From: Phenylobacterium sp.
Lineage (GTDB): Bacteria > Pseudomonadota > Alphaproteobacteria > Caulobacterales > Caulobacteraceae
Assembly (NCBI RefSeq): GCF_004799515.1
Contig: NZ_SSMX01000014.1
Coordinates: forward strand, 1 to 64,000
Length of the DNA: 64,000 nt
Reading direction: 5' to 3'
The translations under genes were made by a program, and so were the position numbers. This document shows positions 1-64,000 of the stretch, one piece after another (position 1 is the stretch's first letter; each line of letters starts with the position of its first letter). Under the pieces are notes generated by a model, which searched no databases, was not told where the DNA came from, and saw only the letters and a program-made list of their open reading frames with translations.

Positions 1-102
1 TCTTATGGACGTTCATCCGGGGTCTCCCGGTTAGAGGTTGGAGCTTCGCAACCCCACTCTCTCAACCCGATCCCGGGTGAACAACCTTCGTAGCTTCGAC
101 AG

Positions 103-468
103 CTAGGCCGCGAAGGCCCGCTTGCAGGCTTCGGCGAGCGCACGGCGGCTGAGCGGCTTGTCGACGATGGGGGCGGCGGTGCGGCCGGCCAGCATGTCGG
201 GATTGCCGGTCACATAGATGTGCGGCACGGGACCCAGCTTCTCGGTGATCGCCGTCACGGCGTCGACGCCGGTGCCGCCCAGGATGCGCATGTCGGCGGT
301 GACGAGATCGGGGCGATGGGCGAGCGCGCTCTTCACCGCGTCGGCGGGGTTGTCGACGATATCGCAGCTCACGAAGCCGAAGTCGTGCAGCAGGCTCTCA
401 ACCTCCAGCGCGATCAGCATCTCGTCTTCGATGATCAGGGCGTGCCGGCCGGACTGGGGGTCGGTCAT
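103..468 (-). CDS. Stand-alone response-regulator receiver domain protein
   Basis: A 121-residue protein made of one CheY-like receiver domain with no output domain. The acid pair is E14-D15, the phosphoacceptor is D59 in the LVTADM strand, the switch Thr is T87 and the conserved Lys is K104 in VDKP, so it should accept a phosphoryl group. The open frame extends upstream to 588, but the extra 40 residues are Arg/Pro-rich and unlike a receiver; the ATG at 468 places the first strand (HALIIEDE) right after a short leader. No histidine kinase is adjacent, so its partner is unknown. Such single-domain regulators usually act as phosphate sinks, adaptor proteins or stress-response relays; which of these applies cannot be read from the sequence. 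Confidence 0.85.
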   Translation of the reverse strand: MTDPQSGRHALIIEDEMLIALEVESLLHDFGFVSCDIVDNPADAVKSALAHRPDLVTADMRILGGTGVDAVTAITEKLGPVPHIYVTGNPDMLAGRTAAPIVDKPLSRRALAEACKRAFAA

Positions 469-697
469 AGTTGGGGCGAGGGTAAACAGGTCAGGGTGCG
501 ACGATCTGTCCATTTTCACGGGCCGGGGGCCCGACGCAACGGAATAACGACCGCCGCACGCCGCTTTCCCCCGAAAGGGGAATTTCACCCACCAGTAGGG
601 CGAGTTTGCGTCAGGTTCGCCGCAATCCGCCGTCCGTGGACGGGCGAAAGCTCACTTCCCGCGATGACGCGGCCGGCGCGGCGCGTCATCATGGGGC

Positions 698-874
698 ATG
701 GAGCCGGAACCCCCTCGCGAGATCGATGCGGACTATCGCGTGGTGCATGGACCCTGGCCGCGCTGGTCCCTGCAGCTCAGCCTGCTGAAGCTGGCGCTGC
801 GCACCGGCGCGGTGGTGCTGGTCTTCTGCCTGGTGGCGATCTTCCTGGTGGTCTTCGTCGTAAGGCGCTGGTAG
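698..874 (+). CDS. Small single-pass membrane protein (58 aa)
   Basis: A short frame starting with MEPEPPREIDADYRVVHGPW and ending RRW. The first ~28 residues are polar with two Trp, followed by a strongly hydrophobic stretch (about residues 37-55, GAVVLVFCLVAIFLVVFVV) and a positively charged end, which is a clean single transmembrane segment. Codon use matches the neighbours, with G or C in nearly every third position. It ends 15 bases before the convergent enoyl-CoA hydratase gene. No strong ribosome-binding site precedes the ATG. Function unknown; the coding call rests on the composition of the translated frame. Confidence 0.6.
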   Translation: MEPEPPREIDADYRVVHGPWPRWSLQLSLLKLALRTGAVVLVFCLVAIFLVVFVVRRW

Positions 875-889
875 CCCGGCGCGCCGCGC

Positions 890-1693
890 CTAGCGTCCTT
901 TGAACTCCGCTGGGCGCTTCTGGACGAAGGCGGTGATCCCTTCACGGGCGTCTTCCGTGCGCTGGGCGTCGCCCTGGCGGTAGGCCTCGGCCTCGATCTG
1001 GTCGTGCCAGGCGCTGTCCAGCGAGGCCCAGACCAGGTTGCGAGTGTAGCCCAGCGAGATCGGGCCGTCCGCCAACTGGGCGGCCAGCACCAGGGCGGTC
1101 GACATCAGCTCGGCGTCCGGGACGCAGCGGTTGATCATGCCCCAGTCCAGCGCCGTGGCGGCCGGCAGCTTCTCGCCCAGCAGCATCAGCTCCATGGCCC
1201 GCGCCTTGCCCACCAGGCGCGGCAGGAGGTAGGTCGACCCGCCGTCGGGCACCAGGCCGATGCGGCGGAAGGCCTGTAGGAAGTAGGCGCTCTCGGCCGC
1301 GACGATCAGATCGCAGACCAGGGCCAGCGAAGCCCCGACGCCGGCGGCCACGCCGTTCACCGCGGCCACCAGCGGCTTGGGCGACTTGCGCACCGCGCTG
1401 ACGAAGGGGTTGTAGACCTTCAGCAGCGACTGGTTGGGGCCGTTGGGGTCCTGCGTGACCCCGCCGACCGTCGCCGCGGTCAGATTGGCGCCGGAGCAGA
1501 AGCCGCGGCCTTCGCCGGTGATGACGATGGCGCGCACCGCCGGGTCGGCGACGAAGCCTTCGAAGGCCGCCGTCAGCCCCTGCATCAGCTCCAGCCCCGC
1601 CGCGTTCAGCGTCGAGGGATCGTTGAGGGTGATGACGCCGATATTGCCGCGGACCTCGGTCCGGACCTTTGCAGCGGGTTGCGCGCCGTCCAT
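890..1693 (-). CDS. Enoyl-CoA hydratase/isomerase family protein
   Basis: A 267-residue crotonase-fold protein. The oxyanion-hole segments are visible as GRGFCSGANL (about residues 63-72) and AAVNGVAAGVGASLALVCDL (about 109-128). The second acidic position is Asp in LVPDGGSTYLLPR, as in PaaG/CaiD-like and isomerase-type members rather than the two-Glu classical hydratase. It likely acts in cytoplasmic fatty-acid or aromatic-acid beta-oxidation. The start is supported by GGAGG seven bases before the ATG. It lies upstream of nothing obviously related (a diguanylate cyclase is the next gene on the same strand), so the substrate is not indicated by context. Confidence 0.9.
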   Translation of the reverse strand: MDGAQPAAKVRTEVRGNIGVITLNDPSTLNAAGLELMQGLTAAFEGFVADPAVRAIVITGEGRGFCSGANLTAATVGGVTQDPNGPNQSLLKVYNPFVSAVRKSPKPLVAAVNGVAAGVGASLALVCDLIVAAESAYFLQAFRRIGLVPDGGSTYLLPRLVGKARAMELMLLGEKLPAATALDWGMINRCVPDAELMSTALVLAAQLADGPISLGYTRNLVWASLDSAWHDQIEAEAYRQGDAQRTEDAREGITAFVQKRPAEFKGR

Positions 1694-1776
1694 GGCATGT
1701 CCTCCGTTCGAGACTGACGCTCGATCTAAGGACTTTACCCTCGCGTCAGCCTAGCCGAAAGCGGTTGCGCGGCGCC

Positions 1777-2835
1777 TCAGGCGGCGACCACGGCGGCCAT
1801 CGGCTGGGCGGCGGTGGTGCGGTTGCGGCCGGCGTGCTTGGAGGCGTAGAGGGCCGCGTCGGCGCGTTCCACCAGGCTCATGGAGCTCTCGCCGCTGATC
1901 CGCTCGGCGTAGCCCGCCGAGACGGTGATGGTGCCCAGGTCCTCGTTGGTGGAGCGGCGCTTCAGCGAGCGGGAGGAAACCTCCTCGCGGATCTCTTCCA
2001 GCACGGCCTTCGCGGTGCGGCCATTCTCCGCCGGGAAGATGATGGCGAACTCCTCGCCGCCGTAGCGGGCGGCCAGGCGGGGCGTCGCCCCCATGCGGCC
2101 GATGACGCTGGCCACATAGCGCAGCACCTGGTCGCCGATCTGGTGGCCCCAGGCATCGTTGAAGCCCTTGAAGTGATCGATGTCGATGATCGCCAGCGTC
2201 ATGCCTTCGCCGGCGGCGTCGGCGCGGGCGCAGACGGCTTCCAGGCCTTCGTCGAAGGCCTTGCGGTTGGCGAGGTTGGTCAGGCCGTCGGTCATGGCGT
2301 CGCGGCGGACCTGGTCGAGGCTCTCGCGCAGGCGGCCGAGCTCGGCGGTGGTTTCGGCGAGCTGGCTTTCCAGGACGGCGTTCTCGCCCTGCACCTTCTT
2401 GGTGGCGGCGGTCAGGTCGACCACCACGGCCTTGACGGTCTGGGCGTCGTCCTCGTCCAGGCGGCCGGTGGCGATGGCCAGCTCGTGGCCGTATTCCTCG
2501 CTGGACCGCTGGGCGCTCTCGATGGCCTTGGTGACGGTTTGCAATTCCTTGGAGAGCACGTCGCCGGCTTCCAAGATGTCGCCGTTCAGGCGCGCTTCCG
2601 GCAGGAACTGGGCGGCCAGCGCCTCGCCGAGGGTCTCGGTGATCGGCTCGCCGGCGGCCAGCAGGCGGTCGATCTCCTGCGCCAGCGGGCTCTCGCGCTC
2701 GGCGACGTAGTGCACCCACAGGCCGAAATTGCGCGGCGTCGGCCAGACGTGGTTGGCCTCCATGACCTCGATCGCGGTGCGGGCGAGGTCATAAGACTTG
2801 GGACTGCGGAGCGCGGTCTGAACGTCCACCGACAT
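1777..2835 (-). CDS. GGDEF-domain diguanylate cyclase
   Basis: A 352-residue soluble protein. Residues 1-90 form a helical domain with the WPTPRNFGLWVHYVA segment found in a group of alphaproteobacterial cyclases (similar in layout to Caulobacter DgcB), residues ~95-180 are a predicted coiled coil, and the GGDEF domain follows with an intact GGEEF active site at 259-263 and the DIDHFKGFND substrate/metal segment near 218-227. No membrane segment is seen. The position three residues before the usual I-site Asp does not carry RxxD (the local sequence is ATPRLAARYGGEEF), so canonical product inhibition is probably absent. It makes cyclic di-GMP from two GTP. Confidence 0.9.
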   Translation of the reverse strand: MSVDVQTALRSPKSYDLARTAIEVMEANHVWPTPRNFGLWVHYVAERESPLAQEIDRLLAAGEPITETLGEALAAQFLPEARLNGDILEAGDVLSKELQTVTKAIESAQRSSEEYGHELAIATGRLDEDDAQTVKAVVVDLTAATKKVQGENAVLESQLAETTAELGRLRESLDQVRRDAMTDGLTNLANRKAFDEGLEAVCARADAAGEGMTLAIIDIDHFKGFNDAWGHQIGDQVLRYVASVIGRMGATPRLAARYGGEEFAIIFPAENGRTAKAVLEEIREEVSSRSLKRRSTNEDLGTITVSAGYAERISGESSMSLVERADAALYASKHAGRNRTTAAQPMAAVVAA

Positions 2836-2960
2836 GTTCTGGTCTTCCCGACGGAGCCGGCCGCCTTATGCGACACGACTGGAGTTGCGCAGGAATCTAA
2901 GGCCGGAACACCCAACGAGCGGTTAAGCGGCGCGACGTGTCGCAGGGGATTTTTGAGCGG

Positions 2961-4604
<1,644 letters not shown>

Positions 4605-4825
4605 TCGGTACGATTAGGTGCGGAGCCGCCCAGGGCTTTTGAGGGAACTGGGACAGCGCGCCGCGGCGGCGCGAACGGAGATCGTCGCACGCGGCGGAAC
4701 ATACGGGCGACGACGCCCAAGTCAACGCGCGCGCTGGAGTTGCGGTTCAGGCGGCGGCATTAAGCCCGCTTTCAGGACGCCGCGAGGACGGGGATGTCAC
4801 CCCCGCGGCGCGCCCGAAGGCCTGG

Positions 4826-6766
4826 CTACTTGCCGTCCACCGAATAGGCCAGCAGCACATTGGTGCCGTTGCCGCCGGTGTTGGCCGCGCCATTGAAGCC
4901 GCTCATCACATAGACCCGGCCGCCGGCGATGGCCGCACCCAGGCCGTCGAGGCTGCCGCCCGGCTGGTTCTTCACCTGGTTGACGGTGTCATAGTGGCGA
5001 TCGGTGGTGCTATCGGCCCAGACGATCTTGCCGGTCGCGGCGTCATAGGCGCGGAACCAGCCGTCCATGGTGCCGGAGAACACCACGCCCGGCATGGCCG
5101 ACGGCGCGGCGGACTGGGCGCGGATGCAGGCCCCGCCGGAGCGGTCGCGGCTGCGGTCGCCCTCATAGTGGCAGGGCGCCGCCGGCGCGGGCGTCTTCCA
5201 CAGCACCTTGCCGGTCGCGGGATCCAGCGCATAGAGGCCGGGCGCCGAGGGCGGCTCCTTGTCGGCCACCGGCGACTTGCCGAGCGGGCGCAGGTACTCG
5301 TCGATCAGGTTCACGGTGTCGGCGTTGGCGACGTAGAGCCGCTTCAGGTCCGCGGCCATGCCCCATTCGATGCCGCCCAGGGACGAACCGCCCCCGACCT
5401 TCTGGCGCCACAGCACCTTGCCGCTGTCCGGATCCAGTCCGTAGGCGATGCCGGACTTCTGGCCGGCCAGGACGACGTCCTTGCCGCTCGCCAGGTGGAA
5501 AAGGATCGGCGAGGCGCCGAAGTCGTAGTCCGGGCCGTCGGGGCTCGGGCAGTTGGCCGGCTTGGTCTTGTCCGTGCAGCCGACGATGAAATTGTCGCCG
5601 GCCTCCACCTGGGTCGACCATTTGATGGCCCCGGTTTTCATGTCCATGGCGACGATGGCGTCGGCGCCCTTGGTGTCGACGTCGGTGTAGCTGTCGCCGG
5701 TGGCCACATAGACCAGGCCGCGCTTGGCGTCGGCGGTGGGCGCCGACCAGATAGCCGCGCCCGCCGGGCCCTGCTGCATGGTCCCCGCCGCGTTCGGGTG
5801 GGTGTCGTGCAGGGTCTCCGGGATCACCTTGGTGTACCACTGCTTCTGGCCGGTCTTCAGGTCGAGGGCGACGAGCGCACCCTGGAAGTAGCAGCAGCGG
5901 TAGCTGGGCTGGCGCGCCGCGCCTTCCTCGCCTGAGGTCAGCGGCACGAAGACCTGGTCGCCGACGATCAGCGGCGTGCCGGTGATGCCGACCACCGGGT
6001 TGGCGTGCAGGGCGGGCGAGCGCCAGAGCTCCTTGCCGGTTTGGGCGTCATAGGCCCGCGCAGTGCGGTCGCGCACGCCCACGATGGTCAGCCAGCCGCT
6101 GGGCGAGACCGAGGACTTCACGATCATCGGCGTAGTGCGCGAGGCCACGTCGGGCAGGACCCAGCGCACACAGCCGGTGTTGGCGTCGAGCGCGTAGAAC
6201 TTGCCCGAGCGGTTGGCGATGAACAGCCAGTCGCCGATCACCGTGGGCATGGAGCCGCCGCTCATGGCGAAGGCCCACTTCACCTTCAGCTTCGGCACGT
6301 CGGCCGCCGCGAGGCCCGGATTGACCTGGTAGCGGTGCGAGGTGTCGAGGCCGACGCTGGTCCAGTCGCTGGCCGTGGGCCGGATCGGCGGATTGGTCTC
6401 GCACTTGACGTCGACGCCGACCGGGGCGGGCGCGGGCGAACGGCCCGCCGCGGCGGTCTGCGGCGCGGCGGCGTTGGCGGTAAGGTAGGCGGCGACCGCC
6501 TGCTTGTCCGCGTCGGAGAGGCCGGTGGCCATGGGCTTCATGACGCCGTTGGTCAGCGCGTCGACGATCTGGGCCGGCTGGTAGGTGGAGAGCGTCGCGC
6601 GGTTGGGCGCGCGGTCGATGGCCGGCTCGTGGCAGGCCTTGCAGTGGCCGTTGAACACGGTCTCGCCCGCGCTCCCCGAAGCGCCCTGGGCGTGGGCGGC
6701 GGCCGGCAAGGCCAATATCGGCAAGGTGAGGGCGGCCAAGGCCGCCATCCAGATCGGAAATCTCAT
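4826..6766 (-). CDS. Cytochrome c / PQQ beta-propeller dehydrogenase (polyvinyl alcohol dehydrogenase-like)
   Basis: A 646-residue periplasmic quinohemoprotein. It has a signal peptide (MRFPIWMAALAALTLPIL...AHAQ), a mono-haem cytochrome c domain with CKACH at 42-46, and then a WD/PQQ-type propeller with repeated GKxLW-like blades through to the C terminus. This order (haem domain first, propeller second) is the one found in polyvinyl-alcohol dehydrogenases, whereas most PQQ alcohol dehydrogenases have the haem at the C terminus. The internal ATG at 6766 is chosen because GGGGAG lies four bases upstream and the signal peptide begins there; the frame stays open to 6856. The true substrate (secondary alcohol, polymer or other) is not known from context. 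Confidence 0.82.
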   Translation of the reverse strand: MRFPIWMAALAALTLPILALPAAAHAQGASGSAGETVFNGHCKACHEPAIDRAPNRATLSTYQPAQIVDALTNGVMKPMATGLSDADKQAVAAYLTANAAAPQTAAAGRSPAPAPVGVDVKCETNPPIRPTASDWTSVGLDTSHRYQVNPGLAAADVPKLKVKWAFAMSGGSMPTVIGDWLFIANRSGKFYALDANTGCVRWVLPDVASRTTPMIVKSSVSPSGWLTIVGVRDRTARAYDAQTGKELWRSPALHANPVVGITGTPLIVGDQVFVPLTSGEEGAARQPSYRCCYFQGALVALDLKTGQKQWYTKVIPETLHDTHPNAAGTMQQGPAGAAIWSAPTADAKRGLVYVATGDSYTDVDTKGADAIVAMDMKTGAIKWSTQVEAGDNFIVGCTDKTKPANCPSPDGPDYDFGASPILFHLASGKDVVLAGQKSGIAYGLDPDSGKVLWRQKVGGGSSLGGIEWGMAADLKRLYVANADTVNLIDEYLRPLGKSPVADKEPPSAPGLYALDPATGKVLWKTPAPAAPCHYEGDRSRDRSGGACIRAQSAAPSAMPGVVFSGTMDGWFRAYDAATGKIVWADSTTDRHYDTVNQVKNQPGGSLDGLGAAIAGGRVYVMSGFNGAANTGGNGTNVLLAYSVDGK

Positions 6767-6807
6767 CGCGCTCCCCGAAATCTTTTCTTTGAAATTCTGC
6801 GACGCAG

Positions 6808-6849
6808 TTTGCGGGCAAATTTCCCGCACTTTGCGGGTGGATTTCCCGC
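6808..6849. promoter_or_regulatory. Two tandem 17-bp palindromes (candidate operator)
   Basis: Two copies of TTTGCGGGnnnATTTCCCGC lie at 6808-6827 and 6830-6849, a 22-base period. Each contains the inverted repeat GCGGG-N7-CCCGC (6811-6827 and 6833-6849). They sit 42-83 bases upstream of the PQQ dehydrogenase start and in the spacer shared with the divergent membrane-protein gene. Two helical turns between sites suggests cooperative binding of a dimeric regulator. No regulator gene is adjacent and I do not recognise the consensus. Confidence 0.55.
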
Positions 6850-6971
6850 GCGGCAAGGCTGTGCTTCCAGAGCGCTCGTGACCGGTCGCAGATCGGCGCG
6901 CGCCGTCGGTCGCAAGGCGAGGGCGGCGGGTCGCCCCGAGCCGCTAGGCTCCCGGAAAACGGGAGGCCCGC

Positions 6972-7463
6972 ATGGGCGACACGTCACGCAAGCTGTGGGT
7001 CAGCTTGGCCACAGGCCTCGCCGCCGCCGCCGTGGAGATGGCGGTGGTGCTGCCGATCCAGGCGGCCATGGGCGCCTCGCCAGCCCTGGTCTTCCAGTCG
7101 ATCGCCGCCGGCGCCGTCGGCCGGGCGGCGGCGCTGGCCGGCGGCGCCTCGACGGTGGCGCTGGGGGTCTTTGTCCATGTGCTGATCTCGGTGGTCGCCG
7201 CGGGCCTCTATGTCTTCGCCAGCGACCGCCTGCCGGTCCTGCTGAGGCGGCCGGTGACCCTCGGGATCCTCTACGGCGTCCCCTGCTATGGGGTGATGAC
7301 CTTCGTGGTCATCCCACTGTCGAGGATCGGCTTCGCCCTGCCGAAAAGCCTCTTGCTGTTCTCGCTGAGCTTCGGGACACACCTCTTCGCGTTCGGCTTG
7401 CCGATCGCCGTGGTCGCCCGCCTGCTGCTCAGTGCGCCGGGGGTTTCGCGCCCAGCTGTTTAA
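6972..7463 (+). CDS. Four-helix integral membrane protein of unknown function
   Basis: A 163-residue hydrophobic protein with about four membrane segments (roughly residues 9-35, 55-80, 95-118 and 125-150). A good ribosome-binding site (GGGAGG, five bases from the ATG) supports the start. There are no recognisable catalytic motifs; the layout resembles small YagU/DUF1440-like inner-membrane proteins, but I cannot make that assignment firmly. It is divergent from the PQQ dehydrogenase, with the paired palindromes between them, and its last 35 bases overlap the end of the convergent protease gene. Confidence 0.75.
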   Translation: MGDTSRKLWVSLATGLAAAAVEMAVVLPIQAAMGASPALVFQSIAAGAVGRAAALAGGASTVALGVFVHVLISVVAAGLYVFASDRLPVLLRRPVTLGILYGVPCYGVMTFVVIPLSRIGFALPKSLLLFSLSFGTHLFAFGLPIAVVARLLLSAPGVSRPAV

Positions 7464-10400
7464 GCAGCTCACTGACCGCGGCCTCCAACTGGGCGTCCTT
7501 GCCGGCGAGGGTCTCGCCCAGCGGGCGCTCCACCGTCACGTCCACGGGCCTCGGATGCAGCTCCATGTCGTCGCCGGCCGCGCCCTGGATGCGGGTCGAG
7601 GGGAGGCGCACCACCGACCCGTCCACCAGGGGCACGTTCGACGTGTAGATGATCCAGCCGGCGGTCGGCACGCCCACCACCTTGCCCAGCTTCAGCGCGC
7701 GGTAGCCCTCAGTGAAGTCTTCCGCGTCGGAGAGTGATGATTCGTTGGTGATCAGCACCGTGGGCAGGCCCAGCGCGCGCTGGCCCAGCGCCTGGCGGCT
7801 CGGCACCGGCGTCTCGCCGCGGTTGGTCATGGTCAGGTAGTTGCGCCGGGCGAAGACGTCGAGGACATAGCCGTTGACGAAGCCGCCGTTGTTGTTGCGC
7901 ACGTCGATGACCACGCCCTCTTTGCCCTGGTTCTGGGCGTCGAGGTCGAGATAGAGCTGGTCGAGCGACTCCGACGACATGTCGGCGATGTGGACATAGC
8001 CCAGCCGCCCGCCGCTGATCCTGTCGACATAGGCCCGTTGCTGGGTGATCCACTGCCGGTAGAGCAGGCCCGAGGCCACGGTGGCCGAGACCGGCCGCAC
8101 CACCGCCTGACGGGTCGCTGAGCCGGTCCGCACCGTCAGCACCGTGCGCTTTTCGGTGCGGTCGAGCATCAGCTGGTCGAGGTCGACGCCTGGGCCGATG
8201 GCGTGGCCCTCCACCGCGACCAGCACGTCGCCCGGCTTGATGGAGCCTTCGATGAAGGCGGGACCGAGCGCGATCACCTCACGCACCACCAGGCCCTTGC
8301 CGGCCTCGTAGGCCTCGCGGTCGAAGCGCACGCCAAGGTCGCCGACCCGCGGCGGCGGCGTGGCGCCATAGCCGGCCTGCGGCCGGTTGATGCCGGAGTG
8401 CGAAGCGTCGAGCTCGCCGATCATCAGGTTGGTGATGCGACGCATCTCGTCGGGCGTATGGGCGCCGGCGATGTAGGGCTCGAAGCGCGTGCGCAGCGCC
8501 TTCCAGTCCTGGCCATGGAATTTCGGGTCGAAGAAGTTGCGGTCGAGCAGGCTCCAGGCCTCGTTGAAGGCGGTCAGCTTTTCCTGGTCGAAGGCCACCG
8601 CCATCTCGGCGGTCACGGCGACGGGCCGCGGCCGGGGCTGGTCCAGCGCCGTCGTCGTCACCGTCCCGCCGTCCAGGTAGTAGAGCGACTTGGAATCCGG
8701 GGTGAAGGCGAAGAACCGCTTCGGCCGCTTGGAGCTGGCGATCTGCTGCGGGGTCGGCGGCTCGCGGACCAGTTCGTCGAGATTGTAGCTGTAGAGCACG
8801 CTCTGGCCGGACAGGCTGGAGCGGAAGACCAGCGTCTTGCCGTCGGGGCTGATCGCCGGCGCCTCGGCCGAGACGCCCAGCGGCAGGTAGGTGGCTCGTT
8901 CGCGGATGCCCTCGAAGACGATGCGGACCGGCTCGATCTTCAGCTTGGCCGGCGGCCCGGCCAGGGTCTTGGCGTTGGCCTCGGCGTTCGGCGCCTTGCT
9001 CTCCGCCGGCGGCGCAGGCGGTTCGGGGGTGTCGGTCTTGGGCGCGGAGTCCGGGACGGTGTCGGGCGAAGGCGCCGGGCCTGGCTTAGAGCTTGGGGCT
9101 GGCCGGCGGTCAGGGCTCTCCGCCGGCTTGAACAGGTCAGAGAACTCGTCCTCGCGGTAGCGCGGCACATGCGGCAGGAGGTCGACGCGCACGATGTGCA
9201 CGTCCTCAGAGCGCTGAGCGGTGTCGAACAGCAGGTACTTGCCGTCCTTTGACCAGGCGATGGTCGAGGCCGCCTCGCCGTTGGCGAGGAAGCTCACCGG
9301 CTTGGCCTCGCCGCCGGCTACCGGGGCCACATAGACGTTGCGGAACGACTTGGCGTCGGTGACCCCGAAGGCCAACCAGCGGCTGTCCGGCGACCAGGCC
9401 GGCGGCGTGGCGCGGAAGTTGAGCACCAGCCCCGTGAACACCGCCATGTCTTTCTGCGGCTCGCCGGCGTCGTTCAGGGTGACGACCCGCATCTCGTTGC
9501 GGCCCCGGGTGTAGGCCAGCATCTTGCCGTCCGGCGACCAGGCGGGCCCGGCGTCATAGGCCTCACCCGTGGTGATCGTCCGCTCGCGCCGCTGGGCGAA
9601 GTCATAGGTCATCAGGTGGGCCGAGAGCCCGCGCTGGGCGACGTAGGCCAGCCTGCGGCTGTCCGGCGACCAGTAGAGGTCGCCCTGGATGCCGCCGGCC
9701 TCGGTGATCCGCTCCGCCGGGCCGCCGTCCTTGGCCGGCACCGCGAAGACCTCGCCATGGGCGATGACCGCGATCTTCTTGCCGTCCGGCGACAGCGCCA
9801 TCTGCTGGAAGCTGGTCTCGCTCAGCCGCCGGTCGCCGGCCGAGGCCGGGGTCCCGCGCAGGGCGATCGGCACCGCCGCGGCCTGGCCGCTCTTCAGGTC
9901 CAGCTTCCAGATCCCGAAATCGCGCTCGAAGACGATGGCCGAACCGTCCTTGGCGATGGACGGGTAGAGCACCCGGCCGGAGGTGAAGTGGGTCACCTGC
10001 GCCGGCTGGCCGCCAACCGCGGCCAGGCGCCAGAGGTTCTCCGATCCCGACTGGTCGCTCATGTAGTAGAGGCTCGCGCCGTCCGGGGTCCACATGGGCC
10101 ACAGGTGCTTGGCGTCGGGGCCCAGCAGGCGGCGGTAGGGCGCGCCGGCGGCGATCGGCTTCAGCCACAGCTCGGCCTCGTCGATGTGGGCGTGGCCGTT
10201 GCGCCACCACTGGGCGGCGGAAAGGCCCTTGGCCATCAGCGCCAGGGTCTGGCCGTCCGGCGAGGGCGCGGCGTTGAACTCGTTCAAGAAGCGCTCGCGG
10301 CTCACCTCCAGGGGCGTGCCGCCGGTCGCCGCCACCCGGAAGATGTCGGCCTGGCGGCCCACGTCGTTGGCGGCCGACGAGAAGTAGATCCACTTGCCGT

Positions 10401-10773
10401 CGCGCGACCAGGCGTCGAGCATCTCGTTGGCGTCCGACCAGGTCAGCCGCCGCACCCGGCCGGTGGCGAGCGTCAGGATGTAGATGTTCGCAGACCCATC
10501 GCGGGTCGATGTGAAGGCGAGTTCCTTGCCGTCCGGCGAATAGATCGGCCGCTCCTCGGTCGCGGGGTCGGTGACCAGGAGGCGCGCGGTCCCGCCGGCC
10601 GCCGGCACGGTCCAGATGTCGCCGCCGGACGCGAAGGCGATCTCCGAGCCGTCTGGCGACAGGGCGGGCGTGGCCAGGGCCGGCTTGGGCGTGATCGTCT
10701 GGGCCAAGGCAGGGCCGGTCCCGAGCGCCGCCGCCAGGGCCGCGAGCCCCATCACCAATCGCCAAACCCGCAT
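7429..10773 (-). CDS. Secreted tricorn-like S41 family peptidase with beta-propeller and PDZ
   Basis: A 1114-residue protein with a signal peptide (residues 1-25, ending ALAQ). Residues ~30-660 are a TolB/tricorn-type beta-propeller with many SPDG and WSPDS blade motifs, interrupted near 545-590 by a Pro/Ala-rich linker. A PDZ domain follows (about 800-880, GDLGVRF...IKPGDVLVAVEG) and then an S41 core. The tricorn catalytic residues are recognisable as H928 in GYVHIAD and S1015-D1016 in NESSLSDAED. It should be a periplasmic or exported endopeptidase that trims peptides threaded through the propeller. The internal ATG at 10773 is chosen because the signal peptide begins there; the frame stays open to 11562. 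Confidence 0.88.
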   Translation of the reverse strand: MRVWRLVMGLAALAAALGTGPALAQTITPKPALATPALSPDGSEIAFASGGDIWTVPAAGGTARLLVTDPATEERPIYSPDGKELAFTSTRDGSANIYILTLATGRVRRLTWSDANEMLDAWSRDGKWIYFSSAANDVGRQADIFRVAATGGTPLEVSRERFLNEFNAAPSPDGQTLALMAKGLSAAQWWRNGHAHIDEAELWLKPIAAGAPYRRLLGPDAKHLWPMWTPDGASLYYMSDQSGSENLWRLAAVGGQPAQVTHFTSGRVLYPSIAKDGSAIVFERDFGIWKLDLKSGQAAAVPIALRGTPASAGDRRLSETSFQQMALSPDGKKIAVIAHGEVFAVPAKDGGPAERITEAGGIQGDLYWSPDSRRLAYVAQRGLSAHLMTYDFAQRRERTITTGEAYDAGPAWSPDGKMLAYTRGRNEMRVVTLNDAGEPQKDMAVFTGLVLNFRATPPAWSPDSRWLAFGVTDAKSFRNVYVAPVAGGEAKPVSFLANGEAASTIAWSKDGKYLLFDTAQRSEDVHIVRVDLLPHVPRYREDEFSDLFKPAESPDRRPAPSSKPGPAPSPDTVPDSAPKTDTPEPPAPPAESKAPNAEANAKTLAGPPAKLKIEPVRIVFEGIRERATYLPLGVSAEAPAISPDGKTLVFRSSLSGQSVLYSYNLDELVREPPTPQQIASSKRPKRFFAFTPDSKSLYYLDGGTVTTTALDQPRPRPVAVTAEMAVAFDQEKLTAFNEAWSLLDRNFFDPKFHGQDWKALRTRFEPYIAGAHTPDEMRRITNLMIGELDASHSGINRPQAGYGATPPPRVGDLGVRFDREAYEAGKGLVVREVIALGPAFIEGSIKPGDVLVAVEGHAIGPGVDLDQLMLDRTEKRTVLTVRTGSATRQAVVRPVSATVASGLLYRQWITQQRAYVDRISGGRLGYVHIADMSSESLDQLYLDLDAQNQGKEGVVIDVRNNNGGFVNGYVLDVFARRNYLTMTNRGETPVPSRQALGQRALGLPTVLITNESSLSDAEDFTEGYRALKLGKVVGVPTAGWIIYTSNVPLVDGSVVRLPSTRIQGAAGDDMELHPRPVDVTVERPLGETLAGKDAQLEAAVSELLKQLGAKPPAH

Positions 10774-11001
10774 GCCGCCGCCCTCGCCGTGACCCGAACC
10801 CGATTGGTAGCCAAGCTTTTCGTGAGGGGCAAAGCGTCTCCGTGCGCCAGGATGTGACGAGCGCCCCATTGGGCCGACGAATGCGGCGAAAGCGGTCCTG
10901 GACGCCCGAAAACCGGCCCCGAGGCGGCGCGGGCCGCAGGCGGGTCGGTTGCGGCGGCGTCGACTTGCGGGAAATGATCTTCGCAACCGGGGAGACCGAT
11001 C

Positions 11002-12105
11002 TTGGTCGAGGGCAGGCGCAAACGGGACGGACCCTGGAGCGACTGGACCGCCGCGCGCGAACCGTGGCCGGCTGCGCGCATCTTCATCTGGGCCGGCGCC
11101 ATCGGCCTGGTGATGTCCACAGAGTTCTTCGCCCAGCCCTTCGTGTGGCGCTCCTGGACACTGGACGACATCCTGCTGGGCTGGTTGCCGATCCTGGCCG
11201 ACCGGCTGGTGGTGGCCGGCGCCATGGCGGCCTGCATGGTGGCGGCGGGCTGGCGCCCGGCGCGGAGTCTGGGGCTGCGCGGCGCGCAGTTCGCGCTCGC
11301 GGCCCTGGCCGGCGCGACGGCCGGCGAGGGGCTGCGCCGGGTCCTGCACCTCTACGGCGAACGCGACGATCTCGCCGCGACCCTGGGCCGGATCGCCGCC
11401 TGGACGCTGGCGGGCTCGGCCCTGGGCGGGATCGTCGCCGCCTGGCGCTTCGGCGCGGACTATGCGGCGACCGCGGAGGCCGCCCAGATGCGCGCGGCGC
11501 GGCTTCGCCAGCTGACCACCGCCACCCAGTTGGAGGCCCTGCAGCGGCAGATCGAGCCGCACTTCCTGTTCAACACCTTGGCCACCATCAAGCGGCTGGG
11601 CGTGACCTCGCCGCGGGAGGGCCGCCAGCTTCTCTCAAGGTTCCTGGACTTCACCACCGCCACCTTGAGCGCGGAACGGGAAGCCGAGACCACCCTTGGC
11701 CAGGAGCTGGACCTGGCCAAGGCCTACCTCGACGTCTGCGCGGCGCGGATGGGTGAGCGCCTGACCGTCGTGTGGGACGTCGACGAGGCGGCCCGCGACC
11801 GGCGCTTCCCGGCGCTGATGTTGGGCACACTCTTGGAAAACGCCCTGAAGCATGGCCTCGCCCCTGTCGAAGCGGGCGGCACCATCACCGTCTCGGCCCG
11901 GCGCCGCGGGCCGCGGCTGGAGGTTGCGGTGGCCGACAGCGGCTCAGGCCTGACCGGCCAGGCGTCGGGCGCGGGGATCGGCCTCGCCAACCTGGTGGCG
12001 CGGCTGCGCCTGCTCTACGGCCCCGCCGCGGCCTTCGCCCTGGAGCCGCAGCCGCAGGGCGGCGTGCGCGCGGTGATCGGAGTGCCCGATGCCCTGGCCG
12101 CCTAG
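11002..12105 (+). CDS. LytS-family sensor histidine kinase
   Basis: A 367-residue membrane kinase. Four hydrophobic segments lie in residues ~25-155, followed by the His_kinase (LytS/YehU) region with the phosphoacceptor in QIEPHFLFNTL (near residue 179) and a HATPase_c domain with N-box LLENALKHGL and G-boxes DSGSG and GIGLANL. The start is a TTG at 11002 preceded by GGGGAG at seven bases. It is the first gene of a coupled operon: it overlaps the next gene by 17 bases, and the cognate LytTR regulator is the fourth gene. Signal unknown. Confidence 0.9.
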   Translation: MVEGRRKRDGPWSDWTAAREPWPAARIFIWAGAIGLVMSTEFFAQPFVWRSWTLDDILLGWLPILADRLVVAGAMAACMVAAGWRPARSLGLRGAQFALAALAGATAGEGLRRVLHLYGERDDLAATLGRIAAWTLAGSALGGIVAAWRFGADYAATAEAAQMRAARLRQLTTATQLEALQRQIEPHFLFNTLATIKRLGVTSPREGRQLLSRFLDFTTATLSAEREAETTLGQELDLAKAYLDVCAARMGERLTVVWDVDEAARDRRFPALMLGTLLENALKHGLAPVEAGGTITVSARRRGPRLEVAVADSGSGLTGQASGAGIGLANLVARLRLLYGPAAAFALEPQPQGGVRAVIGVPDALAA

Positions 12106-12895
12106 CCGCCTCAGCCCCGGCCGCCTCAGCCCCGGCGTCGCGGGCTGGCTGGCCGCCTTGGCCAGCGGCGCGCTCTGGGGCTGGGCCATGGGCGCCATCG
12201 AGACTTTGCGCCAGCCGCCCGTGGATATGCCGCTGGCTCAGTTGGTCCAGTTCCTGGCGGCCATGATGATCCTCTGGTCGGCGACCGGCCTGTGCTGGGC
12301 CGTGGCCACCCGGCTCGCCGGCCAGCGGCTGTCGGCGCTGCGGATGGTCTCGAACTGGCTGCTGATGAGCCTTTCGCTCTCGGCGATCAACGCCCTGCTG
12401 ATGGTCAGCCACACCGGGCTTGGGATCGACGACGAGACCGCCGTGCTGATCGGCCGCCGGGTGTCGTTCGACGCCGCCTATGCGCACACCCTTTGGATGA
12501 ACGCGGTGTTCGGCGGCTTCTATGTGGCGGGCTATTGGGCCTTCCTGCGCGCCGTGCGCTCGCGGCGCCGGCTGGCCCAGGTCCAGCTCGCGCTTAGCGA
12601 CGAGGCGGCCCTGCTGCAGGCGGCGCGGCTGAATTCGCTGCGCGGCGCCTTGCAGCCATCTGTGCTGATCGCCGCCATCCGCGTGCTGCGCCAGCGCTAC
12701 GATGTCGATCCGGCGGCGGCTGACGCCCTGCTGGACCACCTCGTCGCCTATCTGCGCGCCGCCGTCGGCGGCTCCGCGCGCGCGTCGAACGCCCGCGTCG
12801 CCGAAGCACGCCAGGCCCTGCGCAACGCCATCGAAGACCCCGCCTTCGCCATCCCGATCACCCCGGGGAAACCCCCGTCTGGAGCCACGCCATGA
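12089..12895 (+). CDS. LytS-like membrane protein lacking kinase residues (pseudokinase partner)
   Basis: A 268-residue protein with the same plan as the preceding kinase: four membrane segments (about 20-40, 48-72, 85-108, 132-155) and a cytoplasmic helical region. At the point where the kinase has IEPHFLFNTL this protein has LQPSVLIAAI, so the phosphoacceptor His and following Phe/Asn are gone, and it ends after the dimerisation helices with no ATPase domain. A GGAG ribosome site precedes the ATG inside the kinase gene. It may dimerise with the kinase or carry the sensory function. The frame is intact and its codon use normal, so it is not a decayed gene. Confidence 0.75.
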   Translation: MPWPPSRLSPGRLSPGVAGWLAALASGALWGWAMGAIETLRQPPVDMPLAQLVQFLAAMMILWSATGLCWAVATRLAGQRLSALRMVSNWLLMSLSLSAINALLMVSHTGLGIDDETAVLIGRRVSFDAAYAHTLWMNAVFGGFYVAGYWAFLRAVRSRRRLAQVQLALSDEAALLQAARLNSLRGALQPSVLIAAIRVLRQRYDVDPAAADALLDHLVAYLRAAVGGSARASNARVAEARQALRNAIEDPAFAIPITPGKPPSGATP

Positions 12896-13281
12896 CCCAA
12901 CATCGTCTCCCTTTGATCGCCGCCGTGCTGGCCAGCCTGGCTCTAGCCAGTTCCTCGGCGCTGAGCCAGGACGCCGCGAAGGTGCAGCCGGCGAGCTATC
13001 GGGTCGCGCTGGACAACGACAGCGTCCGGGTCCTGGAGTTCACCGGCCGCCCCGGCATGAGCGTCTGCGGCTCAGGCCTGCACAGCCATCCCGCCCACCT
13101 CACCGTGGTGTTGACCGCGGCCAAGGTGAAGGTGACCCAGAACGGCAAGACCTTCATCGCCGAGAACAAGCCGGGCGACGTCTTCTGGTCGGAGGCAGTC
13201 ACCCACGAGACCGAGAACGTCGGCGGCGCGCCGGTGCGCTCGCTGATCGTCGAGCTGAAGCATCCTGCCAATGGCCGCTGA
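12892..13281 (+). CDS. Secreted cupin-domain protein
   Basis: A 129-residue protein with a signal peptide (MTQHRLPLIAAVLASLALASSSALS, cut before QDAA) and one small cupin barrel. The metal-ligand-like residues are visible in GLHSHPAHLTVVL and in VTHETENVG, with GDVFW between them as the usual glycine turn. It overlaps the preceding gene by four bases (ATGA) with GGAG eight bases upstream and overlaps the regulator gene by 11 bases, so the three are translated together. A periplasmic cupin inside a two-component operon could bind or process the signal sensed by the membrane proteins; that is inference. Confidence 0.82.
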   Translation: MTQHRLPLIAAVLASLALASSSALSQDAAKVQPASYRVALDNDSVRVLEFTGRPGMSVCGSGLHSHPAHLTVVLTAAKVKVTQNGKTFIAENKPGDVFWSEAVTHETENVGGAPVRSLIVELKHPANGR

Positions 13282-14044
13282 CCGCCTGGCCCGCGTCCAG
13301 CCCGGCGTCACGGCCCTGATCGCCGAGGACGAGCCGGTCCTGCGCGAGCAGCTGCAGGCGTTGCTCGCGACCCTGTGGCCCAGGCTCAACGTCGTGGCGG
13401 CGGTGTCGAACGGCGTCGAGGCCCTGGCCATGTATGACCAGCACCAGCCGCAGGTGATGTTCCTCGACATCCAGATGCCGGGCCTCACCGGTCTGCAGGT
13501 CGCCCAGCAGGTGGGCGGGCGATGCCACGTGGTGTTCCTCACCGCCTACGACGCCTATGCGGTCGCCGCCTTCGAGCAGGGCGCGGTGGACTATGTGCTG
13601 AAGCCCTACGACGACGCACGCCTGGGCGCGTCGCTGCGCCGCGTACAGGAACGGCTGGGCGCGGCCCCGCCGCCCCTGGACGCCCTGCTACAGGACCTGG
13701 CCGCCGCGCGGCCCAAGCCCTACCTCACCTGGATCAAGGCCTCGCGCGGGGCCGAGGTCGATCTGATCATGGTGGGCGACGTCTGCTACTTCCGCTCCGA
13801 CACCAAGTACACGAGCGTCTTCACCGAGAGCCGCGAAGCCCTCATCCGCGCCTCGATCAAGGAGCTGACGGCCGAGCTTGACCCGTCGCGGTTCTGGCAG
13901 ATCCACCGCTCGACCATCGTCAATGTCGAGGCCATCGCCTCGGTGACCCGCAACATGGCCGGCGCCACCGTCCTGAAGCTGAAGGCCCGGCCCGAGCGGC
14001 TGACCGTCAGCGAGGCCCACCGCAAGCTCTTCAAGCACATGTAG
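13271..14044 (+). CDS. LytTR-family response regulator
   Basis: A 257-residue regulator. Residues ~14-130 are a receiver domain (AEDE acid cluster, phosphoacceptor Asp in FLDIQMPG, TAYD, and Lys in VLKPYD). Residues ~155-255 are a LytTR DNA-binding domain (ITRGAEVDLI-like strand, DVCYFRSDTKYTSV, FWQIHRSTIVNV). It is the output of the LytS-type kinase three genes upstream and probably controls its own operon or neighbouring promoters. LytTR targets are usually pairs of 9-bp direct repeats; I did not find a convincing pair here. Confidence 0.93.
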   Translation: MAADRLARVQPGVTALIAEDEPVLREQLQALLATLWPRLNVVAAVSNGVEALAMYDQHQPQVMFLDIQMPGLTGLQVAQQVGGRCHVVFLTAYDAYAVAAFEQGAVDYVLKPYDDARLGASLRRVQERLGAAPPPLDALLQDLAAARPKPYLTWIKASRGAEVDLIMVGDVCYFRSDTKYTSVFTESREALIRASIKELTAELDPSRFWQIHRSTIVNVEAIASVTRNMAGATVLKLKARPERLTVSEAHRKLFKHM

Positions 14045-14056
14045 CGCGCAAAGGGA

Positions 14057-14086
14057 GGCGCCCGGCCGAGGGGACGGCCGGGCGCC
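14057..14086. terminator. Bidirectional hairpin between convergent genes
   Basis: A perfect 12-bp GC-rich stem (14057-14068 with 14075-14086) and a 6-base loop lie between the LytTR gene (ends 14044) and the convergent PEP-CTERM gene (ends 14111). The minus-strand side is followed by a short CCCTTT stretch; the plus-strand side lacks a T run. A shared transcription stop is the simplest reading. Confidence 0.6.
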
Positions 14087-14110
14087 AGATCGCCGCCGCG
14101 AAATCGGGGA

Positions 14111-15328
14111 TCAGGCGGCGAAGACGGCGCGTCCAGTACGCCGGCGTAGCTGGGCGCCGGTCAGTCCGACGCCGAGGATCATCAAGGCCCAGCTGGCGGG
14201 TTCCGGCACCGCGTCGATGCGGCCAAAGAGGCCGTCCTGCTCGGCGTTCACGCCGGCGGCGAAGTAGAGGGCGTTGGCCGGTCCCGCCGTGCCGCCATTG
14301 CCGAACTCCAGGCCCCAGAGGCCGTCGATGGTGATCGGCGTGCCGTCGGGGTTGGTCAGCAGGCCTTCGAAGGTCCCGGTCTGCGAATAGGCGCTGATGA
14401 AGCCGTCGGCCTTATCGTGGGTGAAGTTGCCGATCAGGATGTCGTTGCTGAACGCGCCGAAGTCGCTGGGCGCGAGCGCCACGCCCCAGGGCGAATCCAG
14501 ATCGGCGCCGGTGAACCGCTGGATCAGGTTGCCGGCGCTGTCGTACTCGTCGACGTAGCCCGAGCCCAGCGGCTGGTTGGCCGCCGGCGGGCCGCCCACG
14601 GCATAGGTGACGAAGATGTTGCCGTTGATGTTCTGGGCGTTGAAGGCCGCCAGGCCGGCCTGCGGCGCGCCGGGATCGGAGAAGGCGTTCGCGCCGAGGC
14701 TCACGAGTTGGAAGCTGGTGTTGTAGACGTCGACGCCGCCGCGCGTGCCGCTGTTCGCCGCGTAGAGATAGCTGTTGGCGCCGACCGAGCCTATCGCCAG
14801 GCCGGTATAGGCGACGCTGGGCGGCGGCGGCCCGGGCGTCGGGCCAGGGACCACCACCACCGCCTGCGTGCCCTGCGCCCCGTTCCAGGCGGAGATCGAT
14901 CCGTCGATGTCGGCGGTGATGAAGCGGGCGGGGCCGCCCGTGCCGAGCGTGAAGGCCGAGCCGCCGTTGTAGACCATGCCAGTGACGCCGCCGCCCATTC
15001 CGAAGGGGGCGTTCTGAGGCACCGTCACCACCAGCGAGCCCGGCTTGCCGGCGCCGTTGTAGACGGTCTCGGTGGCGGTATTGGCGTTGGAGATCCACCA
15101 TTCGCCGGTGGACGAACGGTCGATGCCCCAGGGGTTCACCAGGTTCGGGTCCACGTAGGTCGCGGGCGCATAACCCATGGTGGCCAGCGCGGCCTGGCTG
15201 TCGGTGACCAGGTCTGTCTGGCCGTAGCCGCCGGCGGTCGCCGCGCCGGCGACGGCCGCGCCTGCGACCACCGCCGCCCCGGCCAGGAGCACCGTCCGCC
15301 AGGGACGGGCGATTGCGAAGATACCCAT
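14111..15328 (-). CDS. TIGR03118-like PEP-CTERM protein
   Basis: A 405-residue exported protein with an N-terminal signal segment (about residues 12-32) and a C-terminal PEP-CTERM sorting tail: VPEPASWALMILGVGLTGA followed by RRR, i.e. the PEP motif, a membrane helix and an Arg cluster. The body begins with the LVNPWGI and WISNANT motifs of the TIGR03118 family (propeller-like, function unknown). The tail predicts cleavage by an exosortase, and none is encoded in this window. It is probably a surface or envelope-associated protein. Confidence 0.85.
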   Translation of the reverse strand: MGIFAIARPWRTVLLAGAAVVAGAAVAGAATAGGYGQTDLVTDSQAALATMGYAPATYVDPNLVNPWGIDRSSTGEWWISNANTATETVYNGAGKPGSLVVTVPQNAPFGMGGGVTGMVYNGGSAFTLGTGGPARFITADIDGSISAWNGAQGTQAVVVVPGPTPGPPPPSVAYTGLAIGSVGANSYLYAANSGTRGGVDVYNTSFQLVSLGANAFSDPGAPQAGLAAFNAQNINGNIFVTYAVGGPPAANQPLGSGYVDEYDSAGNLIQRFTGADLDSPWGVALAPSDFGAFSNDILIGNFTHDKADGFISAYSQTGTFEGLLTNPDGTPITIDGLWGLEFGNGGTAGPANALYFAAGVNAEQDGLFGRIDAVPEPASWALMILGVGLTGAQLRRRTGRAVFAA

Positions 15329-15472
15329 GATCCTATCCTCCTGAGGCGCCCCTGCGCCTTCGATGGGGACAGACTAGGCTTCGCGGGTGGCGGCTTCCGC
15401 AGGGCGGCGACGAGCGCACCGGAACGCCGACGAACGCCGGGAATCGCGGTGGGAGACCCGGATTCTTCGGGA

Positions 15473-17536
15473 TCAGACGTCCAGGTCGGCGACCGCGAAC
15501 TCGGCGTTTTCCTGGATGAACTGGAAGCGGCTCTCGGGCTTGCGGCCCATCAGCTGCTCGACCAGGGCCTCCACGCTTTCCTCGGCGCGGGGCAGGGTGA
15601 CGCGGGCCAGGGTGCGCTTGGAAGGATCCATGGTGGTCTCCTTCAGCTGCGCGGGCATCATCTCGCCCAGGCCTTTGAAGCGGCTGATCTCCGGCTTCTT
15701 GCCCTTGAACTCGCCGGCCAGCAGCTCGTCACGGTGGGTGTCGTCGCGGGCGTAGACGACCTTGGTCCCGTGGCTCAGCCGGTAGAGCGGCGGCAGCGCC
15801 AGGAAGAGGCGGCCGGAGCGGATCATGTCCGGCATGGTCCGGTAGAAGAAGGTGATCAGCAGGCTCGCGATGTGGGCGCCGTCGACGTCGGCGTCGGTCA
15901 TGATCACCACGCGCTCGTAGCGCAGGTCCTCTTCCTTGAACTTGGCTCCGCCCTGGACGCCCAGCGCCAGAAGAAGATCGCTCAACTCCTTGTTTTGGCC
16001 AAGCTTGTCGAGGGTGGCCGAGGCGACGTTCAGGATCTTGCCGCGCAGCGGCAGGATCGCCTGGGTGCGCCGGTCGCGGGCCTGCTTGGCCGAGCCGCCG
16101 GCGCTGTCGCCTTCGACCAGGAAGATCTCGGTGCCGTCGGTGGCGCTGCCGGCGCAGTCGGCGAGCTTGCCCGGCAGGCGCAGCTTGCGGGTCGCCGAGG
16201 CGCGGGCGACCTCCTTGTCCTTGCGCCGCTTCAGCCGTTCCTCGGCGCGCTCGATGACGAATTCCAGCAGGGCCGAGGCGGCCTTTGGCTGGGCGGTCAG
16301 CCAGTGGTCGAAGGGGTCGCGCAGGGCGGTCTCGACCAGGCGCTGGGCCTCGCTGGAGGACAGCTTCTCCTTGGTCTGGCCCTGGAACTCAGGATCGCGG
16401 ATGAAGACGCTGACCAGGGCCCCGGCCTGGGCGATCACGTCGTCGGCGGTCAGGATCGCGCCGCGCTTCTCGCCGGTCAGCTCCGCATAGGCCTTCAGGC
16501 CTCGGGTCAGCGCCGCGCGCAGGCCGGCCTCGTGCGTGCCGCCCTCCGGCGTCGGCACGGTGTTGCAGTAGGACTGCAGGAAGCCGTCGGCCTCGCCGAA
16601 GCCGGCGGGCGTCCAGGCGATGGCCCATTCCACCTTGCCAGCCTCGCCCTGGCGCTCATAGCGGCCGGCGAAGGGCTCGGGCGTCACCGTCTCGATGTCC
16701 TTGACCCGCTCGGCCAGGAAGTCGGCCAGGCCGTTGGGGAAGCGGAAGGTGGCCTCCGCCGGGGTCTGGTCGTGGATCCGTGACGGGTCGCAGGACCAAC
16801 GGATCTCGACCCCGCCGAACAGATAGGCCTTGGAGCGGGCCATGCGGTACAGCCGCGCCGGCTTGAACGCGACCGCCTCGCCGAAGATCACCGGGTCGGG
16901 CGAGAAGGCGATGGCGGTGCCGTGCTTGCGGGTCGGCCCCAGCTTCTCGATTCCGCCGATGGGCTTGCCGCGGGTGAAGGCCTGGCGCCACTCGAAGCCA
17001 TCCTTCCAGGCGGTGACCTCGACCCGCTCGCTGAGCGCGTTGACCACGGAAACGCCCACGCCGTGCAGGCCGCCGGAGGTCTCATAGGCCTTGCCGGAGA
17101 ATTTCCCGCCGGAGTGCAGGACGGTCATGATGACCTCCAGCGCCGACTTGCCGGGATGCTTGGGGTGCGGGTCGACCGGGATGCCGCGGCCGTCATCGGT
17201 GACGGTGAGCTGGCCGTCGGCGTCCAGCCGGACCGAGATCACCTTGGCGTGGCCGGCGACCGCCTCGTCCATGGCGTTGTCCAGCACCTCGGCGAACAGG
17301 TGGTGCAGGGCGCGCTCGTCGGTGCCGCCGATGTACATGCCCGGCCGCTTGCGGACCGGCTCCAGCCCTTCCAGGACTTCGATGTCCTTGGCCGAATAGC
17401 CGTCGGCTGCCGCCTTGCCCACGGTCACCGCCGGATCGGGGCGCGGCTCATGGCTCTGCGCCAGCGGCGCGGCCGGGGCGGGGTTCAGCGCGTCGTCGAA
17501 CAACGAGGCTTGCGGCTGGGCGGAGGGCTTGGGCAT
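15473..17536 (-). CDS. parE: DNA topoisomerase IV subunit B
   Basis: A 687-residue GHKL type II topoisomerase subunit, the usual length for alphaproteobacterial ParE. It shows the ATPase motifs EVLDNAMDEA, DDGRGIPVD and GGLHGVGVSVVN, and the TOPRIM motifs VEGDSAGGSAKQARDR and DADVDGAHI. ParE rather than GyrB is indicated by the length, the absence of the GyrB C-terminal insertion, and the leader MPKPSAQPQASLFDDAL. With ParC it decatenates replicated chromosomes. The ATG at 17536 is preferred over the farther start at 17644, which would add an Arg-rich stretch unlike the family. Confidence 0.93.
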   Translation of the reverse strand: MPKPSAQPQASLFDDALNPAPAAPLAQSHEPRPDPAVTVGKAAADGYSAKDIEVLEGLEPVRKRPGMYIGGTDERALHHLFAEVLDNAMDEAVAGHAKVISVRLDADGQLTVTDDGRGIPVDPHPKHPGKSALEVIMTVLHSGGKFSGKAYETSGGLHGVGVSVVNALSERVEVTAWKDGFEWRQAFTRGKPIGGIEKLGPTRKHGTAIAFSPDPVIFGEAVAFKPARLYRMARSKAYLFGGVEIRWSCDPSRIHDQTPAEATFRFPNGLADFLAERVKDIETVTPEPFAGRYERQGEAGKVEWAIAWTPAGFGEADGFLQSYCNTVPTPEGGTHEAGLRAALTRGLKAYAELTGEKRGAILTADDVIAQAGALVSVFIRDPEFQGQTKEKLSSSEAQRLVETALRDPFDHWLTAQPKAASALLEFVIERAEERLKRRKDKEVARASATRKLRLPGKLADCAGSATDGTEIFLVEGDSAGGSAKQARDRRTQAILPLRGKILNVASATLDKLGQNKELSDLLLALGVQGGAKFKEEDLRYERVVIMTDADVDGAHIASLLITFFYRTMPDMIRSGRLFLALPPLYRLSHGTKVVYARDDTHRDELLAGEFKGKKPEISRFKGLGEMMPAQLKETTMDPSKRTLARVTLPRAEESVEALVEQLMGRKPESRFQFIQENAEFAVADLDV

Positions 17537-17706
17537 TCGGCCTGAAGGGTGCGGCGATTCTGGAACCCGCCGGGTATGAATCGCCCCGCGCGGGAAGGCA
17601 ATGCGGCGGCGTCGCATGACCCCTCGACAGGCGCTCCGTCTCAAGCTCCTATCGGTGGCAAAGCCCCTGGCGGCAACCTCCGGGGCGGCAAAAAGGGCGG
17701 AGCGGA

Positions 17707-18618
17707 ATGTCCAGCTGGAAGGATCCCGAGATCGCGGGCGTCCGCGCCCTCCTGGCCTCGCGCCGGCCGGCGGAGGGCGAACCCCTGCCCAGCCGCGCCG
17801 AGCGCCGTGCGGCCATGGACGCCTTCGGCGAGATGGGCTCCCTGCCGCCCGGTTGCCTGCACGAGCCGGTGAGCGCTGGTGGGGTGAAGGCCGAGCGGAT
17901 CGTCCCGACCAACGCTGTCGAGGGCCGCCGCATCCTCTACCTGCACGGCGGCGGCTATGTGGGCGGCAGCCCGCGCAGCCATCGGCCGTTGGTGGCGAGG
18001 CTCGCCGAGGCCGCCCGCTCGGCGGCGCTCTCTATCGAGTACCGCCTGGCGCCGGAATGCCCGTTCCCCGCGGCGGTCGACGACGCCCTGGACGCCTATC
18101 GCCACCTGCTGGCCGAAGGGGTCTGGCCGGAGCGGATGATCGTCGCTGGCGACAGCGCCGGCGGCGGCCTGACCCTGGCGCTGGCCCTGAAGCTGAAGGC
18201 CGAGGGTCTGCCGCAGCCGGCGGCCCTCTTCGTGATCAGCCCGTGGGCGGACCTCACCCAGGCGCACGCGACCTATCGGACCAAGGCCGCCGACGACCCG
18301 ATGATCACCCGCGCCGGCCTCGACGAGAGCGCGGCGGCCTATCTGGGCGGCGGCGACGCGAAGGATCCCTTGGCCTCGCCTGCCTTTGGCGACTTCGAGG
18401 GCCTCGCGCCCCTGCTGATCCAGGTGGGTTCGGAGGAGGCCCTGTTGGGCGACAGCCTGCTGTTGGCCGAACGCGCCGGCCACGCCCGCGTCGAGGTGCG
18501 CCTGGAGATCTGGCCGGAGATGATCCACGTCTGGCACGTCTTCGGCGGCCAACTCTCCGCCGCCCGCAAAGCCATCGCCGCCGCCGGCGCCTGGATGGAC
18601 GAGAAGCTGGGCGGCTGA
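17707..18618 (+). CDS. Alpha/beta hydrolase, hormone-sensitive lipase (HSL) type
   Basis: A 303-residue cytoplasmic esterase. The oxyanion motif HGGGYVGGS (about residues 80-88), the nucleophile elbow GDSAGGG (about 150-156), the acid in EEALLGDS (about 241-248) and the His in MIHVWH (about 273) make a full catalytic set. The closest plan is the MlhB-like lactone hydrolase/acetyl-hydrolase group. No signal peptide is seen. It is flanked by parE (divergent) and an aspartyl-protease-like gene, which give no hint of substrate. Confidence 0.88.
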   Translation: MSSWKDPEIAGVRALLASRRPAEGEPLPSRAERRAAMDAFGEMGSLPPGCLHEPVSAGGVKAERIVPTNAVEGRRILYLHGGGYVGGSPRSHRPLVARLAEAARSAALSIEYRLAPECPFPAAVDDALDAYRHLLAEGVWPERMIVAGDSAGGGLTLALALKLKAEGLPQPAALFVISPWADLTQAHATYRTKAADDPMITRAGLDESAAAYLGGGDAKDPLASPAFGDFEGLAPLLIQVGSEEALLGDSLLLAERAGHARVEVRLEIWPEMIHVWHVFGGQLSAARKAIAAAGAWMDEKLGG

Positions 18619-18693
18619 GACGCGCCCGCAACAATCGCGCAAGAGACTGGCCGCGGCTCGCCGATGGGTTGTACCAATGACGGAGCTTAGGGT

Positions 18694-20559
18694 TTGGGGG
18701 AATCCGTGGTCGCAAAATATCTAGCCGCCGCCGTGCTGGCGGGAGGCATGGCCCTGGGCGGCGCCGCCCAGGCGGACTGCAAGTTCCAGAAGATGGCCGA
18801 GGTCACCATCATCATGCAGGGCCAGCGGCCGACCACGGTCGCCCAGGTCAATGGCAAGGACGCCCGATTCCTCGTGGACACCGGCGCCTTCTTCGGCGGC
18901 GTCACCGAGGAGGCGGGGACGGCGCTGGGGATGAAGCACTCCCTGGCGCCCTTCGGCATGGTGATCGAGGGGGTCGGCGGCGAGCGGCGCGAGGCCCGGG
19001 CCATGCGGGCCGACCTGTTCACCTTCGCCGGCGTCGGCTTCCGCAACACCGACTTCCTGTTGCTGGAGCGCGCCGACGCCGGCATGGCGGGCATGATCGG
19101 CGAGAACCTGATGGGGCCGTTCGACGTGGAGTACGACTTCGCCAACGGGGTCATGCGCTACTTCAAGGCGGAGGGCTGCGGCCCCGACGCCAATCTGGCG
19201 TACTGGTCGCAGGGCATGGCCCTGTCGCGGGCCCCGATGCTCGATCCGCCGCGCATCGTCAACAAGGTGATCACCAACGCCAAGGTCGACGGCCACAGCA
19301 TCCGGGTGACCTGGGATTCCGGCTCGTTCCAGTCGGTGATGAGCCGCAACGCCGCTGGGCGCGCCGGCATCCAGGTGACCTCGGCCGGGGTGGTCAACGG
19401 CGGGGTCAGCCATGGGGTCTTCGGCCGCGGCATCGAGAATTTCATCGCGCCGTTCGACAGCTTCAAGATCGGCGACGAGGAGATCAAGAACACCAAGCTG
19501 CGGGTGGCCGACATCGACTTGCCCAATGCCGACATGCTGCTGGGCGCCGACTTCTTCCTGTCGCACCGCATCTTGATCTCCAACAGCCAGAAGAAGGTCT
19601 ATTTCACCTACAACGGCGGCTCGGTGTTCCGCCTGGATGGTCCGCCGCCCCGGCAGCAACAGGCCCAGGGGCAGGCTCAAGCTCACGCAGGCCCGGCGGC
19701 GTCCGGCGGGGACGCCGCCGCCGCGCCGGGCGCGTCCACAACCTCCGCGCCGTCCGACGAGCCGAAGACCGCCGTGGAATTCGCCCGGCGCGCCGCGGCC
19801 CGCACCTCGCGACGCGAATTCGCCCTGGCCATCGCCGACTACACCCAGGCCATCGCCCTGGAGCCCGACAACGGCGCCCACTACCGGGCCCGCGGCATGG
19901 TGCGGCTCCTGGCGCGCCAGCCCGTCCTGGCCATGGCCGACCTCGACGAGGCGCTGAAGCGCCAGCCCAACGACCCCGAGGCGCTGTTGCGGCGCGGCGA
20001 ACTCTACCTCAACGCCCACGACGTGCCCCGCGCCAAGGCGGACTTCGACGCGGCCATCAAGCTGGCCCCCGACCGGCCGGAGTTCGCGGCCATGGCCGGC
20101 GCTGCCTACGGCAATGCCGGCCAGTTCGATCTGGCCTTGGAGCAGCTCGACGCCTGGGTGGCGGCGCATCCCAAGGCCGACAACCTGCCGGCGGTGCTAG
20201 CGTCACGCTGTTCGGTCCGGGCGATCGCGGGCAAGGACCTGGACAAGGCGCTCGCCGATTGCGACCTCGCCATGCGCGGCGACCGGGTTTCGCAGACCAT
20301 GCAGCTGCGCGCGCTGGTCCTGCTGCGCCTGGGCCGGCTCGACGAGTCGATCGCCCAGTACGCCGCCGCCATCAAGGCCCAGCCGCGCGACGCCGTCGCC
20401 CTCTACGGGCGGGGCGTCGCGGAGCTGAAGAAGGGCCAGAAGGCCGAGGGTGACGCCGACATCGCCGCCGCCACGGCCCTCGCGCCCAACGTGAGCGGCT
20501 ATTACAAGCGCATGGGCCTGGCGTCCGATGCGGCGAAGCCCCAGGCCTCGGCCCCCTAG
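18694..20559 (+). CDS. Retropepsin-like aspartyl protease / TPR fusion protein, exported
   Basis: A 621-residue protein with a signal peptide (LAAAVLAGGMALGGAAQA). Two tandem pepsin-like half domains follow: the first has DTGAFFGGV (about residue 62) and the second DSGSFQSV (about residue 207), both with the DTG/DSG active-site signature. After a Gln/Ala-rich linker (about 320-350), residues ~360-610 contain about six TPR-like helix pairs (e.g. IADYTQAIALEPDN, AKADFDAAIKLAPD). The start is either TTG 18694 (GGAG eight bases upstream) or GTG 18706 (GGGGGA four bases upstream); both keep the signal peptide. The stop overlaps the convergent TonB-domain gene by four bases. Confidence 0.82.
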   Translation: MGESVVAKYLAAAVLAGGMALGGAAQADCKFQKMAEVTIIMQGQRPTTVAQVNGKDARFLVDTGAFFGGVTEEAGTALGMKHSLAPFGMVIEGVGGERREARAMRADLFTFAGVGFRNTDFLLLERADAGMAGMIGENLMGPFDVEYDFANGVMRYFKAEGCGPDANLAYWSQGMALSRAPMLDPPRIVNKVITNAKVDGHSIRVTWDSGSFQSVMSRNAAGRAGIQVTSAGVVNGGVSHGVFGRGIENFIAPFDSFKIGDEEIKNTKLRVADIDLPNADMLLGADFFLSHRILISNSQKKVYFTYNGGSVFRLDGPPPRQQQAQGQAQAHAGPAASGGDAAAAPGASTTSAPSDEPKTAVEFARRAAARTSRREFALAIADYTQAIALEPDNGAHYRARGMVRLLARQPVLAMADLDEALKRQPNDPEALLRRGELYLNAHDVPRAKADFDAAIKLAPDRPEFAAMAGAAYGNAGQFDLALEQLDAWVAAHPKADNLPAVLASRCSVRAIAGKDLDKALADCDLAMRGDRVSQTMQLRALVLLRLGRLDESIAQYAAAIKAQPRDAVALYGRGVAELKKGQKAEGDADIAAATALAPNVSGYYKRMGLASDAAKPQASAP

Positions 20560-21269
20560 AACGTCTCGCCCGGAGCCATCGGGTGGAAGTTGAAGACGAT
20601 GTCGACGCCGCTGGCGATGCGCTTGCCCTGCAGCGTCGCGGGCTTCAGCTGCAAGAAGCCCTGGAAGCGCAGGGCCATCGTCCCGTAGCCCACGGCGGCG
20701 GGCGCTTGGTAGACGACCGTGCAGTCGTGCAGGGCGCCCATCTGGGCGGCGAGACAGTTCATCACCGCCACGCCGCGGCCGCCGCTCCGCTGGACCGCGG
20801 GCGTCATGGTGGTGGCGAAGTCGTGGGCCTTCGGCGCGGTCTGCCAATCCACCGGGGTCTCCGGCGCGGGCCAGGTCGCGGTGACCACGACCTCCGCGCC
20901 GTCCGGGCGCTGTCCCGGTTCCGCAGGCTTCAGGCGGTACTTCGGCGCGAGCGAGACCAAGGCGTCCCCGAACCCCGCGTGGGAGCGTTCGAGCATGACG
21001 TGACAGCCGGACAAGGCTCCCGCGGAATCGGCCACGCAGCGCATGACGGCGCTGCCGCCCAGGTCCTTGGCCCTGGCCCTGGCGGGCCACGCCGCCATCA
21101 CCTCGTCGTCGCTAGGCTGGGTGGCGAGCTGATCGGCCACGGGTCCGTAGACATGGGTCGCGCCCAGGCCGCTCAGGTGCTGAGCCGCCGCGGGGCCCGC
21201 CAGCGACAGGCCCGTTAACGACAGGGCGAACGCGGCGGCGTTCGCCGGCGACCTCGACGGACGTCCCAT
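20556..21269 (-). CDS. Exported protein with two TonB C-terminal-like domains
   Basis: A 237-residue protein with a signal peptide (ending GPAAAQ) and no TonB-style membrane anchor plus Pro-rich spacer. Residues ~60-145 and ~150-235 are two copies of a TonB_C-like unit: each has a central GxAVMxC strand, a xGxLxxCxV strand and a closing LKPA...GxxVxVxxxW/F strand. The two Cys in each copy line up and could form disulfides. A free periplasmic double TonB domain cannot transmit energy by itself, so it may be a structural or partner-binding protein. Confidence 0.7.
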   Translation of the reverse strand: MGRPSRSPANAAAFALSLTGLSLAGPAAAQHLSGLGATHVYGPVADQLATQPSDDEVMAAWPARARAKDLGGSAVMRCVADSAGALSGCHVMLERSHAGFGDALVSLAPKYRLKPAEPGQRPDGAEVVVTATWPAPETPVDWQTAPKAHDFATTMTPAVQRSGGRGVAVMNCLAAQMGALHDCTVVYQAPAAVGYGTMALRFQGFLQLKPATLQGKRIASGVDIVFNFHPMAPGETF

Positions 21270-21280
21270 CTGCGGCGGCC

Positions 21281-23227
21281 CTACTTCTTCGGCGTGTAGA
21301 TCGTCGAGAGCAAGTCGGGCGTGCCTTCGATGCGCTCCAGGCGCGGGTAGCGCAGGCCGCCTTTGTAGTCGAGGTCGACAGTGTCGTAGTGGTCGCCACG
21401 CTTGACCAGCAGGCTGAGCGGTCCGCCCTTCTTGGCTGCGGTGACCGCCTCCTTCAGCCGGTCGGCGTCATAGGCGATGCCGTTCACGGCCAGGAGCTTG
21501 GCCCCGACCGTCAGCCCCGCTTTGAAGGCCGGTCCGTCCCACTGCACCTGGGTGATATCCGCCTCGCGGCCCAGCACGAGGCCGATGGAATAGGTCAGGT
21601 CCGTCGCGTGACGCCGCATCTCGGCCGACTTGAAGTAGTCGGTGGGCGTCTCGGTGTAGACCAGCTTCCAGCCGCCGCGGGCCAGGCCGTCCAGCGGCGG
21701 CTTGGGCGCGACCTGGTTGATGCGCTCGTTGAGGAAGGTCGCCCAGTCGTAGGGCTCGACCTTGTTCAGCGCCGCCACCACGTCGTCGAAGGTGTAGGTC
21801 ACCGGCGTCCAGCTGCCGTTCTCGATGCCGAAGAAGCTCTTGGCGAAGTCGTCGAGCGAACGTTTGCCGCCGGACTTCTCGCGGATCAGCGTGTCGGCGT
21901 CGAGCCAGACCAGCTGACCCTCCGAATAGTAGTCCTCGCTGCGCTGGAAGCTGAGCCAGGGCTGCGGCCGGCGCGAGGCGATGATCGGGTCATTGGTGGT
22001 GTCCTCCACTGCCCGCCAGTCGCGGCCCACGCGGTTGGCGTAGGTGGCCGCGGTCGAGGCGAGTGCGTCCAACGCCTCCTGCTTGGTGAGCAGGCCCGAG
22101 CGGCCGGCCAGCACGAAGCCCCAGTACTGGGTCTGGCCCTCGTAGACCCAGAGCAGCGAGCCGCGCATCGGCACGTTGAAGTTGGGCGTCCAGAGGTCGG
22201 CGGGCCGGCGGAACTTGCCGTTCCAGGAGTGGGTGTACTCGTGCGCCAGGAGGTCGCGCGAGGCGGGGTTCTTCGCCCAGCCGGTGAAGTAGTCGGGGAT
22301 GGTGCCGTCCTCGCTGGAGCGGTGGTGCTCCAGGCCCGAGCCGCCCATGCGGTCCGACAGCGAGAACAGGAAATCGTAGTGGTTGTAATGGTGCGAGCCG
22401 TAGAGCTTGTAGGCCTGCTGCACGAGCGCCTTGTGCTTCTCGACCTCGTCGGGCGTGGCCTCCAAGAGGTCGCTGCGGTCGGCGATGACGTCCAGGTGGA
22501 CCGGCGCCGGGCCGCCCGGATCGAGGTCGATCTGGCGGGCGTAGCGGCCGGCGATCATCGGGCTGTCGGCCAGGGTGTCGAAGTCGACGGCCTTGTAGTG
22601 GGTGATCCCGCCCTCGGTCCCGGTGGTCTCCAGCGCCGAGAACGGCGTCCAGCCCTCGGGGAAGCGCACGCTGGGCTCGATCTGCACGCGCCGCGCATAG
22701 TGGCCGGCGGGATAGAGCGCCAGGTCGATCCACTGCAGGCTCAGCATCTCCTGGGTCATGACGATACGGCCCTCGTCGCCGGCCACCGCGGAGAGCAGGT
22801 CGAAGTCGATGTCGATGCTGGTCGCGCCGGCGGGCGCGTCGAGGTGGAAGGCGTAGACGTCCACCGGATCGCGCATCCAGGTCAGCGGCTTGCCGCCGGC
22901 GCTGAACCGGAAGCCGCCGATGCTCCGCAAGGGGCCGTTGGGGGCGTGGTTGCCGGGCAGCCACTGCGGATAGAGCAGGGTGATCGGCCCGGCCTTGGCC
23001 ACCGGGATGGTCTCATGGACGCGGAAGATGTGGTGGTCGAGGTCGGTGGCGTCGACCTGCACCTTCAGGACGCCGGGATAGGGCGTGTCCTGCGGCGCCT
23101 CGGTCTTCGGCGGCATCGGGTAGGGCTGCGGACCGGGCGAGGCCGCGCCGGTTTGGGCCATGGAAGCGCCCGGCAGGGCGGCGGACAGGGCCAGCGCCGC
23201 GGCGCAGGCGAAGAGGGCGGGCTTCAA
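21281..23227 (-). CDS. M61 family glycyl aminopeptidase-like peptidase with PDZ
   Basis: A 648-residue exported metallopeptidase. The signal peptide begins at a TTG (23227) with GAGG about ten bases upstream: MKPALFACAAALALSAALPG...SMAQ; the frame is open to 23578 but the leader would then be internal. The zinc site is HEYTHSW (near residue 325) with the downstream Glu in WVYEGQTQYWG, as in family M61. A PDZ domain closes the protein (about 555-630, AGLTVGAKLLAVNG). It should cleave N-terminal residues from peptides in the periplasm. Confidence 0.9.
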   Translation of the reverse strand: MKPALFACAAALALSAALPGASMAQTGAASPGPQPYPMPPKTEAPQDTPYPGVLKVQVDATDLDHHIFRVHETIPVAKAGPITLLYPQWLPGNHAPNGPLRSIGGFRFSAGGKPLTWMRDPVDVYAFHLDAPAGATSIDIDFDLLSAVAGDEGRIVMTQEMLSLQWIDLALYPAGHYARRVQIEPSVRFPEGWTPFSALETTGTEGGITHYKAVDFDTLADSPMIAGRYARQIDLDPGGPAPVHLDVIADRSDLLEATPDEVEKHKALVQQAYKLYGSHHYNHYDFLFSLSDRMGGSGLEHHRSSEDGTIPDYFTGWAKNPASRDLLAHEYTHSWNGKFRRPADLWTPNFNVPMRGSLLWVYEGQTQYWGFVLAGRSGLLTKQEALDALASTAATYANRVGRDWRAVEDTTNDPIIASRRPQPWLSFQRSEDYYSEGQLVWLDADTLIREKSGGKRSLDDFAKSFFGIENGSWTPVTYTFDDVVAALNKVEPYDWATFLNERINQVAPKPPLDGLARGGWKLVYTETPTDYFKSAEMRRHATDLTYSIGLVLGREADITQVQWDGPAFKAGLTVGAKLLAVNGIAYDADRLKEAVTAAKKGGPLSLLVKRGDHYDTVDLDYKGGLRYPRLERIEGTPDLLSTIYTPKK

Positions 23228-23310
23228 CTTCGGCGGACCTCGAACGGGTAAGGATTTCCCGTTGTAGGGCGTGTTCGGCGCAAAGCTCAACCGTCCGTTA
23301 TAACCTAACG

Positions 23311-23550
23311 TCAAACCGGCGGTTTGGGCGGCTCGCCGTTCTCGTCGCCGGGGTTCACGCGGCCTTCCTTGGCCTCGATCAGGTGTTTCGTCGGCGGATC
23401 CATGGGGACGCCGAACCCCAGCATGATGGAGGCCAGCGCCATGCCGCCCTTGATGCGCCGCCGTCCCTGCCGGCTGAACATCCAACCCATTAGCGGTGCG
23501 ATCACCAGGAGCGCCGCGATCGCGATCAGGGGACTGAGCCAGTTGGGCAT
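23311..23550 (-). CDS. Small membrane protein (79 aa)
   Basis: A 79-residue protein with an N-terminal membrane helix (about residues 5-23), a basic patch (RQGRRRIKGG) and a second weaker hydrophobic stretch (about 37-48), then a polar Pro-rich end. It lies between the M61 peptidase and glnA on the same strand, 84 bases upstream of the peptidase start. Codon bias agrees with coding. Function unknown. Confidence 0.7.
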   Translation of the reverse strand: MPNWLSPLIAIAALLVIAPLMGWMFSRQGRRRIKGGMALASIMLGFGVPMDPPTKHLIEAKEGRVNPGDENGEPPKPPV

Positions 23551-23579
23551 GGGCCGAAGGTGGGCCCTGGCGGCGCATA

Positions 23580-23610
23580 AGAAAAGGGCCGCGGTTGCGC
23601 CGCGGCCCTT
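23580..23610 (-). terminator. Rho-independent terminator of glnA
   Basis: An 11-bp perfect stem (23584-23594 with 23600-23610, 5-base loop) starts 25 bases past the glnA stop; on the minus strand it is followed directly by TTTTCTTAT. This is the classic hairpin plus T-run for transcripts running leftward from glnB-glnA. Confidence 0.85.
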
Positions 23611-23634
23611 CAGTTTAGCCTTCGGGGAGGACCG

Positions 23635-25047
<1,413 letters not shown>

Positions 25048-25085
25048 GTCGGTAATCCCCTTTATCGGTCTCGAATGGTGATGGG

Positions 25086-25604
<519 letters not shown>

Positions 25605-25664
25605 TCAAGAGCACGGTTCGGGCGCCTAGGATCGGTCGCCTGAGTGGTCGGAGATGGGTGAAGC

Positions 25665-27209
25665 ATGGACGGCAGGACGCCGGTTCTGATCGGGGCGGGT
25701 CAATTCACCTATCGGGGCGATCCGGGCGAATCGCCGGCGCCGACGGCTTTGCTGAAGATTGCGGCGGAACGGGCGGCGGCGGACGCGGGCCTGGGTGCGG
25801 GAGGGCTGGCGGCGATCGACGGTCTGGCGGTGGCGGGCTTCACCATCGACGCGCCGGGCTCGCGGCGGGGCATGATCCCGCATTCGAGCAACCCGCCGGC
25901 GAACCTGGCCAAGGTCTTAGGCGCCGCACCGGCCTGGGCGGTCTATTCTCACATGGGCGGCAACACGCCCCAGCAGCTGGTCAATGTCATCGCCGAGCGC
26001 ATCGCCCGGGGCGAGACGGACCTCGCGCTGGCGGTCGGCTGCGAGTTCCTCGGCTCAGCCATGAAGCGGCTCACCCAGGACCTGGGCTTTGACGACTGGC
26101 GGGTCGAGGAAGACGAGGACCTACCGGCGCCGGAGCGCATTGGCGACCCGCGCCCCGGCGTCACGCCCTACGAGGCGCGCAACGGCCTCGACCGGCCGAT
26201 CAACATCTATCCGCTGTTCGAGAACGCGCTGCGCGCCCGCGACGGCCGGTCGGTCGCGGATCATCAGGCGAGGCTCGGGCGGCTGTTCGCGCCGTTCACG
26301 CAAGTTGCGGCCAGGAACCCCGAGGCCTGGTTCCCGACCGCGCGCACCGCCGAAGAGCTCGTCGAGGTCTCCGAGAAGAACCGGATGATCGGCTTTCCCT
26401 ATCCGAAGCTGCTCAACGCCATCATGGAGGTCGACCAGTCCGCCGCGGTGATCCTGGCCAGCGCCGACAAGGCCCGCGAGCTGGGCGTGCCAGAGGATAG
26501 GTGGGTCTATCTGCACGGCTGCGCCGACGCCGCCGACCTCTGGTATCCGCTGGACCGCCAGAACTTCCATTCCAGCCCGGCCATGCGCTTGACCGGCAAG
26601 CTGGCGTTGGAGATGGCCGGGATCGACCTGGGTCAGGTGGGCTTCATCGACCTCTACTCTTGCTTCCCTGTGGCGGTGGAGATCGGGGCGGAGGCGCTGG
26701 GCCTGGCGCTGGACGACCCGCGCGGCCTGACGGTGACCGGCGGGCTGCCCTACGCCGGCGGGCCAGGCAACAACTACGCCATGCACTCCATCGCCGCGAT
26801 GGCCGGCAAGCTGCGCGCCGCGCCCGACGCCTATGGCCTGGTCACCGCCAACGGCTGGTATCTGACCAAGCAGTCGACCGGGATCTATTCCCGCTGCAGG
26901 CCCGACCGGCCCTTCGAGCGGCAGAACCCCAAGCTTCTGCAGGCCGAGATCGACGCCCTGCCGCATCCGCCCGTCACAGAGGCGCCGCAGGGGCCCGGCA
27001 AGATCGAGACCTACACCGTCGTCCATCGCCGCGAGGGGCCGTTCATGGGGATCGTCATCGGTAGAGACGAGGCCGGACGCCGCTTCGCCGCGGTGACCCC
27101 GGACGATCCGGCGGTGCTGGCCGGGCTGGAGCAGGGCGAGCAGGTCGGTCGTCCCGGCCGGGTGACCGCCGGCGCCGACGGCCACCCCAACCGCTTCGTC
27201 CCAGACTGA
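25665..27209 (+). CDS. Thiolase-like protein (TLP1 type / acetyl-CoA acetyltransferase family)
   Basis: A 514-residue thiolase-fold protein with an extra C-terminal beta domain (about residues 430-500, GKIETYTVVHRREGP...), the architecture of mycobacterial type-1 thiolase-like proteins. The position of the nucleophilic Cys in true thiolases (NxxCxSG) is occupied by SHMGGNTPQQLV, so normal acyl-enzyme chemistry is unlikely. The second-half motifs IDLYSCFPVAVE and GGLPYAGGPGNNYAMHS are present. Likely role: a CoA-ester-binding protein or modified lyase/condensing enzyme in lipid metabolism. Followed nine bases later by a histidine phosphatase. Confidence 0.8.
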   Translation: MDGRTPVLIGAGQFTYRGDPGESPAPTALLKIAAERAAADAGLGAGGLAAIDGLAVAGFTIDAPGSRRGMIPHSSNPPANLAKVLGAAPAWAVYSHMGGNTPQQLVNVIAERIARGETDLALAVGCEFLGSAMKRLTQDLGFDDWRVEEDEDLPAPERIGDPRPGVTPYEARNGLDRPINIYPLFENALRARDGRSVADHQARLGRLFAPFTQVAARNPEAWFPTARTAEELVEVSEKNRMIGFPYPKLLNAIMEVDQSAAVILASADKARELGVPEDRWVYLHGCADAADLWYPLDRQNFHSSPAMRLTGKLALEMAGIDLGQVGFIDLYSCFPVAVEIGAEALGLALDDPRGLTVTGGLPYAGGPGNNYAMHSIAAMAGKLRAAPDAYGLVTANGWYLTKQSTGIYSRCRPDRPFERQNPKLLQAEIDALPHPPVTEAPQGPGKIETYTVVHRREGPFMGIVIGRDEAGRRFAAVTPDDPAVLAGLEQGEQVGRPGRVTAGADGHPNRFVPD

Positions 27210-27218
27210 GGAACCCCG

Positions 27219-27788
27219 ATGGCCCGCCTCTACCTGATCCGCCACGGCAAGCCCTCCGCCACCTGGGGCGGGGACGACGACGATCCGGGCCTGGATGAAA
27301 CCGGCCGCGCCCAGGCGACCGCGGCTCGCGATTGGCTGATGGCCCTGCCGCCGGACGAGCGGCCGACCAAGGTGGTGAGCTCGCCCCTGCGCCGCTGCCG
27401 CGAGACCGCCGAGCCCACCGCCCAGGCTCTGGGCGTATCCATTGAGGTCGACCCTCGGGTGGGTGAGATTCCGACGCCGGCGGCGCTGTCGCTCGAGGAA
27501 CGCGGGCGCTGGCTGCGCACGTCCTTCGCCGGGACCTGGGCGGAGATCGAGGGCGACCTGGACTATGACGCATGGCGGCGCGAGATCGCCCGCTCGCTGA
27601 TCGTGCGGGGAAACACGGCCGTCTTCTCGCACTATGTGGCGACGAACGCGGTGGTCTCCCATCTGCTAGATGACCCGAAGGTGCTGGCGTTCCGGCCGGA
27701 TCACGCCTCTATCACCGTGCTGGAGACCGACGGCGACACCCTTTCTCTGGTCGAGAAGGGCCGCGAGGCGACGACCGGCGTGCTTTAA
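27219..27788 (+). CDS. Histidine phosphatase family protein (phosphoglycerate mutase-like)
   Basis: A 189-residue protein. The phosphohistidine motif LIRHGKPSA is at residues 6-14, the second Arg lies in SSPLRRCRETAEP (about 53-65) and the second catalytic His in VFSHYVATNAV (about 135). These mark the branch-1 histidine phosphatases (CobC/SixA/PGAM-like). It follows the thiolase-like gene by nine bases and is probably co-transcribed with it. Substrate unknown. Confidence 0.88.
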   Translation: MARLYLIRHGKPSATWGGDDDDPGLDETGRAQATAARDWLMALPPDERPTKVVSSPLRRCRETAEPTAQALGVSIEVDPRVGEIPTPAALSLEERGRWLRTSFAGTWAEIEGDLDYDAWRREIARSLIVRGNTAVFSHYVATNAVVSHLLDDPKVLAFRPDHASITVLETDGDTLSLVEKGREATTGVL

Positions 27789-27805
27789 GATGGGATGCTA
27801 ATCAG

Positions 27806-29251
27806 TTGAGCGTACGCCAAATCCTGACTGTGGCCGAGATGGGACGCGCCGATGCGGCGGCGACCGCCGCCGGCACGCCCGGCCTGACGCTGATGGAGCG
27901 CGCCGGGACCGCGGTGGCCGACGCCGTCTGCGCCCGCTTCCCGCGCCAGGCCACCACCGTGCTCTGCGGGCCGGGCAACAACGGCGGCGACGGCTATGTG
28001 GCCGCGCGCGTGCTGAAAGACCGCGGCTGGCCCGTGGAGGTGCGCACCCTGGGCGAGCCCGCCACCCAGGACGCCCACGCGGCCAGCGCCCGCTGGGACG
28101 GCGTCGCCAAGCCCCTGAACGGCGTGCTGGAGCCCGGGGTCTGGATCGACGCCCTGTTCGGCGCGGGCCTCTCGCGCCCGCTCGACGGCCCAGCCGCCGC
28201 CGCCGCCCTGCGCATGGCCGAGGCGCCGGAAAAGGTGGTGGCCGTCGACGTGCCGAGCGGCGTCCCCGGCGACACCGGCAAGCCCCTCGGCCCGGCCGCC
28301 TGCGCGGCGATCACCGTCACCTTCCACGCCAAGAAGCCAGCGCATCTGCTGGAGCCCGGACACGGCCGCTGCGGCGAGGTCATCGTCGCCGACATCGGCC
28401 TGGCGCCCACCGACAGCAAGACAGTGGAGAACGGGCCGGAGCTCTGGCTGCCGCGCTTCCCGTGGCCAACCGCCGCCTCGCACAAGCACGCCCGAGGCCG
28501 CCTGGTGGTGGTGAGCGGCGAGGCCTGGCAGACCGGGGCGGCGCGGCTGGCGGCGCGCGGGGCGCTGCGCATCGGCGCGGGCCTAGTGACAGTGCTGTCG
28601 CCGCCCGAGGCCCTGCCGATCAACGCCGGCCACCTCGAGGCTGTCATGCTGAAGCCCTTCGAGACCGACCTGGAGCTCGAGCAGGCCGCCAAGGACGTCG
28701 ACGCCGCGGTGATCGGCCCGGCCGCCGGCGTGGGCGAACCCACCCTGCTGAACGTCCTGGCGCTGGCCCGCACCGGCGCGGCCCTGATCCTCGACGCCGA
28801 CGCCATCACCGTCTTCCGCGAGGATCCCGACGAGCTCTTCTCCCTGCTCGACCGCGACGACGTGCTGACGCCGCATCCCGGCGAGTTCGAGCGCCTGTTC
28901 CCGGGCCTGCTGGCGAGTTCTCCTGAGCGGATCAGCGCGGCGCGCACGGCGGCCGAGCGGGCAGGGGCCGTGGTGCTGCTGAAGGGCTCCGACACGGTGA
29001 TCGCCGCGCCGGACGGTCGCTGCGCGGTGAACGGCAACGGCTCGCCCTGGCTCGCCACCGCCGGCTCTGGCGACGTGCTGTCGGGCTTCATCGGCGGGCT
29101 GGTGGCGCAGGGCATGGAGAGCTTCGAGGCCGCCTGCGCCGGCGCCTGGATCCACGCCGAGGCCGCCGAGGCCCATGGCCCGGGGCTGATCTCCGAGGAT
29201 CTGCCGGGCCTCGCCCCCACGGTGCTGCGCCGCCTCTTCGACGAGCGCTGA
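27806..29251 (+). CDS. nnr: Bifunctional NAD(P)H-hydrate epimerase / ADP-dependent dehydratase
   Basis: A 481-residue repair enzyme. The N-terminal YjeF_N epimerase domain (about 1-210) shows CGPGNNGGDGYVAARVL and VDVPSGVPGDTG; the C-terminal carbohydrate-kinase-like dehydratase domain (about 225-480) shows LTPHPGEFERL and the catalytic NGNGSPWLATAGSGDVLSG. It repairs damaged NADHX and NADPHX. The start is TTG at 27806 because the only nearby in-region ATG (27795) runs into a stop after four codons. It is 17 bases after the phosphatase gene, likely one transcript. Confidence 0.93.
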   Translation: MSVRQILTVAEMGRADAAATAAGTPGLTLMERAGTAVADAVCARFPRQATTVLCGPGNNGGDGYVAARVLKDRGWPVEVRTLGEPATQDAHAASARWDGVAKPLNGVLEPGVWIDALFGAGLSRPLDGPAAAAALRMAEAPEKVVAVDVPSGVPGDTGKPLGPAACAAITVTFHAKKPAHLLEPGHGRCGEVIVADIGLAPTDSKTVENGPELWLPRFPWPTAASHKHARGRLVVVSGEAWQTGAARLAARGALRIGAGLVTVLSPPEALPINAGHLEAVMLKPFETDLELEQAAKDVDAAVIGPAAGVGEPTLLNVLALARTGAALILDADAITVFREDPDELFSLLDRDDVLTPHPGEFERLFPGLLASSPERISAARTAAERAGAVVLLKGSDTVIAAPDGRCAVNGNGSPWLATAGSGDVLSGFIGGLVAQGMESFEAACAGAWIHAEAAEAHGPGLISEDLPGLAPTVLRRLFDER

Positions 29252-29264
29252 CGCCCAAAGAGAA

Positions 29265-29288
29265 GGGCGGCGGATCGCTCCGCCGCCC
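29265..29288. terminator. Hairpin between convergent nnr and receptor genes
   Basis: A 9-bp perfect GC stem (29265-29273 with 29280-29288, 6-base loop) in the 62-base gap between the ends of nnr and the TonB-dependent receptor. The minus-strand side is followed by TTCTCTTT, so it probably terminates the receptor transcript, and may also stop nnr. Confidence 0.7.
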
Positions 29289-29313
29289 CCATCCTTGGAC
29301 TCCGGGCTTCGTC

Positions 29314-32300
29314 CTAGAAGTCGGCCGTCAGGCCCACGAAGAAGAAGCGGCCGAGCGCGTCGTAGACCTGCGGGAAGGTGTTGCCGTTGCAGGTCGTACC
29401 CGGGCAGTTGGTGCCCACCAGCGGCGGGTCGTCGTCCAGCACGTTGTTCACGCCCACCCGGAAGTTCAGGTTGTTGTGGACCGTGAAGTTCGCGGTCAGG
29501 TCCAGGTAGTTCTGGGCCGCGAGGTTCTTTTCGTTGGGCAGCTGGTTGGCCGGGTTGTTGAGCAGCGGGTTGGACGAGTAGGCGTCCAGGCTCACCCCGC
29601 CGAAGTAGCGCCATTGGGCCGAGAGGCTCAGGCTCTTGAACCAGTCGCCGTACGAGTACGGCGTGTTCCAGGTGACCCGCATCTTGTGGCGCCATTCCGG
29701 AGCCGGGGCCCCGTTGGTCGCCGTGCCGCTGCAGATCACGCCGTAGAGGCCCTTACAGTCATAGGAGGGGCCGCCCGGCAGGGGCTGGGTCTGCAGGCTG
29801 TCCAGCCAGGTGCCGACGAAGTTCGCCGAGACCGAGCCATTGTCGCCCAGGCCCAGGGTGGACAGGTCGATCCGGTAGTTGACGTTGAAGTCGACGCCGG
29901 TGGTCTTTAGCGAGCCGGTGTTCAGCGTGGTGTCCTGCACGAAGCCCTGGTTGCTCAGGAACAGCGAGCCGTTGGCGTCGCGGTGCACCAGGTTGCAGAA
30001 GGTCGGGCTGTCGGTGGCGAGGCACTGGTTGAGGATCAGGGTCGCGCCGATGCTGGCGATGAACTGGTCGACCTTGATGTTGAAGTAGTCGACCGACATG
30101 TTCAGGCCGGGCGCGAAGCTCGGCTGCCAGACGACGCCCGCGGTGTAGGTGTCGCTGATTTCCGGCTTCAGGTTCGGGTTGCCGCCGAGCTCGCCGTTGT
30201 ACTGGTTGGCCGGGTTGGGCTCGATGGCCAGCACCTGCGCGGTGGTCAAGTGGAAGACCGAGGCGCATTTGGCGACCAGCGGGTTGGCGGCGCTGAGGCC
30301 GGCGCAGGGGTCGGCCGAGCCGTCCAGCACCACGTTCTGCGGCGCGAACAGTTCGATCACGTTCGGCGCGCGGACGGCGCGGTTGTAGCCGGCCCGCAGG
30401 CGGAACCCGTCGATGATCTCCCACTCGCCGGACACCTTGTAGGTGTTGGTGTCGCCGACCGAGGAGTAGTCCGAGAAGCGGTAGCCGAGCTCCAGCGACA
30501 CGTCCTTGGCGAAGGGCATGTCGCTGATCAGGGGCACGCGGGCCTCGCCGAACAGTTCGTAGACGTCGAAGCCGCCGTTGACCGGGGGCGCCGCGCCGCC
30601 GTTGCCGTTCACCAGGCCGTTGTTCGACAGGAAGTCGGCCACCGTATCCAGGTGCTCGCGGCGGTACTCGGCGCCGAACGCCACGCCCACGCCTTCCGAC
30701 GCCCACGGGCTCTTGACTCCGTAGTCGGCCAGCTTGCCGGTGAAGGCCAGGCTGACCACGCGTTCGTTGGTGTCGGCGTTGTTGAAGCTGTTGATCGACA
30801 GGAACTTGATCGCCGCGGGCGAGATGAACTGGCTGGTGAAGATGTTCAGCGGCACGCAGCCCGTGTCGGCCCCGGGCGCGCACTGCGGACCGTTCGGACC
30901 GTTGACGACGTTCAGGGCCTGATTGATGCGGGTGGTGTCGAAGTTGCCCGATTGCTGGTTGTGCACTTGGACGGCGCCGTACTGCATGTAGCCGTCGTAA
31001 TTCCAGTTCTTGCCGAGATCGCCCTTCATGCCGACGACGATCCGGTAGTCGGTGTGCCGGAAGTTGGTCAGGCGGCCGGTCTGTTCCTGCGGCAGCAAGC
31101 GGCGGGCGACGATGCCCGAGAAGGTGCCGCCGGGGTTGCTGGCGCAGGTGCCGCCGCCGGTGGCCGCCGTGGCGGTCAGCAGGCCGGCTTCCTGGGCGCT
31201 CAACAGCGGGTTGGCGCAGTTGATGTTGAAGGTGCCGGCGAAGATGCCGCCCGAGGCGATCTGGGCCTGCGAGACGTCGTCCATGAACATGGTGTCCATG
31301 TAGACGGTGGCCCACGGCGCGATCTCATAGTGGGCGAACGCGCCCAGGTTGTAGCGCTCGTCCGGACGCAGGAAGAAGTTGGCGGGGCCGAAGTTGAACA
31401 CGTCCGTCGAGACGCGCGGGCGGAAGGTGTTGAAGGTGGTCGGGTCGACCAGGAAGTTGCCGACGCGGGCCGGGAACGCCGTGCCGGACCCCGAACAGGC
31501 GAACCCGGCGGCCACGGTGGAGGCCAGCGTACAGGCGCTGAAGTCGCGGCTGCCTTCCAGGATCGGGTTGTTCTGGCGGTAGGTGGCGTAGGCGGTGATG
31601 TTGCCCTTGCCGTCCGGCGCGTTCGAGCCCAGCACCAGGCTGACCTCCGAGCCCTCGCCGTCCGTGACGCTGCTCGGCGGCAGGGCGAACTGCGAGGGGA
31701 TGATGGCGGTCTTGGCCGCGGTATTCAGGGCGTTCTGACCGACCGAATTGCCGTTGTCGTGCTGGTAGCCGTTGTATTCCGCGTCGATGCGCACGCCTTC
31801 GAAGTTGTGCAGCATCACGAAGTTCACCACGCCGGCCACGGCGTCGGCGCCGTAGGTCGCCGAGGCGCCGCCGGTCAGCACGTCAACCCGCTCGACCAGG
31901 GCGGCCGGGATGAAGTTCAGGTCGGCCGCGGCGCTGGTCGAGTTGGGGTCGCCCGGCATGACGCGGCGGTTGTCGATCAGCACCAGGGTGCGCGAGGGGC
32001 CGAGGCCGCGCAGGTTAACCGAGGCGGCGCCCGTCGCGCCGTTGGTGATCGAGGAGCCTTGGCCCGCGAACACCTGCGGCAGGCTGTTGGTGATGTCCTC
32101 GATGCGGGTCACGCCCTGGGCCTTGATGTCGGCGTTGCCGACCGTGGTCACCGGCGCGATCGAGGTCAGGTTCGGCGACGGGATACGCGTCCCGGTCACC
32201 ACGACCTCGGAGACCTGACCGCTGGTGGCGTCATCCGCGGCCGCCGCGGCCTGGGTGGCGGAAAGGCCCAGCAGGGCCACGCCGCAAATCATCGAGGAGG

Positions 32301-32334
32301 CCAACAGGCGCTCCCGGGTGCTTTGGATTTTCAA
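29314..32334 (-). CDS. TonB-dependent outer-membrane receptor
   Basis: A 1006-residue receptor. The signal peptide (MKIQSTRERLLASSMICGVALLGL...QAAAA) is followed by the TonB box region VSEVVVTGTRI, a plug domain (about 45-165, with LRGLGPSRTLVLIDNRR and GGASATYGADAVAGVVNF) and a large barrel rich in Asn, aromatic and Gly residues ending in Phe (FVGLTADF). The TTG at 32334 is chosen because GGAGGAG lies six bases upstream; the GTG at 32358 lies on the far side of that site. It takes up an unknown large substrate. Its Lrp-type neighbour upstream suggests a link to amino-acid or peptide use. Confidence 0.93.
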   Translation of the reverse strand: MKIQSTRERLLASSMICGVALLGLSATQAAAAADDATSGQVSEVVVTGTRIPSPNLTSIAPVTTVGNADIKAQGVTRIEDITNSLPQVFAGQGSSITNGATGAASVNLRGLGPSRTLVLIDNRRVMPGDPNSTSAAADLNFIPAALVERVDVLTGGASATYGADAVAGVVNFVMLHNFEGVRIDAEYNGYQHDNGNSVGQNALNTAAKTAIIPSQFALPPSSVTDGEGSEVSLVLGSNAPDGKGNITAYATYRQNNPILEGSRDFSACTLASTVAAGFACSGSGTAFPARVGNFLVDPTTFNTFRPRVSTDVFNFGPANFFLRPDERYNLGAFAHYEIAPWATVYMDTMFMDDVSQAQIASGGIFAGTFNINCANPLLSAQEAGLLTATAATGGGTCASNPGGTFSGIVARRLLPQEQTGRLTNFRHTDYRIVVGMKGDLGKNWNYDGYMQYGAVQVHNQQSGNFDTTRINQALNVVNGPNGPQCAPGADTGCVPLNIFTSQFISPAAIKFLSINSFNNADTNERVVSLAFTGKLADYGVKSPWASEGVGVAFGAEYRREHLDTVADFLSNNGLVNGNGGAAPPVNGGFDVYELFGEARVPLISDMPFAKDVSLELGYRFSDYSSVGDTNTYKVSGEWEIIDGFRLRAGYNRAVRAPNVIELFAPQNVVLDGSADPCAGLSAANPLVAKCASVFHLTTAQVLAIEPNPANQYNGELGGNPNLKPEISDTYTAGVVWQPSFAPGLNMSVDYFNIKVDQFIASIGATLILNQCLATDSPTFCNLVHRDANGSLFLSNQGFVQDTTLNTGSLKTTGVDFNVNYRIDLSTLGLGDNGSVSANFVGTWLDSLQTQPLPGGPSYDCKGLYGVICSGTATNGAPAPEWRHKMRVTWNTPYSYGDWFKSLSLSAQWRYFGGVSLDAYSSNPLLNNPANQLPNEKNLAAQNYLDLTANFTVHNNLNFRVGVNNVLDDDPPLVGTNCPGTTCNGNTFPQVYDALGRFFFVGLTADF

Positions 32335-32520
32335 GGTCAACTCCTCCAGCGGCCGCACCCCTTAAGGAGCCGGCCGACCCCCAACAAAACGAGTCCCAGC
32401 GCGCCTCACGGAGACGCCGGTTACGCTGGAGTTACTTATCGCTGAACGAGCCGGTCAACGTAGATGTCGGCCGCAACAAGGTAATGTCGTCTACGTGTCT
32501 CGAATTGGACACAAAAATAG

Positions 32521-32553
32521 AAGTATTCGATAATGACTATACTATAGTCGAAT
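32521..32553. promoter_or_regulatory. Candidate Lrp operator/promoter region of the receptor gene
   Basis: The AT-rich segment holds AAGTATTCGATAATG (32521-32535), which recurs with one change upstream of the lrp-type gene, then the perfect 15-base palindrome GACTATACTATAGTC (32535-32549); ATTCGA and TCGAAT flank the whole (32525-32530, 32548-32553). It stands about 190 bases before the receptor start. On the minus strand TATAGT inside the palindrome could be a -10 element. Confidence 0.5.
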
Positions 32554-32619
32554 CTGCATGCATCTGCATATGGCGACCCTGAGCGAGGCTGTGAATAGGG
32601 CGGGAGACAGGCGAGGCGC

Positions 32620-33084
32620 CTACAGCGGGATGGCGGTGGTGAACTTCACGCGCTTCTTGACGAAGCTGGCCTCGTAGCGGCGGACCGCCGGGTGGCTGGC
32701 GATGTTGGCGTCGGTGAAGGCGTTGAACTCCTCCATGCCGCGGAAGATCGCGATGCAGGAGATGTCGTAGGCGCCGGAGACCTCCATGCAGACCTGCACT
32801 TGCGGCGAGCGGGCCAGGTGCGATCGGAACTCGTTCACCGCCGAGGGCGAGTGGCGCTCGAGCTGAACCATCATCACCACCGAGATGCGCTCGCCCACCT
32901 GGCCCGGCTCGATGATCGAAACGTCGGCGGCGATAACGCCCTCGTCGCGGTACTGCCGGATGCGGCGCAGGATCGCTGACGGCGACAGGGGCACGCGCTC
33001 GGCGAGCGCCTGGGCGGTGGCCTGGTTGTTCTCCTGCAGCGCGGCCAGGATCTGCACATCCAGGCGGTCGAGTGGATAGGCCAT
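32620..33084 (-). CDS. Lrp/AsnC family transcriptional regulator
   Basis: A 154-residue regulator: N-terminal winged helix-turn-helix (about 5-60, with LDVQILAALQEN and SPSAILRRIRQYRDEGVI) and a C-terminal RAM ligand-binding domain (about 70-145, ISVVMMVQLE, VSGAYDISCIAIF). Lrp proteins bind amino acids and form octamers on repeated sites. It lies upstream of the TonB receptor on the same strand, separated by 285 bases containing a candidate site; a near-identical site sits 95 bases before its own start, which suggests self-control plus control of the receptor. Confidence 0.92.
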   Translation of the reverse strand: MAYPLDRLDVQILAALQENNQATAQALAERVPLSPSAILRRIRQYRDEGVIAADVSIIEPGQVGERISVVMMVQLERHSPSAVNEFRSHLARSPQVQVCMEVSGAYDISCIAIFRGMEEFNAFTDANIASHPAVRRYEASFVKKRVKFTTAIPL

Positions 33085-33178
33085 AACGGTTCACGTTCCC
33101 CAAGGATCGGGAACCAACCACAAGATTCGACGGTGCGACAGTTAACTTGCGTTCATCTGGCGTAACATAGTGACATTT

Positions 33179-33193
33179 AAGTATTCGATCATG
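33179..33193. promoter_or_regulatory. Second copy of the AAGTATTCGAT(A/C)ATG site
   Basis: A 15-base element with 14 of 15 bases identical to 32521-32535 lies 95 bases before the start of the lrp-type gene. A further ATTCGA occurs at 33125-33130. The pair brackets the regulator gene, as expected for an autoregulated Lrp that also controls its downstream neighbour. Confidence 0.5.
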
Positions 33194-33248
33194 GGTTTGT
33201 TGCGACTGTGCATGAACCTTCCGGCCAGAAAACCTGCAAGTCCTGCCA

Positions 33249-33605
33249 TCAGCCGGTGTAGTCGATCGGCACCGCCCTACGGATGCTGGCGTCCAGCCGG
33301 TCGCGCAGCGCGCGGCCCTGGTCGGTCAGATGCACCACGTGGCTCCGCCCATCGCTGGGGTTCAGGAAGGCGTCAACCAGGCCGAGCGCCGGCGGCTGGG
33401 CCCAGTCGGAACCCGGTCTGCCGAGCGAGCGCAGGCTGCGCGAGGCCGTCGACTGGGTGAGGCCGGCCACATAGGCCAGCTCTTGCACGCTCAGGCCCTC
33501 GTTCTCGCAGACATAGAGGAAGGCCACGATCTCGTTGACGCTGATGCGGGCATCGAGCGCCTTCAAGGCGAGGATCGCCTCGAGCAGGGAATCCCTTGGT
33601 CGCAA
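33249..33605 (-). CDS. Short MarR-like winged-helix protein
   Basis: About 118 residues from a TTG at 33605. A winged-helix fold is suggested by ISVNEIVAFLYVCENEGLSVQELAYVAGLTQSTASRSLRSLG (recognition helix at QSTASRSLRSL) followed by the wing RSHVVHLTDQGRALRDRLD typical of MarR proteins. The frame is open further upstream, but that part overlaps the preceding small gene in another frame and is Arg/Pro-rich, so the TTG nine bases after that gene's stop is preferred. It probably forms a two-gene operon with the 74-residue protein. Confidence 0.72.
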   Translation of the reverse strand: MRPRDSLLEAILALKALDARISVNEIVAFLYVCENEGLSVQELAYVAGLTQSTASRSLRSLGRPGSDWAQPPALGLVDAFLNPSDGRSHVVHLTDQGRALRDRLDASIRRAVPIDYTG

Positions 33606-33613
33606 TCTCGGGC

Positions 33614-33838
33614 CTAGTCTTCGGCGTAGCGGTTCAGGGCGCCGGTGGCCGCGGCGCGCGGCAGGGCGCGGGTCAGCGGCAGGGCCCGGCGCTGGCGGCG
33701 CTCGCGCATGGCCAGGGTGGCCTCGGGATAGGCGTCGCGCACCAGCTTGAGGATGTCCTCCAACCGCTTCTGGTGATCGGCCGCCTCGATGTAGTCGCCG
33801 ACGTTCAGTTCGACAGAGATCTGACCGCACAGTTTCAT
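33614..33838 (-). CDS. Small protein (74 aa) upstream of the MarR-like gene
   Basis: A 74-residue protein beginning MKLCGQISVELNVGDYIEAA. The first ~50 residues look like a small alpha/beta unit (strand QISVELNVGDY, helix AADHQKRLEDILKLVRDAYP) and the rest is basic (RERRQRRALPL). A GAGGA ribosome site five bases before the ATG supports this start over the in-frame ATG at 33931. Its stop is eight bases before the MarR-like start. Function unknown; it could be a partner or ligand-responsive factor for the regulator. Confidence 0.65.
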   Translation of the reverse strand: MKLCGQISVELNVGDYIEAADHQKRLEDILKLVRDAYPEATLAMRERRQRRALPLTRALPRAAATGALNRYAED

Positions 33839-33978
33839 AGCCGTCCTCGCAAGCGAAGCTGTCCCGCTGTCCAAAAACCTAGGCTGATCCGGATGCGGTT
33901 TTGCCGTTATCCGCGTAAGCGGCGCGCACAATCGCCGCGTTCTTCAGACGGCTCGCGCTCAAAAAGCGCAACTTTGAG

Positions 33979-34018
33979 ATGTGAAGAAGATGTAATCTGT
34001 AATGTGAAGAAAATGTAA
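33979..34018. repeat. Two 17-bp direct repeats upstream of the small-protein/MarR operon
   Basis: ATGTGAAGAAGATGTAA at 33979-33995 and ATGTGAAGAAAATGTAA at 34002-34018 match in 16 of 17 bases with a 23-base period, about two helical turns. They lie between the DUF2891 stop and the 74-residue gene, 141-180 bases before its start, in a locally AT-rich spacer. The arrangement looks like a tandem operator for an OmpR-type or MarR-type regulator. Confidence 0.5.
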
Positions 34019-34019
34019 C

Positions 34020-35045
34020 CTATCCAATAGCTTCGCCGGCCGTGAGCGCCAGGAGGGCGAAGGACGCCAGCCAATGCTCGCCCATGTAGTCGCCGGCCAC
34101 GTGCGGCAGGCTGGCGGCCATGTGGGCCTGGGCGGCGGCCTCGGCGACGCCCGCCAGCGGGTCGCCGGCGGGCAAGGACGCGGCGATCTCGCGCCAGCAC
34201 CAGGCCCGCGAGAGGTTGAGCCCGTCCAGGTGGGCGATCTTGCCGTCGCTGCGGTCGGAGACCTCGGCGGGGATGAACAGGCTGGCCGGCTGGCGGTCGG
34301 CCGCGCGCGGCAGGAAGGCCTTGAACCAGGCGGCGAACGCGTCGGCCGGCAACAGGCGGCGCAGGCACTCGGCCTCCATCAAGGTCGCCGAGAGGAAGTC
34401 GTCGCCGGACGGCTCCCAGGCCGGCGCGTCGCGGTCGGCCAGGTACCAGGCCCGCGCCTTGTCGGCGAAGAGGTCGGTCAGCGCCGAATCTCCGGCCGCG
34501 GCGGCGTAGTCCTGGGCCAGCGCCAGGGCGAAGGCGGTGGAGGAATGCACCCCCGTGCGGATCGGATAGGCCGCCTTGGGCAGGAAGTCGCGGAACCGCT
34601 GGGCGAAGGCCTCGGCCAGGGGGCGGTGCGTCGCCGCCCAGGGCGCGTCATGCGCCATCAGCTCGGCCTGCAGCTTCAGGAGCCAGCCCCAACCGTATGG
34701 CCGCTCGAAGCCGCGCGAGGATGGCCGGGCCAGGTAGGCGACCTCGGCGGTGACCTTCTCCGCCGTGAAGGCGTCATCGAACAGTGCGCGGATCGCCGCC
34801 GCCTCGGGGATGCCGGGCTCCCGCCGCAGCAGGCTCGCCAGCAGCCAGTAGCCATGCACGCAGGAGTGCCAGTCGAAGCTGCCGAAGAAGATCGGGTGCA
34901 GGTCGCGGGGGCCCTTCGCGTCGCCGGGGCCGTCCAGAACATGGTCGAGCTTGTTCGGATATTCCCGGGCCACGTGGCCGAGCGCGATGCGGGCGAACTT
35001 CGAGGCGGTCTCGGCGGTCAGCCGACTAGCGGAAGGCGAGGACAT
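34020..35045 (-). CDS. DUF2891 family protein
   Basis: A 341-residue cytoplasmic, mostly helical protein. Family-like features include HPIFFGSFDWHSCVHGYWLL (about 50-69), YGWGWLLKLQAEL (about 116-128), RTGVHSSTAFALALA (about 164-178) and a C-terminal GDYMGEHWLASFALLAL. The conserved His/Trp/Asp clusters in an alpha/alpha barrel-like pattern suggest an enzyme acting on a sugar or peptide, but no activity is known to me. It is the last gene of a three-gene cassette and overlaps DUF979 by 20 bases. Confidence 0.85.
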   Translation of the reverse strand: MSSPSASRLTAETASKFARIALGHVAREYPNKLDHVLDGPGDAKGPRDLHPIFFGSFDWHSCVHGYWLLASLLRREPGIPEAAAIRALFDDAFTAEKVTAEVAYLARPSSRGFERPYGWGWLLKLQAELMAHDAPWAATHRPLAEAFAQRFRDFLPKAAYPIRTGVHSSTAFALALAQDYAAAAGDSALTDLFADKARAWYLADRDAPAWEPSGDDFLSATLMEAECLRRLLPADAFAAWFKAFLPRAADRQPASLFIPAEVSDRSDGKIAHLDGLNLSRAWCWREIAASLPAGDPLAGVAEAAAQAHMAASLPHVAGDYMGEHWLASFALLALTAGEAIG

Positions 35046-35997
35046 ACATCAGCACCACGTTGACGATCAGCATGAGGAGGGCGGTCGGGACCTGGGCCTT
35101 GATCACCGCATAACGGTCGGGGATCTCCAAGAGGGCCGGCGGCACCAGGTTGAAGTTGGCGGCGAGCGGGGTCATCAGCGTCCCGCAGAACCCTGACAGC
35201 ATGCCGAGGGACGAGACCACCGCCGGATTGCCGCCGAAGTGGTTCACCAGGATCGGGATGGCCACCCCGCCGGTCAGCACTGGGAAGGCGGCGAAGGCGT
35301 TGCCCATCAGCATGGTGAAGGCCGCCATCCCCACGCAATAGACGCCGACCGCGGCGAGACGGGTGTCCACCGGCAGGTAGGTGTTGACGAGAAGACCAAT
35401 TTGATTGCCCACGCCGGCGGTGGCGAAGACCACGCCCAGCGCGGCCAGGTACTGCGGCAGGAGCGCCGCCCAGCTCACCGTATTGGCCAGGCGCTGCCCC
35501 TCCCGGAAAGGCGCGGTGGGCGGCTGGCGCAACAGGACGAGGGCGGCGCCAAGCGCGGCGATCACCGCGAGCGCCAGCGAGATCAGCGTCGCCTGTTTCG
35601 GATCCATCAGCGGGACGCCGGAGATCCGCATCGGCTTCAAAACCAGCACGCCCATGGCCACCACCAGCGGCAGCACCAGGGCCGGCACGAAGATGCGGGC
35701 GCCGAGCCGCTCGGCCGAGGCTTGGCGCTCGGCGGCGGCCAGGCGTTGGGCGGCGTCCGCCGGCCGGGCTGGGCCGCGGCCCACCAGACCCAGGGCGCCC
35801 AGCAGCGCCAGGGCCAGGACCAGGACGCCATTGCCCAGATCGCCCAGCCGGTCGCCGGCCAGGAAGCTCAAGCTCGTCAGGCCCCAGAAGGCGGCGTTGC
35901 CGAACCTCTTGGGGTTGCCGGCGTCGCGGGCGCTGTAGATCGCGAAGCCTGCGAACATCAACCCCGCCAGCACATAGACGAAGCCGAGCTTGATCAC
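35026..35997 (-). CDS. DUF979 family membrane protein (putative permease subunit)
   Basis: A 323-residue inner-membrane protein with about nine hydrophobic segments. It contains VGNQIGLLVNTYLP and GNAFAAFPVLTGGVAIPILVNHFGG, which look like the re-entrant/helix-break regions of secondary transporters, and SGFCGTLMTPLAANFNLVPPALL. DUF969 and DUF979 are found next to each other and together resemble the two halves of a split permease. It overlaps DUF969 by four bases, so the pair is translationally coupled. Confidence 0.85.
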   Translation of the reverse strand: MIKLGFVYVLAGLMFAGFAIYSARDAGNPKRFGNAAFWGLTSLSFLAGDRLGDLGNGVLVLALALLGALGLVGRGPARPADAAQRLAAAERQASAERLGARIFVPALVLPLVVAMGVLVLKPMRISGVPLMDPKQATLISLALAVIAALGAALVLLRQPPTAPFREGQRLANTVSWAALLPQYLAALGVVFATAGVGNQIGLLVNTYLPVDTRLAAVGVYCVGMAAFTMLMGNAFAAFPVLTGGVAIPILVNHFGGNPAVVSSLGMLSGFCGTLMTPLAANFNLVPPALLEIPDRYAVIKAQVPTALLMLIVNVVLMYVLAFR

Positions 35998-36695
35998 GCT
36001 TCGCCGCCCTGGGCGTCGCTTGGCTCCGCGGACCGGGCGTCGCGCGACAGGCGGCGGTCGAAGACGATCAGGCGCGTCGCATGGATCGCCAACGCCGCCA
36101 GGGCCGAGGGGATCGCCCAGACCGACAGCCGAATCGGGTCCATCACGATCCCCGCCGAAGTGAGAAAGCCGACCATCAGGAGGACCGCGCCTAGCGCCAC
36201 GAAGATGTCCTCGCTGAAGAACACCGCCACATTGTCGGTGGCTGCGGCCATGGCGCGGATGGCGTGCCGGGTTTCGTCCGTCGGCGGGCCGTCACGGCGC
36301 TCGGCGGCGGCCTCGGCCATGGGGGCGACGATGGGGCGGATGGTCTGGGCGTGGCCGGCGATCGACATCAGGCCCACCGCCGTCGTGGCCTGACGGAAGA
36401 TCATATAGCTCACCAGCAGCCACCCGACCGAAACCCCGCGCAGCCGCGCGATCACTCGGCCCGCCTGCTCGCGCACGCCGGCCCGCTCCAGCGTCCCCAC
36501 CAGGGGCAGGACCAGATAGGCGGTGCTGACGAAGCGGTTGTCGTTGAAGGCCTTGCCGAAGGCCGCGATCACCTGCAGCGGCGAGAGGCCGGCGAACCAG
36601 CCGCTGGTCAACGCCGCGGCCACCACCACCAGGAGCGGGTTGAGGCGAAGGGCGAAGCCCACGACGATCACGCCCACGCCCAGCAGGATCAGCAT
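35994..36695 (-). CDS. DUF969 family membrane protein (putative permease subunit)
   Basis: A 233-residue inner-membrane protein and first gene of the cassette. About six hydrophobic segments are visible, with PLQVIAAFGKAFNDNRFVSTAYLVLPLVGTLERAGVREQA (about 60-98) and MSIAGHAQTIRPIVAPMAEAAAE (about 115-138), both conserved-looking loops. Together with DUF979 it is likely one transporter. In Gram-positive bacteria this pair is, to my recollection, often linked to pyroglutamyl-peptidase genes, which suggests a small-molecule or amino-acid substrate; that remains a hypothesis. Confidence 0.85.
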   Translation of the reverse strand: MLILLGVGVIVVGFALRLNPLLVVVAAALTSGWFAGLSPLQVIAAFGKAFNDNRFVSTAYLVLPLVGTLERAGVREQAGRVIARLRGVSVGWLLVSYMIFRQATTAVGLMSIAGHAQTIRPIVAPMAEAAAERRDGPPTDETRHAIRAMAAATDNVAVFFSEDIFVALGAVLLMVGFLTSAGIVMDPIRLSVWAIPSALAALAIHATRLIVFDRRLSRDARSAEPSDAQGGEA

Positions 36696-36781
36696 CCGGT
36701 CCCCTCAACACTCGCCGGCCATAGGAGCGCCTGGAGCCGGTTTCCGCAACGGCGTAGACTGCGGGCCCGAAAGGATCGGCC

Positions 36782-36907
36782 ATGAGCGAACCGCGGGACG
36801 ACGAAGACCGGGATCCTGTCGAGGAGGCTGGCGAGGAGTCCTTCCCCGCCAGCGATCCGCCGTCCTGGGCCGCACCCCGCCGCGATCCGGACCCGGAACG
36901 GCGCTAG
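36782..36907 (+). CDS. Small acidic protein with ESFPASDPPSW motif (41 aa)
   Basis: A 41-residue protein, MSEPRDDEDRDPVEEAGEES followed by FPASDPPSW and a basic tail. The (E)ESFPASDPPSW core recurs in short acidic proteins of many alphaproteobacteria and is a strong mark of a genuine gene. An AAGGA site six bases before the ATG supports the start. It is divergent from the DUF969 gene with 86 bases between. No function is known to me; it is likely disordered. Confidence 0.75.
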   Translation: MSEPRDDEDRDPVEEAGEESFPASDPPSWAAPRRDPDPERR

Positions 36908-37214
36908 GCTGCGCATTCGCAAGGAAACGCGGCGCCGGCGTGGGGCCACGCCGGCGTATCGCCCACATGCGGTGTTGACGGCGCCTGTCTCGGCTCGAAC
37001 AGACGGGAGGAAGGTTGTTCCTTTCTATCGACTGATGTAATTTCAAGACCGCCGCGAAAAACGACCTCCTAGTCTTGGGCCGTCGAATACACGCCACTCG
37101 AGCAACTCGCATGGGTCGGCCAGCGTCTCCGAAATCAGCCGCCTGACGATCTCAGGCAATCACAGCCGTCAGCGGTCACGGCCGCTGCGTGTCTGCGAAG
37201 ACAGGAGCGCAACA
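36908..37214. other. Gene-free spacer before the TetX-like gene
   Basis: About 300 bases between the 41-residue gene and the flavoprotein gene. The middle (about 37010-37090) is less GC-rich than its surroundings and could hold a promoter. AGGAG lies eight bases before the flavoprotein ATG. I found no repeat, regulator gene or strong -35/-10 pair. Confidence 0.4.
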
Positions 37215-38363
37215 ATGAAAGTCCCGATCGCCGTCATCGGCGCCGGTCTTGGCGGCCTGACCCTCGCCCGGATCCTGCATCTTCATGGGATCCGAGCCAC
37301 GGTCTACGAAGCCGAAGTCTCGGCCAGCGCCCGAACGCAGGGCGGCCTGCTCGACATCCACGACTACAACGGTCAGATCGCCCTGAAGGCGGCCGGGCTC
37401 TTCGACACCTTCCTTGGTCTCGTCCGCCCCGGCGAAGACGCCACCCGGGTCGTCGACAAGGACGGCGAGGTCCTGTTCGACCACCCCGGCAGCCCCGCGA
37501 GCAGCCGTCCCGAAGTCGACCGGGGCGAGCTGCGGCAGATGCTGATCGACTCGCTTCCTCCGAAAACGATCAGATGGGGCCATAGGGTGACGTCCGTCGC
37601 CGCGCGTGGCGACGGACAACACGAGGTCACCTTCGCCAATGGCGCAACGGTCACCTCGGGCCTGCTCGTGGGCGCCGATGGCGCCTGGTCGAAGGTGCGC
37701 CCGCTGCTCTCGGACGCGGCGCCCGCCTACACGGGCCTCTCGTTCGTCGAGACCTCGCTCTTCGATGGCGACACGCGCCACGGCGCCAGCGCAGACGCGA
37801 TCGGCGGCGGCACGCTCATGGCCGTGGCTCCGGGCAAAGGCATCCTGGCGCACCGCTATGCCGACGGGACGCTGCATACCTACGCCGCCTTGAAGAAGCC
37901 GGAAGACTGGTTCGACGCCATCGGCTTCAGCGATGCGAGGGCCGCCCTGGCCCAGATCGCGGCGCAGTTCAAAGGCTGGGCGCCGCAGCTCACGGCCCTC
38001 ATCGCAGACGGCGACACCGATCCTATCCTTCGCCCCATCCATGCCCTGCCGGTCGGCCATGACTGGAAGCGTGCGTCCGGCCTGACCCTACTGGGGGACG
38101 CGGCGCATCTGATGTCGCCCTTCTCAGGCGAAGGCGCGAACCTCGCTCTCTATGACGGCGCGGAACTCGCCAAGGCGCTCATCGCTTCGCCCGACGACAT
38201 CGACGCCGCGCTCGCCGCCTATGAACGCGACCTCTTTCCCCGAAGCGCGGCCGTGGCCGAGGAGACCGCCCAGAACCTGGCGCTGTTCTTCGGCGACGCC
38301 GCGCCGCACAGTGTGGCCGCCCTATTCAGCCAATATCTCAGGGACGGCGAGACCGACGCGTAA
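37215..38363 (+). CDS. FAD-dependent monooxygenase, TetX-like
   Basis: A 382-residue class A flavoprotein monooxygenase. The dinucleotide motif GAGLGG is at residues 9-14, [12 protein letters not shown] (about 44-55) matches the GGxLDxHxxxGQ element characteristic of the TetX group, [10 protein letters not shown] holds the conserved Arg, and the second FAD motif is [21 protein letters not shown] (about 293-313). TetX enzymes hydroxylate tetracyclines with NADPH and O2; related proteins act on other aromatics, so tetracycline inactivation is not established. Codon use (more CGA, GAA, CTT) is looser than in neighbours, a possible sign of acquisition. No TetR-type regulator is adjacent. Confidence 0.82.
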
Positions 38364-38425
38364 CTCCGTCCGCTCCGTCGGCGTTCGGCAGATGGCTGAC
38401 GCCGCCAAGTCCCTGAGCGCGCGCC

Positions 38426-39274
38426 CTAGGCCGACCGCGCCGCCAGCCAGGCGTCCGCCAAGCGTAGGAAGCCGGCCACGTCCACCGTCTCGGCGCGGGC
38501 CTGCGGATCGAGGCCGGCGGCTTCGATCAGGGCCTCGCCGCCCAGCGCCTTCAGGCTGGCGCGCAGCATCTTGCGGCGCTGGCCGAAGGCGGCGGCGGTG
38601 ATCTTCTGCAGGGCGTCGAGGCGGGCGGGCGAGGGGCGCTCGGCCAGCGGGGTCAGGCGGACCACCGCGGACTCCACCTTGGGCGGCGGGGTGAAGGCGC
38701 GGGCCGGGACGTCCATGACGATGGCGGCGTGGCTGGTGGCCTGGGCGATCACCGCCAGGCGGCCGTAGGCGTCGCCGTCCACCGGCGCCACCACGCGCTG
38801 GGCGACCTCCTTCTGGAACATGAGCGTCATGGAAGCCGGCCGCCAGGGCCCGGTGAGCCATTTGATCAGCAGCGCGGTGCCGACATTGTAGGGCAGGTTG
38901 GAGACCACGTGGCCTGGCTGGCCGCCGGTCAGAGCGGCCTCGTCGGCGTCCAGGGCGTCGGCGACCTCCAGGGTGAGCGCGCCGGGCGCGGCGGCGGCCA
39001 GGTCTTCCAGCAACGGCCCAAAGCGCGGGTCCTTCTCCACGGCGATGACCTGGGCGCCGGTCTCCAGCAGGGCTCGGGTCAGGCCGCCGGGGCCGGGACC
39101 CACCTCGATCACCCGGTCGCCGGCGCCGACCTCCGCCAGGCGGGCGATCTTGCGGGTGATGTTGAGGTCGAGAAGGAAATGCTGGCCGAAGGCCTTCTTG
39201 GCCATCAGCCCGTGTTCCGCCAGCACGTCGCGCAGGGGCGGCAGGGTCTCGAGGCTCACCCGGCCCAAGCTCAC
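38426..39274 (-). CDS. rsmA: 16S rRNA dimethyladenosine transferase
   Basis: A 282-residue RsmA/KsgA methyltransferase. It shows AKKAFGQHFLLD (about 25-36), the SAM motif VIEVGPGPGGLTRALL (about 54-69), DALDAD and the catalytic SNLPYNVGTALLI (about 125-137). It dimethylates two adenines in helix 45 of 16S rRNA during late small-subunit assembly. It is the last gene of the lptF-lptG-lptD-surA-pdxA-rsmA operon and overlaps pdxA by four bases. Confidence 0.96.
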   Translation of the reverse strand: MSLGRVSLETLPPLRDVLAEHGLMAKKAFGQHFLLDLNITRKIARLAEVGAGDRVIEVGPGPGGLTRALLETGAQVIAVEKDPRFGPLLEDLAAAAPGALTLEVADALDADEAALTGGQPGHVVSNLPYNVGTALLIKWLTGPWRPASMTLMFQKEVAQRVVAPVDGDAYGRLAVIAQATSHAAIVMDVPARAFTPPPKVESAVVRLTPLAERPSPARLDALQKITAAAFGQRRKMLRASLKALGGEALIEAAGLDPQARAETVDVAGFLRLADAWLAARSA

Positions 39275-40329
39275 CCAGTACGGGCCCGTCTCGCCGGAGC
39301 AGCGGCGGCGCGGGCCTGGGCTAGTTGGTCGGCGAGGCGGATGGCGGCGATCAGGCTGTCGGGCCGCGCCAGGCCGCGCCCGGCGATGTCGAAGGCGGTG
39401 CCGTGGTCCGGCGAAGTCCGCACGATCGGCAGGCCCAGCGTCACGTTCACCCCGCCCCAGAAGTCCAGCATCTTCACCGGGATCAGCGCCTGGTCGTGGT
39501 AGAGGCAGATGGCGGCGTCGTAGTGGGCGCGCATCGCCTGTGGGAACAGGCTGTCGGCGGGATGCGGGCCGCTGACCTCGATCCCCCGGTCGGCCAGGAT
39601 GCGCACGGCCGGACGGACGATCTCGATCTCCTCGCGCCCGATGCCGCCGTCCTCGCCGGCGTGCGGGTTCAAGGCCGCGACCGCCAGCCGAGGCTGCTCG
39701 ATCCCGAAGTCGCGGCGCAGGGCCTGGGCGGTCACCAGGCCGGTGTTGACGATGGCCTCAATGCTGATCAGGCCCGGAACCTTGGTCAGCGGCGCATGCA
39801 CGGTGACCAGGGCCACGCGCAGGTCCTGGGCGGTCAGCATCATGACCGGCCCGCGGGCGCCCTCGAAATTCTCGCTCGCGGTGAGCTCGCCCAGGAACTC
39901 GGTGTGGCCGGGGAACTTGAAGCCGGCCTGGTAGAGCGGCGCCTTGGCGATGGGGGCGGTGACGACGCCGCTAACGGCGCCGGACAGCGCCAAGCCCACG
40001 GCGGTCTCGATCCACTGGATGATCGCCGGCGCCGCGGCGGCGGACGGCTGGCCAGCCACCACCGGGCTCCGCAGCGGCAGGTCGAGGACGGGCAGGGCGT
40101 CGCGAAACGCTTCGACCGCCTCGCTAGGGGCCACCACCGATTTGAGGATCGAGCCGCCGCCGCCGGAAGCCGAGGCCAGCGCCTGGCGGTCGCCGATCAC
40201 CACGAAGGCCGGGCCGAAGTCCCGCAGCGCCGCCCAGGCCTTGACGACGATCTCCGGGCCGACGCCGGCCGGATCGCCCAGGGTGAGGGCTAGGGGCGCG
40301 GCCGTTGGCCTGTTCTGGGGCCCGGCCAC
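39271..40329 (-). CDS. pdxA: 4-hydroxythreonine-4-phosphate dehydrogenase
   Basis: A 352-residue PdxA. It shows LTLGDPAGVGPEI at the N terminus, VTAPIAKAPLYQAGFKFPGHTEFLGEL (about 130-156), the metal-binding His residues in the VTVHAPLTKVP and LNPHAGEDGGIGREE segments, and HDQALIPVKMLDFWGGVNVTLGLPIVRTSPDHGTAFDIAG. It oxidises 4-phosphohydroxy-L-threonine in the pyridoxal phosphate pathway. Its place between surA and rsmA is the classical order; the gap to surA is seven bases. Confidence 0.96.
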   Translation of the reverse strand: MAGPQNRPTAAPLALTLGDPAGVGPEIVVKAWAALRDFGPAFVVIGDRQALASASGGGGSILKSVVAPSEAVEAFRDALPVLDLPLRSPVVAGQPSAAAAPAIIQWIETAVGLALSGAVSGVVTAPIAKAPLYQAGFKFPGHTEFLGELTASENFEGARGPVMMLTAQDLRVALVTVHAPLTKVPGLISIEAIVNTGLVTAQALRRDFGIEQPRLAVAALNPHAGEDGGIGREEIEIVRPAVRILADRGIEVSGPHPADSLFPQAMRAHYDAAICLYHDQALIPVKMLDFWGGVNVTLGLPIVRTSPDHGTAFDIAGRGLARPDSLIAAIRLADQLAQARAAAAPARRARTG

Positions 40330-40336
40330 GCCGCCG

Positions 40337-41761
40337 TCACCGGTATTCGAGGGTCGCGGAGTTGCGCAGGTCGCGCATGTAGCGCCGCGAGATCATGCTG
40401 AGCTGCTCGCCGGTCAGCCGGCTCTCGATCTGATCGTGGTCGATCTGGGCCGCGCCCGCCGCGCGCTTGCCACACACGGCCAGGACGTGCAGGCCGACCT
40501 TGGTGCGGATCGGCTGGGACAGCTGGCCTGGCTGCAGGGTCTTGGCGGCCTCGGCGAATTCCGGCAGCAGGTCGCCGGTCTCGGCCTCGCCCAGGTCGCC
40601 GGCCACGACGCCCGGGGTCTTGGCGACCGTGGCTTCCAGGGTCTTGCAGTCCTTGATTTCGCTGCGGACGGTTTCCAGCTTGGCCCTGGCGGCGTCGAAA
40701 TCGGCCTGGGACGCGTCGGCGGGCAGGGCGATGGCGGCCTGCTTCAGGTTGACCAGGGTCTGGCCGGAGCCGGCGCGCTTGTCGCGCAGGTAGATGATGT
40801 AGATGCCGTCCTTGACCCGGATCGGCTGGGACAGCTGGCCGGGGCGCAGTTGCTCGAGGGCGGCGTCCACTTCCGCCGGCATGTCGGCGGGGCTCACCCA
40901 GCCCGCGTCGCCGCCGGCCGCGGCGGTGGACGAGGAGGAGAACTGCCGCGCCACGGCGGCGAAGGGCGCGCCCTGCTGGATCTGGGCCACGAGCTGGGCG
41001 GCGCCCTTGGTGGCCGTCTCCATCCCGCCGGCGCGGCTGGCGTCGATGAACACCTCGCTGATGTCGTACTGCGGCTTGGACGCGTCGGCGATCAGGCGCG
41101 CCTGGGTGGCCTTGATCTGGTCCTCGCCGATGCGCAGGCGACTGCCATAGCGGCCGCGGATCCAGCGCTGCCAACTCATCTGGGCGCGGATCTGCTCGAA
41201 CAGGGTGTCCTGGGCGATGCCCTGGGTCTTCAGCGCGGCCAGGAAGCCGTCGGTGTTCATCTTGTTCTGCTGCGCCATGGACGCGAGTTCGTCCTGAACC
41301 TCGTCGTCGCTGGCGATGATGGTCATCTTCTGGTCCTTCTGGACCCGCTTCAGCTCCTGGATCTGAAGCCGCTCGTCGACCAGGGAGACCAGGGCCTGCT
41401 GCTGGAATTCCGGCAGGTTCTCCTGGGTGGGCTGCACGCCGGTGGTGGCGATCAAGAGGCGCATGCGCTGCGCCAGATCGTAGGTGGTGATGATCTCGTC
41501 GTTGACCATCGCGGCGATCGATTCCGACATCGGACGCATCGGCGTGTAGGTCGGCGGCGGCGCTGTCGAGCGGTCGGTGGTGGGCGCCGTGGAGGCGGGC
41601 GTCACCACCGGCGGCGGCGCGCCGACCTCGCCGCGCAGGGCCTGGGCCTGCACGCCGGCGGGCACAGCCAGGGCGAGGAGGGCGGCGCCCATAGCGGCGC
41701 CTACCCCCGACGCGGCCCCGGAGCTGGCGACCTTACGCACGCGAATCATGGATGAACTCAT
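40337..41761 (-). CDS. surA: Periplasmic chaperone / peptidyl-prolyl isomerase SurA
   Basis: A 474-residue protein with a signal peptide (about 1-40), a Pro/Thr-rich spacer, the SurA N-terminal chaperone domain (from about residue 80, AAMVNDEIITTYDLAQRM) and one clear parvulin domain (about 240-335, FSSSSTAAAGGDAGWVSPADM...GIYIIYLRDKR). A second, diverged parvulin-like segment ends the protein (GQLSQPIRTKVGLHVLAVCGK). It escorts outer-membrane proteins, including LptD encoded just upstream, across the periplasm. The start may be the ATG at 41749 (MIRVRKV) instead. Confidence 0.93.
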   Translation of the reverse strand: MSSSMIRVRKVASSGAASGVGAAMGAALLALAVPAGVQAQALRGEVGAPPPVVTPASTAPTTDRSTAPPPTYTPMRPMSESIAAMVNDEIITTYDLAQRMRLLIATTGVQPTQENLPEFQQQALVSLVDERLQIQELKRVQKDQKMTIIASDDEVQDELASMAQQNKMNTDGFLAALKTQGIAQDTLFEQIRAQMSWQRWIRGRYGSRLRIGEDQIKATQARLIADASKPQYDISEVFIDASRAGGMETATKGAAQLVAQIQQGAPFAAVARQFSSSSTAAAGGDAGWVSPADMPAEVDAALEQLRPGQLSQPIRVKDGIYIIYLRDKRAGSGQTLVNLKQAAIALPADASQADFDAARAKLETVRSEIKDCKTLEATVAKTPGVVAGDLGEAETGDLLPEFAEAAKTLQPGQLSQPIRTKVGLHVLAVCGKRAAGAAQIDHDQIESRLTGEQLSMISRRYMRDLRNSATLEYR

Positions 41762-41791
41762 TCCCTCGTCCGGCCGCGTACAGCCGTATCC

Positions 41792-44326
41792 TTATCTGCC
41801 ATAAAATGGTGCGCCCAATGTGGCGAGCGTTAGGCGCAGGGACAGCGCATCGGTGGTGCCCAGGCGGCCCGCGATGATGTCCTCGTGCCGATAATACACG
41901 TCCACACGGATACAGTCGTCCTTGTAGAACACGCCGACGTCCCGGATCACCCAGGCATCTTGTATCAGGTCGCGGTTACCGTAGGTCGACAGCCCCCAGT
42001 GCTGGGTGAGGTTCAGGTCGCCGCCGAACTCCACGTTCTTGATTGGCGTGCCGTCGATGCCCTCGTCGTCGGTGAGGTAGCTGACAAAGCCGGTGCCCCA
42101 CTTGAAGTTGACGCTCGCGCCCGCCTCCAGGCGGTGGATCTTGTAGGTCTCGCCGTCGATGCGGGCGCGGCCGAAGAAGGACAGGCCTTTAATCGGCGCG
42201 GCGTCGCCGGCGACGATCCAGTCCGAGGCGGTGTCGTTGAGGCCTGAACCCTGCGGGAAGACGTTGTTCGGCTCGGCGCGGAAGCTGCGGCCGATCAGGA
42301 AGCTGGCCCGCCGACCGTCGTCCCACAGCACCGACACCCGGCCGGCGAGGTTCAGGCGGTCCCCGTCCTCGTAGAGGTCGTAGCCGGGGAACTTGTCGGC
42401 CTGGAACAGGGTGGTTTCGTCGAACTCGAAGGCGACCGAGTCCTCGTTGAAGTAGATCGGCAAGCCGGTCGTCGCATTCTTGCCGATTACGATCTGGTCG
42501 GCCTTGGGCGACAGCGCGATCTGGGTCAGGGGCTCCAGGACCACGGTGGCGTCGCCGATGCGCCGATAGATCGGATAGGAGAAGTCGGCGCCGGCGACGC
42601 CCACCAGCCGGGATTCAGTCTTGTTGAAAGTCGCCAGGCTGGTGGGGGTGGCCTGACCGAGCTGAACCAGGATGTCGCTGATGTCGTAGTCATCGGCCCG
42701 GATATTGATGAAGGGGCTGACGCGGAAGCCGCTCTCGGAGGTGAAGACGCGATTCCAGTCGGCGCCCGCCGAGATGCGGGTCGAATTCATCCCAGGCGCT
42801 TCCTCGGTGAGGACGTCCGGCGACTGGTCACGGGTCAGGGTGACCTCGCTGGCGGTGAAGCGCAGCCGCCCGCCGAAGATGTCGTTGGGGTCCTCGTAGT
42901 GGCCGTCGATGATCGGGGCGACCACCGGGAAGGTGCGGTTATTGTCGCCGACCCGGATGCCCTGGATGTCGAAGGCGGCGATGGAGAAGTAGGAATTGGC
43001 GTCCTGGCGGTCAGCGTAAACCTGACTGATCAGCCGGTGGTCGTCGGCGACATAGGGGCCGCGCGCCTCATAGACCCGGCCTATGTCGTACTTGTCGAAC
43101 AGCAGGGTGTCGGAGACCCGCTCGGCGGTGAAGCCGGCCACCCAATCGTCGGTGATCTGGAAAGCGCCGCGGGCTAGGATGAAGCTGCGGAAGGTGTCGT
43201 CTCCGAAACGGACGCCGTCGGACGTCAGGTCGTAGTCGTGGGTGAAGCCCGCCCGCACGTCCACGACGCCGTTATCGAACGCCTCCCGGAAGCGCATGCT
43301 GATGAACGGGTTGGCGTTGGAGTTGAACTGCGGGCTGACGGTCAGATCCGCCGAGGGGCTGAAGACGAACAGATAGGGCTGCTGGTAGGTGAAGCCGCGG
43401 CGCTTGTTGTAGCCGATGGTGGGCGCCAGCAGGCCGGACTCCCGGTCGGCCGACGGGTCGGCGTGCCAGAACACCGGCAGGTAGAGGATCGGGATCCCCA
43501 GCACGTGCACCTTGGCGTGCCGGTAGTAGATGATGTGATGGATCTCGTCGCGGACGATGCGGTCGGCGCTGATCGACCAGGTCGGGTCCTTCGGGGTCTC
43601 GCCGATGCATATGGCGCAGGGCGTGTAGATCGCCCGGTTCAGCTCCTGCAGGTCCTCCGAGCGCCGCACGGCGGTGTCCGAGGAGATCTTCACCTCCTGG
43701 TTGGAGTGCAGGTCCTTCATCTGGGTCGAGAAGGCGATGGCCACCGCGGCCTGCATCTTGTCGTCGATGGTCATCTGGTCGGCGTATTCGACCGTGCCGT
43801 CGTCCTTGATGATCTGCACGTGGCCGTAGGCGCGGATGACGCCCTGGGCGGGGGCGTTCTTGTCGTGGGTGCGCTGCTCCCCCGCCGGCGCGGGCGGCGC
43901 CTCCTGATAGACCAGGCGGTCGGCGCGCAGGGTCTGGTCCTGGTAGCGCACCTCGACGTGGCCTTCGGCGGTGGTGATGCCGTTCTTGTCGTCGCGGGTG
44001 AGCTCGTCGGCCTCCAGATAGAGCTCGCCCTGCTTCAGGCCGTCGGTATGGACCGGGGCCTGAGCCTTGCTTGCCCCGGCCTGCTTCGCGCCGGTCAGGT
44101 TGTTGAGCAGCTGGCCGCGCTCATCGTGGCCCAGCGGGCTCTGGAAGGTCGGCTGTGCGTTCGGCTGCGTCGTCGGCTGGTCCTGCTGGGCGAAGGCCAG
44201 CGCCGGCCACGCGGCGGCCAGCGCCACGCCCATCATCAGGGCGCGTTTCAGGGCTTTCGCCGAGACGCCCCCAAGGGAGGCGCAAACAAGGACGGCAGCG
44301 GGCAGCGCGCGCCGACGCGGAGTCAT
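41792..44326 (-). CDS. lptD: LPS-assembly outer-membrane protein LptD
   Basis: An 844-residue protein with a signal peptide, a Gln/Thr-rich spacer, an OstA/LptA-like beta-jellyroll (about 85-220, GELYLEADELTRDDKNGITTAEGHVEVRY) and a large C-terminal barrel (OstA_C), including the typical VHVLGIPILYLPVFWHADPS strand. Cys residues near YTPCAICIGE and DDCIRVD may form disulfides. With LptE it inserts LPS in the outer leaflet. The ATG at 44326 (MTPRRRALP) is preferred over 44380 by a nearer purine-rich site, but the choice is uncertain. It follows lptG. Confidence 0.92.
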   Translation of the reverse strand: MTPRRRALPAAVLVCASLGGVSAKALKRALMMGVALAAAWPALAFAQQDQPTTQPNAQPTFQSPLGHDERGQLLNNLTGAKQAGASKAQAPVHTDGLKQGELYLEADELTRDDKNGITTAEGHVEVRYQDQTLRADRLVYQEAPPAPAGEQRTHDKNAPAQGVIRAYGHVQIIKDDGTVEYADQMTIDDKMQAAVAIAFSTQMKDLHSNQEVKISSDTAVRRSEDLQELNRAIYTPCAICIGETPKDPTWSISADRIVRDEIHHIIYYRHAKVHVLGIPILYLPVFWHADPSADRESGLLAPTIGYNKRRGFTYQQPYLFVFSPSADLTVSPQFNSNANPFISMRFREAFDNGVVDVRAGFTHDYDLTSDGVRFGDDTFRSFILARGAFQITDDWVAGFTAERVSDTLLFDKYDIGRVYEARGPYVADDHRLISQVYADRQDANSYFSIAAFDIQGIRVGDNNRTFPVVAPIIDGHYEDPNDIFGGRLRFTASEVTLTRDQSPDVLTEEAPGMNSTRISAGADWNRVFTSESGFRVSPFINIRADDYDISDILVQLGQATPTSLATFNKTESRLVGVAGADFSYPIYRRIGDATVVLEPLTQIALSPKADQIVIGKNATTGLPIYFNEDSVAFEFDETTLFQADKFPGYDLYEDGDRLNLAGRVSVLWDDGRRASFLIGRSFRAEPNNVFPQGSGLNDTASDWIVAGDAAPIKGLSFFGRARIDGETYKIHRLEAGASVNFKWGTGFVSYLTDDEGIDGTPIKNVEFGGDLNLTQHWGLSTYGNRDLIQDAWVIRDVGVFYKDDCIRVDVYYRHEDIIAGRLGTTDALSLRLTLATLGAPFYGR

Positions 44327-44389
44327 CTTGGCTTTCCGATCCCTATCGCGACGCGCCTCACCGCCTGCATAGCCCCGCATGCTGAGGAT

Positions 44390-45490
44390 TCAACCGTCTT
44401 CGGTGTAGCAGAGCAGGGTAAGGCCAGACAGCAGCGCCACCACCGCCGGCGCCCAGGCCGCCGCGAAGGTCGGAATGATGCTGGCCTTGCCGAGCGCGCC
44501 CGAGAACTGGTTCAAGAAGTAGACGATGAAGCCCAGCGCCATACCCGCGCCCACTAGGCTGGCGAGGCCGCCCAGGCGCACCAGCCGCAGCGAGAAGGCC
44601 GCTGCGAGAATCGCCATGGCGGCGAACATCAGCGGCGTGGCCAGCAACTGCTGGAAGCGCAACCGGTAGCCGGCGGCGGAGAAGCCGGACTGTTCCGTCT
44701 GTTCGATCGCCTGCGGCAGGCGCCAGAAGGTGATGGTGTCCGGCGCGGCCAGGCTTTCGAGGGCGGATTCCGAATCCAGGGTCGAGCGGATCGTCAGGCT
44801 GTCCGACTGCACCGAACTCTCGCCGGCTGTGGCCTCGCGCACGTCGGTGAGCTGCCAGAATCCCGGACGCATCACCGCCTCGGCGGCCTCCAGCCGGCGT
44901 TTGAACTCCGGCTGGCCGGTGGGGGTCTTCTGGTAGATGAACATCGAGACCCCGCGCAGGCGCACCTCGCCGTTCACGGTCACCCGCGACTTGGCGTGGA
45001 TCACCATCTGGGTGTGCTCGTCGCCTTGGCGCAGCCAGAGGTCCTTGGCCGGGGCGGCGCCCTGGGATTCGGACATGATCTTGGCGCGGTCGGCTTCAAA
45101 CCGGGCGTTGAGCGCCGCCGAGACCGGGTTGATCGCCACCACCGCCAATATCCCCGCGAGAAAGGCGGCGATGGCCGAGGGTGTGATGAACCGCCACGCC
45201 GAGATGCCGGCGGCGCGCATGGCCACCAGCTCGCTGCGGCGGTTCAGGCCCACATAGGCGAACATCACCCCGCTCAGGAAGACGAGGGGCAGCAGCAGTT
45301 GGATCACCGAGGGCGACTTCAGCAGCGTCAGGCCGAAGATGTCGGCCGCGCTGACGTCGGCGCGCACCGCCAACGAGCGCGACAGGTCGACGAACTGCAC
45401 GAGCAGGATCACCGAAGACAACAGCGCGAAGGCGCCGGCGACCCCGGTCAGGTTGCGGTAGAGCACATAGCGTTCGAGCCGACCGTTCAT
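44390..45490 (-). CDS. lptG: LPS export ABC transporter permease LptG
   Basis: A 366-residue LptF/G permease with two N-terminal and several C-terminal membrane helices around a periplasmic beta-jellyroll (about 130-265). The start MNGRLERYVLYRNLTGVAGAF and the RRSELVAMRAAGISAWRFI coupling helix (about 80-98) are typical. With LptF and LptB2 it pulls LPS from the inner membrane. It follows lptF by seven bases and precedes lptD. Confidence 0.94.
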   Translation of the reverse strand: MNGRLERYVLYRNLTGVAGAFALLSSVILLVQFVDLSRSLAVRADVSAADIFGLTLLKSPSVIQLLLPLVFLSGVMFAYVGLNRRSELVAMRAAGISAWRFITPSAIAAFLAGILAVVAINPVSAALNARFEADRAKIMSESQGAAPAKDLWLRQGDEHTQMVIHAKSRVTVNGEVRLRGVSMFIYQKTPTGQPEFKRRLEAAEAVMRPGFWQLTDVREATAGESSVQSDSLTIRSTLDSESALESLAAPDTITFWRLPQAIEQTEQSGFSAAGYRLRFQQLLATPLMFAAMAILAAAFSLRLVRLGGLASLVGAGMALGFIVYFLNQFSGALGKASIIPTFAAAWAPAVVALLSGLTLLCYTEDG

Positions 45491-45497
45491 CGCTGCC

Positions 45498-46634
45498 TCA
45501 CGCGGGCGCCGCCACGAGGCGTGTCGGCCTGCGGCGGATGTCGATGAAGCGGCTCACCCGCTGGCGGAAGATGGCGTGCAGGGCAAAGGCGGTGGCGCCG
45601 AGCGGGATCAGGTACTGCAACAGATTGACCGCGACGTTGGCCTCGCTGGCCGACTGGGCCACGAAGCCCAGGATTCGCACCAGCACCGCGACGCCGATGG
45701 TGGTGATGATCCGACGCGCGTAGCCCAGGCGCGAGAACCCGCCGCCGATGATCGCCGAGAGCGCCATGGCCATGAAGGCGATGTTGTAGAGCGGGGTCGC
45801 CAGCCGCGAATGCCCCTCGGCCAGCAGCTGCTTGCGGTTCTTCTTCTCCCAGGTCTGCTGCATGTCGGGGTGGAACAGCTCATGCAGCCAGCGGTCCGAC
45901 GGCTTGTAGTGGATCATCTCATCGGCGTTGCTGAGCTGGTTCAGCTCGTAGGGATATTCCTTGAAGGTCAGGACCTCCAGGACGCCCCGGGCCGAGAATT
46001 TCTGGGTCGAGCCGTTCTCCAGATACAGCACCGAGTTCCCGCGGTTCTTGGCGATGTGACCGGTGTTGGCCAGATAGCTGGTCGCCGTGCCGTCCTGCTT
46101 CAGCTCGTGGATGAACATGTTGTGCATGTCCCCCTTGTTGTCGATGCTTTGGGCGTAGACCGTCAGGCCCGGCGCGGGCTGGGTGAATTCGCCCTCGCGC
46201 ACCATGGTCGCGGCCATGTCGCCACGCACGTCCATCCACACCTGACGCAGGGCGCGGTAGGCCAGGGGCTGCACCCACAGGTTCATAACCAGGGCCAGGA
46301 AGGCGATGGTGGCCGCCAGCCGCATGGCCGGCGAGATCACCCGCCAACGGCTCATGCCGCCGGCGAAGCAGACGACGATCTCCTGCTCCGTGTGCAGCCG
46401 GTTCAGCGCCACCAGGGCAGCCACGAACACCGCGATCGGCAGGACGAGGTTGATCTGCTGCGGCATGGCCAGCAGGGTGACCTTCAGGAAGACGATGGCG
46501 CTCTGCTGCTGATTGACGATCAGGTCCAGGCCCGAAAGGCTTTCACCCAACAGGACAACACCGGTCAGCGCCAGAATCGCGAACACGGTCGGGCCCAAGA
46601 GCTGTCGGAGCAGGTAGCGGTCGATCAGGCGCAT
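45498..46634 (-). CDS. lptF: LPS export ABC transporter permease LptF
   Basis: A 378-residue LptF/G permease: MRLIDRYLLRQLLGPTVFAIL at the N terminus, coupling helix HTEQEIVVCFAGGMSRWRV (about 85-103), periplasmic jellyroll (about 140-255) and C-terminal helices with RLATPLYNIAFMAMALSAIIGG. It is the first gene of the envelope operon lptF-lptG-lptD-surA-pdxA-rsmA; the promoter should lie in the 167 bases shared with divergent pepA. Confidence 0.94.
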   Translation of the reverse strand: MRLIDRYLLRQLLGPTVFAILALTGVVLLGESLSGLDLIVNQQQSAIVFLKVTLLAMPQQINLVLPIAVFVAALVALNRLHTEQEIVVCFAGGMSRWRVISPAMRLAATIAFLALVMNLWVQPLAYRALRQVWMDVRGDMAATMVREGEFTQPAPGLTVYAQSIDNKGDMHNMFIHELKQDGTATSYLANTGHIAKNRGNSVLYLENGSTQKFSARGVLEVLTFKEYPYELNQLSNADEMIHYKPSDRWLHELFHPDMQQTWEKKNRKQLLAEGHSRLATPLYNIAFMAMALSAIIGGGFSRLGYARRIITTIGVAVLVRILGFVAQSASEANVAVNLLQYLIPLGATAFALHAIFRQRVSRFIDIRRRPTRLVAAPA

Positions 46635-46801
46635 GGCTAAAAAATCGGGATTCGCTCGGAGATTTTGCCGCGCCCCCGCCGCGGAGGTGATCTAAACCAT
46701 GCGTCGCCCAGTCAGACAACCGCCGCTCAGTTCTCGCCGAGCTTGTCGGACGCGGGTGTAGCCTTTTGGCATCCACGGCCCACCACGCACAGAGAGATTG
46801 A

Positions 46802-48253
46802 ATGGACATCGAGTTTGTCGCCGCCGGCGCCGCCCTTTCCCCGAACACCGCCGTCGGCCGGGTCGTCTATGAAGGCGCGGGCCTCGACGGCGTCCTGGGC
46901 GCGGCCGCGGCCGCCAGCCGCTTCACCGGCGCCAAGGGCCAGACCCTCGATGTGCTGGCGCCGGCGGGCCTCGACGCGGCCCGGCTGGTGCTGGTGGGCG
47001 CTGGCAAGGCCGAGGCGGTCGATGCGCTGACGCTGGAGCACGCCGCTGCCAGCGCCTATGCGGCGGTGAAGGCCTCGGGCCTGACGGCGCTTCGCCTGGA
47101 GCTGCCCAACGCCGGGCCGGAACTCGCCGCCCGCGCCGCCCTCGGCGTCCGCCTCGCCAGCTACCGCTTCGACAAGTACCGCACCAAGGAGCCAGCGGAG
47201 AAGAAGCCCTCGGTGGTCAAGGCCGAGATCGTCGTCGGCGACGTCACCCAGGCGCTGAAGGCCTTCGAGCCCCTGGCCGCCCTGGCCGACGCGGTGGCCT
47301 TCACCCGCGACCTGGTCTCCGAGCCGCCGAACGTCCTCTATCCCGCCGAGTTCGCCCGCCGGGTGAAGGCGCTGGAGAGCCTGGGCCTGGAGGTCGAGAT
47401 CCTGGGCGAGCCGGAGATGATGAAGCTCGGTATGGGCTCGCTCCTGGGCGTGGGCCAGGGCTCGATCCGCGAAAGCCAGCTCGCGATCCTCAAGTGGAAC
47501 GGGGCGGCGGACAAAACCGCCCAGCCCATCGCCTTCGTGGGCAAGGGCGTCTGCTTCGACACCGGCGGCATCTCGCTGAAGCCGGCCGAGAATATGGAAG
47601 ACATGAAGTGGGACATGGGCGGCGCGGGCGCCGTCGCGGGCCTCATGCACGTGCTGGCCGGCCGCAAGGCCAAGGTCAACGCCGTGGGCATCCTGGGCCT
47701 GGTGGAGAACATGCCCGACGGCAACGCCCAGCGGCCCGGCGACGTGGTCACCTCCATGTCCGGCCAGACCATCGAGATCATCAATACCGACGCCGAGGGC
47801 CGCCTCGTGCTGGCCGACGCCATCTGGTACTGCCAGGACCGCTTCAAGCCGAAGTTCATGGTCGACCTGGCGACGCTCACCGGGGCGATCATCATCGCGC
47901 TGGGGAACGACTTGGCCGGCTGCTACGCCAACAACGACGAGCTGGCCGACAACCTGGTCGCCGCCTCCAACACCGAGGGCGAGCCCCTGTGGCGCATGCC
48001 GCTGCCGGCGCAGTACGACAAGAACATCGACTCGATGATCGCCGACATGAAGAACACCGGCGGACGGCCGGGCGGCTCGATCACGGCGGCCATGTTCATC
48101 CAGCGCTTCGTCAACGGCGTGCCCTGGGCCCACCTCGACATCGCATCCACCGCCTGGAAGAAGCCTTCGACCATCCCCACCAGCCCGGACGGCGCCACCG
48201 GCTATGGCGTGCGCCTTCTGAACCGCATGGTGGCGGAGAAGTACGAGGGCTGA
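46802..48253 (+). CDS. pepA: Leucyl aminopeptidase (M17)
   Basis: A 483-residue cytosolic aminopeptidase. The metal site is intact: [15 protein letters not shown] and [11 protein letters not shown] supply Lys and Asp ligands, and [12 protein letters not shown] (about 323-334) is the M17 signature with the catalytic Arg. It releases N-terminal residues from peptides and in some bacteria also binds DNA (Xer recombination). It is divergent from lptF and followed by a hydrolase gene one base after its stop and by holC, the usual pepA-holC linkage. Confidence 0.96.
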
Positions 48254-48254
48254 G

Positions 48255-48965
48255 GTGGCCGAGCGCGCGCCGCGTTTCGTCCTGTTGCACAGCCCGCTGC
48301 TGGGCCCGATGGCGTGGCGTCGGGTCGCCGCCGAACTCGAGCGGCGGGGCCACGCGGCGCCGACGCCGAGATGGCCAAGGCTGTCGGACATCGTTGAGGG
48401 GTTTTACGGCGCGTTGGCCGACGGCGTCGCGGCTGAGCTTGCCGGCGAGGCGCCCGCCTTGTTGGTCGCCCACAGCGGCGCCGGCGCCCTGATCCCGGCC
48501 CTGGCGGCGCGGCTTTCGTCTCCTCCAGCCGGCGTGATCCTGGTCGACGCCATCCTGCCGCATCCCGGGCGCAGCTGGTTCGACACCGCGCCGGCCGAGA
48601 TGCGCCAGAGGCTGCGGGCCGGCGCCCAGATGGGCGAACTGCCCGCCTGGGATGAATGGTGGCCCCCGGGCGCCCTGGAGCGCCTGGTGCCCGACGCCGC
48701 CGTCCGCAGTGAACTCCTCGCCGAGCTGGAGCCCTTGCCGCAGGCCTATTTCGAGGAACCCGCGCCCGAAGAGGCCCTGACGGGGCCCGTCGCCTATCTG
48801 CAGCTGAGCGGCGCCTACGAGGCGGAAGGTCTGGTGGCCGGGCGATACGGCTGGCCTCGGGTGCATCTTCCGCTGCATCATCTGGCCATGCTGACCCATC
48901 CCGAAGCTGTCGCGGCGGCGCTGGAGTCGCTGGCCGTGCAACTGGCGGAGCCCGCGCATGGCTGA
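48255..48965 (+). CDS. Alpha/beta hydrolase-like protein
   Basis: A 236-residue protein starting with GTG directly after pepA. It has LLHSPLLGPMAW (about 8-19), a nucleophile elbow LLVAHSGAGAL (Ser near residue 75) and a late HHLAML (about 217-222), consistent with a compact alpha/beta hydrolase; the acid residue is probably in the YEAEG segment but is uncertain. It sits between pepA and holC and overlaps holC by eight bases. Substrate unknown. Confidence 0.78.
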   Translation: MAERAPRFVLLHSPLLGPMAWRRVAAELERRGHAAPTPRWPRLSDIVEGFYGALADGVAAELAGEAPALLVAHSGAGALIPALAARLSSPPAGVILVDAILPHPGRSWFDTAPAEMRQRLRAGAQMGELPAWDEWWPPGALERLVPDAAVRSELLAELEPLPQAYFEEPAPEEALTGPVAYLQLSGAYEAEGLVAGRYGWPRVHLPLHHLAMLTHPEAVAAALESLAVQLAEPAHG

Positions 48966-49419
48966 GGCGGCGCCCATCGAGGTGTGGTTCTACCATCTGG
49001 AGCGGACCAGCCTGGAGCAGGCCCTGCCGGAGCTCCTGGAAAAGACCCTGCAGCGCGGCTGGCGCGCCCTGGTGCGGGCCCGCGACCCGGCCCGCGTGCG
49101 CGAGTTGGACGCCGCCCTCTGGACCTATCGGGACGACAGCTTCCTGCCGCACGCCCCCGCCGACGAGGCCAGCGCCGCGCGCCAGCCGATCCTGCTGACC
49201 ACCGGCTTCGAGAACCCCAACGCCGCCGCCGCGCTCTTCCTGGTGGACGGCGCCGAGCCCGGCGAACTCGCCGGTTTCGAACGCTGCCTGGTGCTGTTCG
49301 ACGGCGCCGACGAAGCCCAGCTGGCGGTCGCCCGCGCCCAGTGGAGCGCCATCAAGGCCGCCGGCGCCCAGGTCTCCTACTGGAAGCAGCAGGCGAGGGG
49401 CTGGGCGCGGCAGGCCTAG
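48958..49419 (+). CDS. holC: DNA polymerase III subunit chi
   Basis: A 153-residue chi subunit. It shows VWFYHLERTSLEQALPELLEKTL, the RGWRALVRARDP strand-helix, ALWTYRDDSFLPHAPADE and the C-terminal FDGADEAQLAVARAQW, all typical of HolC. It links the clamp loader to SSB at the replication fork. It overlaps the hydrolase upstream and, tail to tail, the glycosyltransferase by four bases. Confidence 0.93.
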   Translation: MAEAAPIEVWFYHLERTSLEQALPELLEKTLQRGWRALVRARDPARVRELDAALWTYRDDSFLPHAPADEASAARQPILLTTGFENPNAAAALFLVDGAEPGELAGFERCLVLFDGADEAQLAVARAQWSAIKAAGAQVSYWKQQARGWARQA

Positions 49420-50669
49420 GACGCCGCGCCCTCCGCCGGCGGCTCCGGGATCTCCAACCCCATCTCGCGCAGGACCTCGAACCAGGCGGCCAGGCCGTCA
49501 CGGCTGGCGAACCTCGCCACGGCCGTGGCGCGGGCGGCGGCTCTCAAGGGCGCTGAGGCCTGCGGGTCGCAGCAGGCCTCGATCATCGCGCGCGACAGGG
49601 CGTCCACGTCGAAGAACGGCAGCAGCCGTCCGTTCACCCCGTCCTCGATGGCGTCGTGCAGCGGGGCGGTGTCGGAGGCGATGACGTAGCAGCCGCTGGC
49701 CATGGCCTCGACCAGCGACCAGGAGAGCACGAAGGGGTAGGTGTAGTAGATGTGCGCGGTCGAGAGCCGCATCGCCGCCAGCAACTGCTCGTGCGGCGCC
49801 TTGCCGAGGAAGTGCAGGCGCCTGGTGTCCAGCGCCAGCCCCTCGAAGGCCACTTCGCGCCAGCTGCGCCCATCGGGCGAAGCGCCGCCATAGGGCCGCG
49901 GGTTGCTCTCGCCGAACATCAGCACCTGGGCGTCCGGGACCTCGGCCATCAGCCGGGGCAGGGCGCGGGCGAAGATGTGCAGGCCCCGGAGCGGCTCCAT
50001 GTGGTTGTTGGCGTAGGTGATCACCGGGGTTCCGGGCGCGATGACCCGGCCGTCGGCCAGGGCGAAGGGCTCGGCCGGCCCGGGCCGGATGGCGTCCACG
50101 TCGATGCCTTCGTGGATCACCCGGACCCGGGGTTGGAACACCGGCGGCAGGACGGAGGCCTGGAAGGGCGTCGGGGCAACGATCGCGTCGGCGTCGGTCA
50201 GGGCCAGCGCCATGCCGGCGTTCTTGGACTTGCCCAGCAGGATCGACAGCTCCGTGGGCTGGAAGAACTCGGTGTCGAAGCCGATGTCGAGGCCGCGGCC
50301 TCTGTAGAAGAACTCCGAGAACGCCACCTGCTTGGCGTCCGGCCAGACCTCGTCGAGGAAGAGGGTCTCGCCCCAGCCGTTGTGGCCCACGATCACCCGC
50401 GGCTCGACCCCCTCGGCCTTCAGGACGCCGGCGACGCGCAGGGCGTTGGCGGCGCGGATCATGTCGGCCTCGGCGCGCATGGCCAGAGGCAGGACGCCCG
50501 GCGTCGTGCCCCGGTCGAGCGTATAGCGGCCCATACGCACTCCGGGCATGCCGCGCGCATCCTTGCCCGCAAGCGCCCAGCAGGGCACGCCGCGCGCCGT
50601 CAGCGCCTCGGCCAGCTTGCGGAATTGGCCGGGGAAGTTGGTGTGGACGAAGAGCACGCCGCGCGACAT
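49416..50669 (-). CDS. Glycosyltransferase, GT4-like (GT-B fold)
   Basis: A 417-residue protein with a GT-B layout. The N-terminal half begins GVLFVHTNFPGQFRKLAEAL; the C-terminal half has VIHEGIDVDAIRP (about 184-196), NNHMEPLRGLHIFARALPRL and YYTYPFVLSWSLVEAMASGCYVIASDTAPLHDAIEDGVNGRLL (about 310-352), the E-x7-E donor-binding region of GT4 enzymes. It probably transfers a sugar during polysaccharide or protein glycosylation. No other glycan genes are near. A tRNA gene lies upstream on the other strand. Confidence 0.88.
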   Translation of the reverse strand: MSRGVLFVHTNFPGQFRKLAEALTARGVPCWALAGKDARGMPGVRMGRYTLDRGTTPGVLPLAMRAEADMIRAANALRVAGVLKAEGVEPRVIVGHNGWGETLFLDEVWPDAKQVAFSEFFYRGRGLDIGFDTEFFQPTELSILLGKSKNAGMALALTDADAIVAPTPFQASVLPPVFQPRVRVIHEGIDVDAIRPGPAEPFALADGRVIAPGTPVITYANNHMEPLRGLHIFARALPRLMAEVPDAQVLMFGESNPRPYGGASPDGRSWREVAFEGLALDTRRLHFLGKAPHEQLLAAMRLSTAHIYYTYPFVLSWSLVEAMASGCYVIASDTAPLHDAIEDGVNGRLLPFFDVDALSRAMIEACCDPQASAPLRAAARATAVARFASRDGLAAWFEVLREMGLEIPEPPAEGAAS

Positions 50670-50757
50670 CGCCGCCTTCTGCCCGCAGCCGACGCCCCTG
50701 TCACGGGGCGAGGCGCCGGCTTGGCGGCGCGGGCCATCCCGGCTATGGCGGTCCCAC

Positions 50758-50840
50758 GCGGCTATGGCGGAATTGGTAGACGCAACGGTTTTAGGTACCG
50801 TCGGGCAACCGTGGGGGTTCGAGTCCCTCTAGCCGCACCA
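50758..50840 (+). tRNA. tRNA-Leu (anticodon UAG)
   Basis: A class II tRNA of 83 bases including the encoded CCA. The acceptor stem pairs 50758-50764 with 50830-50836, discriminator A at 50837. The anticodon stem 50785-50789/50797-50801 encloses the loop TTTAGGT with TAG at 50792-50794, reading CUN Leu codons. The variable region (50802-50812) folds as CGG-GCAA-CCG, and the T arm (50813-50829) carries TTCGAGT. It precedes tig, with 206 bases between. Confidence 0.95.
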
Positions 50841-51046
50841 TCCTGCTTCGCGCCTGGAGGCGCTGCGCGGGACAGGTTTCCAGCGCCGCGAAAAGGGCTT
50901 GCCCTTCGAAGCCTTGGCGAAGAAGGGCCGCCGTGACATAACCCGCGCCCTCCGCCGCATTGGCGGTTATTGTCCTCAATCTCAGCGTGGCCGATGGCGC
51001 GGATACGGCGCGGCGGTCCGGAAGTTTTCGAACCGAAAGTCCCAAG

Positions 51047-52411
51047 ATGTCGATGCAGATCGTTGAAAAGTCCGGTGAAGGCCTGAGCCGCGTGTTCGGG
51101 GTCACCGTTCCGGTGTCGGACCTCAACGCCGCGCTGGACGCGCGCATCGCCGAGATCACGCCCACCCTGAACATCAAGGGCTTCCGGCCGGGCAAGGTGC
51201 CGCCGGGCCACGTGCGCCGCCTCTATGGCAAGGCGTTGATGAGCGAGGTGGTCGAAAAGACCCTCAACGAGACCACCCAGAAGGTGCTCGACGAGAACAA
51301 GCTGCGCCCCGCCGCCGATCCGGACCTGAAGCCGGAAGGCGACATGGAGGCCGTCATCGAGGGCAAGGCTGACCTCGCCTATGAGATCGCCGTCGACGTC
51401 ATGCCGGACTTCGAGCCCACCGACATCGCCAAGCTGTCGCTGACCCGGCCGGTCTACGAGCCCACCGAGGCCGAGGTCGACGAGGCCGTGGCCGACCTCG
51501 CCAAGCAGAACCGCACCTACGAGGCCAAGACCGGCAAGACCGTCAAGGCCAAGGACGGCGACATGGTCGTCATCGACTTCCTGGGCAAGCTGGACGGCAC
51601 GCCCTTCGACGGCGGCGCGGCCGAGGACGCAGAGCTGGTCCTGGGCTCGGGCCAGTTCATCCCGGGCTTCGAGGAGCAGCTGGTCGGCGTGAAGGCCGGC
51701 GACGAGGTCGAGGTCAAGGTGACCTTCCCCGAGCAGTACCAGGCCGCCAACCTGGCCGGCCAGGCCGCGGTGTTCGAGGTCAAGGTGAAGGAGATCAAGG
51801 CGCCGGTCGACGCGCCCGCCGACGACGCCTTCGCCACCCGCCTGGGCGTCGACAGCCTGGAAAAGCTGCGCGAGCTGCTGAAAGGCAACCTGGAGCGCGA
51901 ATACGCCGGCGCCAGCCGCTTCAAGCTGAAGCGCGCCCTGCTGGACCAGCTCGACACCAAGCACGACTTCCCGCTGCCGCCGAAGATGGTCGAGGCGGAG
52001 TTCAACGCCATCTGGCAACAGGTGGAGCAGGACAAGGAAGCCGGCGCCCTGCCCGACGAGGACAAGGGGAAGTCGGACGACAAGCTGCGCGAGGAATACC
52101 GCAAGATCGCCGAGCGCCGGGTGCGCCTGGGCCTGGTCCTGGCCGAGATCGGCCGCGCCAACAACGTCCAGGTCACCGACCAGGAGCTGGGCGAGGCCAT
52201 GCGCCAGGAAGCCATGAAGTACGGGCCCCAGGCCCAGCAGGTCTTCGACCTGTTCCGCCAGAACCCCAACGCCCAGGCACAGCTGCGCGCGCCGATCTTC
52301 GAGGACAAGGTGGTCGACCTGATCGTCGAGAAGGCCAAGGTGAAGGACACCAAGGTCTCCAAGGACGAGCTGATGAAGGACGACGACCTTCCGGCCGGCT
52401 ACGGGGACTGA
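51047..52411 (+). CDS. tig: Trigger factor
   Basis: A 454-residue ribosome-associated chaperone. The N-terminal ribosome-binding domain has the signature GFRPGKVPP (about 43-51); the FKBP-type isomerase domain lies at about 165-245 ([29 protein letters not shown]); the rest is the helical C-terminal cradle. The ATG at 51047 (MSMQIVEK; or 51053, MQIVEK) starts the family N terminus. The frame extends further upstream without homology. In many bacteria tig precedes clpP-clpX-lon, but here the next gene is on the other strand and a terminator follows. Confidence 0.96.
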
Positions 52412-52422
52412 GTTTCCTTGGA

Positions 52423-52566
52423 TGTCATCCCGAAGCCGCGGAGCGGCTGTCCGGGACCCATAAGCGCATGATGCGCCAAAAAGGGCTCGGCCACGTGGCT
52501 GAGCCCTTTTTCGTTCTGCTGAGTCCATGAATCCCGGTCTTCGCGTGCCGCGAAACCGGGATGACA
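52423..52566. repeat. REP-like inverted element around the tig terminator
   Basis: TGTCATCCCG at 52423-52432 and its exact reverse complement CGGGATGACA at 52557-52566 bracket the terminator; inside each arm are shorter complementary runs (e.g. ATCCCGGT with ACCGGGAT at 52541-52562). The GTCATCCCG...CGGGATGAC type of intergenic palindrome is widespread in alphaproteobacteria, so this is probably one copy of a dispersed element. Confidence 0.6.
52478..52511 (+). terminator. Rho-independent terminator of tig
   Basis: AAAAAGGGCTCGGCCA pairs with TGGCTGAGCCCTTTTT (one G-T pair) around a two-base gap at 52494-52495, followed by TCGTTCT. The A-run and T-run on the two sides also make it usable from the other strand. 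Confidence 0.85.
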
Positions 52567-52577
52567 CCCTCAGAGGT

Positions 52578-52736
52578 TCAGAGCCCCCGAAGGTGCTGCA
52601 GCAGCTCGGTGTTCTCCACGCGGGCGCGGCGTTCGTTGATTTCCTGGAACAGGGTCGGCGCGCCCAGGTCCTCGTCGAGCGGGGCGGGCGAATAGGGCAG
52701 GGACTCTTGCACTGCGGCTTCGCTGAATGGCTCCAT
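52578..52736 (-). CDS. Small protein (52 aa)
   Basis: A 52-residue protein beginning MEPFSEAAVQESLPYSPAPL and ending in a helix QEINERRARVENTELLQHLRGL. A GGAG site six bases before the ATG supports the call, and third codon positions are nearly all G or C. The frame differs from the longer open frames through this interval, which encode Arg/Pro-rich nonsense. The protein is acidic at the front and amphipathic at the end. Function unknown. Confidence 0.65.
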   Translation of the reverse strand: MEPFSEAAVQESLPYSPAPLDEDLGAPTLFQEINERRARVENTELLQHLRGL

Positions 52737-53116
52737 GGCCTTCTCCCAATCCCCGCCATCCGCCGGTTGGCGGACCCACGAGGCTCCCGTCGTTAAGTTA
52801 CCATTAGGAAATCCGGACGCCCGCCAGAAAAGCTGGCGGCGCGCTCACGTTCGCTTGAGGCGCCCCTAGGGAAAACGCCCGCCAAGCTCACGCCCGAAAA
52901 GGCAGATTTCTCGCGTGGATCGCGCATGTCCCGCCTGAAATTACCGAACGCCGATCAGGAATGGGCTTGGCTTGACCGGGCAACGGGGCCTAACCTGACG
53001 CAATAACGCCGCGTTGTGACGGCCAAAGCCCCTCCTGAGCCGAAGCGCTCCGCGCCTGACCCAGGTCCGACTTGCCGCCGCGAGAGTAGAGCGTCGCGGG
53101 AAGGGACCTGAAGCCG
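52737..53116. promoter_or_regulatory. Divergent control region between the 52-aa gene and the oxidoreductase operon
   Basis: A 380-base gene-free stretch. TTAA-N7-TTAG at 52793-52807 resembles the CtrA master-regulator box (TTAA-N7-TTAA) with one mismatch, 57 bases before the 52-residue gene. The right side contains AAGGGA ten bases before the TTG start at 53117. No other repeat or RNA motif was recognised. Confidence 0.3.
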
Positions 53117-54901
53117 TTGCAACGTACCAGCGCGTGGACTCCCGACTACTTCCATAAGGTCGTCGATTGCCAGTACGCCTGTCCGGCCCACACGCCGGTG
53201 CCGGAGTACATCCGCCTGATCGCGGAGGGCCGCTACTCCGACGCCTACATGATCAACTGGCAGTCCAATGTCTTCCCGGGCGTGCTCGGGCGGACCTGCG
53301 ACCGCCCCTGTGAACCCGCCTGCCGGCGAGGACGCGTCGAGGAGGAGCCGGTCGCCATCTGCCGGCTGAAGAGGGTCGCAGCCGACAACAAGGACGACGT
53401 CTCCGCCCGCATGCCCGCGCCGGCGGCGAAGAACGGCAAGCGGGTGGCCATGGTGGGGGCCGGACCCGCCTCGCTGACGGTGGCCCGCGATCTCGCGCCC
53501 CTCGGCTACGACATCACCATCTTCGACGGCGACGCCAAGGCGGGCGGCATGATCCGCAGCCAGATCCCGCGCTTCCGCCTGCCCGAGAGCGTGATCGACG
53601 AGGAGGTGGGCTACATCACCGGCCTCGGCATGACGCTTCGCCTGGGCGAGCGGATCGGCAGCCTGAAGACGCTGTTGGCCGAGGGCTATGACGCGGTCTT
53701 CGTGGGCTCCGGCGCGCCCCGCGGCCGCGAGCTGGACCTGCCGGGCCGCCAGGCCGCGGCGGCCAACATCCACATCGGCATCGACTGGCTCTCCAGCGTC
53801 TCCTTCGGCCACGTCGACAAGATCGGCCGGCGCGTGATCGTGCTGGGCGGCGGCAACACGGCCATGGACTGCTGCCGCACCTCGCGCCGGCTGGGCGGCG
53901 AGGACGTCAAGGTGATCGTCCGCTCCGGCTACGAGGAGATGAAGGCCAGCCCCTGGGAGAAGGAAGACGCCGTCCACGAGGACATCCCGATCATCAATTT
54001 CCGGGTGCCCAAGGAATTCACCCATGCGGACGGCCGGCTGACCGGCGTGCTCTTCGAGGTCGTGGAGGCCCAGTACGACGACAAGGGCCGCCGCCGGCTC
54101 ACGCCCTCCGGCGCGCCGGACGAGCACTATGAATGCGACGACGTGCTGGTGGCCGTGGGCCAGGAGAACGCATTCCCCTGGATCGAGCGCGACCTTGGCC
54201 TGGAGTTCGACGAGTGGGACGTGCCCAAGGTCGATCCGATCACCATGCGCGGCGGCATCCCCAACGTCTTCTTCGGCGGCGACGCGGCCTTCGGGCCGAA
54301 GAACATCATCTGGGCGGTGGCCCATGGCCATGACGCGGCGGTCTCGATCCACAAGTTCTGCTGCGGAGAGGACGTCGCCGACCGCCCGCCGCCGGAGTTC
54401 TCGCTCATCAGCCAGAAGATGGGCATCCATGAGTGGAGCTACGACAACGACATCGCCAACGACCGCCGCTACCGCGTGCCGCTGCGCGACAAGGCCGTGG
54501 CGCTGAAGGACGTGAAGATGGAGGTCGAGCTCGGCTTCGACCGCGAGACCGGCTACCGCGAGGCCGAGCGCTGCCTGAACTGCGACGTCCAGACAGTGTT
54601 CGCCGACAACCTGTGCATCGAGTGCGACGCCTGCGTCGACATCTGCCCGGTGGACTGCATCACCTTCACTCAGGAACGCGATGAGCCGGACCTGCGCCAG
54701 CACCTGAAGGCGCCGGCGCTAAACCTCGACCAGCCGCTCTACGTCTCCGGCGCGCTGCCCACGGGCCGCGTCATGGTCAAGGACGAGGATGTCTGCCTGC
54801 ACTGCGGCCTCTGCGCCGAGCGCTGTCCCACCGGCGCCTGGGACATGCAGCGCTTCACCTTGGAAATGACCCATGCGGGGGGTGCATGCCAATCTCGGTG
54901 A
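53117..54901 (+). CDS. GltD-like FAD/NAD(P) oxidoreductase with 4Fe-4S domains
   Basis: A 594-residue iron-sulfur flavoprotein. The N terminus resembles the small subunit of glutamate synthase (CQYACPAHTPVP at about 18-29; CDRPCEPACRRG at about 61-72), the middle has the FAD motif GAGPASLTVARDLAPLGYDITIFD (about 115-138) and the NAD(P) motif LGGGNTAMDC (about 245-254). The end carries two clusters: CIECDACVDICPVDC and CLHCGLCAERCPTGAWDM. It likely passes electrons between the downstream 2-oxoacid oxidoreductase and NAD(P). The start is TTG; the end overlaps the alpha gene by 16 bases. Confidence 0.85.
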   Translation: MQRTSAWTPDYFHKVVDCQYACPAHTPVPEYIRLIAEGRYSDAYMINWQSNVFPGVLGRTCDRPCEPACRRGRVEEEPVAICRLKRVAADNKDDVSARMPAPAAKNGKRVAMVGAGPASLTVARDLAPLGYDITIFDGDAKAGGMIRSQIPRFRLPESVIDEEVGYITGLGMTLRLGERIGSLKTLLAEGYDAVFVGSGAPRGRELDLPGRQAAAANIHIGIDWLSSVSFGHVDKIGRRVIVLGGGNTAMDCCRTSRRLGGEDVKVIVRSGYEEMKASPWEKEDAVHEDIPIINFRVPKEFTHADGRLTGVLFEVVEAQYDDKGRRRLTPSGAPDEHYECDDVLVAVGQENAFPWIERDLGLEFDEWDVPKVDPITMRGGIPNVFFGGDAAFGPKNIIWAVAHGHDAAVSIHKFCCGEDVADRPPPEFSLISQKMGIHEWSYDNDIANDRRYRVPLRDKAVALKDVKMEVELGFDRETGYREAERCLNCDVQTVFADNLCIECDACVDICPVDCITFTQERDEPDLRQHLKAPALNLDQPLYVSGALPTGRVMVKDEDVCLHCGLCAERCPTGAWDMQRFTLEMTHAGGACQSR

Positions 54902-56736
54902 AAACGGGTTCGACGAGTTCCGGTGCGGTGACGATCAACGACTTCGTGGTCAAGTTCGCCAATGTGAACGGCTCCGGCTCGGCCAGCGCCAACGGCATGT
55001 TCGCCAAGTCGATCCTGCGCTGCGGCGTGCCGGTGGCGGCGCGCAACATCTTCCCCTCCAACATCCAGGGCCTGCCGACCTGGTTCGAGGTGCGGGTGAC
55101 CGAGGCCGGCCACCTGGGCCGCCGCGGCGGGGTCGACCTGATGGTCGCCATGAACCCGCAGACCTGGGACCGCGACGTGGCCGAGATCGAGGCCGGCGGC
55201 TTCCTGTTCTACGATTCCACCAAGCCGCTGCCGCCCAGCAAGTTCCGCGACGACGTGACCGTCATCGGCGTGCCGCTGACGGCCATGTGCAACGAACGCT
55301 ACCAGCTGCCCCGCGAGCGCCAGCTGTTCAAGAACGTGGTCTATCTCGGCGCGCTGGCGGCGCTGCTGGGCGTCGAGCCGGCGGTGGTCGAGACCATCCT
55401 CGCCGAGCAGTTCGCCGGCCGCCAGAAGCTGATCGACGCCAATATCGAGGCCCTGCACATGGGCGTGGGCTACGTCCACGAGCACCTGGCGCCGATCCGG
55501 CTGCAGGTCCGGAAGGCCGACAAGGTCGGCGACCGCATCTACGTCGAGGGCAACTCGGCCGCGGCGCTCGGCGCTGTCTATGGCGGCGCCACGGTCTGCG
55601 CTTGGTATCCGATCACGCCGTCCACCTCGCTGGCGGAGGCCTTCACCGGCTATTGCGAGGATCTGCGCACCGATCCGGACGGCAAGGCGCGCTACGCCAT
55701 CGTCCAGGCCGAGGACGAGATCGCCTCCATCGGCATCGTGGTGGGCGCGGGCTGGAACGGCGCCAGGGCCTTCACCTGCACCTCCGGGCCCGGTGTCTCG
55801 CTGATGACCGAATTCATCGGCCTCAGCTATTTCGCAGAGATCCCGGCGGTGATCTTCGACGTGCAGCGCGGCGGGCCCTCCACCGGCATGCCGACCCGCA
55901 CGCAACAGGCCGACCTGCTGGGCGCGGCCTACGCCAGCCACGGCGACACCAAGCACCCGTTGCTGCTGCCCGCCGACCCGGGCGAGTGCTTCGAGATGGG
56001 CGCGCTGGCCTTCGATCTCTCCGACCGCCTGCAGACCACGGTCTTCGTCATGCTCGACCTCGACATCGGCATGAACGAGTGGCTGACCAAGCCCTTCGCC
56101 TGGGACGACAGCCACAATCTTGACCGCGGCAAGGTGATGACGGCGGAGATGCTGGAGGCGGGCGCCGACTTCGGCCGCTACAAGGACGTCGACAGCGACG
56201 GTATCCCGTTCCGCACCTATCCCGGCGTGCACCCGTCCAAGGGCGCCTATTTCACCCGCGGCACCTCGCGCAATCCCTACGCCCGCTATTCGGAGGAGGG
56301 CGCGGTTTACGTCGACAACATGCAGCGCCTGTTGCGCAAGTTCGAGAGCGCCAAGGCCCTTATGCCGAAGCCGGTCCGCCAGGACGCCAAGCGCAAGACG
56401 ACAGACGGCGTGCTCTACTTCGGCTCGACCACGCCCTCGATGCTGGAGGCGCTGGAGATGCTGGAAGGCCACGGCCGCCACCTCGACGCCATGCGCCTGC
56501 GCGGCTTCCCGTTCAGCGACGAGGTCTACGACTTCGTGGCGGCGCACGAGCGGGTGTTCGTGGTCGAGCAGAACCGCGACGGCCAACTCAGGACCCTCCT
56601 GATGAACGAGGGCGAGATCGACCCGGCCAAGCTGGTGCCGGTGCTGCACTATGACGGGACGCCGATCACCGCGCGGTTCATCGCCGGCGAGATTGGCCAG
56701 CTCCTGGCGCTCGGCCAGATCGAAGCGGCGGAATAG
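54886..56736 (+). CDS. 2-oxoacid:acceptor oxidoreductase, fused gamma-alpha subunit
   Basis: A 616-residue subunit. Residues ~15-200 are the POR gamma domain (GSGSASANGMFAKSILRCG, RVTEAGHLGRRGGVDLMVAMN), and from ~225 the pyruvate/2-oxoacid oxidoreductase alpha domains with CAWYPITPSTSLAEAF and AEDEIASIGIVVGAGWNGARAFTCTSGPG. This is the KorA-type fusion. GGGGGG lies three bases before the ATG. With the beta subunit it decarboxylates a 2-oxoacid to its acyl-CoA; 2-oxoglutarate is likeliest but not shown. Confidence 0.9.
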   Translation: MPISVKTGSTSSGAVTINDFVVKFANVNGSGSASANGMFAKSILRCGVPVAARNIFPSNIQGLPTWFEVRVTEAGHLGRRGGVDLMVAMNPQTWDRDVAEIEAGGFLFYDSTKPLPPSKFRDDVTVIGVPLTAMCNERYQLPRERQLFKNVVYLGALAALLGVEPAVVETILAEQFAGRQKLIDANIEALHMGVGYVHEHLAPIRLQVRKADKVGDRIYVEGNSAAALGAVYGGATVCAWYPITPSTSLAEAFTGYCEDLRTDPDGKARYAIVQAEDEIASIGIVVGAGWNGARAFTCTSGPGVSLMTEFIGLSYFAEIPAVIFDVQRGGPSTGMPTRTQQADLLGAAYASHGDTKHPLLLPADPGECFEMGALAFDLSDRLQTTVFVMLDLDIGMNEWLTKPFAWDDSHNLDRGKVMTAEMLEAGADFGRYKDVDSDGIPFRTYPGVHPSKGAYFTRGTSRNPYARYSEEGAVYVDNMQRLLRKFESAKALMPKPVRQDAKRKTTDGVLYFGSTTPSMLEALEMLEGHGRHLDAMRLRGFPFSDEVYDFVAAHERVFVVEQNRDGQLRTLLMNEGEIDPAKLVPVLHYDGTPITARFIAGEIGQLLALGQIEAAE

Positions 56737-56746
56737 GGGCGGCGGC

Positions 56747-57802
56747 ATGACCTACATCCTCAAGCCCCAGCTGCACCACCCCAAGCTGGCCACCAACAAT
56801 CTGGGCTTCACGCGGCGCGACTACGAGGGCTCGGTCTCGACCCTCTGCGCCGGTTGCGGCCATGACTCGATCTCCTCGGCGATCATCCAGGCGGTGTTCG
56901 AGCTGGAGTTGCCGCCGCACCGCATCGCCAAGCTCTCCGGCATCGGCTGTTCGTCCAAGACCCCGGACTATTTCCTGGGTGCGAGCCACGGCTTCAACAC
57001 CGTCCACGGCCGCATGCCCTCCGTTCTGACCGGCGCAAATCTCGCCAACAAGGATCTGATTTACCTAGGTGTTTCCGGTGACGGCGATAGCGCCTCGATC
57101 GGTCTTGGCCAGTTCGCCCACGCGGTGCGGCGCGGCGTCAACATGCTCTATATCGTCGAGAACAACGGGGTCTACGGCCTGACCAAGGGCCAGTTCTCGG
57201 CCACCTCCGACAAGGGCTCGAAGTCCAAGAAGGGCGTGGTGAACCACGACGCCGGGATCGACCTGGTCGGCATGGCCCTGCAACTCGGCGCCACCTACGT
57301 CGGCCGCTCGTTCAGCGGCGACAAGGACCAGCTGGTCCCGCTGATCAAGGCGGGCCTGGCGCACAAGGGCGCGGCCTTCATCGACGTCATCAGCCCCTGC
57401 GTGCAGTTCAACAACCACGTCGGCTCGACCAAGAGCTTCGACTACGTGCGCGAGCACAACGAGGCGGTGAACCGGCTGGACATGATCCCGGCCCGCAGCC
57501 CCATCCACGTGGACTACGCCCCGGGCGAGACGGTGACGGTCACCCAGCACGACGGCTCGGTGCTGTCGCTGCACAAGCTGGCGGAGCTTTACGATCCGTC
57601 CGATCGCGCCCAGGCGCTCGGCTTCCTGCAGTCGCGCCAGGCCAGGGGCGAGATCGTCACCGGCCTGCTCTACGTCGACCCCGAGGCTGGCGACCTCCAT
57701 GACGCCCTCGACACCGTGGCGACCCCCCTGAACGAACTGGGCCAGGCCGATCTGGTCCCAGGCTCGGCGGCGCTCGCCAGGATCAACGCCGAGCTCAGGT
57801 AG
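56747..57802 (+). CDS. 2-oxoacid:acceptor oxidoreductase beta subunit (TPP-binding)
   Basis: A 351-residue KorB-type subunit. The cluster/TPP motif is LCAGCGHDSISSAI (about 28-41), Cys64 lies in GIGCSSKTP, and the TPP/Mg motif is GVSGDGDSASIGLGQFAHAVRRGVNMLYIVENNGVYGLTKGQ (about 103-144). The ATG at 56747, ten bases after the alpha stop, starts the family-like N terminus; the frame is open further upstream. Last gene of the operon; the riboswitch follows 66 bases later. Confidence 0.93.
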   Translation: MTYILKPQLHHPKLATNNLGFTRRDYEGSVSTLCAGCGHDSISSAIIQAVFELELPPHRIAKLSGIGCSSKTPDYFLGASHGFNTVHGRMPSVLTGANLANKDLIYLGVSGDGDSASIGLGQFAHAVRRGVNMLYIVENNGVYGLTKGQFSATSDKGSKSKKGVVNHDAGIDLVGMALQLGATYVGRSFSGDKDQLVPLIKAGLAHKGAAFIDVISPCVQFNNHVGSTKSFDYVREHNEAVNRLDMIPARSPIHVDYAPGETVTVTQHDGSVLSLHKLAELYDPSDRAQALGFLQSRQARGEIVTGLLYVDPEAGDLHDALDTVATPLNELGQADLVPGSAALARINAELR

Positions 57803-57832
57803 CCAACCGAGCGGAGTGGGGTAGCTTGTTCG

Positions 57833-57861
57833 TTGACCTGACGCGGCGCGGCGCCTAAGAC
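57833..57861 (+). promoter_or_regulatory. Sigma-70-type promoter for the riboswitch/antiporter transcript
   Basis: TTGACC (57833-57838), a 17-base spacer and TAAGAC (57856-57861) form a good housekeeping promoter. The expected start, about seven bases downstream, coincides with the first base of the riboswitch stem at 57868, which supports both calls. Confidence 0.6.
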
Positions 57862-57867
57862 CCTCCC

Positions 57868-57991
57868 ACTCTTTGGGGAGTAGCCGGCCTCGCGTATCAG
57901 AGGCGCCTGCGTCAACACACTCGGCTCAAGTCTCTTAGGAGATGACGGCCGTGGCGCGGGCAGTCCGTCCGACTTGGCGAGACCATAGGGT
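57868..57991 (+). promoter_or_regulatory. yybP-ykoY family (Mn2+) riboswitch
   Basis: The conserved blocks of the yybP-ykoY aptamer appear in order: TTGGGGAGTAGCC (57873-57885), GTCAACACACTCGG (57911-57924) and TTGGCGAGACCA (57974-57985). The closing stem pairs 57868-57876 with 57983-57991 (eight pairs, one T-T mismatch), and a hairpin GCCTC/GAGGC (57887-57891/57900-57904) follows the first block. Members sense Mn2+ and switch on Mn exporters. The next gene is a cation antiporter starting 79 bases downstream; the intervening bases can form CCAGG/CCTGG pairings that could act as the expression platform. Confidence 0.9.
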
Positions 57992-58069
57992 TCGGCGTTC
58001 GCACCAGGGTTGGGCGAGGGCGCCGATCCCTTGGCTCGTGCGCCTGGCCCCCCGAGATGACCGCCTCCG

Positions 58070-59077
58070 ATGACCAGCTTGCCTGTCGTGACCGCCCTGC
58101 TGCTGGGCTCGGCCGTGGTGATCTACCTCGCCTGCGAGGTCTTCGTGAACGGCGTCGAGTGGGTCGGCCGCCGGCTCGCCGTGGGCGAGCAGGCGACGGG
58201 CTCGATCCTGGCGGCGTTCGGCACGGCCTTGCCGGAGAGCGTGGTCACCTTCGTGGCCGTGGTGTTCGGGGCGAGCGCGGCGCAGAAGCAGATCGGGGTC
58301 GGCGCGGCGCTGGGCGGGCCGTTGGTGCTCTCGACCATCGCCTACGCCACCGTGGGCGTGGTGCTGATCTGCTGCCGCGCCCGGTTGCCCAAGACCGAGG
58401 CCTGCCGCGGCGACTTCCTGGCGCTCAGCCGCGACCAGGGCTGGTTCCTGCTGATCTTCGCCGCGAAGATCGCCCTCGGCCTTGTGGCGTTCGCCGTGAA
58501 GCCCTGGCTGGGCTTCCTCTTCCTGGCGGCCTACGGCGCCTACTTCTGGAAGGAGATGCGCGGCCCCAGCGACATCGAGGCGGAAGAGCTCGAGCCGCTG
58601 AAGCTGATGCCGCGCAGGCCCGAACCGCCCACCTGGGCCGCGGTGGTCCAGACCCTGGCGGCGCTCGCGGTGATCTTCGCCGCGAGCGAGCTCTTCGTGA
58701 AGCAGCTCGGCATCCTGGGCCCCGCGCTCGGCATGAAGCCGCAGCTCCTGGCCCTGCTGCTCAGCCCCATCGCCACGGAACTGCCGGAGACGCTGAACGC
58801 CATCATCTGGGTGCGTCAGGGCAAGTATCGGCTGGCGCTGGCCAACATCTCCGGCGCCATGATGATCCAGGCCACCGTGCCCACGGCCTTCGGCCTCTTC
58901 TTCACGCCCTGGATCCTCGACCCGGCCCTGCTGGTGGGCGCCGGCGTCACGGCGCTGGCGATCGTCGCCATGTTTGTCGCCTTCCGCCGCGGCTTTATCA
59001 GCCGAGCCTTCCTGGCGTCGATGGCGGGGTTCTACGGCCTGTTCGCGGTGCTGGTGATTGCGCTGAAGCTCTTCTAG
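58070..59077 (+). CDS. Calcium/cation antiporter family protein, probable Mn2+ exporter
   Basis: A 335-residue inner-membrane protein with two homologous halves of about five helices each. The alpha repeats carry AFGTALPESVVTFVAVVFG (about 45-63) and SPIATELPETLNAIIW (about 231-246), the GxxxPE ion-site signature of the CaCA superfamily. A charged loop (about 160-190) joins the halves. The CaCA label covers Na+/Ca2+ and H+/cation exchangers; the upstream yybP-ykoY riboswitch argues that this one exports Mn2+. The ATG at 58070 follows an in-frame stop at 58058-58060, so no longer start exists. Confidence 0.88.
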   Translation: MTSLPVVTALLLGSAVVIYLACEVFVNGVEWVGRRLAVGEQATGSILAAFGTALPESVVTFVAVVFGASAAQKQIGVGAALGGPLVLSTIAYATVGVVLICCRARLPKTEACRGDFLALSRDQGWFLLIFAAKIALGLVAFAVKPWLGFLFLAAYGAYFWKEMRGPSDIEAEELEPLKLMPRRPEPPTWAAVVQTLAALAVIFAASELFVKQLGILGPALGMKPQLLALLLSPIATELPETLNAIIWVRQGKYRLALANISGAMMIQATVPTAFGLFFTPWILDPALLVGAGVTALAIVAMFVAFRRGFISRAFLASMAGFYGLFAVLVIALKLF

Positions 59078-59081
59078 GCGC

Positions 59082-59489
59082 TCACTGGCCGAGGATGCGA
59101 GCCTCCCGCACATAGCCGAAGCCGCCCGCGCCCGACCAGGCGCGTCCGTCGGGATAGCGCAGCTCTATCCCGGCGAGATCGGTCTCGTCCGCCAGGCGCA
59201 CGTTGACGCCCATCTGGACGTTTCCGAACTTCGAGACAGCGCTTGGGGTCAGGACGAAGTGGGTCGTGGCGCCGCAATTCGGGCAGAAGTGGACTTCAGC
59301 GGCCGGGTGTTCCTTGTCTTCCCGGCTAAATCCCTTCGTGGCGCCTTCGACGACCACGTCGGCGGGATGGAAATAGGCCCAGCGGGCGCCCGACCCGCTG
59401 CACAGGGTGCAGTTGCACTCGTGGACGAAGCCGGGCCGCTTCGAGGTTTCGACGCGGACCCGGCCGCAGACGCAGGAGAGCTTCAGCAT
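59082..59489 (-). CDS. GFA / CENP-V domain protein
   Basis: A 135-residue protein with the zinc-binding pattern of the glutathione-dependent formaldehyde-activating (GFA/CENP-V) family: CVCGRVR (about 6-12), CNCTLCSGSG (about 26-35) and HFCPNCGATTH (about 68-78). The ATG at 59489 places the first CxC near the N terminus as in the family. Some members help glutathione react with formaldehyde; most have no known role. It follows purM by seven bases, where purN is more usual. Confidence 0.85.
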   Translation of the reverse strand: MLKLSCVCGRVRVETSKRPGFVHECNCTLCSGSGARWAYFHPADVVVEGATKGFSREDKEHPAAEVHFCPNCGATTHFVLTPSAVSKFGNVQMGVNVRLADETDLAGIELRYPDGRAWSGAGGFGYVREARILGQ

Positions 59490-59496
59490 CCGCGCC

Positions 59497-60525
59497 TCAG
59501 GCCGCCGCCAGCTCGCCGACCACAAAGGCGTCCTCGCCGTCCCGGACCAGGCCTTCCAGCACCTCCGGCAGGTCGTGCGGGTCGACGATCAGCATCAGGC
59601 CGACGCCGCAGTTGAAGGTGCGGCGCATCTCCAGCTCCGGCACGCCGCCCGTCTCCTGTATCCAGCCGAATACCGGCGGCGGGACCCAAGCGTTCCAGTC
59701 GAAGCGGGCGACGAGGCCCTCGGCGATCGCGCGCGGCGGATTCTCGATCAGGCCGCCGCCGGTGATGTGCGCCAGGCCCTCGATGCGGCCGGCCTTCAGG
59801 TGCTTCAGCACGGTCTTCACATAGATGCGGGTGGGCGCGAGCAGGGCCTGGGCGAGGGTCTTGCCGTCTTCTTCGAACGGCGCGGGCGCGTCCCAGGCGA
59901 GGCCCGAGCGCTCGACGATGCGGCGCACCAGGGAATAGCCATTGGAATGCGGGCCGGAGGAGCCCAGGCCGATCAGGATGTCGCCGGGCTTCTGGGCGTC
60001 CAGGCGGGGCAGCACCTTGTCGCGGTCCACCGCGCCGACGCAGAAGCCCGCCATGTCGTAGTCGCCCTCGGCGTACATGCCCGGCATCTCGGCCGTCTCG
60101 CCGCCCACCAGGGCGCAGCCCGCTTGGCGGCAACCCTCGGCGATGCCGGCCACCACGGCGGCGGCCGCCTCCACGTCCAGCTTGCCGGTGGCGTAGTAGT
60201 CCAGGAACATCAGCGGCTCGGCGCCCTGGGCCAGCAGGTCGTTGACGCACATGGCCACCAGGTCAATCCCCACCGTGTCGTGGATCCCGGTCTCGATCGC
60301 CACCTTCAGCTTGGTGCCGACCCCGTCGGTGGTGGTGACCAGGAGCGGATCGTCATAGCCGGCGGCCTTCAGGTCGAAGAGCGCGCCGAAGCCGCCCAGC
60401 GAGGCTTCCGCCCCGGCGCGGCGGGTCGATTTGGCCAGCGGCTTGATGCGCTCCACCAGGGCGTTTCCGGCGTCGATATCGACGCCGGCCTGGGCGTAGG
60501 TGAGGCCATTGGGCCGGTCGGACAT
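59497..60525 (-). CDS. purM: Phosphoribosylformylglycinamidine cyclo-ligase (AIR synthetase)
   Basis: A 342-residue AIR synthetase. It has [14 protein letters not shown] at the N terminus, the [30 protein letters not shown] block (about 67-96), [11 protein letters not shown] (about 142-152) and [16 protein letters not shown] (about 175-190). It closes the imidazole ring in purine synthesis using ATP. The start at 60525 follows GAAGG and matches the family; the frame remains open to 60561. Divergent from rnd with 80 bases between. Confidence 0.96.
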
Positions 60526-60605
60526 CTGGAGGCCTTCGAGAGAAATGCACGGCGCGAGCAACGCGGACTTGCAGACTCGCCGCTTCGCGGGGCTATAGCT
60601 AGTCG

Positions 60606-61787
60606 ATGACGCCGATTACGACCACCGCGGAACTGGCGGTGTTTTGCGACAAGCTCAAGGGCCAGCCGTTCGTCGCCGTGGACACCGAGTTCATGCGCGA
60701 GACCACCTACTGGCCCAAGCTGTGCCTGATCCAGGCCGCCGCCGGCAATGGCGCCGAGGCCTGCATCGATCCCCTGAGCGAGGATATCGACCTGGAGCCA
60801 TTCCTGGCGATCCTGCGCGACGAGACGATCCTGAAGGTGTTCCACGCCGCACGGCAGGACGTGGAGATCTTCAACAACCTCGAGGCCATGCCGCGGCCGC
60901 TGTTCGACACCCAGGTGGCCGGCATGGCCGCGGGCTTCGGCGAGCAGATCGCCTACGACGCCCTGGTGCGCCAGATGCTGAAGATCGAGCTCGACAAGTC
61001 CTCGCGCTTCACCGACTGGGCCCGCCGGCCGCTGTCGGACAACCAGCTCACCTACGCGCTCGCCGACGTGACCCACCTGGCCAAGCTCTATCCCATGCTG
61101 CGCGAGCGGCTGGAGGGCGAGGGCCGCCTGGCCTGGGTCACCGACGAGATGACCAGCCTGACCGACCCCGCCGTCTACGACGTGGAGCCGGAGAACGCCT
61201 GGAAGCGGCTGCGGCCGCGCCGGCACACGGCCAAATACCTGGCGGTCTACAAGGCGGTCGCCGCGTGGCGCGAGCGCACCGCCCAGACCCGCGACCAGCC
61301 GCGCGGCCGCATCCTCAAGGACGAGGCGATCGACGAGGTCGCGACCCAGGCGCCCACCGACGCCGATCAGCTCGACCGACTGCGTTCGGTGCCCAAGGGC
61401 TTCTCCGGCTCGCGCTTCGGGCCCGACCTCCTGACCGCGATCCGCGAGGCGCTGAAGGACCCGGAGGCCTACGCCCCGGTGATCGAGCGCAGCCGCACCC
61501 CGCCATCGCCCGCCGCCGGCGCGGTGGTCGAACTGCTCAAGGTGCTGTTGAAGGCGCGGGCGGAGGAGGCCGGCGTGGCCTCCAAGCTGATTGCCACCGT
61601 CTCCGACCTGGAGCAGATCGCCAACGAGGATGACGCCGACAACGCAGCCCTGAAGGGCTGGCGGCGCGAGGCGTTCGGGGAGGATGCGCTCAAGCTGAAG
61701 CGCGGCGAGCTCGCCCTGGTGCTGGACGGCGCCCGGGTGCGGGTCGTCGAGGTCCGGCGCGCGCCCAAGGCCGCCGCCAACGGCTGA
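60606..61787 (+). CDS. rnd: Ribonuclease D
   Basis: A 393-residue 3'-5' exonuclease. The DEDD catalytic set is visible: [10 protein letters not shown] (Exo I), [12 protein letters not shown] (Exo II) and YALADVTHL (Exo III, with the Tyr). The HRDC domain follows at about 210-290. It trims tRNA precursors and other structured RNAs. Convergent with the D-2-hydroxyacid dehydrogenase gene, with a 469-base gene-free region between. Confidence 0.95.
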
Positions 61788-62009
61788 GTCCGGGCTTTCC
61801 CCGCAGTGGCCTGAGGATAAGCGCAAAGCTCTGATCTAACGGGCTATTCGAACTCCGTCCTGCGGTTCTCCACAGGCCGTCCACCGGGCGTCCGGAACTC
61901 CGCCCACAGCCGGCGTCGGGGCGCCCGTTGCGCCCGATCCGGATCGTTGCAACTCTCCACTTGCCAAGAGGGACTGCGGCGCGGCGGACCGGGCGACCGG
62001 GCCGAAAGC

Positions 62010-62206
62010 GGGCGGAAGGCTTCCGGGGTCACGAAGGATCAGGGGCGACCCAGATCCTTACGAGCTCAGGGGGACACCGAGGCCGGATCGAAGCCCAGCT
62101 GGGGCGACCCAGTAAAGCCGAGACCCTCCTCGACCTTGAAGGCTCAGGTCCCCCAACGGATCTGGTTCAGAGGGCGGTGTTCCGGGAAACCGGGGCGCCG
62201 CCCTCT
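62010..62206 (+). ncRNA. Candidate structured non-coding RNA (unassigned)
   Basis: The gene-free stretch between convergent rnd and the dehydrogenase folds extensively. Elements: CGGAA/TTCCG hairpin (62013-62025); a GGG-GCGA-CCC hairpin (62043-62052); a long-range 8-bp stem CCAGATCC (62050-62057) with GGATCTGG (62158-62165), enclosing GGGGGAC (62069-62075) with GTCCCCC (62148-62154); an inner CTGGG-GCGA-CCCAG hairpin (62099-62112); and a 17-bp hairpin with a GAAA loop (62169-62206). Three GNRA loops on the plus strand favour that strand. It lacks the conserved cores of RNase P RNA, tmRNA and SRP RNA; 6S-like RNA was not excluded. No open frame with normal codon bias covers it. Confidence 0.5.
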
Positions 62207-62222
62207 TGCTATGCGCCATCTT

Positions 62223-62251
62223 CCTCTCCCTCTCGCGTCGCGGGGGAGAGG
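62223..62251. terminator. Hairpin after the D-2-hydroxyacid dehydrogenase gene
   Basis: CCTCTCCC (62223-62230) pairs with GGGAGAGG (62244-62251) around a 13-base loop, five bases past the dehydrogenase stop. No T-run follows, so it may be an mRNA 3'-end stabiliser or a copy of the common CCTCTCCC...GGGAGAGG intergenic element rather than a true terminator. Confidence 0.45.
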
Positions 62252-62256
62252 AGATG

Positions 62257-63249
62257 CTAGGTGAGCCCCACCTCACTCCTGTCCGCCTCGTTGAGCAGCG
62301 GCTCTTTCGCCAGGTAGCGGCGCAGGTTCTCCAGGAACAGATTGTCGCCGCGGTCCAGGTTTCCGTCGCCGGAGTTGGAGGTGTGGGCGGTGACCCGCAC
62401 CTTCGGATGGTCCCAGAACCAGGCGTCGGCGGGCAGGGGCTCGGTCTGGAAGACGTCCAGCACCGCATGGCCCGGCTGGTCGCGGTCGAGCCCGGCCTTC
62501 AGCGCATCCTCGTCCACCAGGCCGCCGCGGCCGATGTTGATCAGCACCGCGCCCGGTTTCATGGCCCGGAAGAAGTGCTCGTCGCACATGCCGCGCGTCT
62601 CGTCGTTCAGCGCCAGCGCCAGCACGACCACGTCGGCGTCCGGCAGCGCCGAACCGATCTCCTTCAGCGTGATGACCTTATCGACGAGGTCTCCTTCGGC
62701 CGCCGGGCTGCGGCGCACCACGGTCAGGTGGACGCCGAACGGCTTGATGCGCTTGGCGATCTCGTGGCCGATGTTGCCGAAGCCGGCCATCAGCCAGCGG
62801 GTCCGGGCGACCTCGTGATAGGGCGTGGACTTCCACTCGCGCCTGGCCTGCAGGGCGGCGGCCTCGGCGATGGGGACCTGCAGGCTGAGCGCGTGGGCGA
62901 CCACATATTCGGCGATCGGGGTCGCCTGAGCGCTGGATTTCGAGATCCGCACGCCCTTTTCCATGATCGAGCGGAACATCGGGTTGTCGATGCCGGCGGC
63001 CATGATCTGGGTCCAGCGCGGGGCGTCGGTCTTCATCAGCCGCCCGAACAGCTGGCCCAGCGTCCCGGAGGCGTAGGAATCCAGGCTGAGCCAGACCACC
63101 TCCGGGTCGATGTCCTCGGCGGCGATGGACCGGCCGTCCAGCTCGTAGGCGTCCTTGTCGACCGCGGTGACCACCTGGGCGTCCGGCGCGACCTTGGCCA
63201 GGCGCTCGGCGACGCGGCCGTGGGCCGCCTTGGTCATCAGGATCTGCAT
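62257..63249 (-). CDS. D-2-hydroxyacid dehydrogenase family protein
   Basis: A 330-residue NAD(P)-dependent oxidoreductase. The dinucleotide motif is GFGNIGHE (about 156-163), followed by the catalytic Arg in INIGRGGLVDE (about 236-246), the Glu in VFQTEPLP and the His in VTAHTSNSG (about 288-296). The fold and triad match D-lactate/glyoxylate-type dehydrogenases, reducing a 2-keto acid. The ATG is four bases after the upstream Ppx/GppA gene's stop, so the two form an operon. Confidence 0.88.
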   Translation of the reverse strand: MQILMTKAAHGRVAERLAKVAPDAQVVTAVDKDAYELDGRSIAAEDIDPEVVWLSLDSYASGTLGQLFGRLMKTDAPRWTQIMAAGIDNPMFRSIMEKGVRISKSSAQATPIAEYVVAHALSLQVPIAEAAALQARREWKSTPYHEVARTRWLMAGFGNIGHEIAKRIKPFGVHLTVVRRSPAAEGDLVDKVITLKEIGSALPDADVVVLALALNDETRGMCDEHFFRAMKPGAVLINIGRGGLVDEDALKAGLDRDQPGHAVLDVFQTEPLPADAWFWDHPKVRVTAHTSNSGDGNLDRGDNLFLENLRRYLAKEPLLNEADRSEVGLT

Positions 63250-63253
63250 GGGC

Positions 63254-64000
63254 TCACCCGAGTTCGAGTTTCAGCTTCAGGGCCGAGGCCAGGGTCTGGG
63301 CCCGCTTGGCGGTCTGCTCGCCCAGCAGCATGTCCTCCCAGCCGGTGGCGGCGGTCAGCGCCACCTTGTCACCCTGGATGCTGAGGGACGACTTTTCCAG
63401 CAGCCTGGGATTGCGGCCGGATAGGTCGCAGGCCAGCCGGATGGCGGCGCCGAGCGCGCGGGCGCGCTGGCGGCGGTCCGCGCCGATCACCCGGGCCACG
63501 GCTTCGGCCTCCGGCGGCGTGGTGGCCGAGGTATGACGAGCGAAGGCGACGCTGGCCAGATAGGCGCGCTCGGCATGGCTCATGCCGGCGATGGGCGCCC
63601 GCAGCACCTGCTCGAAGGCCAGGTCCGCGCGGTGGTCGGGGTGCAGGCGCACGCCCAGGTCGGCCAGCCGGCAGGCGGCGGCCAGTAGGACCGCGTCGCG
63701 CCCGGCGAACACCGGGGTCAGCTTCTCGAAGGCTGGGGTCAGCCAGGCCTCCAGCGCGCCGCCCAGCTCGGAGGGGACGCCGCGGGCGGCGGTCAGGGCC
63801 TCGCAACCCTCGATCAGCGGGTCGCGTTCGCGCACCTCCGGCGCCATGGCGTCGAGCAGCATGCCTTCGCGAACCCCGAAGGCCGAGATGGTGATCCGCT
63901 CGAAGCCCAGGCGCTCGATCAGCGCCTCCAGCACCACGGCGGAGTAGGGCAGGGTCTCGATCCGCTTCTTGGACAGCCCCTGCATGCGCTCCAGCGAGGC
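63254..64000 (-). CDS. Exopolyphosphatase / Ppx-GppA family protein (3' part, cut by window edge)
   Basis: The last 249 residues of a Ppx/GppA phosphatase whose 5' end lies beyond the window; the frame is open through base 64000, and the Met at 63985 is internal. LSKKRIETLPYSAVVLEALIERL with FGVREGMLLD is the end of the second ASKHA domain, and the following helices (about 70 residues on: LADLGVRLHPDHRADLAFEQVL) match the HD-like C-terminal domain of Ppx. It hydrolyses polyphosphate or pppGpp. Confidence 0.88.
   Translation of the reverse strand, partial: ASLERMQGLSKKRIETLPYSAVVLEALIERLGFERITISAFGVREGMLLDAMAPEVRERDPLIEGCEALTAARGVPSELGGALEAWLTPAFEKLTPVFAGRDAVLLAAACRLADLGVRLHPDHRADLAFEQVLRAPIAGMSHAERAYLASVAFARHTSATTPPEAEAVARVIGADRRQRARALGAAIRLACDLSGRNPRLLEKSSLSIQGDKVALTAATGWEDMLLGEQTAKRAQTLASALKLKLELG

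Follow-up and report, generated by a model that had tools for sequence, protein, structure and literature searches.

The closest described counterpart of the locus reported here is BP3410 of Bordetella pertussis, a CaCA-family Mn exporter that lies under a yybP-ykoY riboswitch and is transcribed from one promoter, upstream of that riboswitch (PMC8546581). According to the same report, Mn induces BP3410 whereas Ca does not (the Ca result being given as data not shown), induction is lost when conserved G residues of the aptamer are changed, cells without a working exporter contain about 5-fold more Mn, and the nearest solved relative of the protein is NCX_Mj (PMC8546581). A 2023 review files BP3410 and its B. 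parapertussis homologue among Mn exporters as Ca2+:cation exchangers of class YRBG, and lists MneA as a known Mn exporter among the GDT1 proteins (PMC9936198). MntP is a further known Mn exporter, and its riboswitch in Escherichia coli is described as a Mn2+-induced translational switch with Rho-dependent termination (PMC11647493). In the open-licence literature searched, BP3410 and its homologue were the only CaCA cases found under this riboswitch.

The locus analyzed here lies in a 64,000-nucleotide stretch of a Phenylobacterium genome (the whole stretch is called the window). As in BP3410, going by its published description, a match to RF00080, the Rfam model of the Mn2+ riboswitch, and a single upstream promoter precede a gene for a CaCA protein with two PF01699 domains. 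The two hosts belong to different classes of Proteobacteria, no Bordetella-named sequence was among the matches listed, and BP3410 is reported to have decayed in most B. pertussis strains, whereas the window gene is intact (PMC8546581). The review places BP3410 in class YRBG (PMC9936198), whereas the window protein falls short of the cut-off of the YrbG-like model TIGR00367. The E. coli mntP system shares the aptamer class and an exporter as target with the window locus, but its target is MntP and not a CaCA protein (PMC11647493). Since the BP3410 pair has been proven in another bacterium, the window locus is not a new kind of system; what the present analysis adds is the ion-site change across a whole subfamily, the swapping of exporters behind one riboswitch type, and an interleaved expression platform.

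We propose, with a probability of about 85%, that positions 57833-59077 form a one-gene Mn2+ detoxification unit consisting of a riboswitch and the CaCA protein that it controls, with Mn2+ export as the predicted transport activity (Table 1). In this proposal, transcription would begin just before the yybP-ykoY aptamer, high cytosolic Mn2+ would cause the aptamer to fold, and the folded aptamer would rearrange a downstream platform of two interleaved helices beside the ribosome-binding region. This change would raise expression of the CaCA protein, which would export Mn2+, with H+ or Na+ as the probable counter-ion.

TABLE 1 Features of the proposed Mn2+ detoxification unit (window positions)
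Feature	Positions	Strand	Evidence
-35 box TTGACC	57833..57838	+	Sequence; positional conservation of TTGAC
-10 box TAAGAC, 17 nt from the -35 box	57856..57861	+	Sequence; TA block in relatives
Mn2+ riboswitch aptamer (yybP-ykoY, RF00080)	57870..57989	+	RF00080 match and consensus structure of 36 leaders
Platform strand S1 (TCGGCG), pairs with S1'	57992..57997	+	Duplex-energy permutation test
Platform strand S2 (GGGTTGGGCG), pairs with S3	58007..58016	+	Duplex-energy test and covariation; interleaved with S1:S1'
Platform strand S1' (CGCCGA)	58021..58026	+	Pairs with S1
Platform strand S3, just 5' of the presumed ribosome-binding region	58041..58051	+	Pairs with S2
CaCA-superfamily cation antiporter, 335 aa, proposed Mn2+ exporter	58070..59077	+	PF01699; structure model

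Riboswitch and promoter

The search of the window with RF00080 that the earlier note had called for gave a match at 57863-58049 on the plus strand, with a borderline score of 45.8 bits, 0.8 bits above the gathering score of 45 (E = 4.4e-9). The last helix of the model is unpaired in the window alignment, and a covariance-model search found no second copy in the 4.7-Mb host genome. Scores are higher in relatives: leaders of genes whose proteins are 85, 83, and 81% identical to the window protein reach 47.9, 63.3, and 57.0 bits, respectively, and the leaders above the cut-off among the relatives scanned range from 46.5 to 81.7 bits (29 of 40). Of 38 extracted leaders, all but L040 and L049 were aligned, and the RNAalifold consensus of these 36 aptamers is a four-way junction in which P2, P3, and P4 accompany the closing stem P1 (57870-57876 with 57983-57989 in the window), and in 23 of its 32 pairs at least one sequence is altered on both sides with pairing kept. 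The same-place matches in relatives, together with these covarying pairs, argue for a genuine element whose structure is under selection. The earlier note had assigned it to the yybP-ykoY class from the presence of all conserved blocks and from a pairing closing stem. The model match and the covarying consensus bear out the class, the core blocks GGGGAGTAG (from 57875), GCGTCAACA, and GGCGAGACC were all found in the window, and P1 is part of the consensus. As for the class in general, the window aptamer is predicted to bind Mn2+.

Promoter and riboswitch occupy an intergenic stretch of 267 nt between the end of the upstream gene at 57802 and the start codon. The claim that this stretch carries its own promoter, TTGACC-N17-TAAGAC, was sound with regard to the boxes and their spacing, and 36 of 65 leaders have TTGAC in the interval 38 to 52 nt before the GGGGAGTAG core, compared with 0 to 2 of 65 in each of six control intervals of equal size further upstream. 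A TA-containing block also appears near the -10 position in the 13 leaders inspected. The output of a strict sigma-70 pattern scan did not include the window promoter, so that the promoter call rests on positional conservation. Judging from the -10 box, transcription would start within a few nucleotides of P1, the stem at which the earlier note had placed the start.

Expression platform

A terminator scan returned no intrinsic terminator in the leader, and the two terminator-like sites that it reported fall inside the gene. From the aptamer to the start codon, the leaders share a common layout of four strands, S1-S2-S1'-S3, in which S3 ends directly before the presumed ribosome-binding region. 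When the strands of each of 55 leaders were compared with strands combined from different leaders, the mean duplex energy of S1:S1' was -21.05 against -13.40 kcal/mol and that of S2:S3 was -21.31 against -17.53 kcal/mol, values reached in 0 of 2,000 permutations in either case. These leaders were what remained after L056 could not be parsed, those at least 90% alike had been removed (64 to 56), and L072 had been left out; the covariation count used all 56. In that count 92.8% of the S2:S3 pairs are standard ones, and 9 of the 10 pair positions have changed on both sides. Sliding one strand lowers the figure to 26 to 59%, and shuffling strands among leaders gives 87.8% on average and at most 89.7% in 500 trials, because both strands are G+C rich and pair well even when shuffled.

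Both helices pass the same permutation test in 20 leaders with other targets (14 GDT1 and 6 MntP), which were drawn from 30 RF00080 loci and 10 MntP/CDF loci after CaCA-linked, unparsed, and near-identical leaders had been dropped, both CDF leaders being among the unparsed. Their recurrence before GDT1 and MntP genes indicates that the platform is part of the riboswitch rather than a feature of the CaCA gene. As S1:S1' and S2:S3 are interleaved, they must either alternate or form a pseudoknot. We did not find this platform described in the open-licence literature searched, and the interleaved, covarying helices are an addition of the present analysis.

Other pairings of the four strands were discarded. 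Own S1:S2 duplexes were weaker than cross-leader ones (2,000 of 2,000 permutations in the CaCA set and 1,994 of 2,000 in the second set), and neither S1:S3 (164 of 2,000 in the CaCA set and 326 of 2,000 in the GDT1/MntP set) nor S1':S3 (1,945 and 1,186 of 2,000) was retained. S2:S1' was dropped because its 2 of 2,000 in the CaCA set became 1,905 of 2,000 in the GDT1/MntP set. Its signal in the CaCA set was also weaker, with a z of -3.0 against -16.5 and -10.1 for the two accepted helices, so that a pairing that we disbelieve can pass the permutation test at this weaker level. An anti-aptamer pairing of GGCGAGACC with the tail of S1' appears in single-sequence folds, but own duplexes are no better than mixed ones (315 of 2,000), and sequestration of the Shine-Dalgarno (SD) sequence by the 5' strand of the aptamer (CCTTTGGGG with CCCCGAAGG), attractive by eye in a few leaders, is not general.

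Folding energies give no consistent answer as to the direction of switching or the state that exposes the SD sequence. In 10 of 31 leaders the SD-to-start region costs more energy to open without the aptamer, in 17, that of the window included, it costs more with the aptamer, and in 4 the two states lie within 0.5 kcal/mol of each other; in this comparison of apo-like and aptamer-formed states, L036 was excluded for want of a core match and L077 was entered with ATA as its start codon. Taking the E. coli mntP riboswitch as a model, we regard a translational or Rho-linked ON switch as the most likely mode of action of the leader. The interleaved platform provides a concrete and testable structure for the switching of Mn2+ riboswitches that have no intrinsic terminator.

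The antiporter and its ion site

The downstream protein had been labelled a Na+/Ca2+ exchanger by motif. It scores 90.3 bits with PF01699 (cut-off, 24.9), spread over two stretches and seen as two same-frame matches in the genome scan. TIGR00367, with 62.6 bits, stays under its cut-off of 179.65. A structure model of the protein (pLDDT, 87.7) matches the folds of NCLX, NCX1, CAX, and NCX_Mj, which points to a CaCA fold.

Within this fold the ion site departs from the canonical one. Four segments, FGTALPES, GAAxGGPL, SPxATELPE, and NxSGAMMIQAT, vary little or not at all among the window protein and 25 relatives (59 to 83% identity), and the conserved segments look the same across 45 sequences. 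The ion-site motifs of the subfamily are GTALPE/GAALGGPL and ATELPE/SGAMMIQAT, the canonical GTSxPE and GNxxGSN being absent. For a residue-level comparison with NCX_Mj (3v5u and others) we used its ion-ligand positions, and mapped the first repeat from HMMER alignments, with a few residues placed by eye, and the second by internal symmetry. On this map two glutamates are retained, E54 as E56 and E213 as E240, whereas S51, S77, N81, S210, S236, and D240 correspond to A53, G83, L87, E237, A263, and Q267. The subfamily thus appears, from its aligned sequences, to have altered Na+/Ca2+ ligand positions.

The YrbG-type (TIGR00367) antiporters, which share the CaCA family and PF01699 with the window protein, served as a control. 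We used the 30 best loci over the cut-off from 190 genomes of the same class of bacteria, and both repeats could be parsed in 16 of them. In all 16, unlike in the window protein, the first repeat retains GTS/GTTxPE and GNxxGSN; the second GNxxGSN is kept in 11 of the 16.

Linkage of riboswitch and antiporter

RF00080 is found above the cut-off upstream of the antiporter gene in 19 of 20 plus 10 of 20 subfamily relatives scanned, with no match above the cut-off at the other 11; at the YrbG-type loci it was found in 0 of 30. The 40 relatives scanned (L001-L039 and L064) come from a set of 80, and the counts carry no correction for relatedness. Ten further relatives, nine of them RF00080 positive, were kept out of the count because the core motif was already known to be present when they were chosen; a Fisher value on 38 of 50, which includes them, was set aside for this reason. 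Among the matches listed, 64 of the 80 relatives have the GG[GA]GAGTAG core at most 450 nt upstream; none was found upstream for L019, L022, and L064. The subfamily, judged from these 80 relatives among the matches listed, is mostly proteobacterial, with a few members in other phyla.

Exporter swapping in the Caulobacteraceae

The riboswitch was found in 106 of 149 Caulobacteraceae genomes, at 107 places, and precedes genes of four transporter families: GDT1 at 83 places, CaCA at 13, MntP at 8, and CDF at 2, with the remaining one at a contig end, its target unseen. CDF proteins include known Mn exporters. GDT1/UPF0016 (MneA-type) genes have the same aptamer and the same interleaved platform helices as the window locus but encode a transporter family unrelated to CaCA. 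The family of the window protein occurs in 17 of the 149 genomes (E up to 1e-20) and GDT1/UPF0016 in 100, and the two rarely coincide, GDT1 being present in 1 of the 17 CaCA genomes and in 99 of the 132 others (Fisher P = 3.6e-8, without correction for relatedness). The single genome with both, a member of the host's genus (G074), has RF00080 before each gene (contig C1, 2096768-2096931 and 2657098-2657212). In 4 of the 17 genomes (G115, G076, G038, and G045; loci L124-L127), RF00080 was found neither next to the CaCA gene nor in the upstream stretch fetched. The CaCA protein occupies the same place behind the Mn2+ sensor as GDT1, MntP, and CDF proteins and therefore likely does the same job; this shared position is strong circumstantial evidence that it is a Mn exporter.

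The host assembly (99.4% complete, 56 contigs) contains one RF00080 element and one CaCA protein, and searches of the genome gave no match to MntP or GDT1. It also encodes one Nramp, one TerC, and four CDF proteins, none with RF00080, and the TerC or CDF proteins could also be Mn2+ exporters.

The earlier note had surmised that the antiporter is probably a Mn exporter and not a Na+/Ca2+ exchanger. This prediction gains from the changed ion site, from the linkage of RF00080 to the subfamily and its absence at the YrbG-type loci, from exporter swapping, from the lack of any match to MntP or GDT1 in the host, and from the BP3410 precedent.

Alternative readings

The antiporter might instead mainly export Ca2+, for Na+ or H+, with the riboswitch coupling Ca2+ export to Mn2+ status. 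The modelled fold is that of Ca2+ exchangers, and the yybP-ykoY aptamer of Streptococcus pneumoniae mgtA is reported to bind both Ca2+ and Mn2+ and to regulate Ca2+ efflux (PMC9495176). The aligned members of the subfamily, however, have other residues at the canonical Na+/Ca2+ ligand positions, families with known Mn exporters stand in the same place behind the riboswitch, and BP3410, according to its report, lowers cell Mn and is not induced by Ca (PMC8546581). Taken together, this makes mainly Ca2+ export very unlikely. A protein that exports several divalent metals (Mn2+, Co2+, Cd2+, or Ca2+), Mn2+ being one of them, is compatible with the unit that we propose and has a modest chance of being right, one that stays well short of even. 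Broad substrates are possible for CaCA and GDT1 proteins. The riboswitch class, on the other hand, serves mainly for Mn2+, and CaCA and GDT1 are nearly mutually exclusive, even if the mgtA member is reported to bind Ca2+ too (PMC9495176).

A different doubt concerns the leader, which could be an OFF switch or a decaying riboswitch that no longer responds. Its borderline RF00080 score speaks for this reading, and the folding comparison does not favor Mn-dependent exposure of the SD sequence. Against this, the core blocks and P1, like the platform, are conserved and covary across relatives, close relatives (81 to 85% protein identity) score up to 63.3 bits, repression of an exporter by its own substrate would be hard to rationalize, and the riboswitches of BP3410 and E. 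coli mntP are described as ON switches (PMC8546581, PMC11647493); we consider either form of this reading highly improbable. A responsive Mn2+ riboswitch ahead of a Mn2+ exporter remains our preferred reading of the locus, and it extends the single experimental case, BP3410, to a subfamily found mostly in Proteobacteria.

We lean, with some reserve, toward a broader view in which this CaCA subfamily, which is large and now annotated as "sodium:calcium antiporter," consists of separately evolving, dedicated Mn2+ exporters whose metal site has been rebuilt, with one more glutamate (TELPE) and the invariant SGAMMIQAT. The subfamily would be one of four interchangeable cassettes behind one type of Mn2+ riboswitch, the platform being the same in CaCA, GDT1, and MntP leaders. 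This speaks for changing the annotation of many "sodium:calcium antiporters" to Mn2+ exporter and points to residues that can be tested for Ca2+-to-Mn2+ specificity in the CaCA fold.

Other observations

Upstream of the unit, the window carries genes for 2-oxoacid:ferredoxin oxidoreductase subunits (POR_N/POR at 54886-56736 and a TPP-binding beta type at 56738-57802), preceded by a long open reading frame (53117-54901) whose product resembles, by eye, a pyridine-nucleotide/ferredoxin oxidoreductase; a tRNA gene (RF00005) lies at 50758-50837. Three Pseudomonas loci (L005, L008, and L009; about 2240-2450, minus strand) have an M-box (Mg2+) riboswitch head-to-head with the Mn2+ riboswitch and CaCA gene, and in L008 the open reading frame behind the M-box resembles MgtE by eye. 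An M-box is also nearby in a Chromobacterium locus (L075, 6400-6567). The sul1 RNA (RF03058) occurs in two CaCA loci (L034, 1242-1297, minus strand; L078, 1963-2018, plus strand), and a terC RNA (RF03067) lies close to one of the YrbG-type antiporter loci, in a Caulobacteraceae genome (L134, 3778-3858, plus strand). CaCA relatives with 52 to 70% identity are found on nine replicons listed as plasmids (H1-H9), two of which belong to Massilia putida from wolfram mine tailing, where a metal-resistance context is possible.
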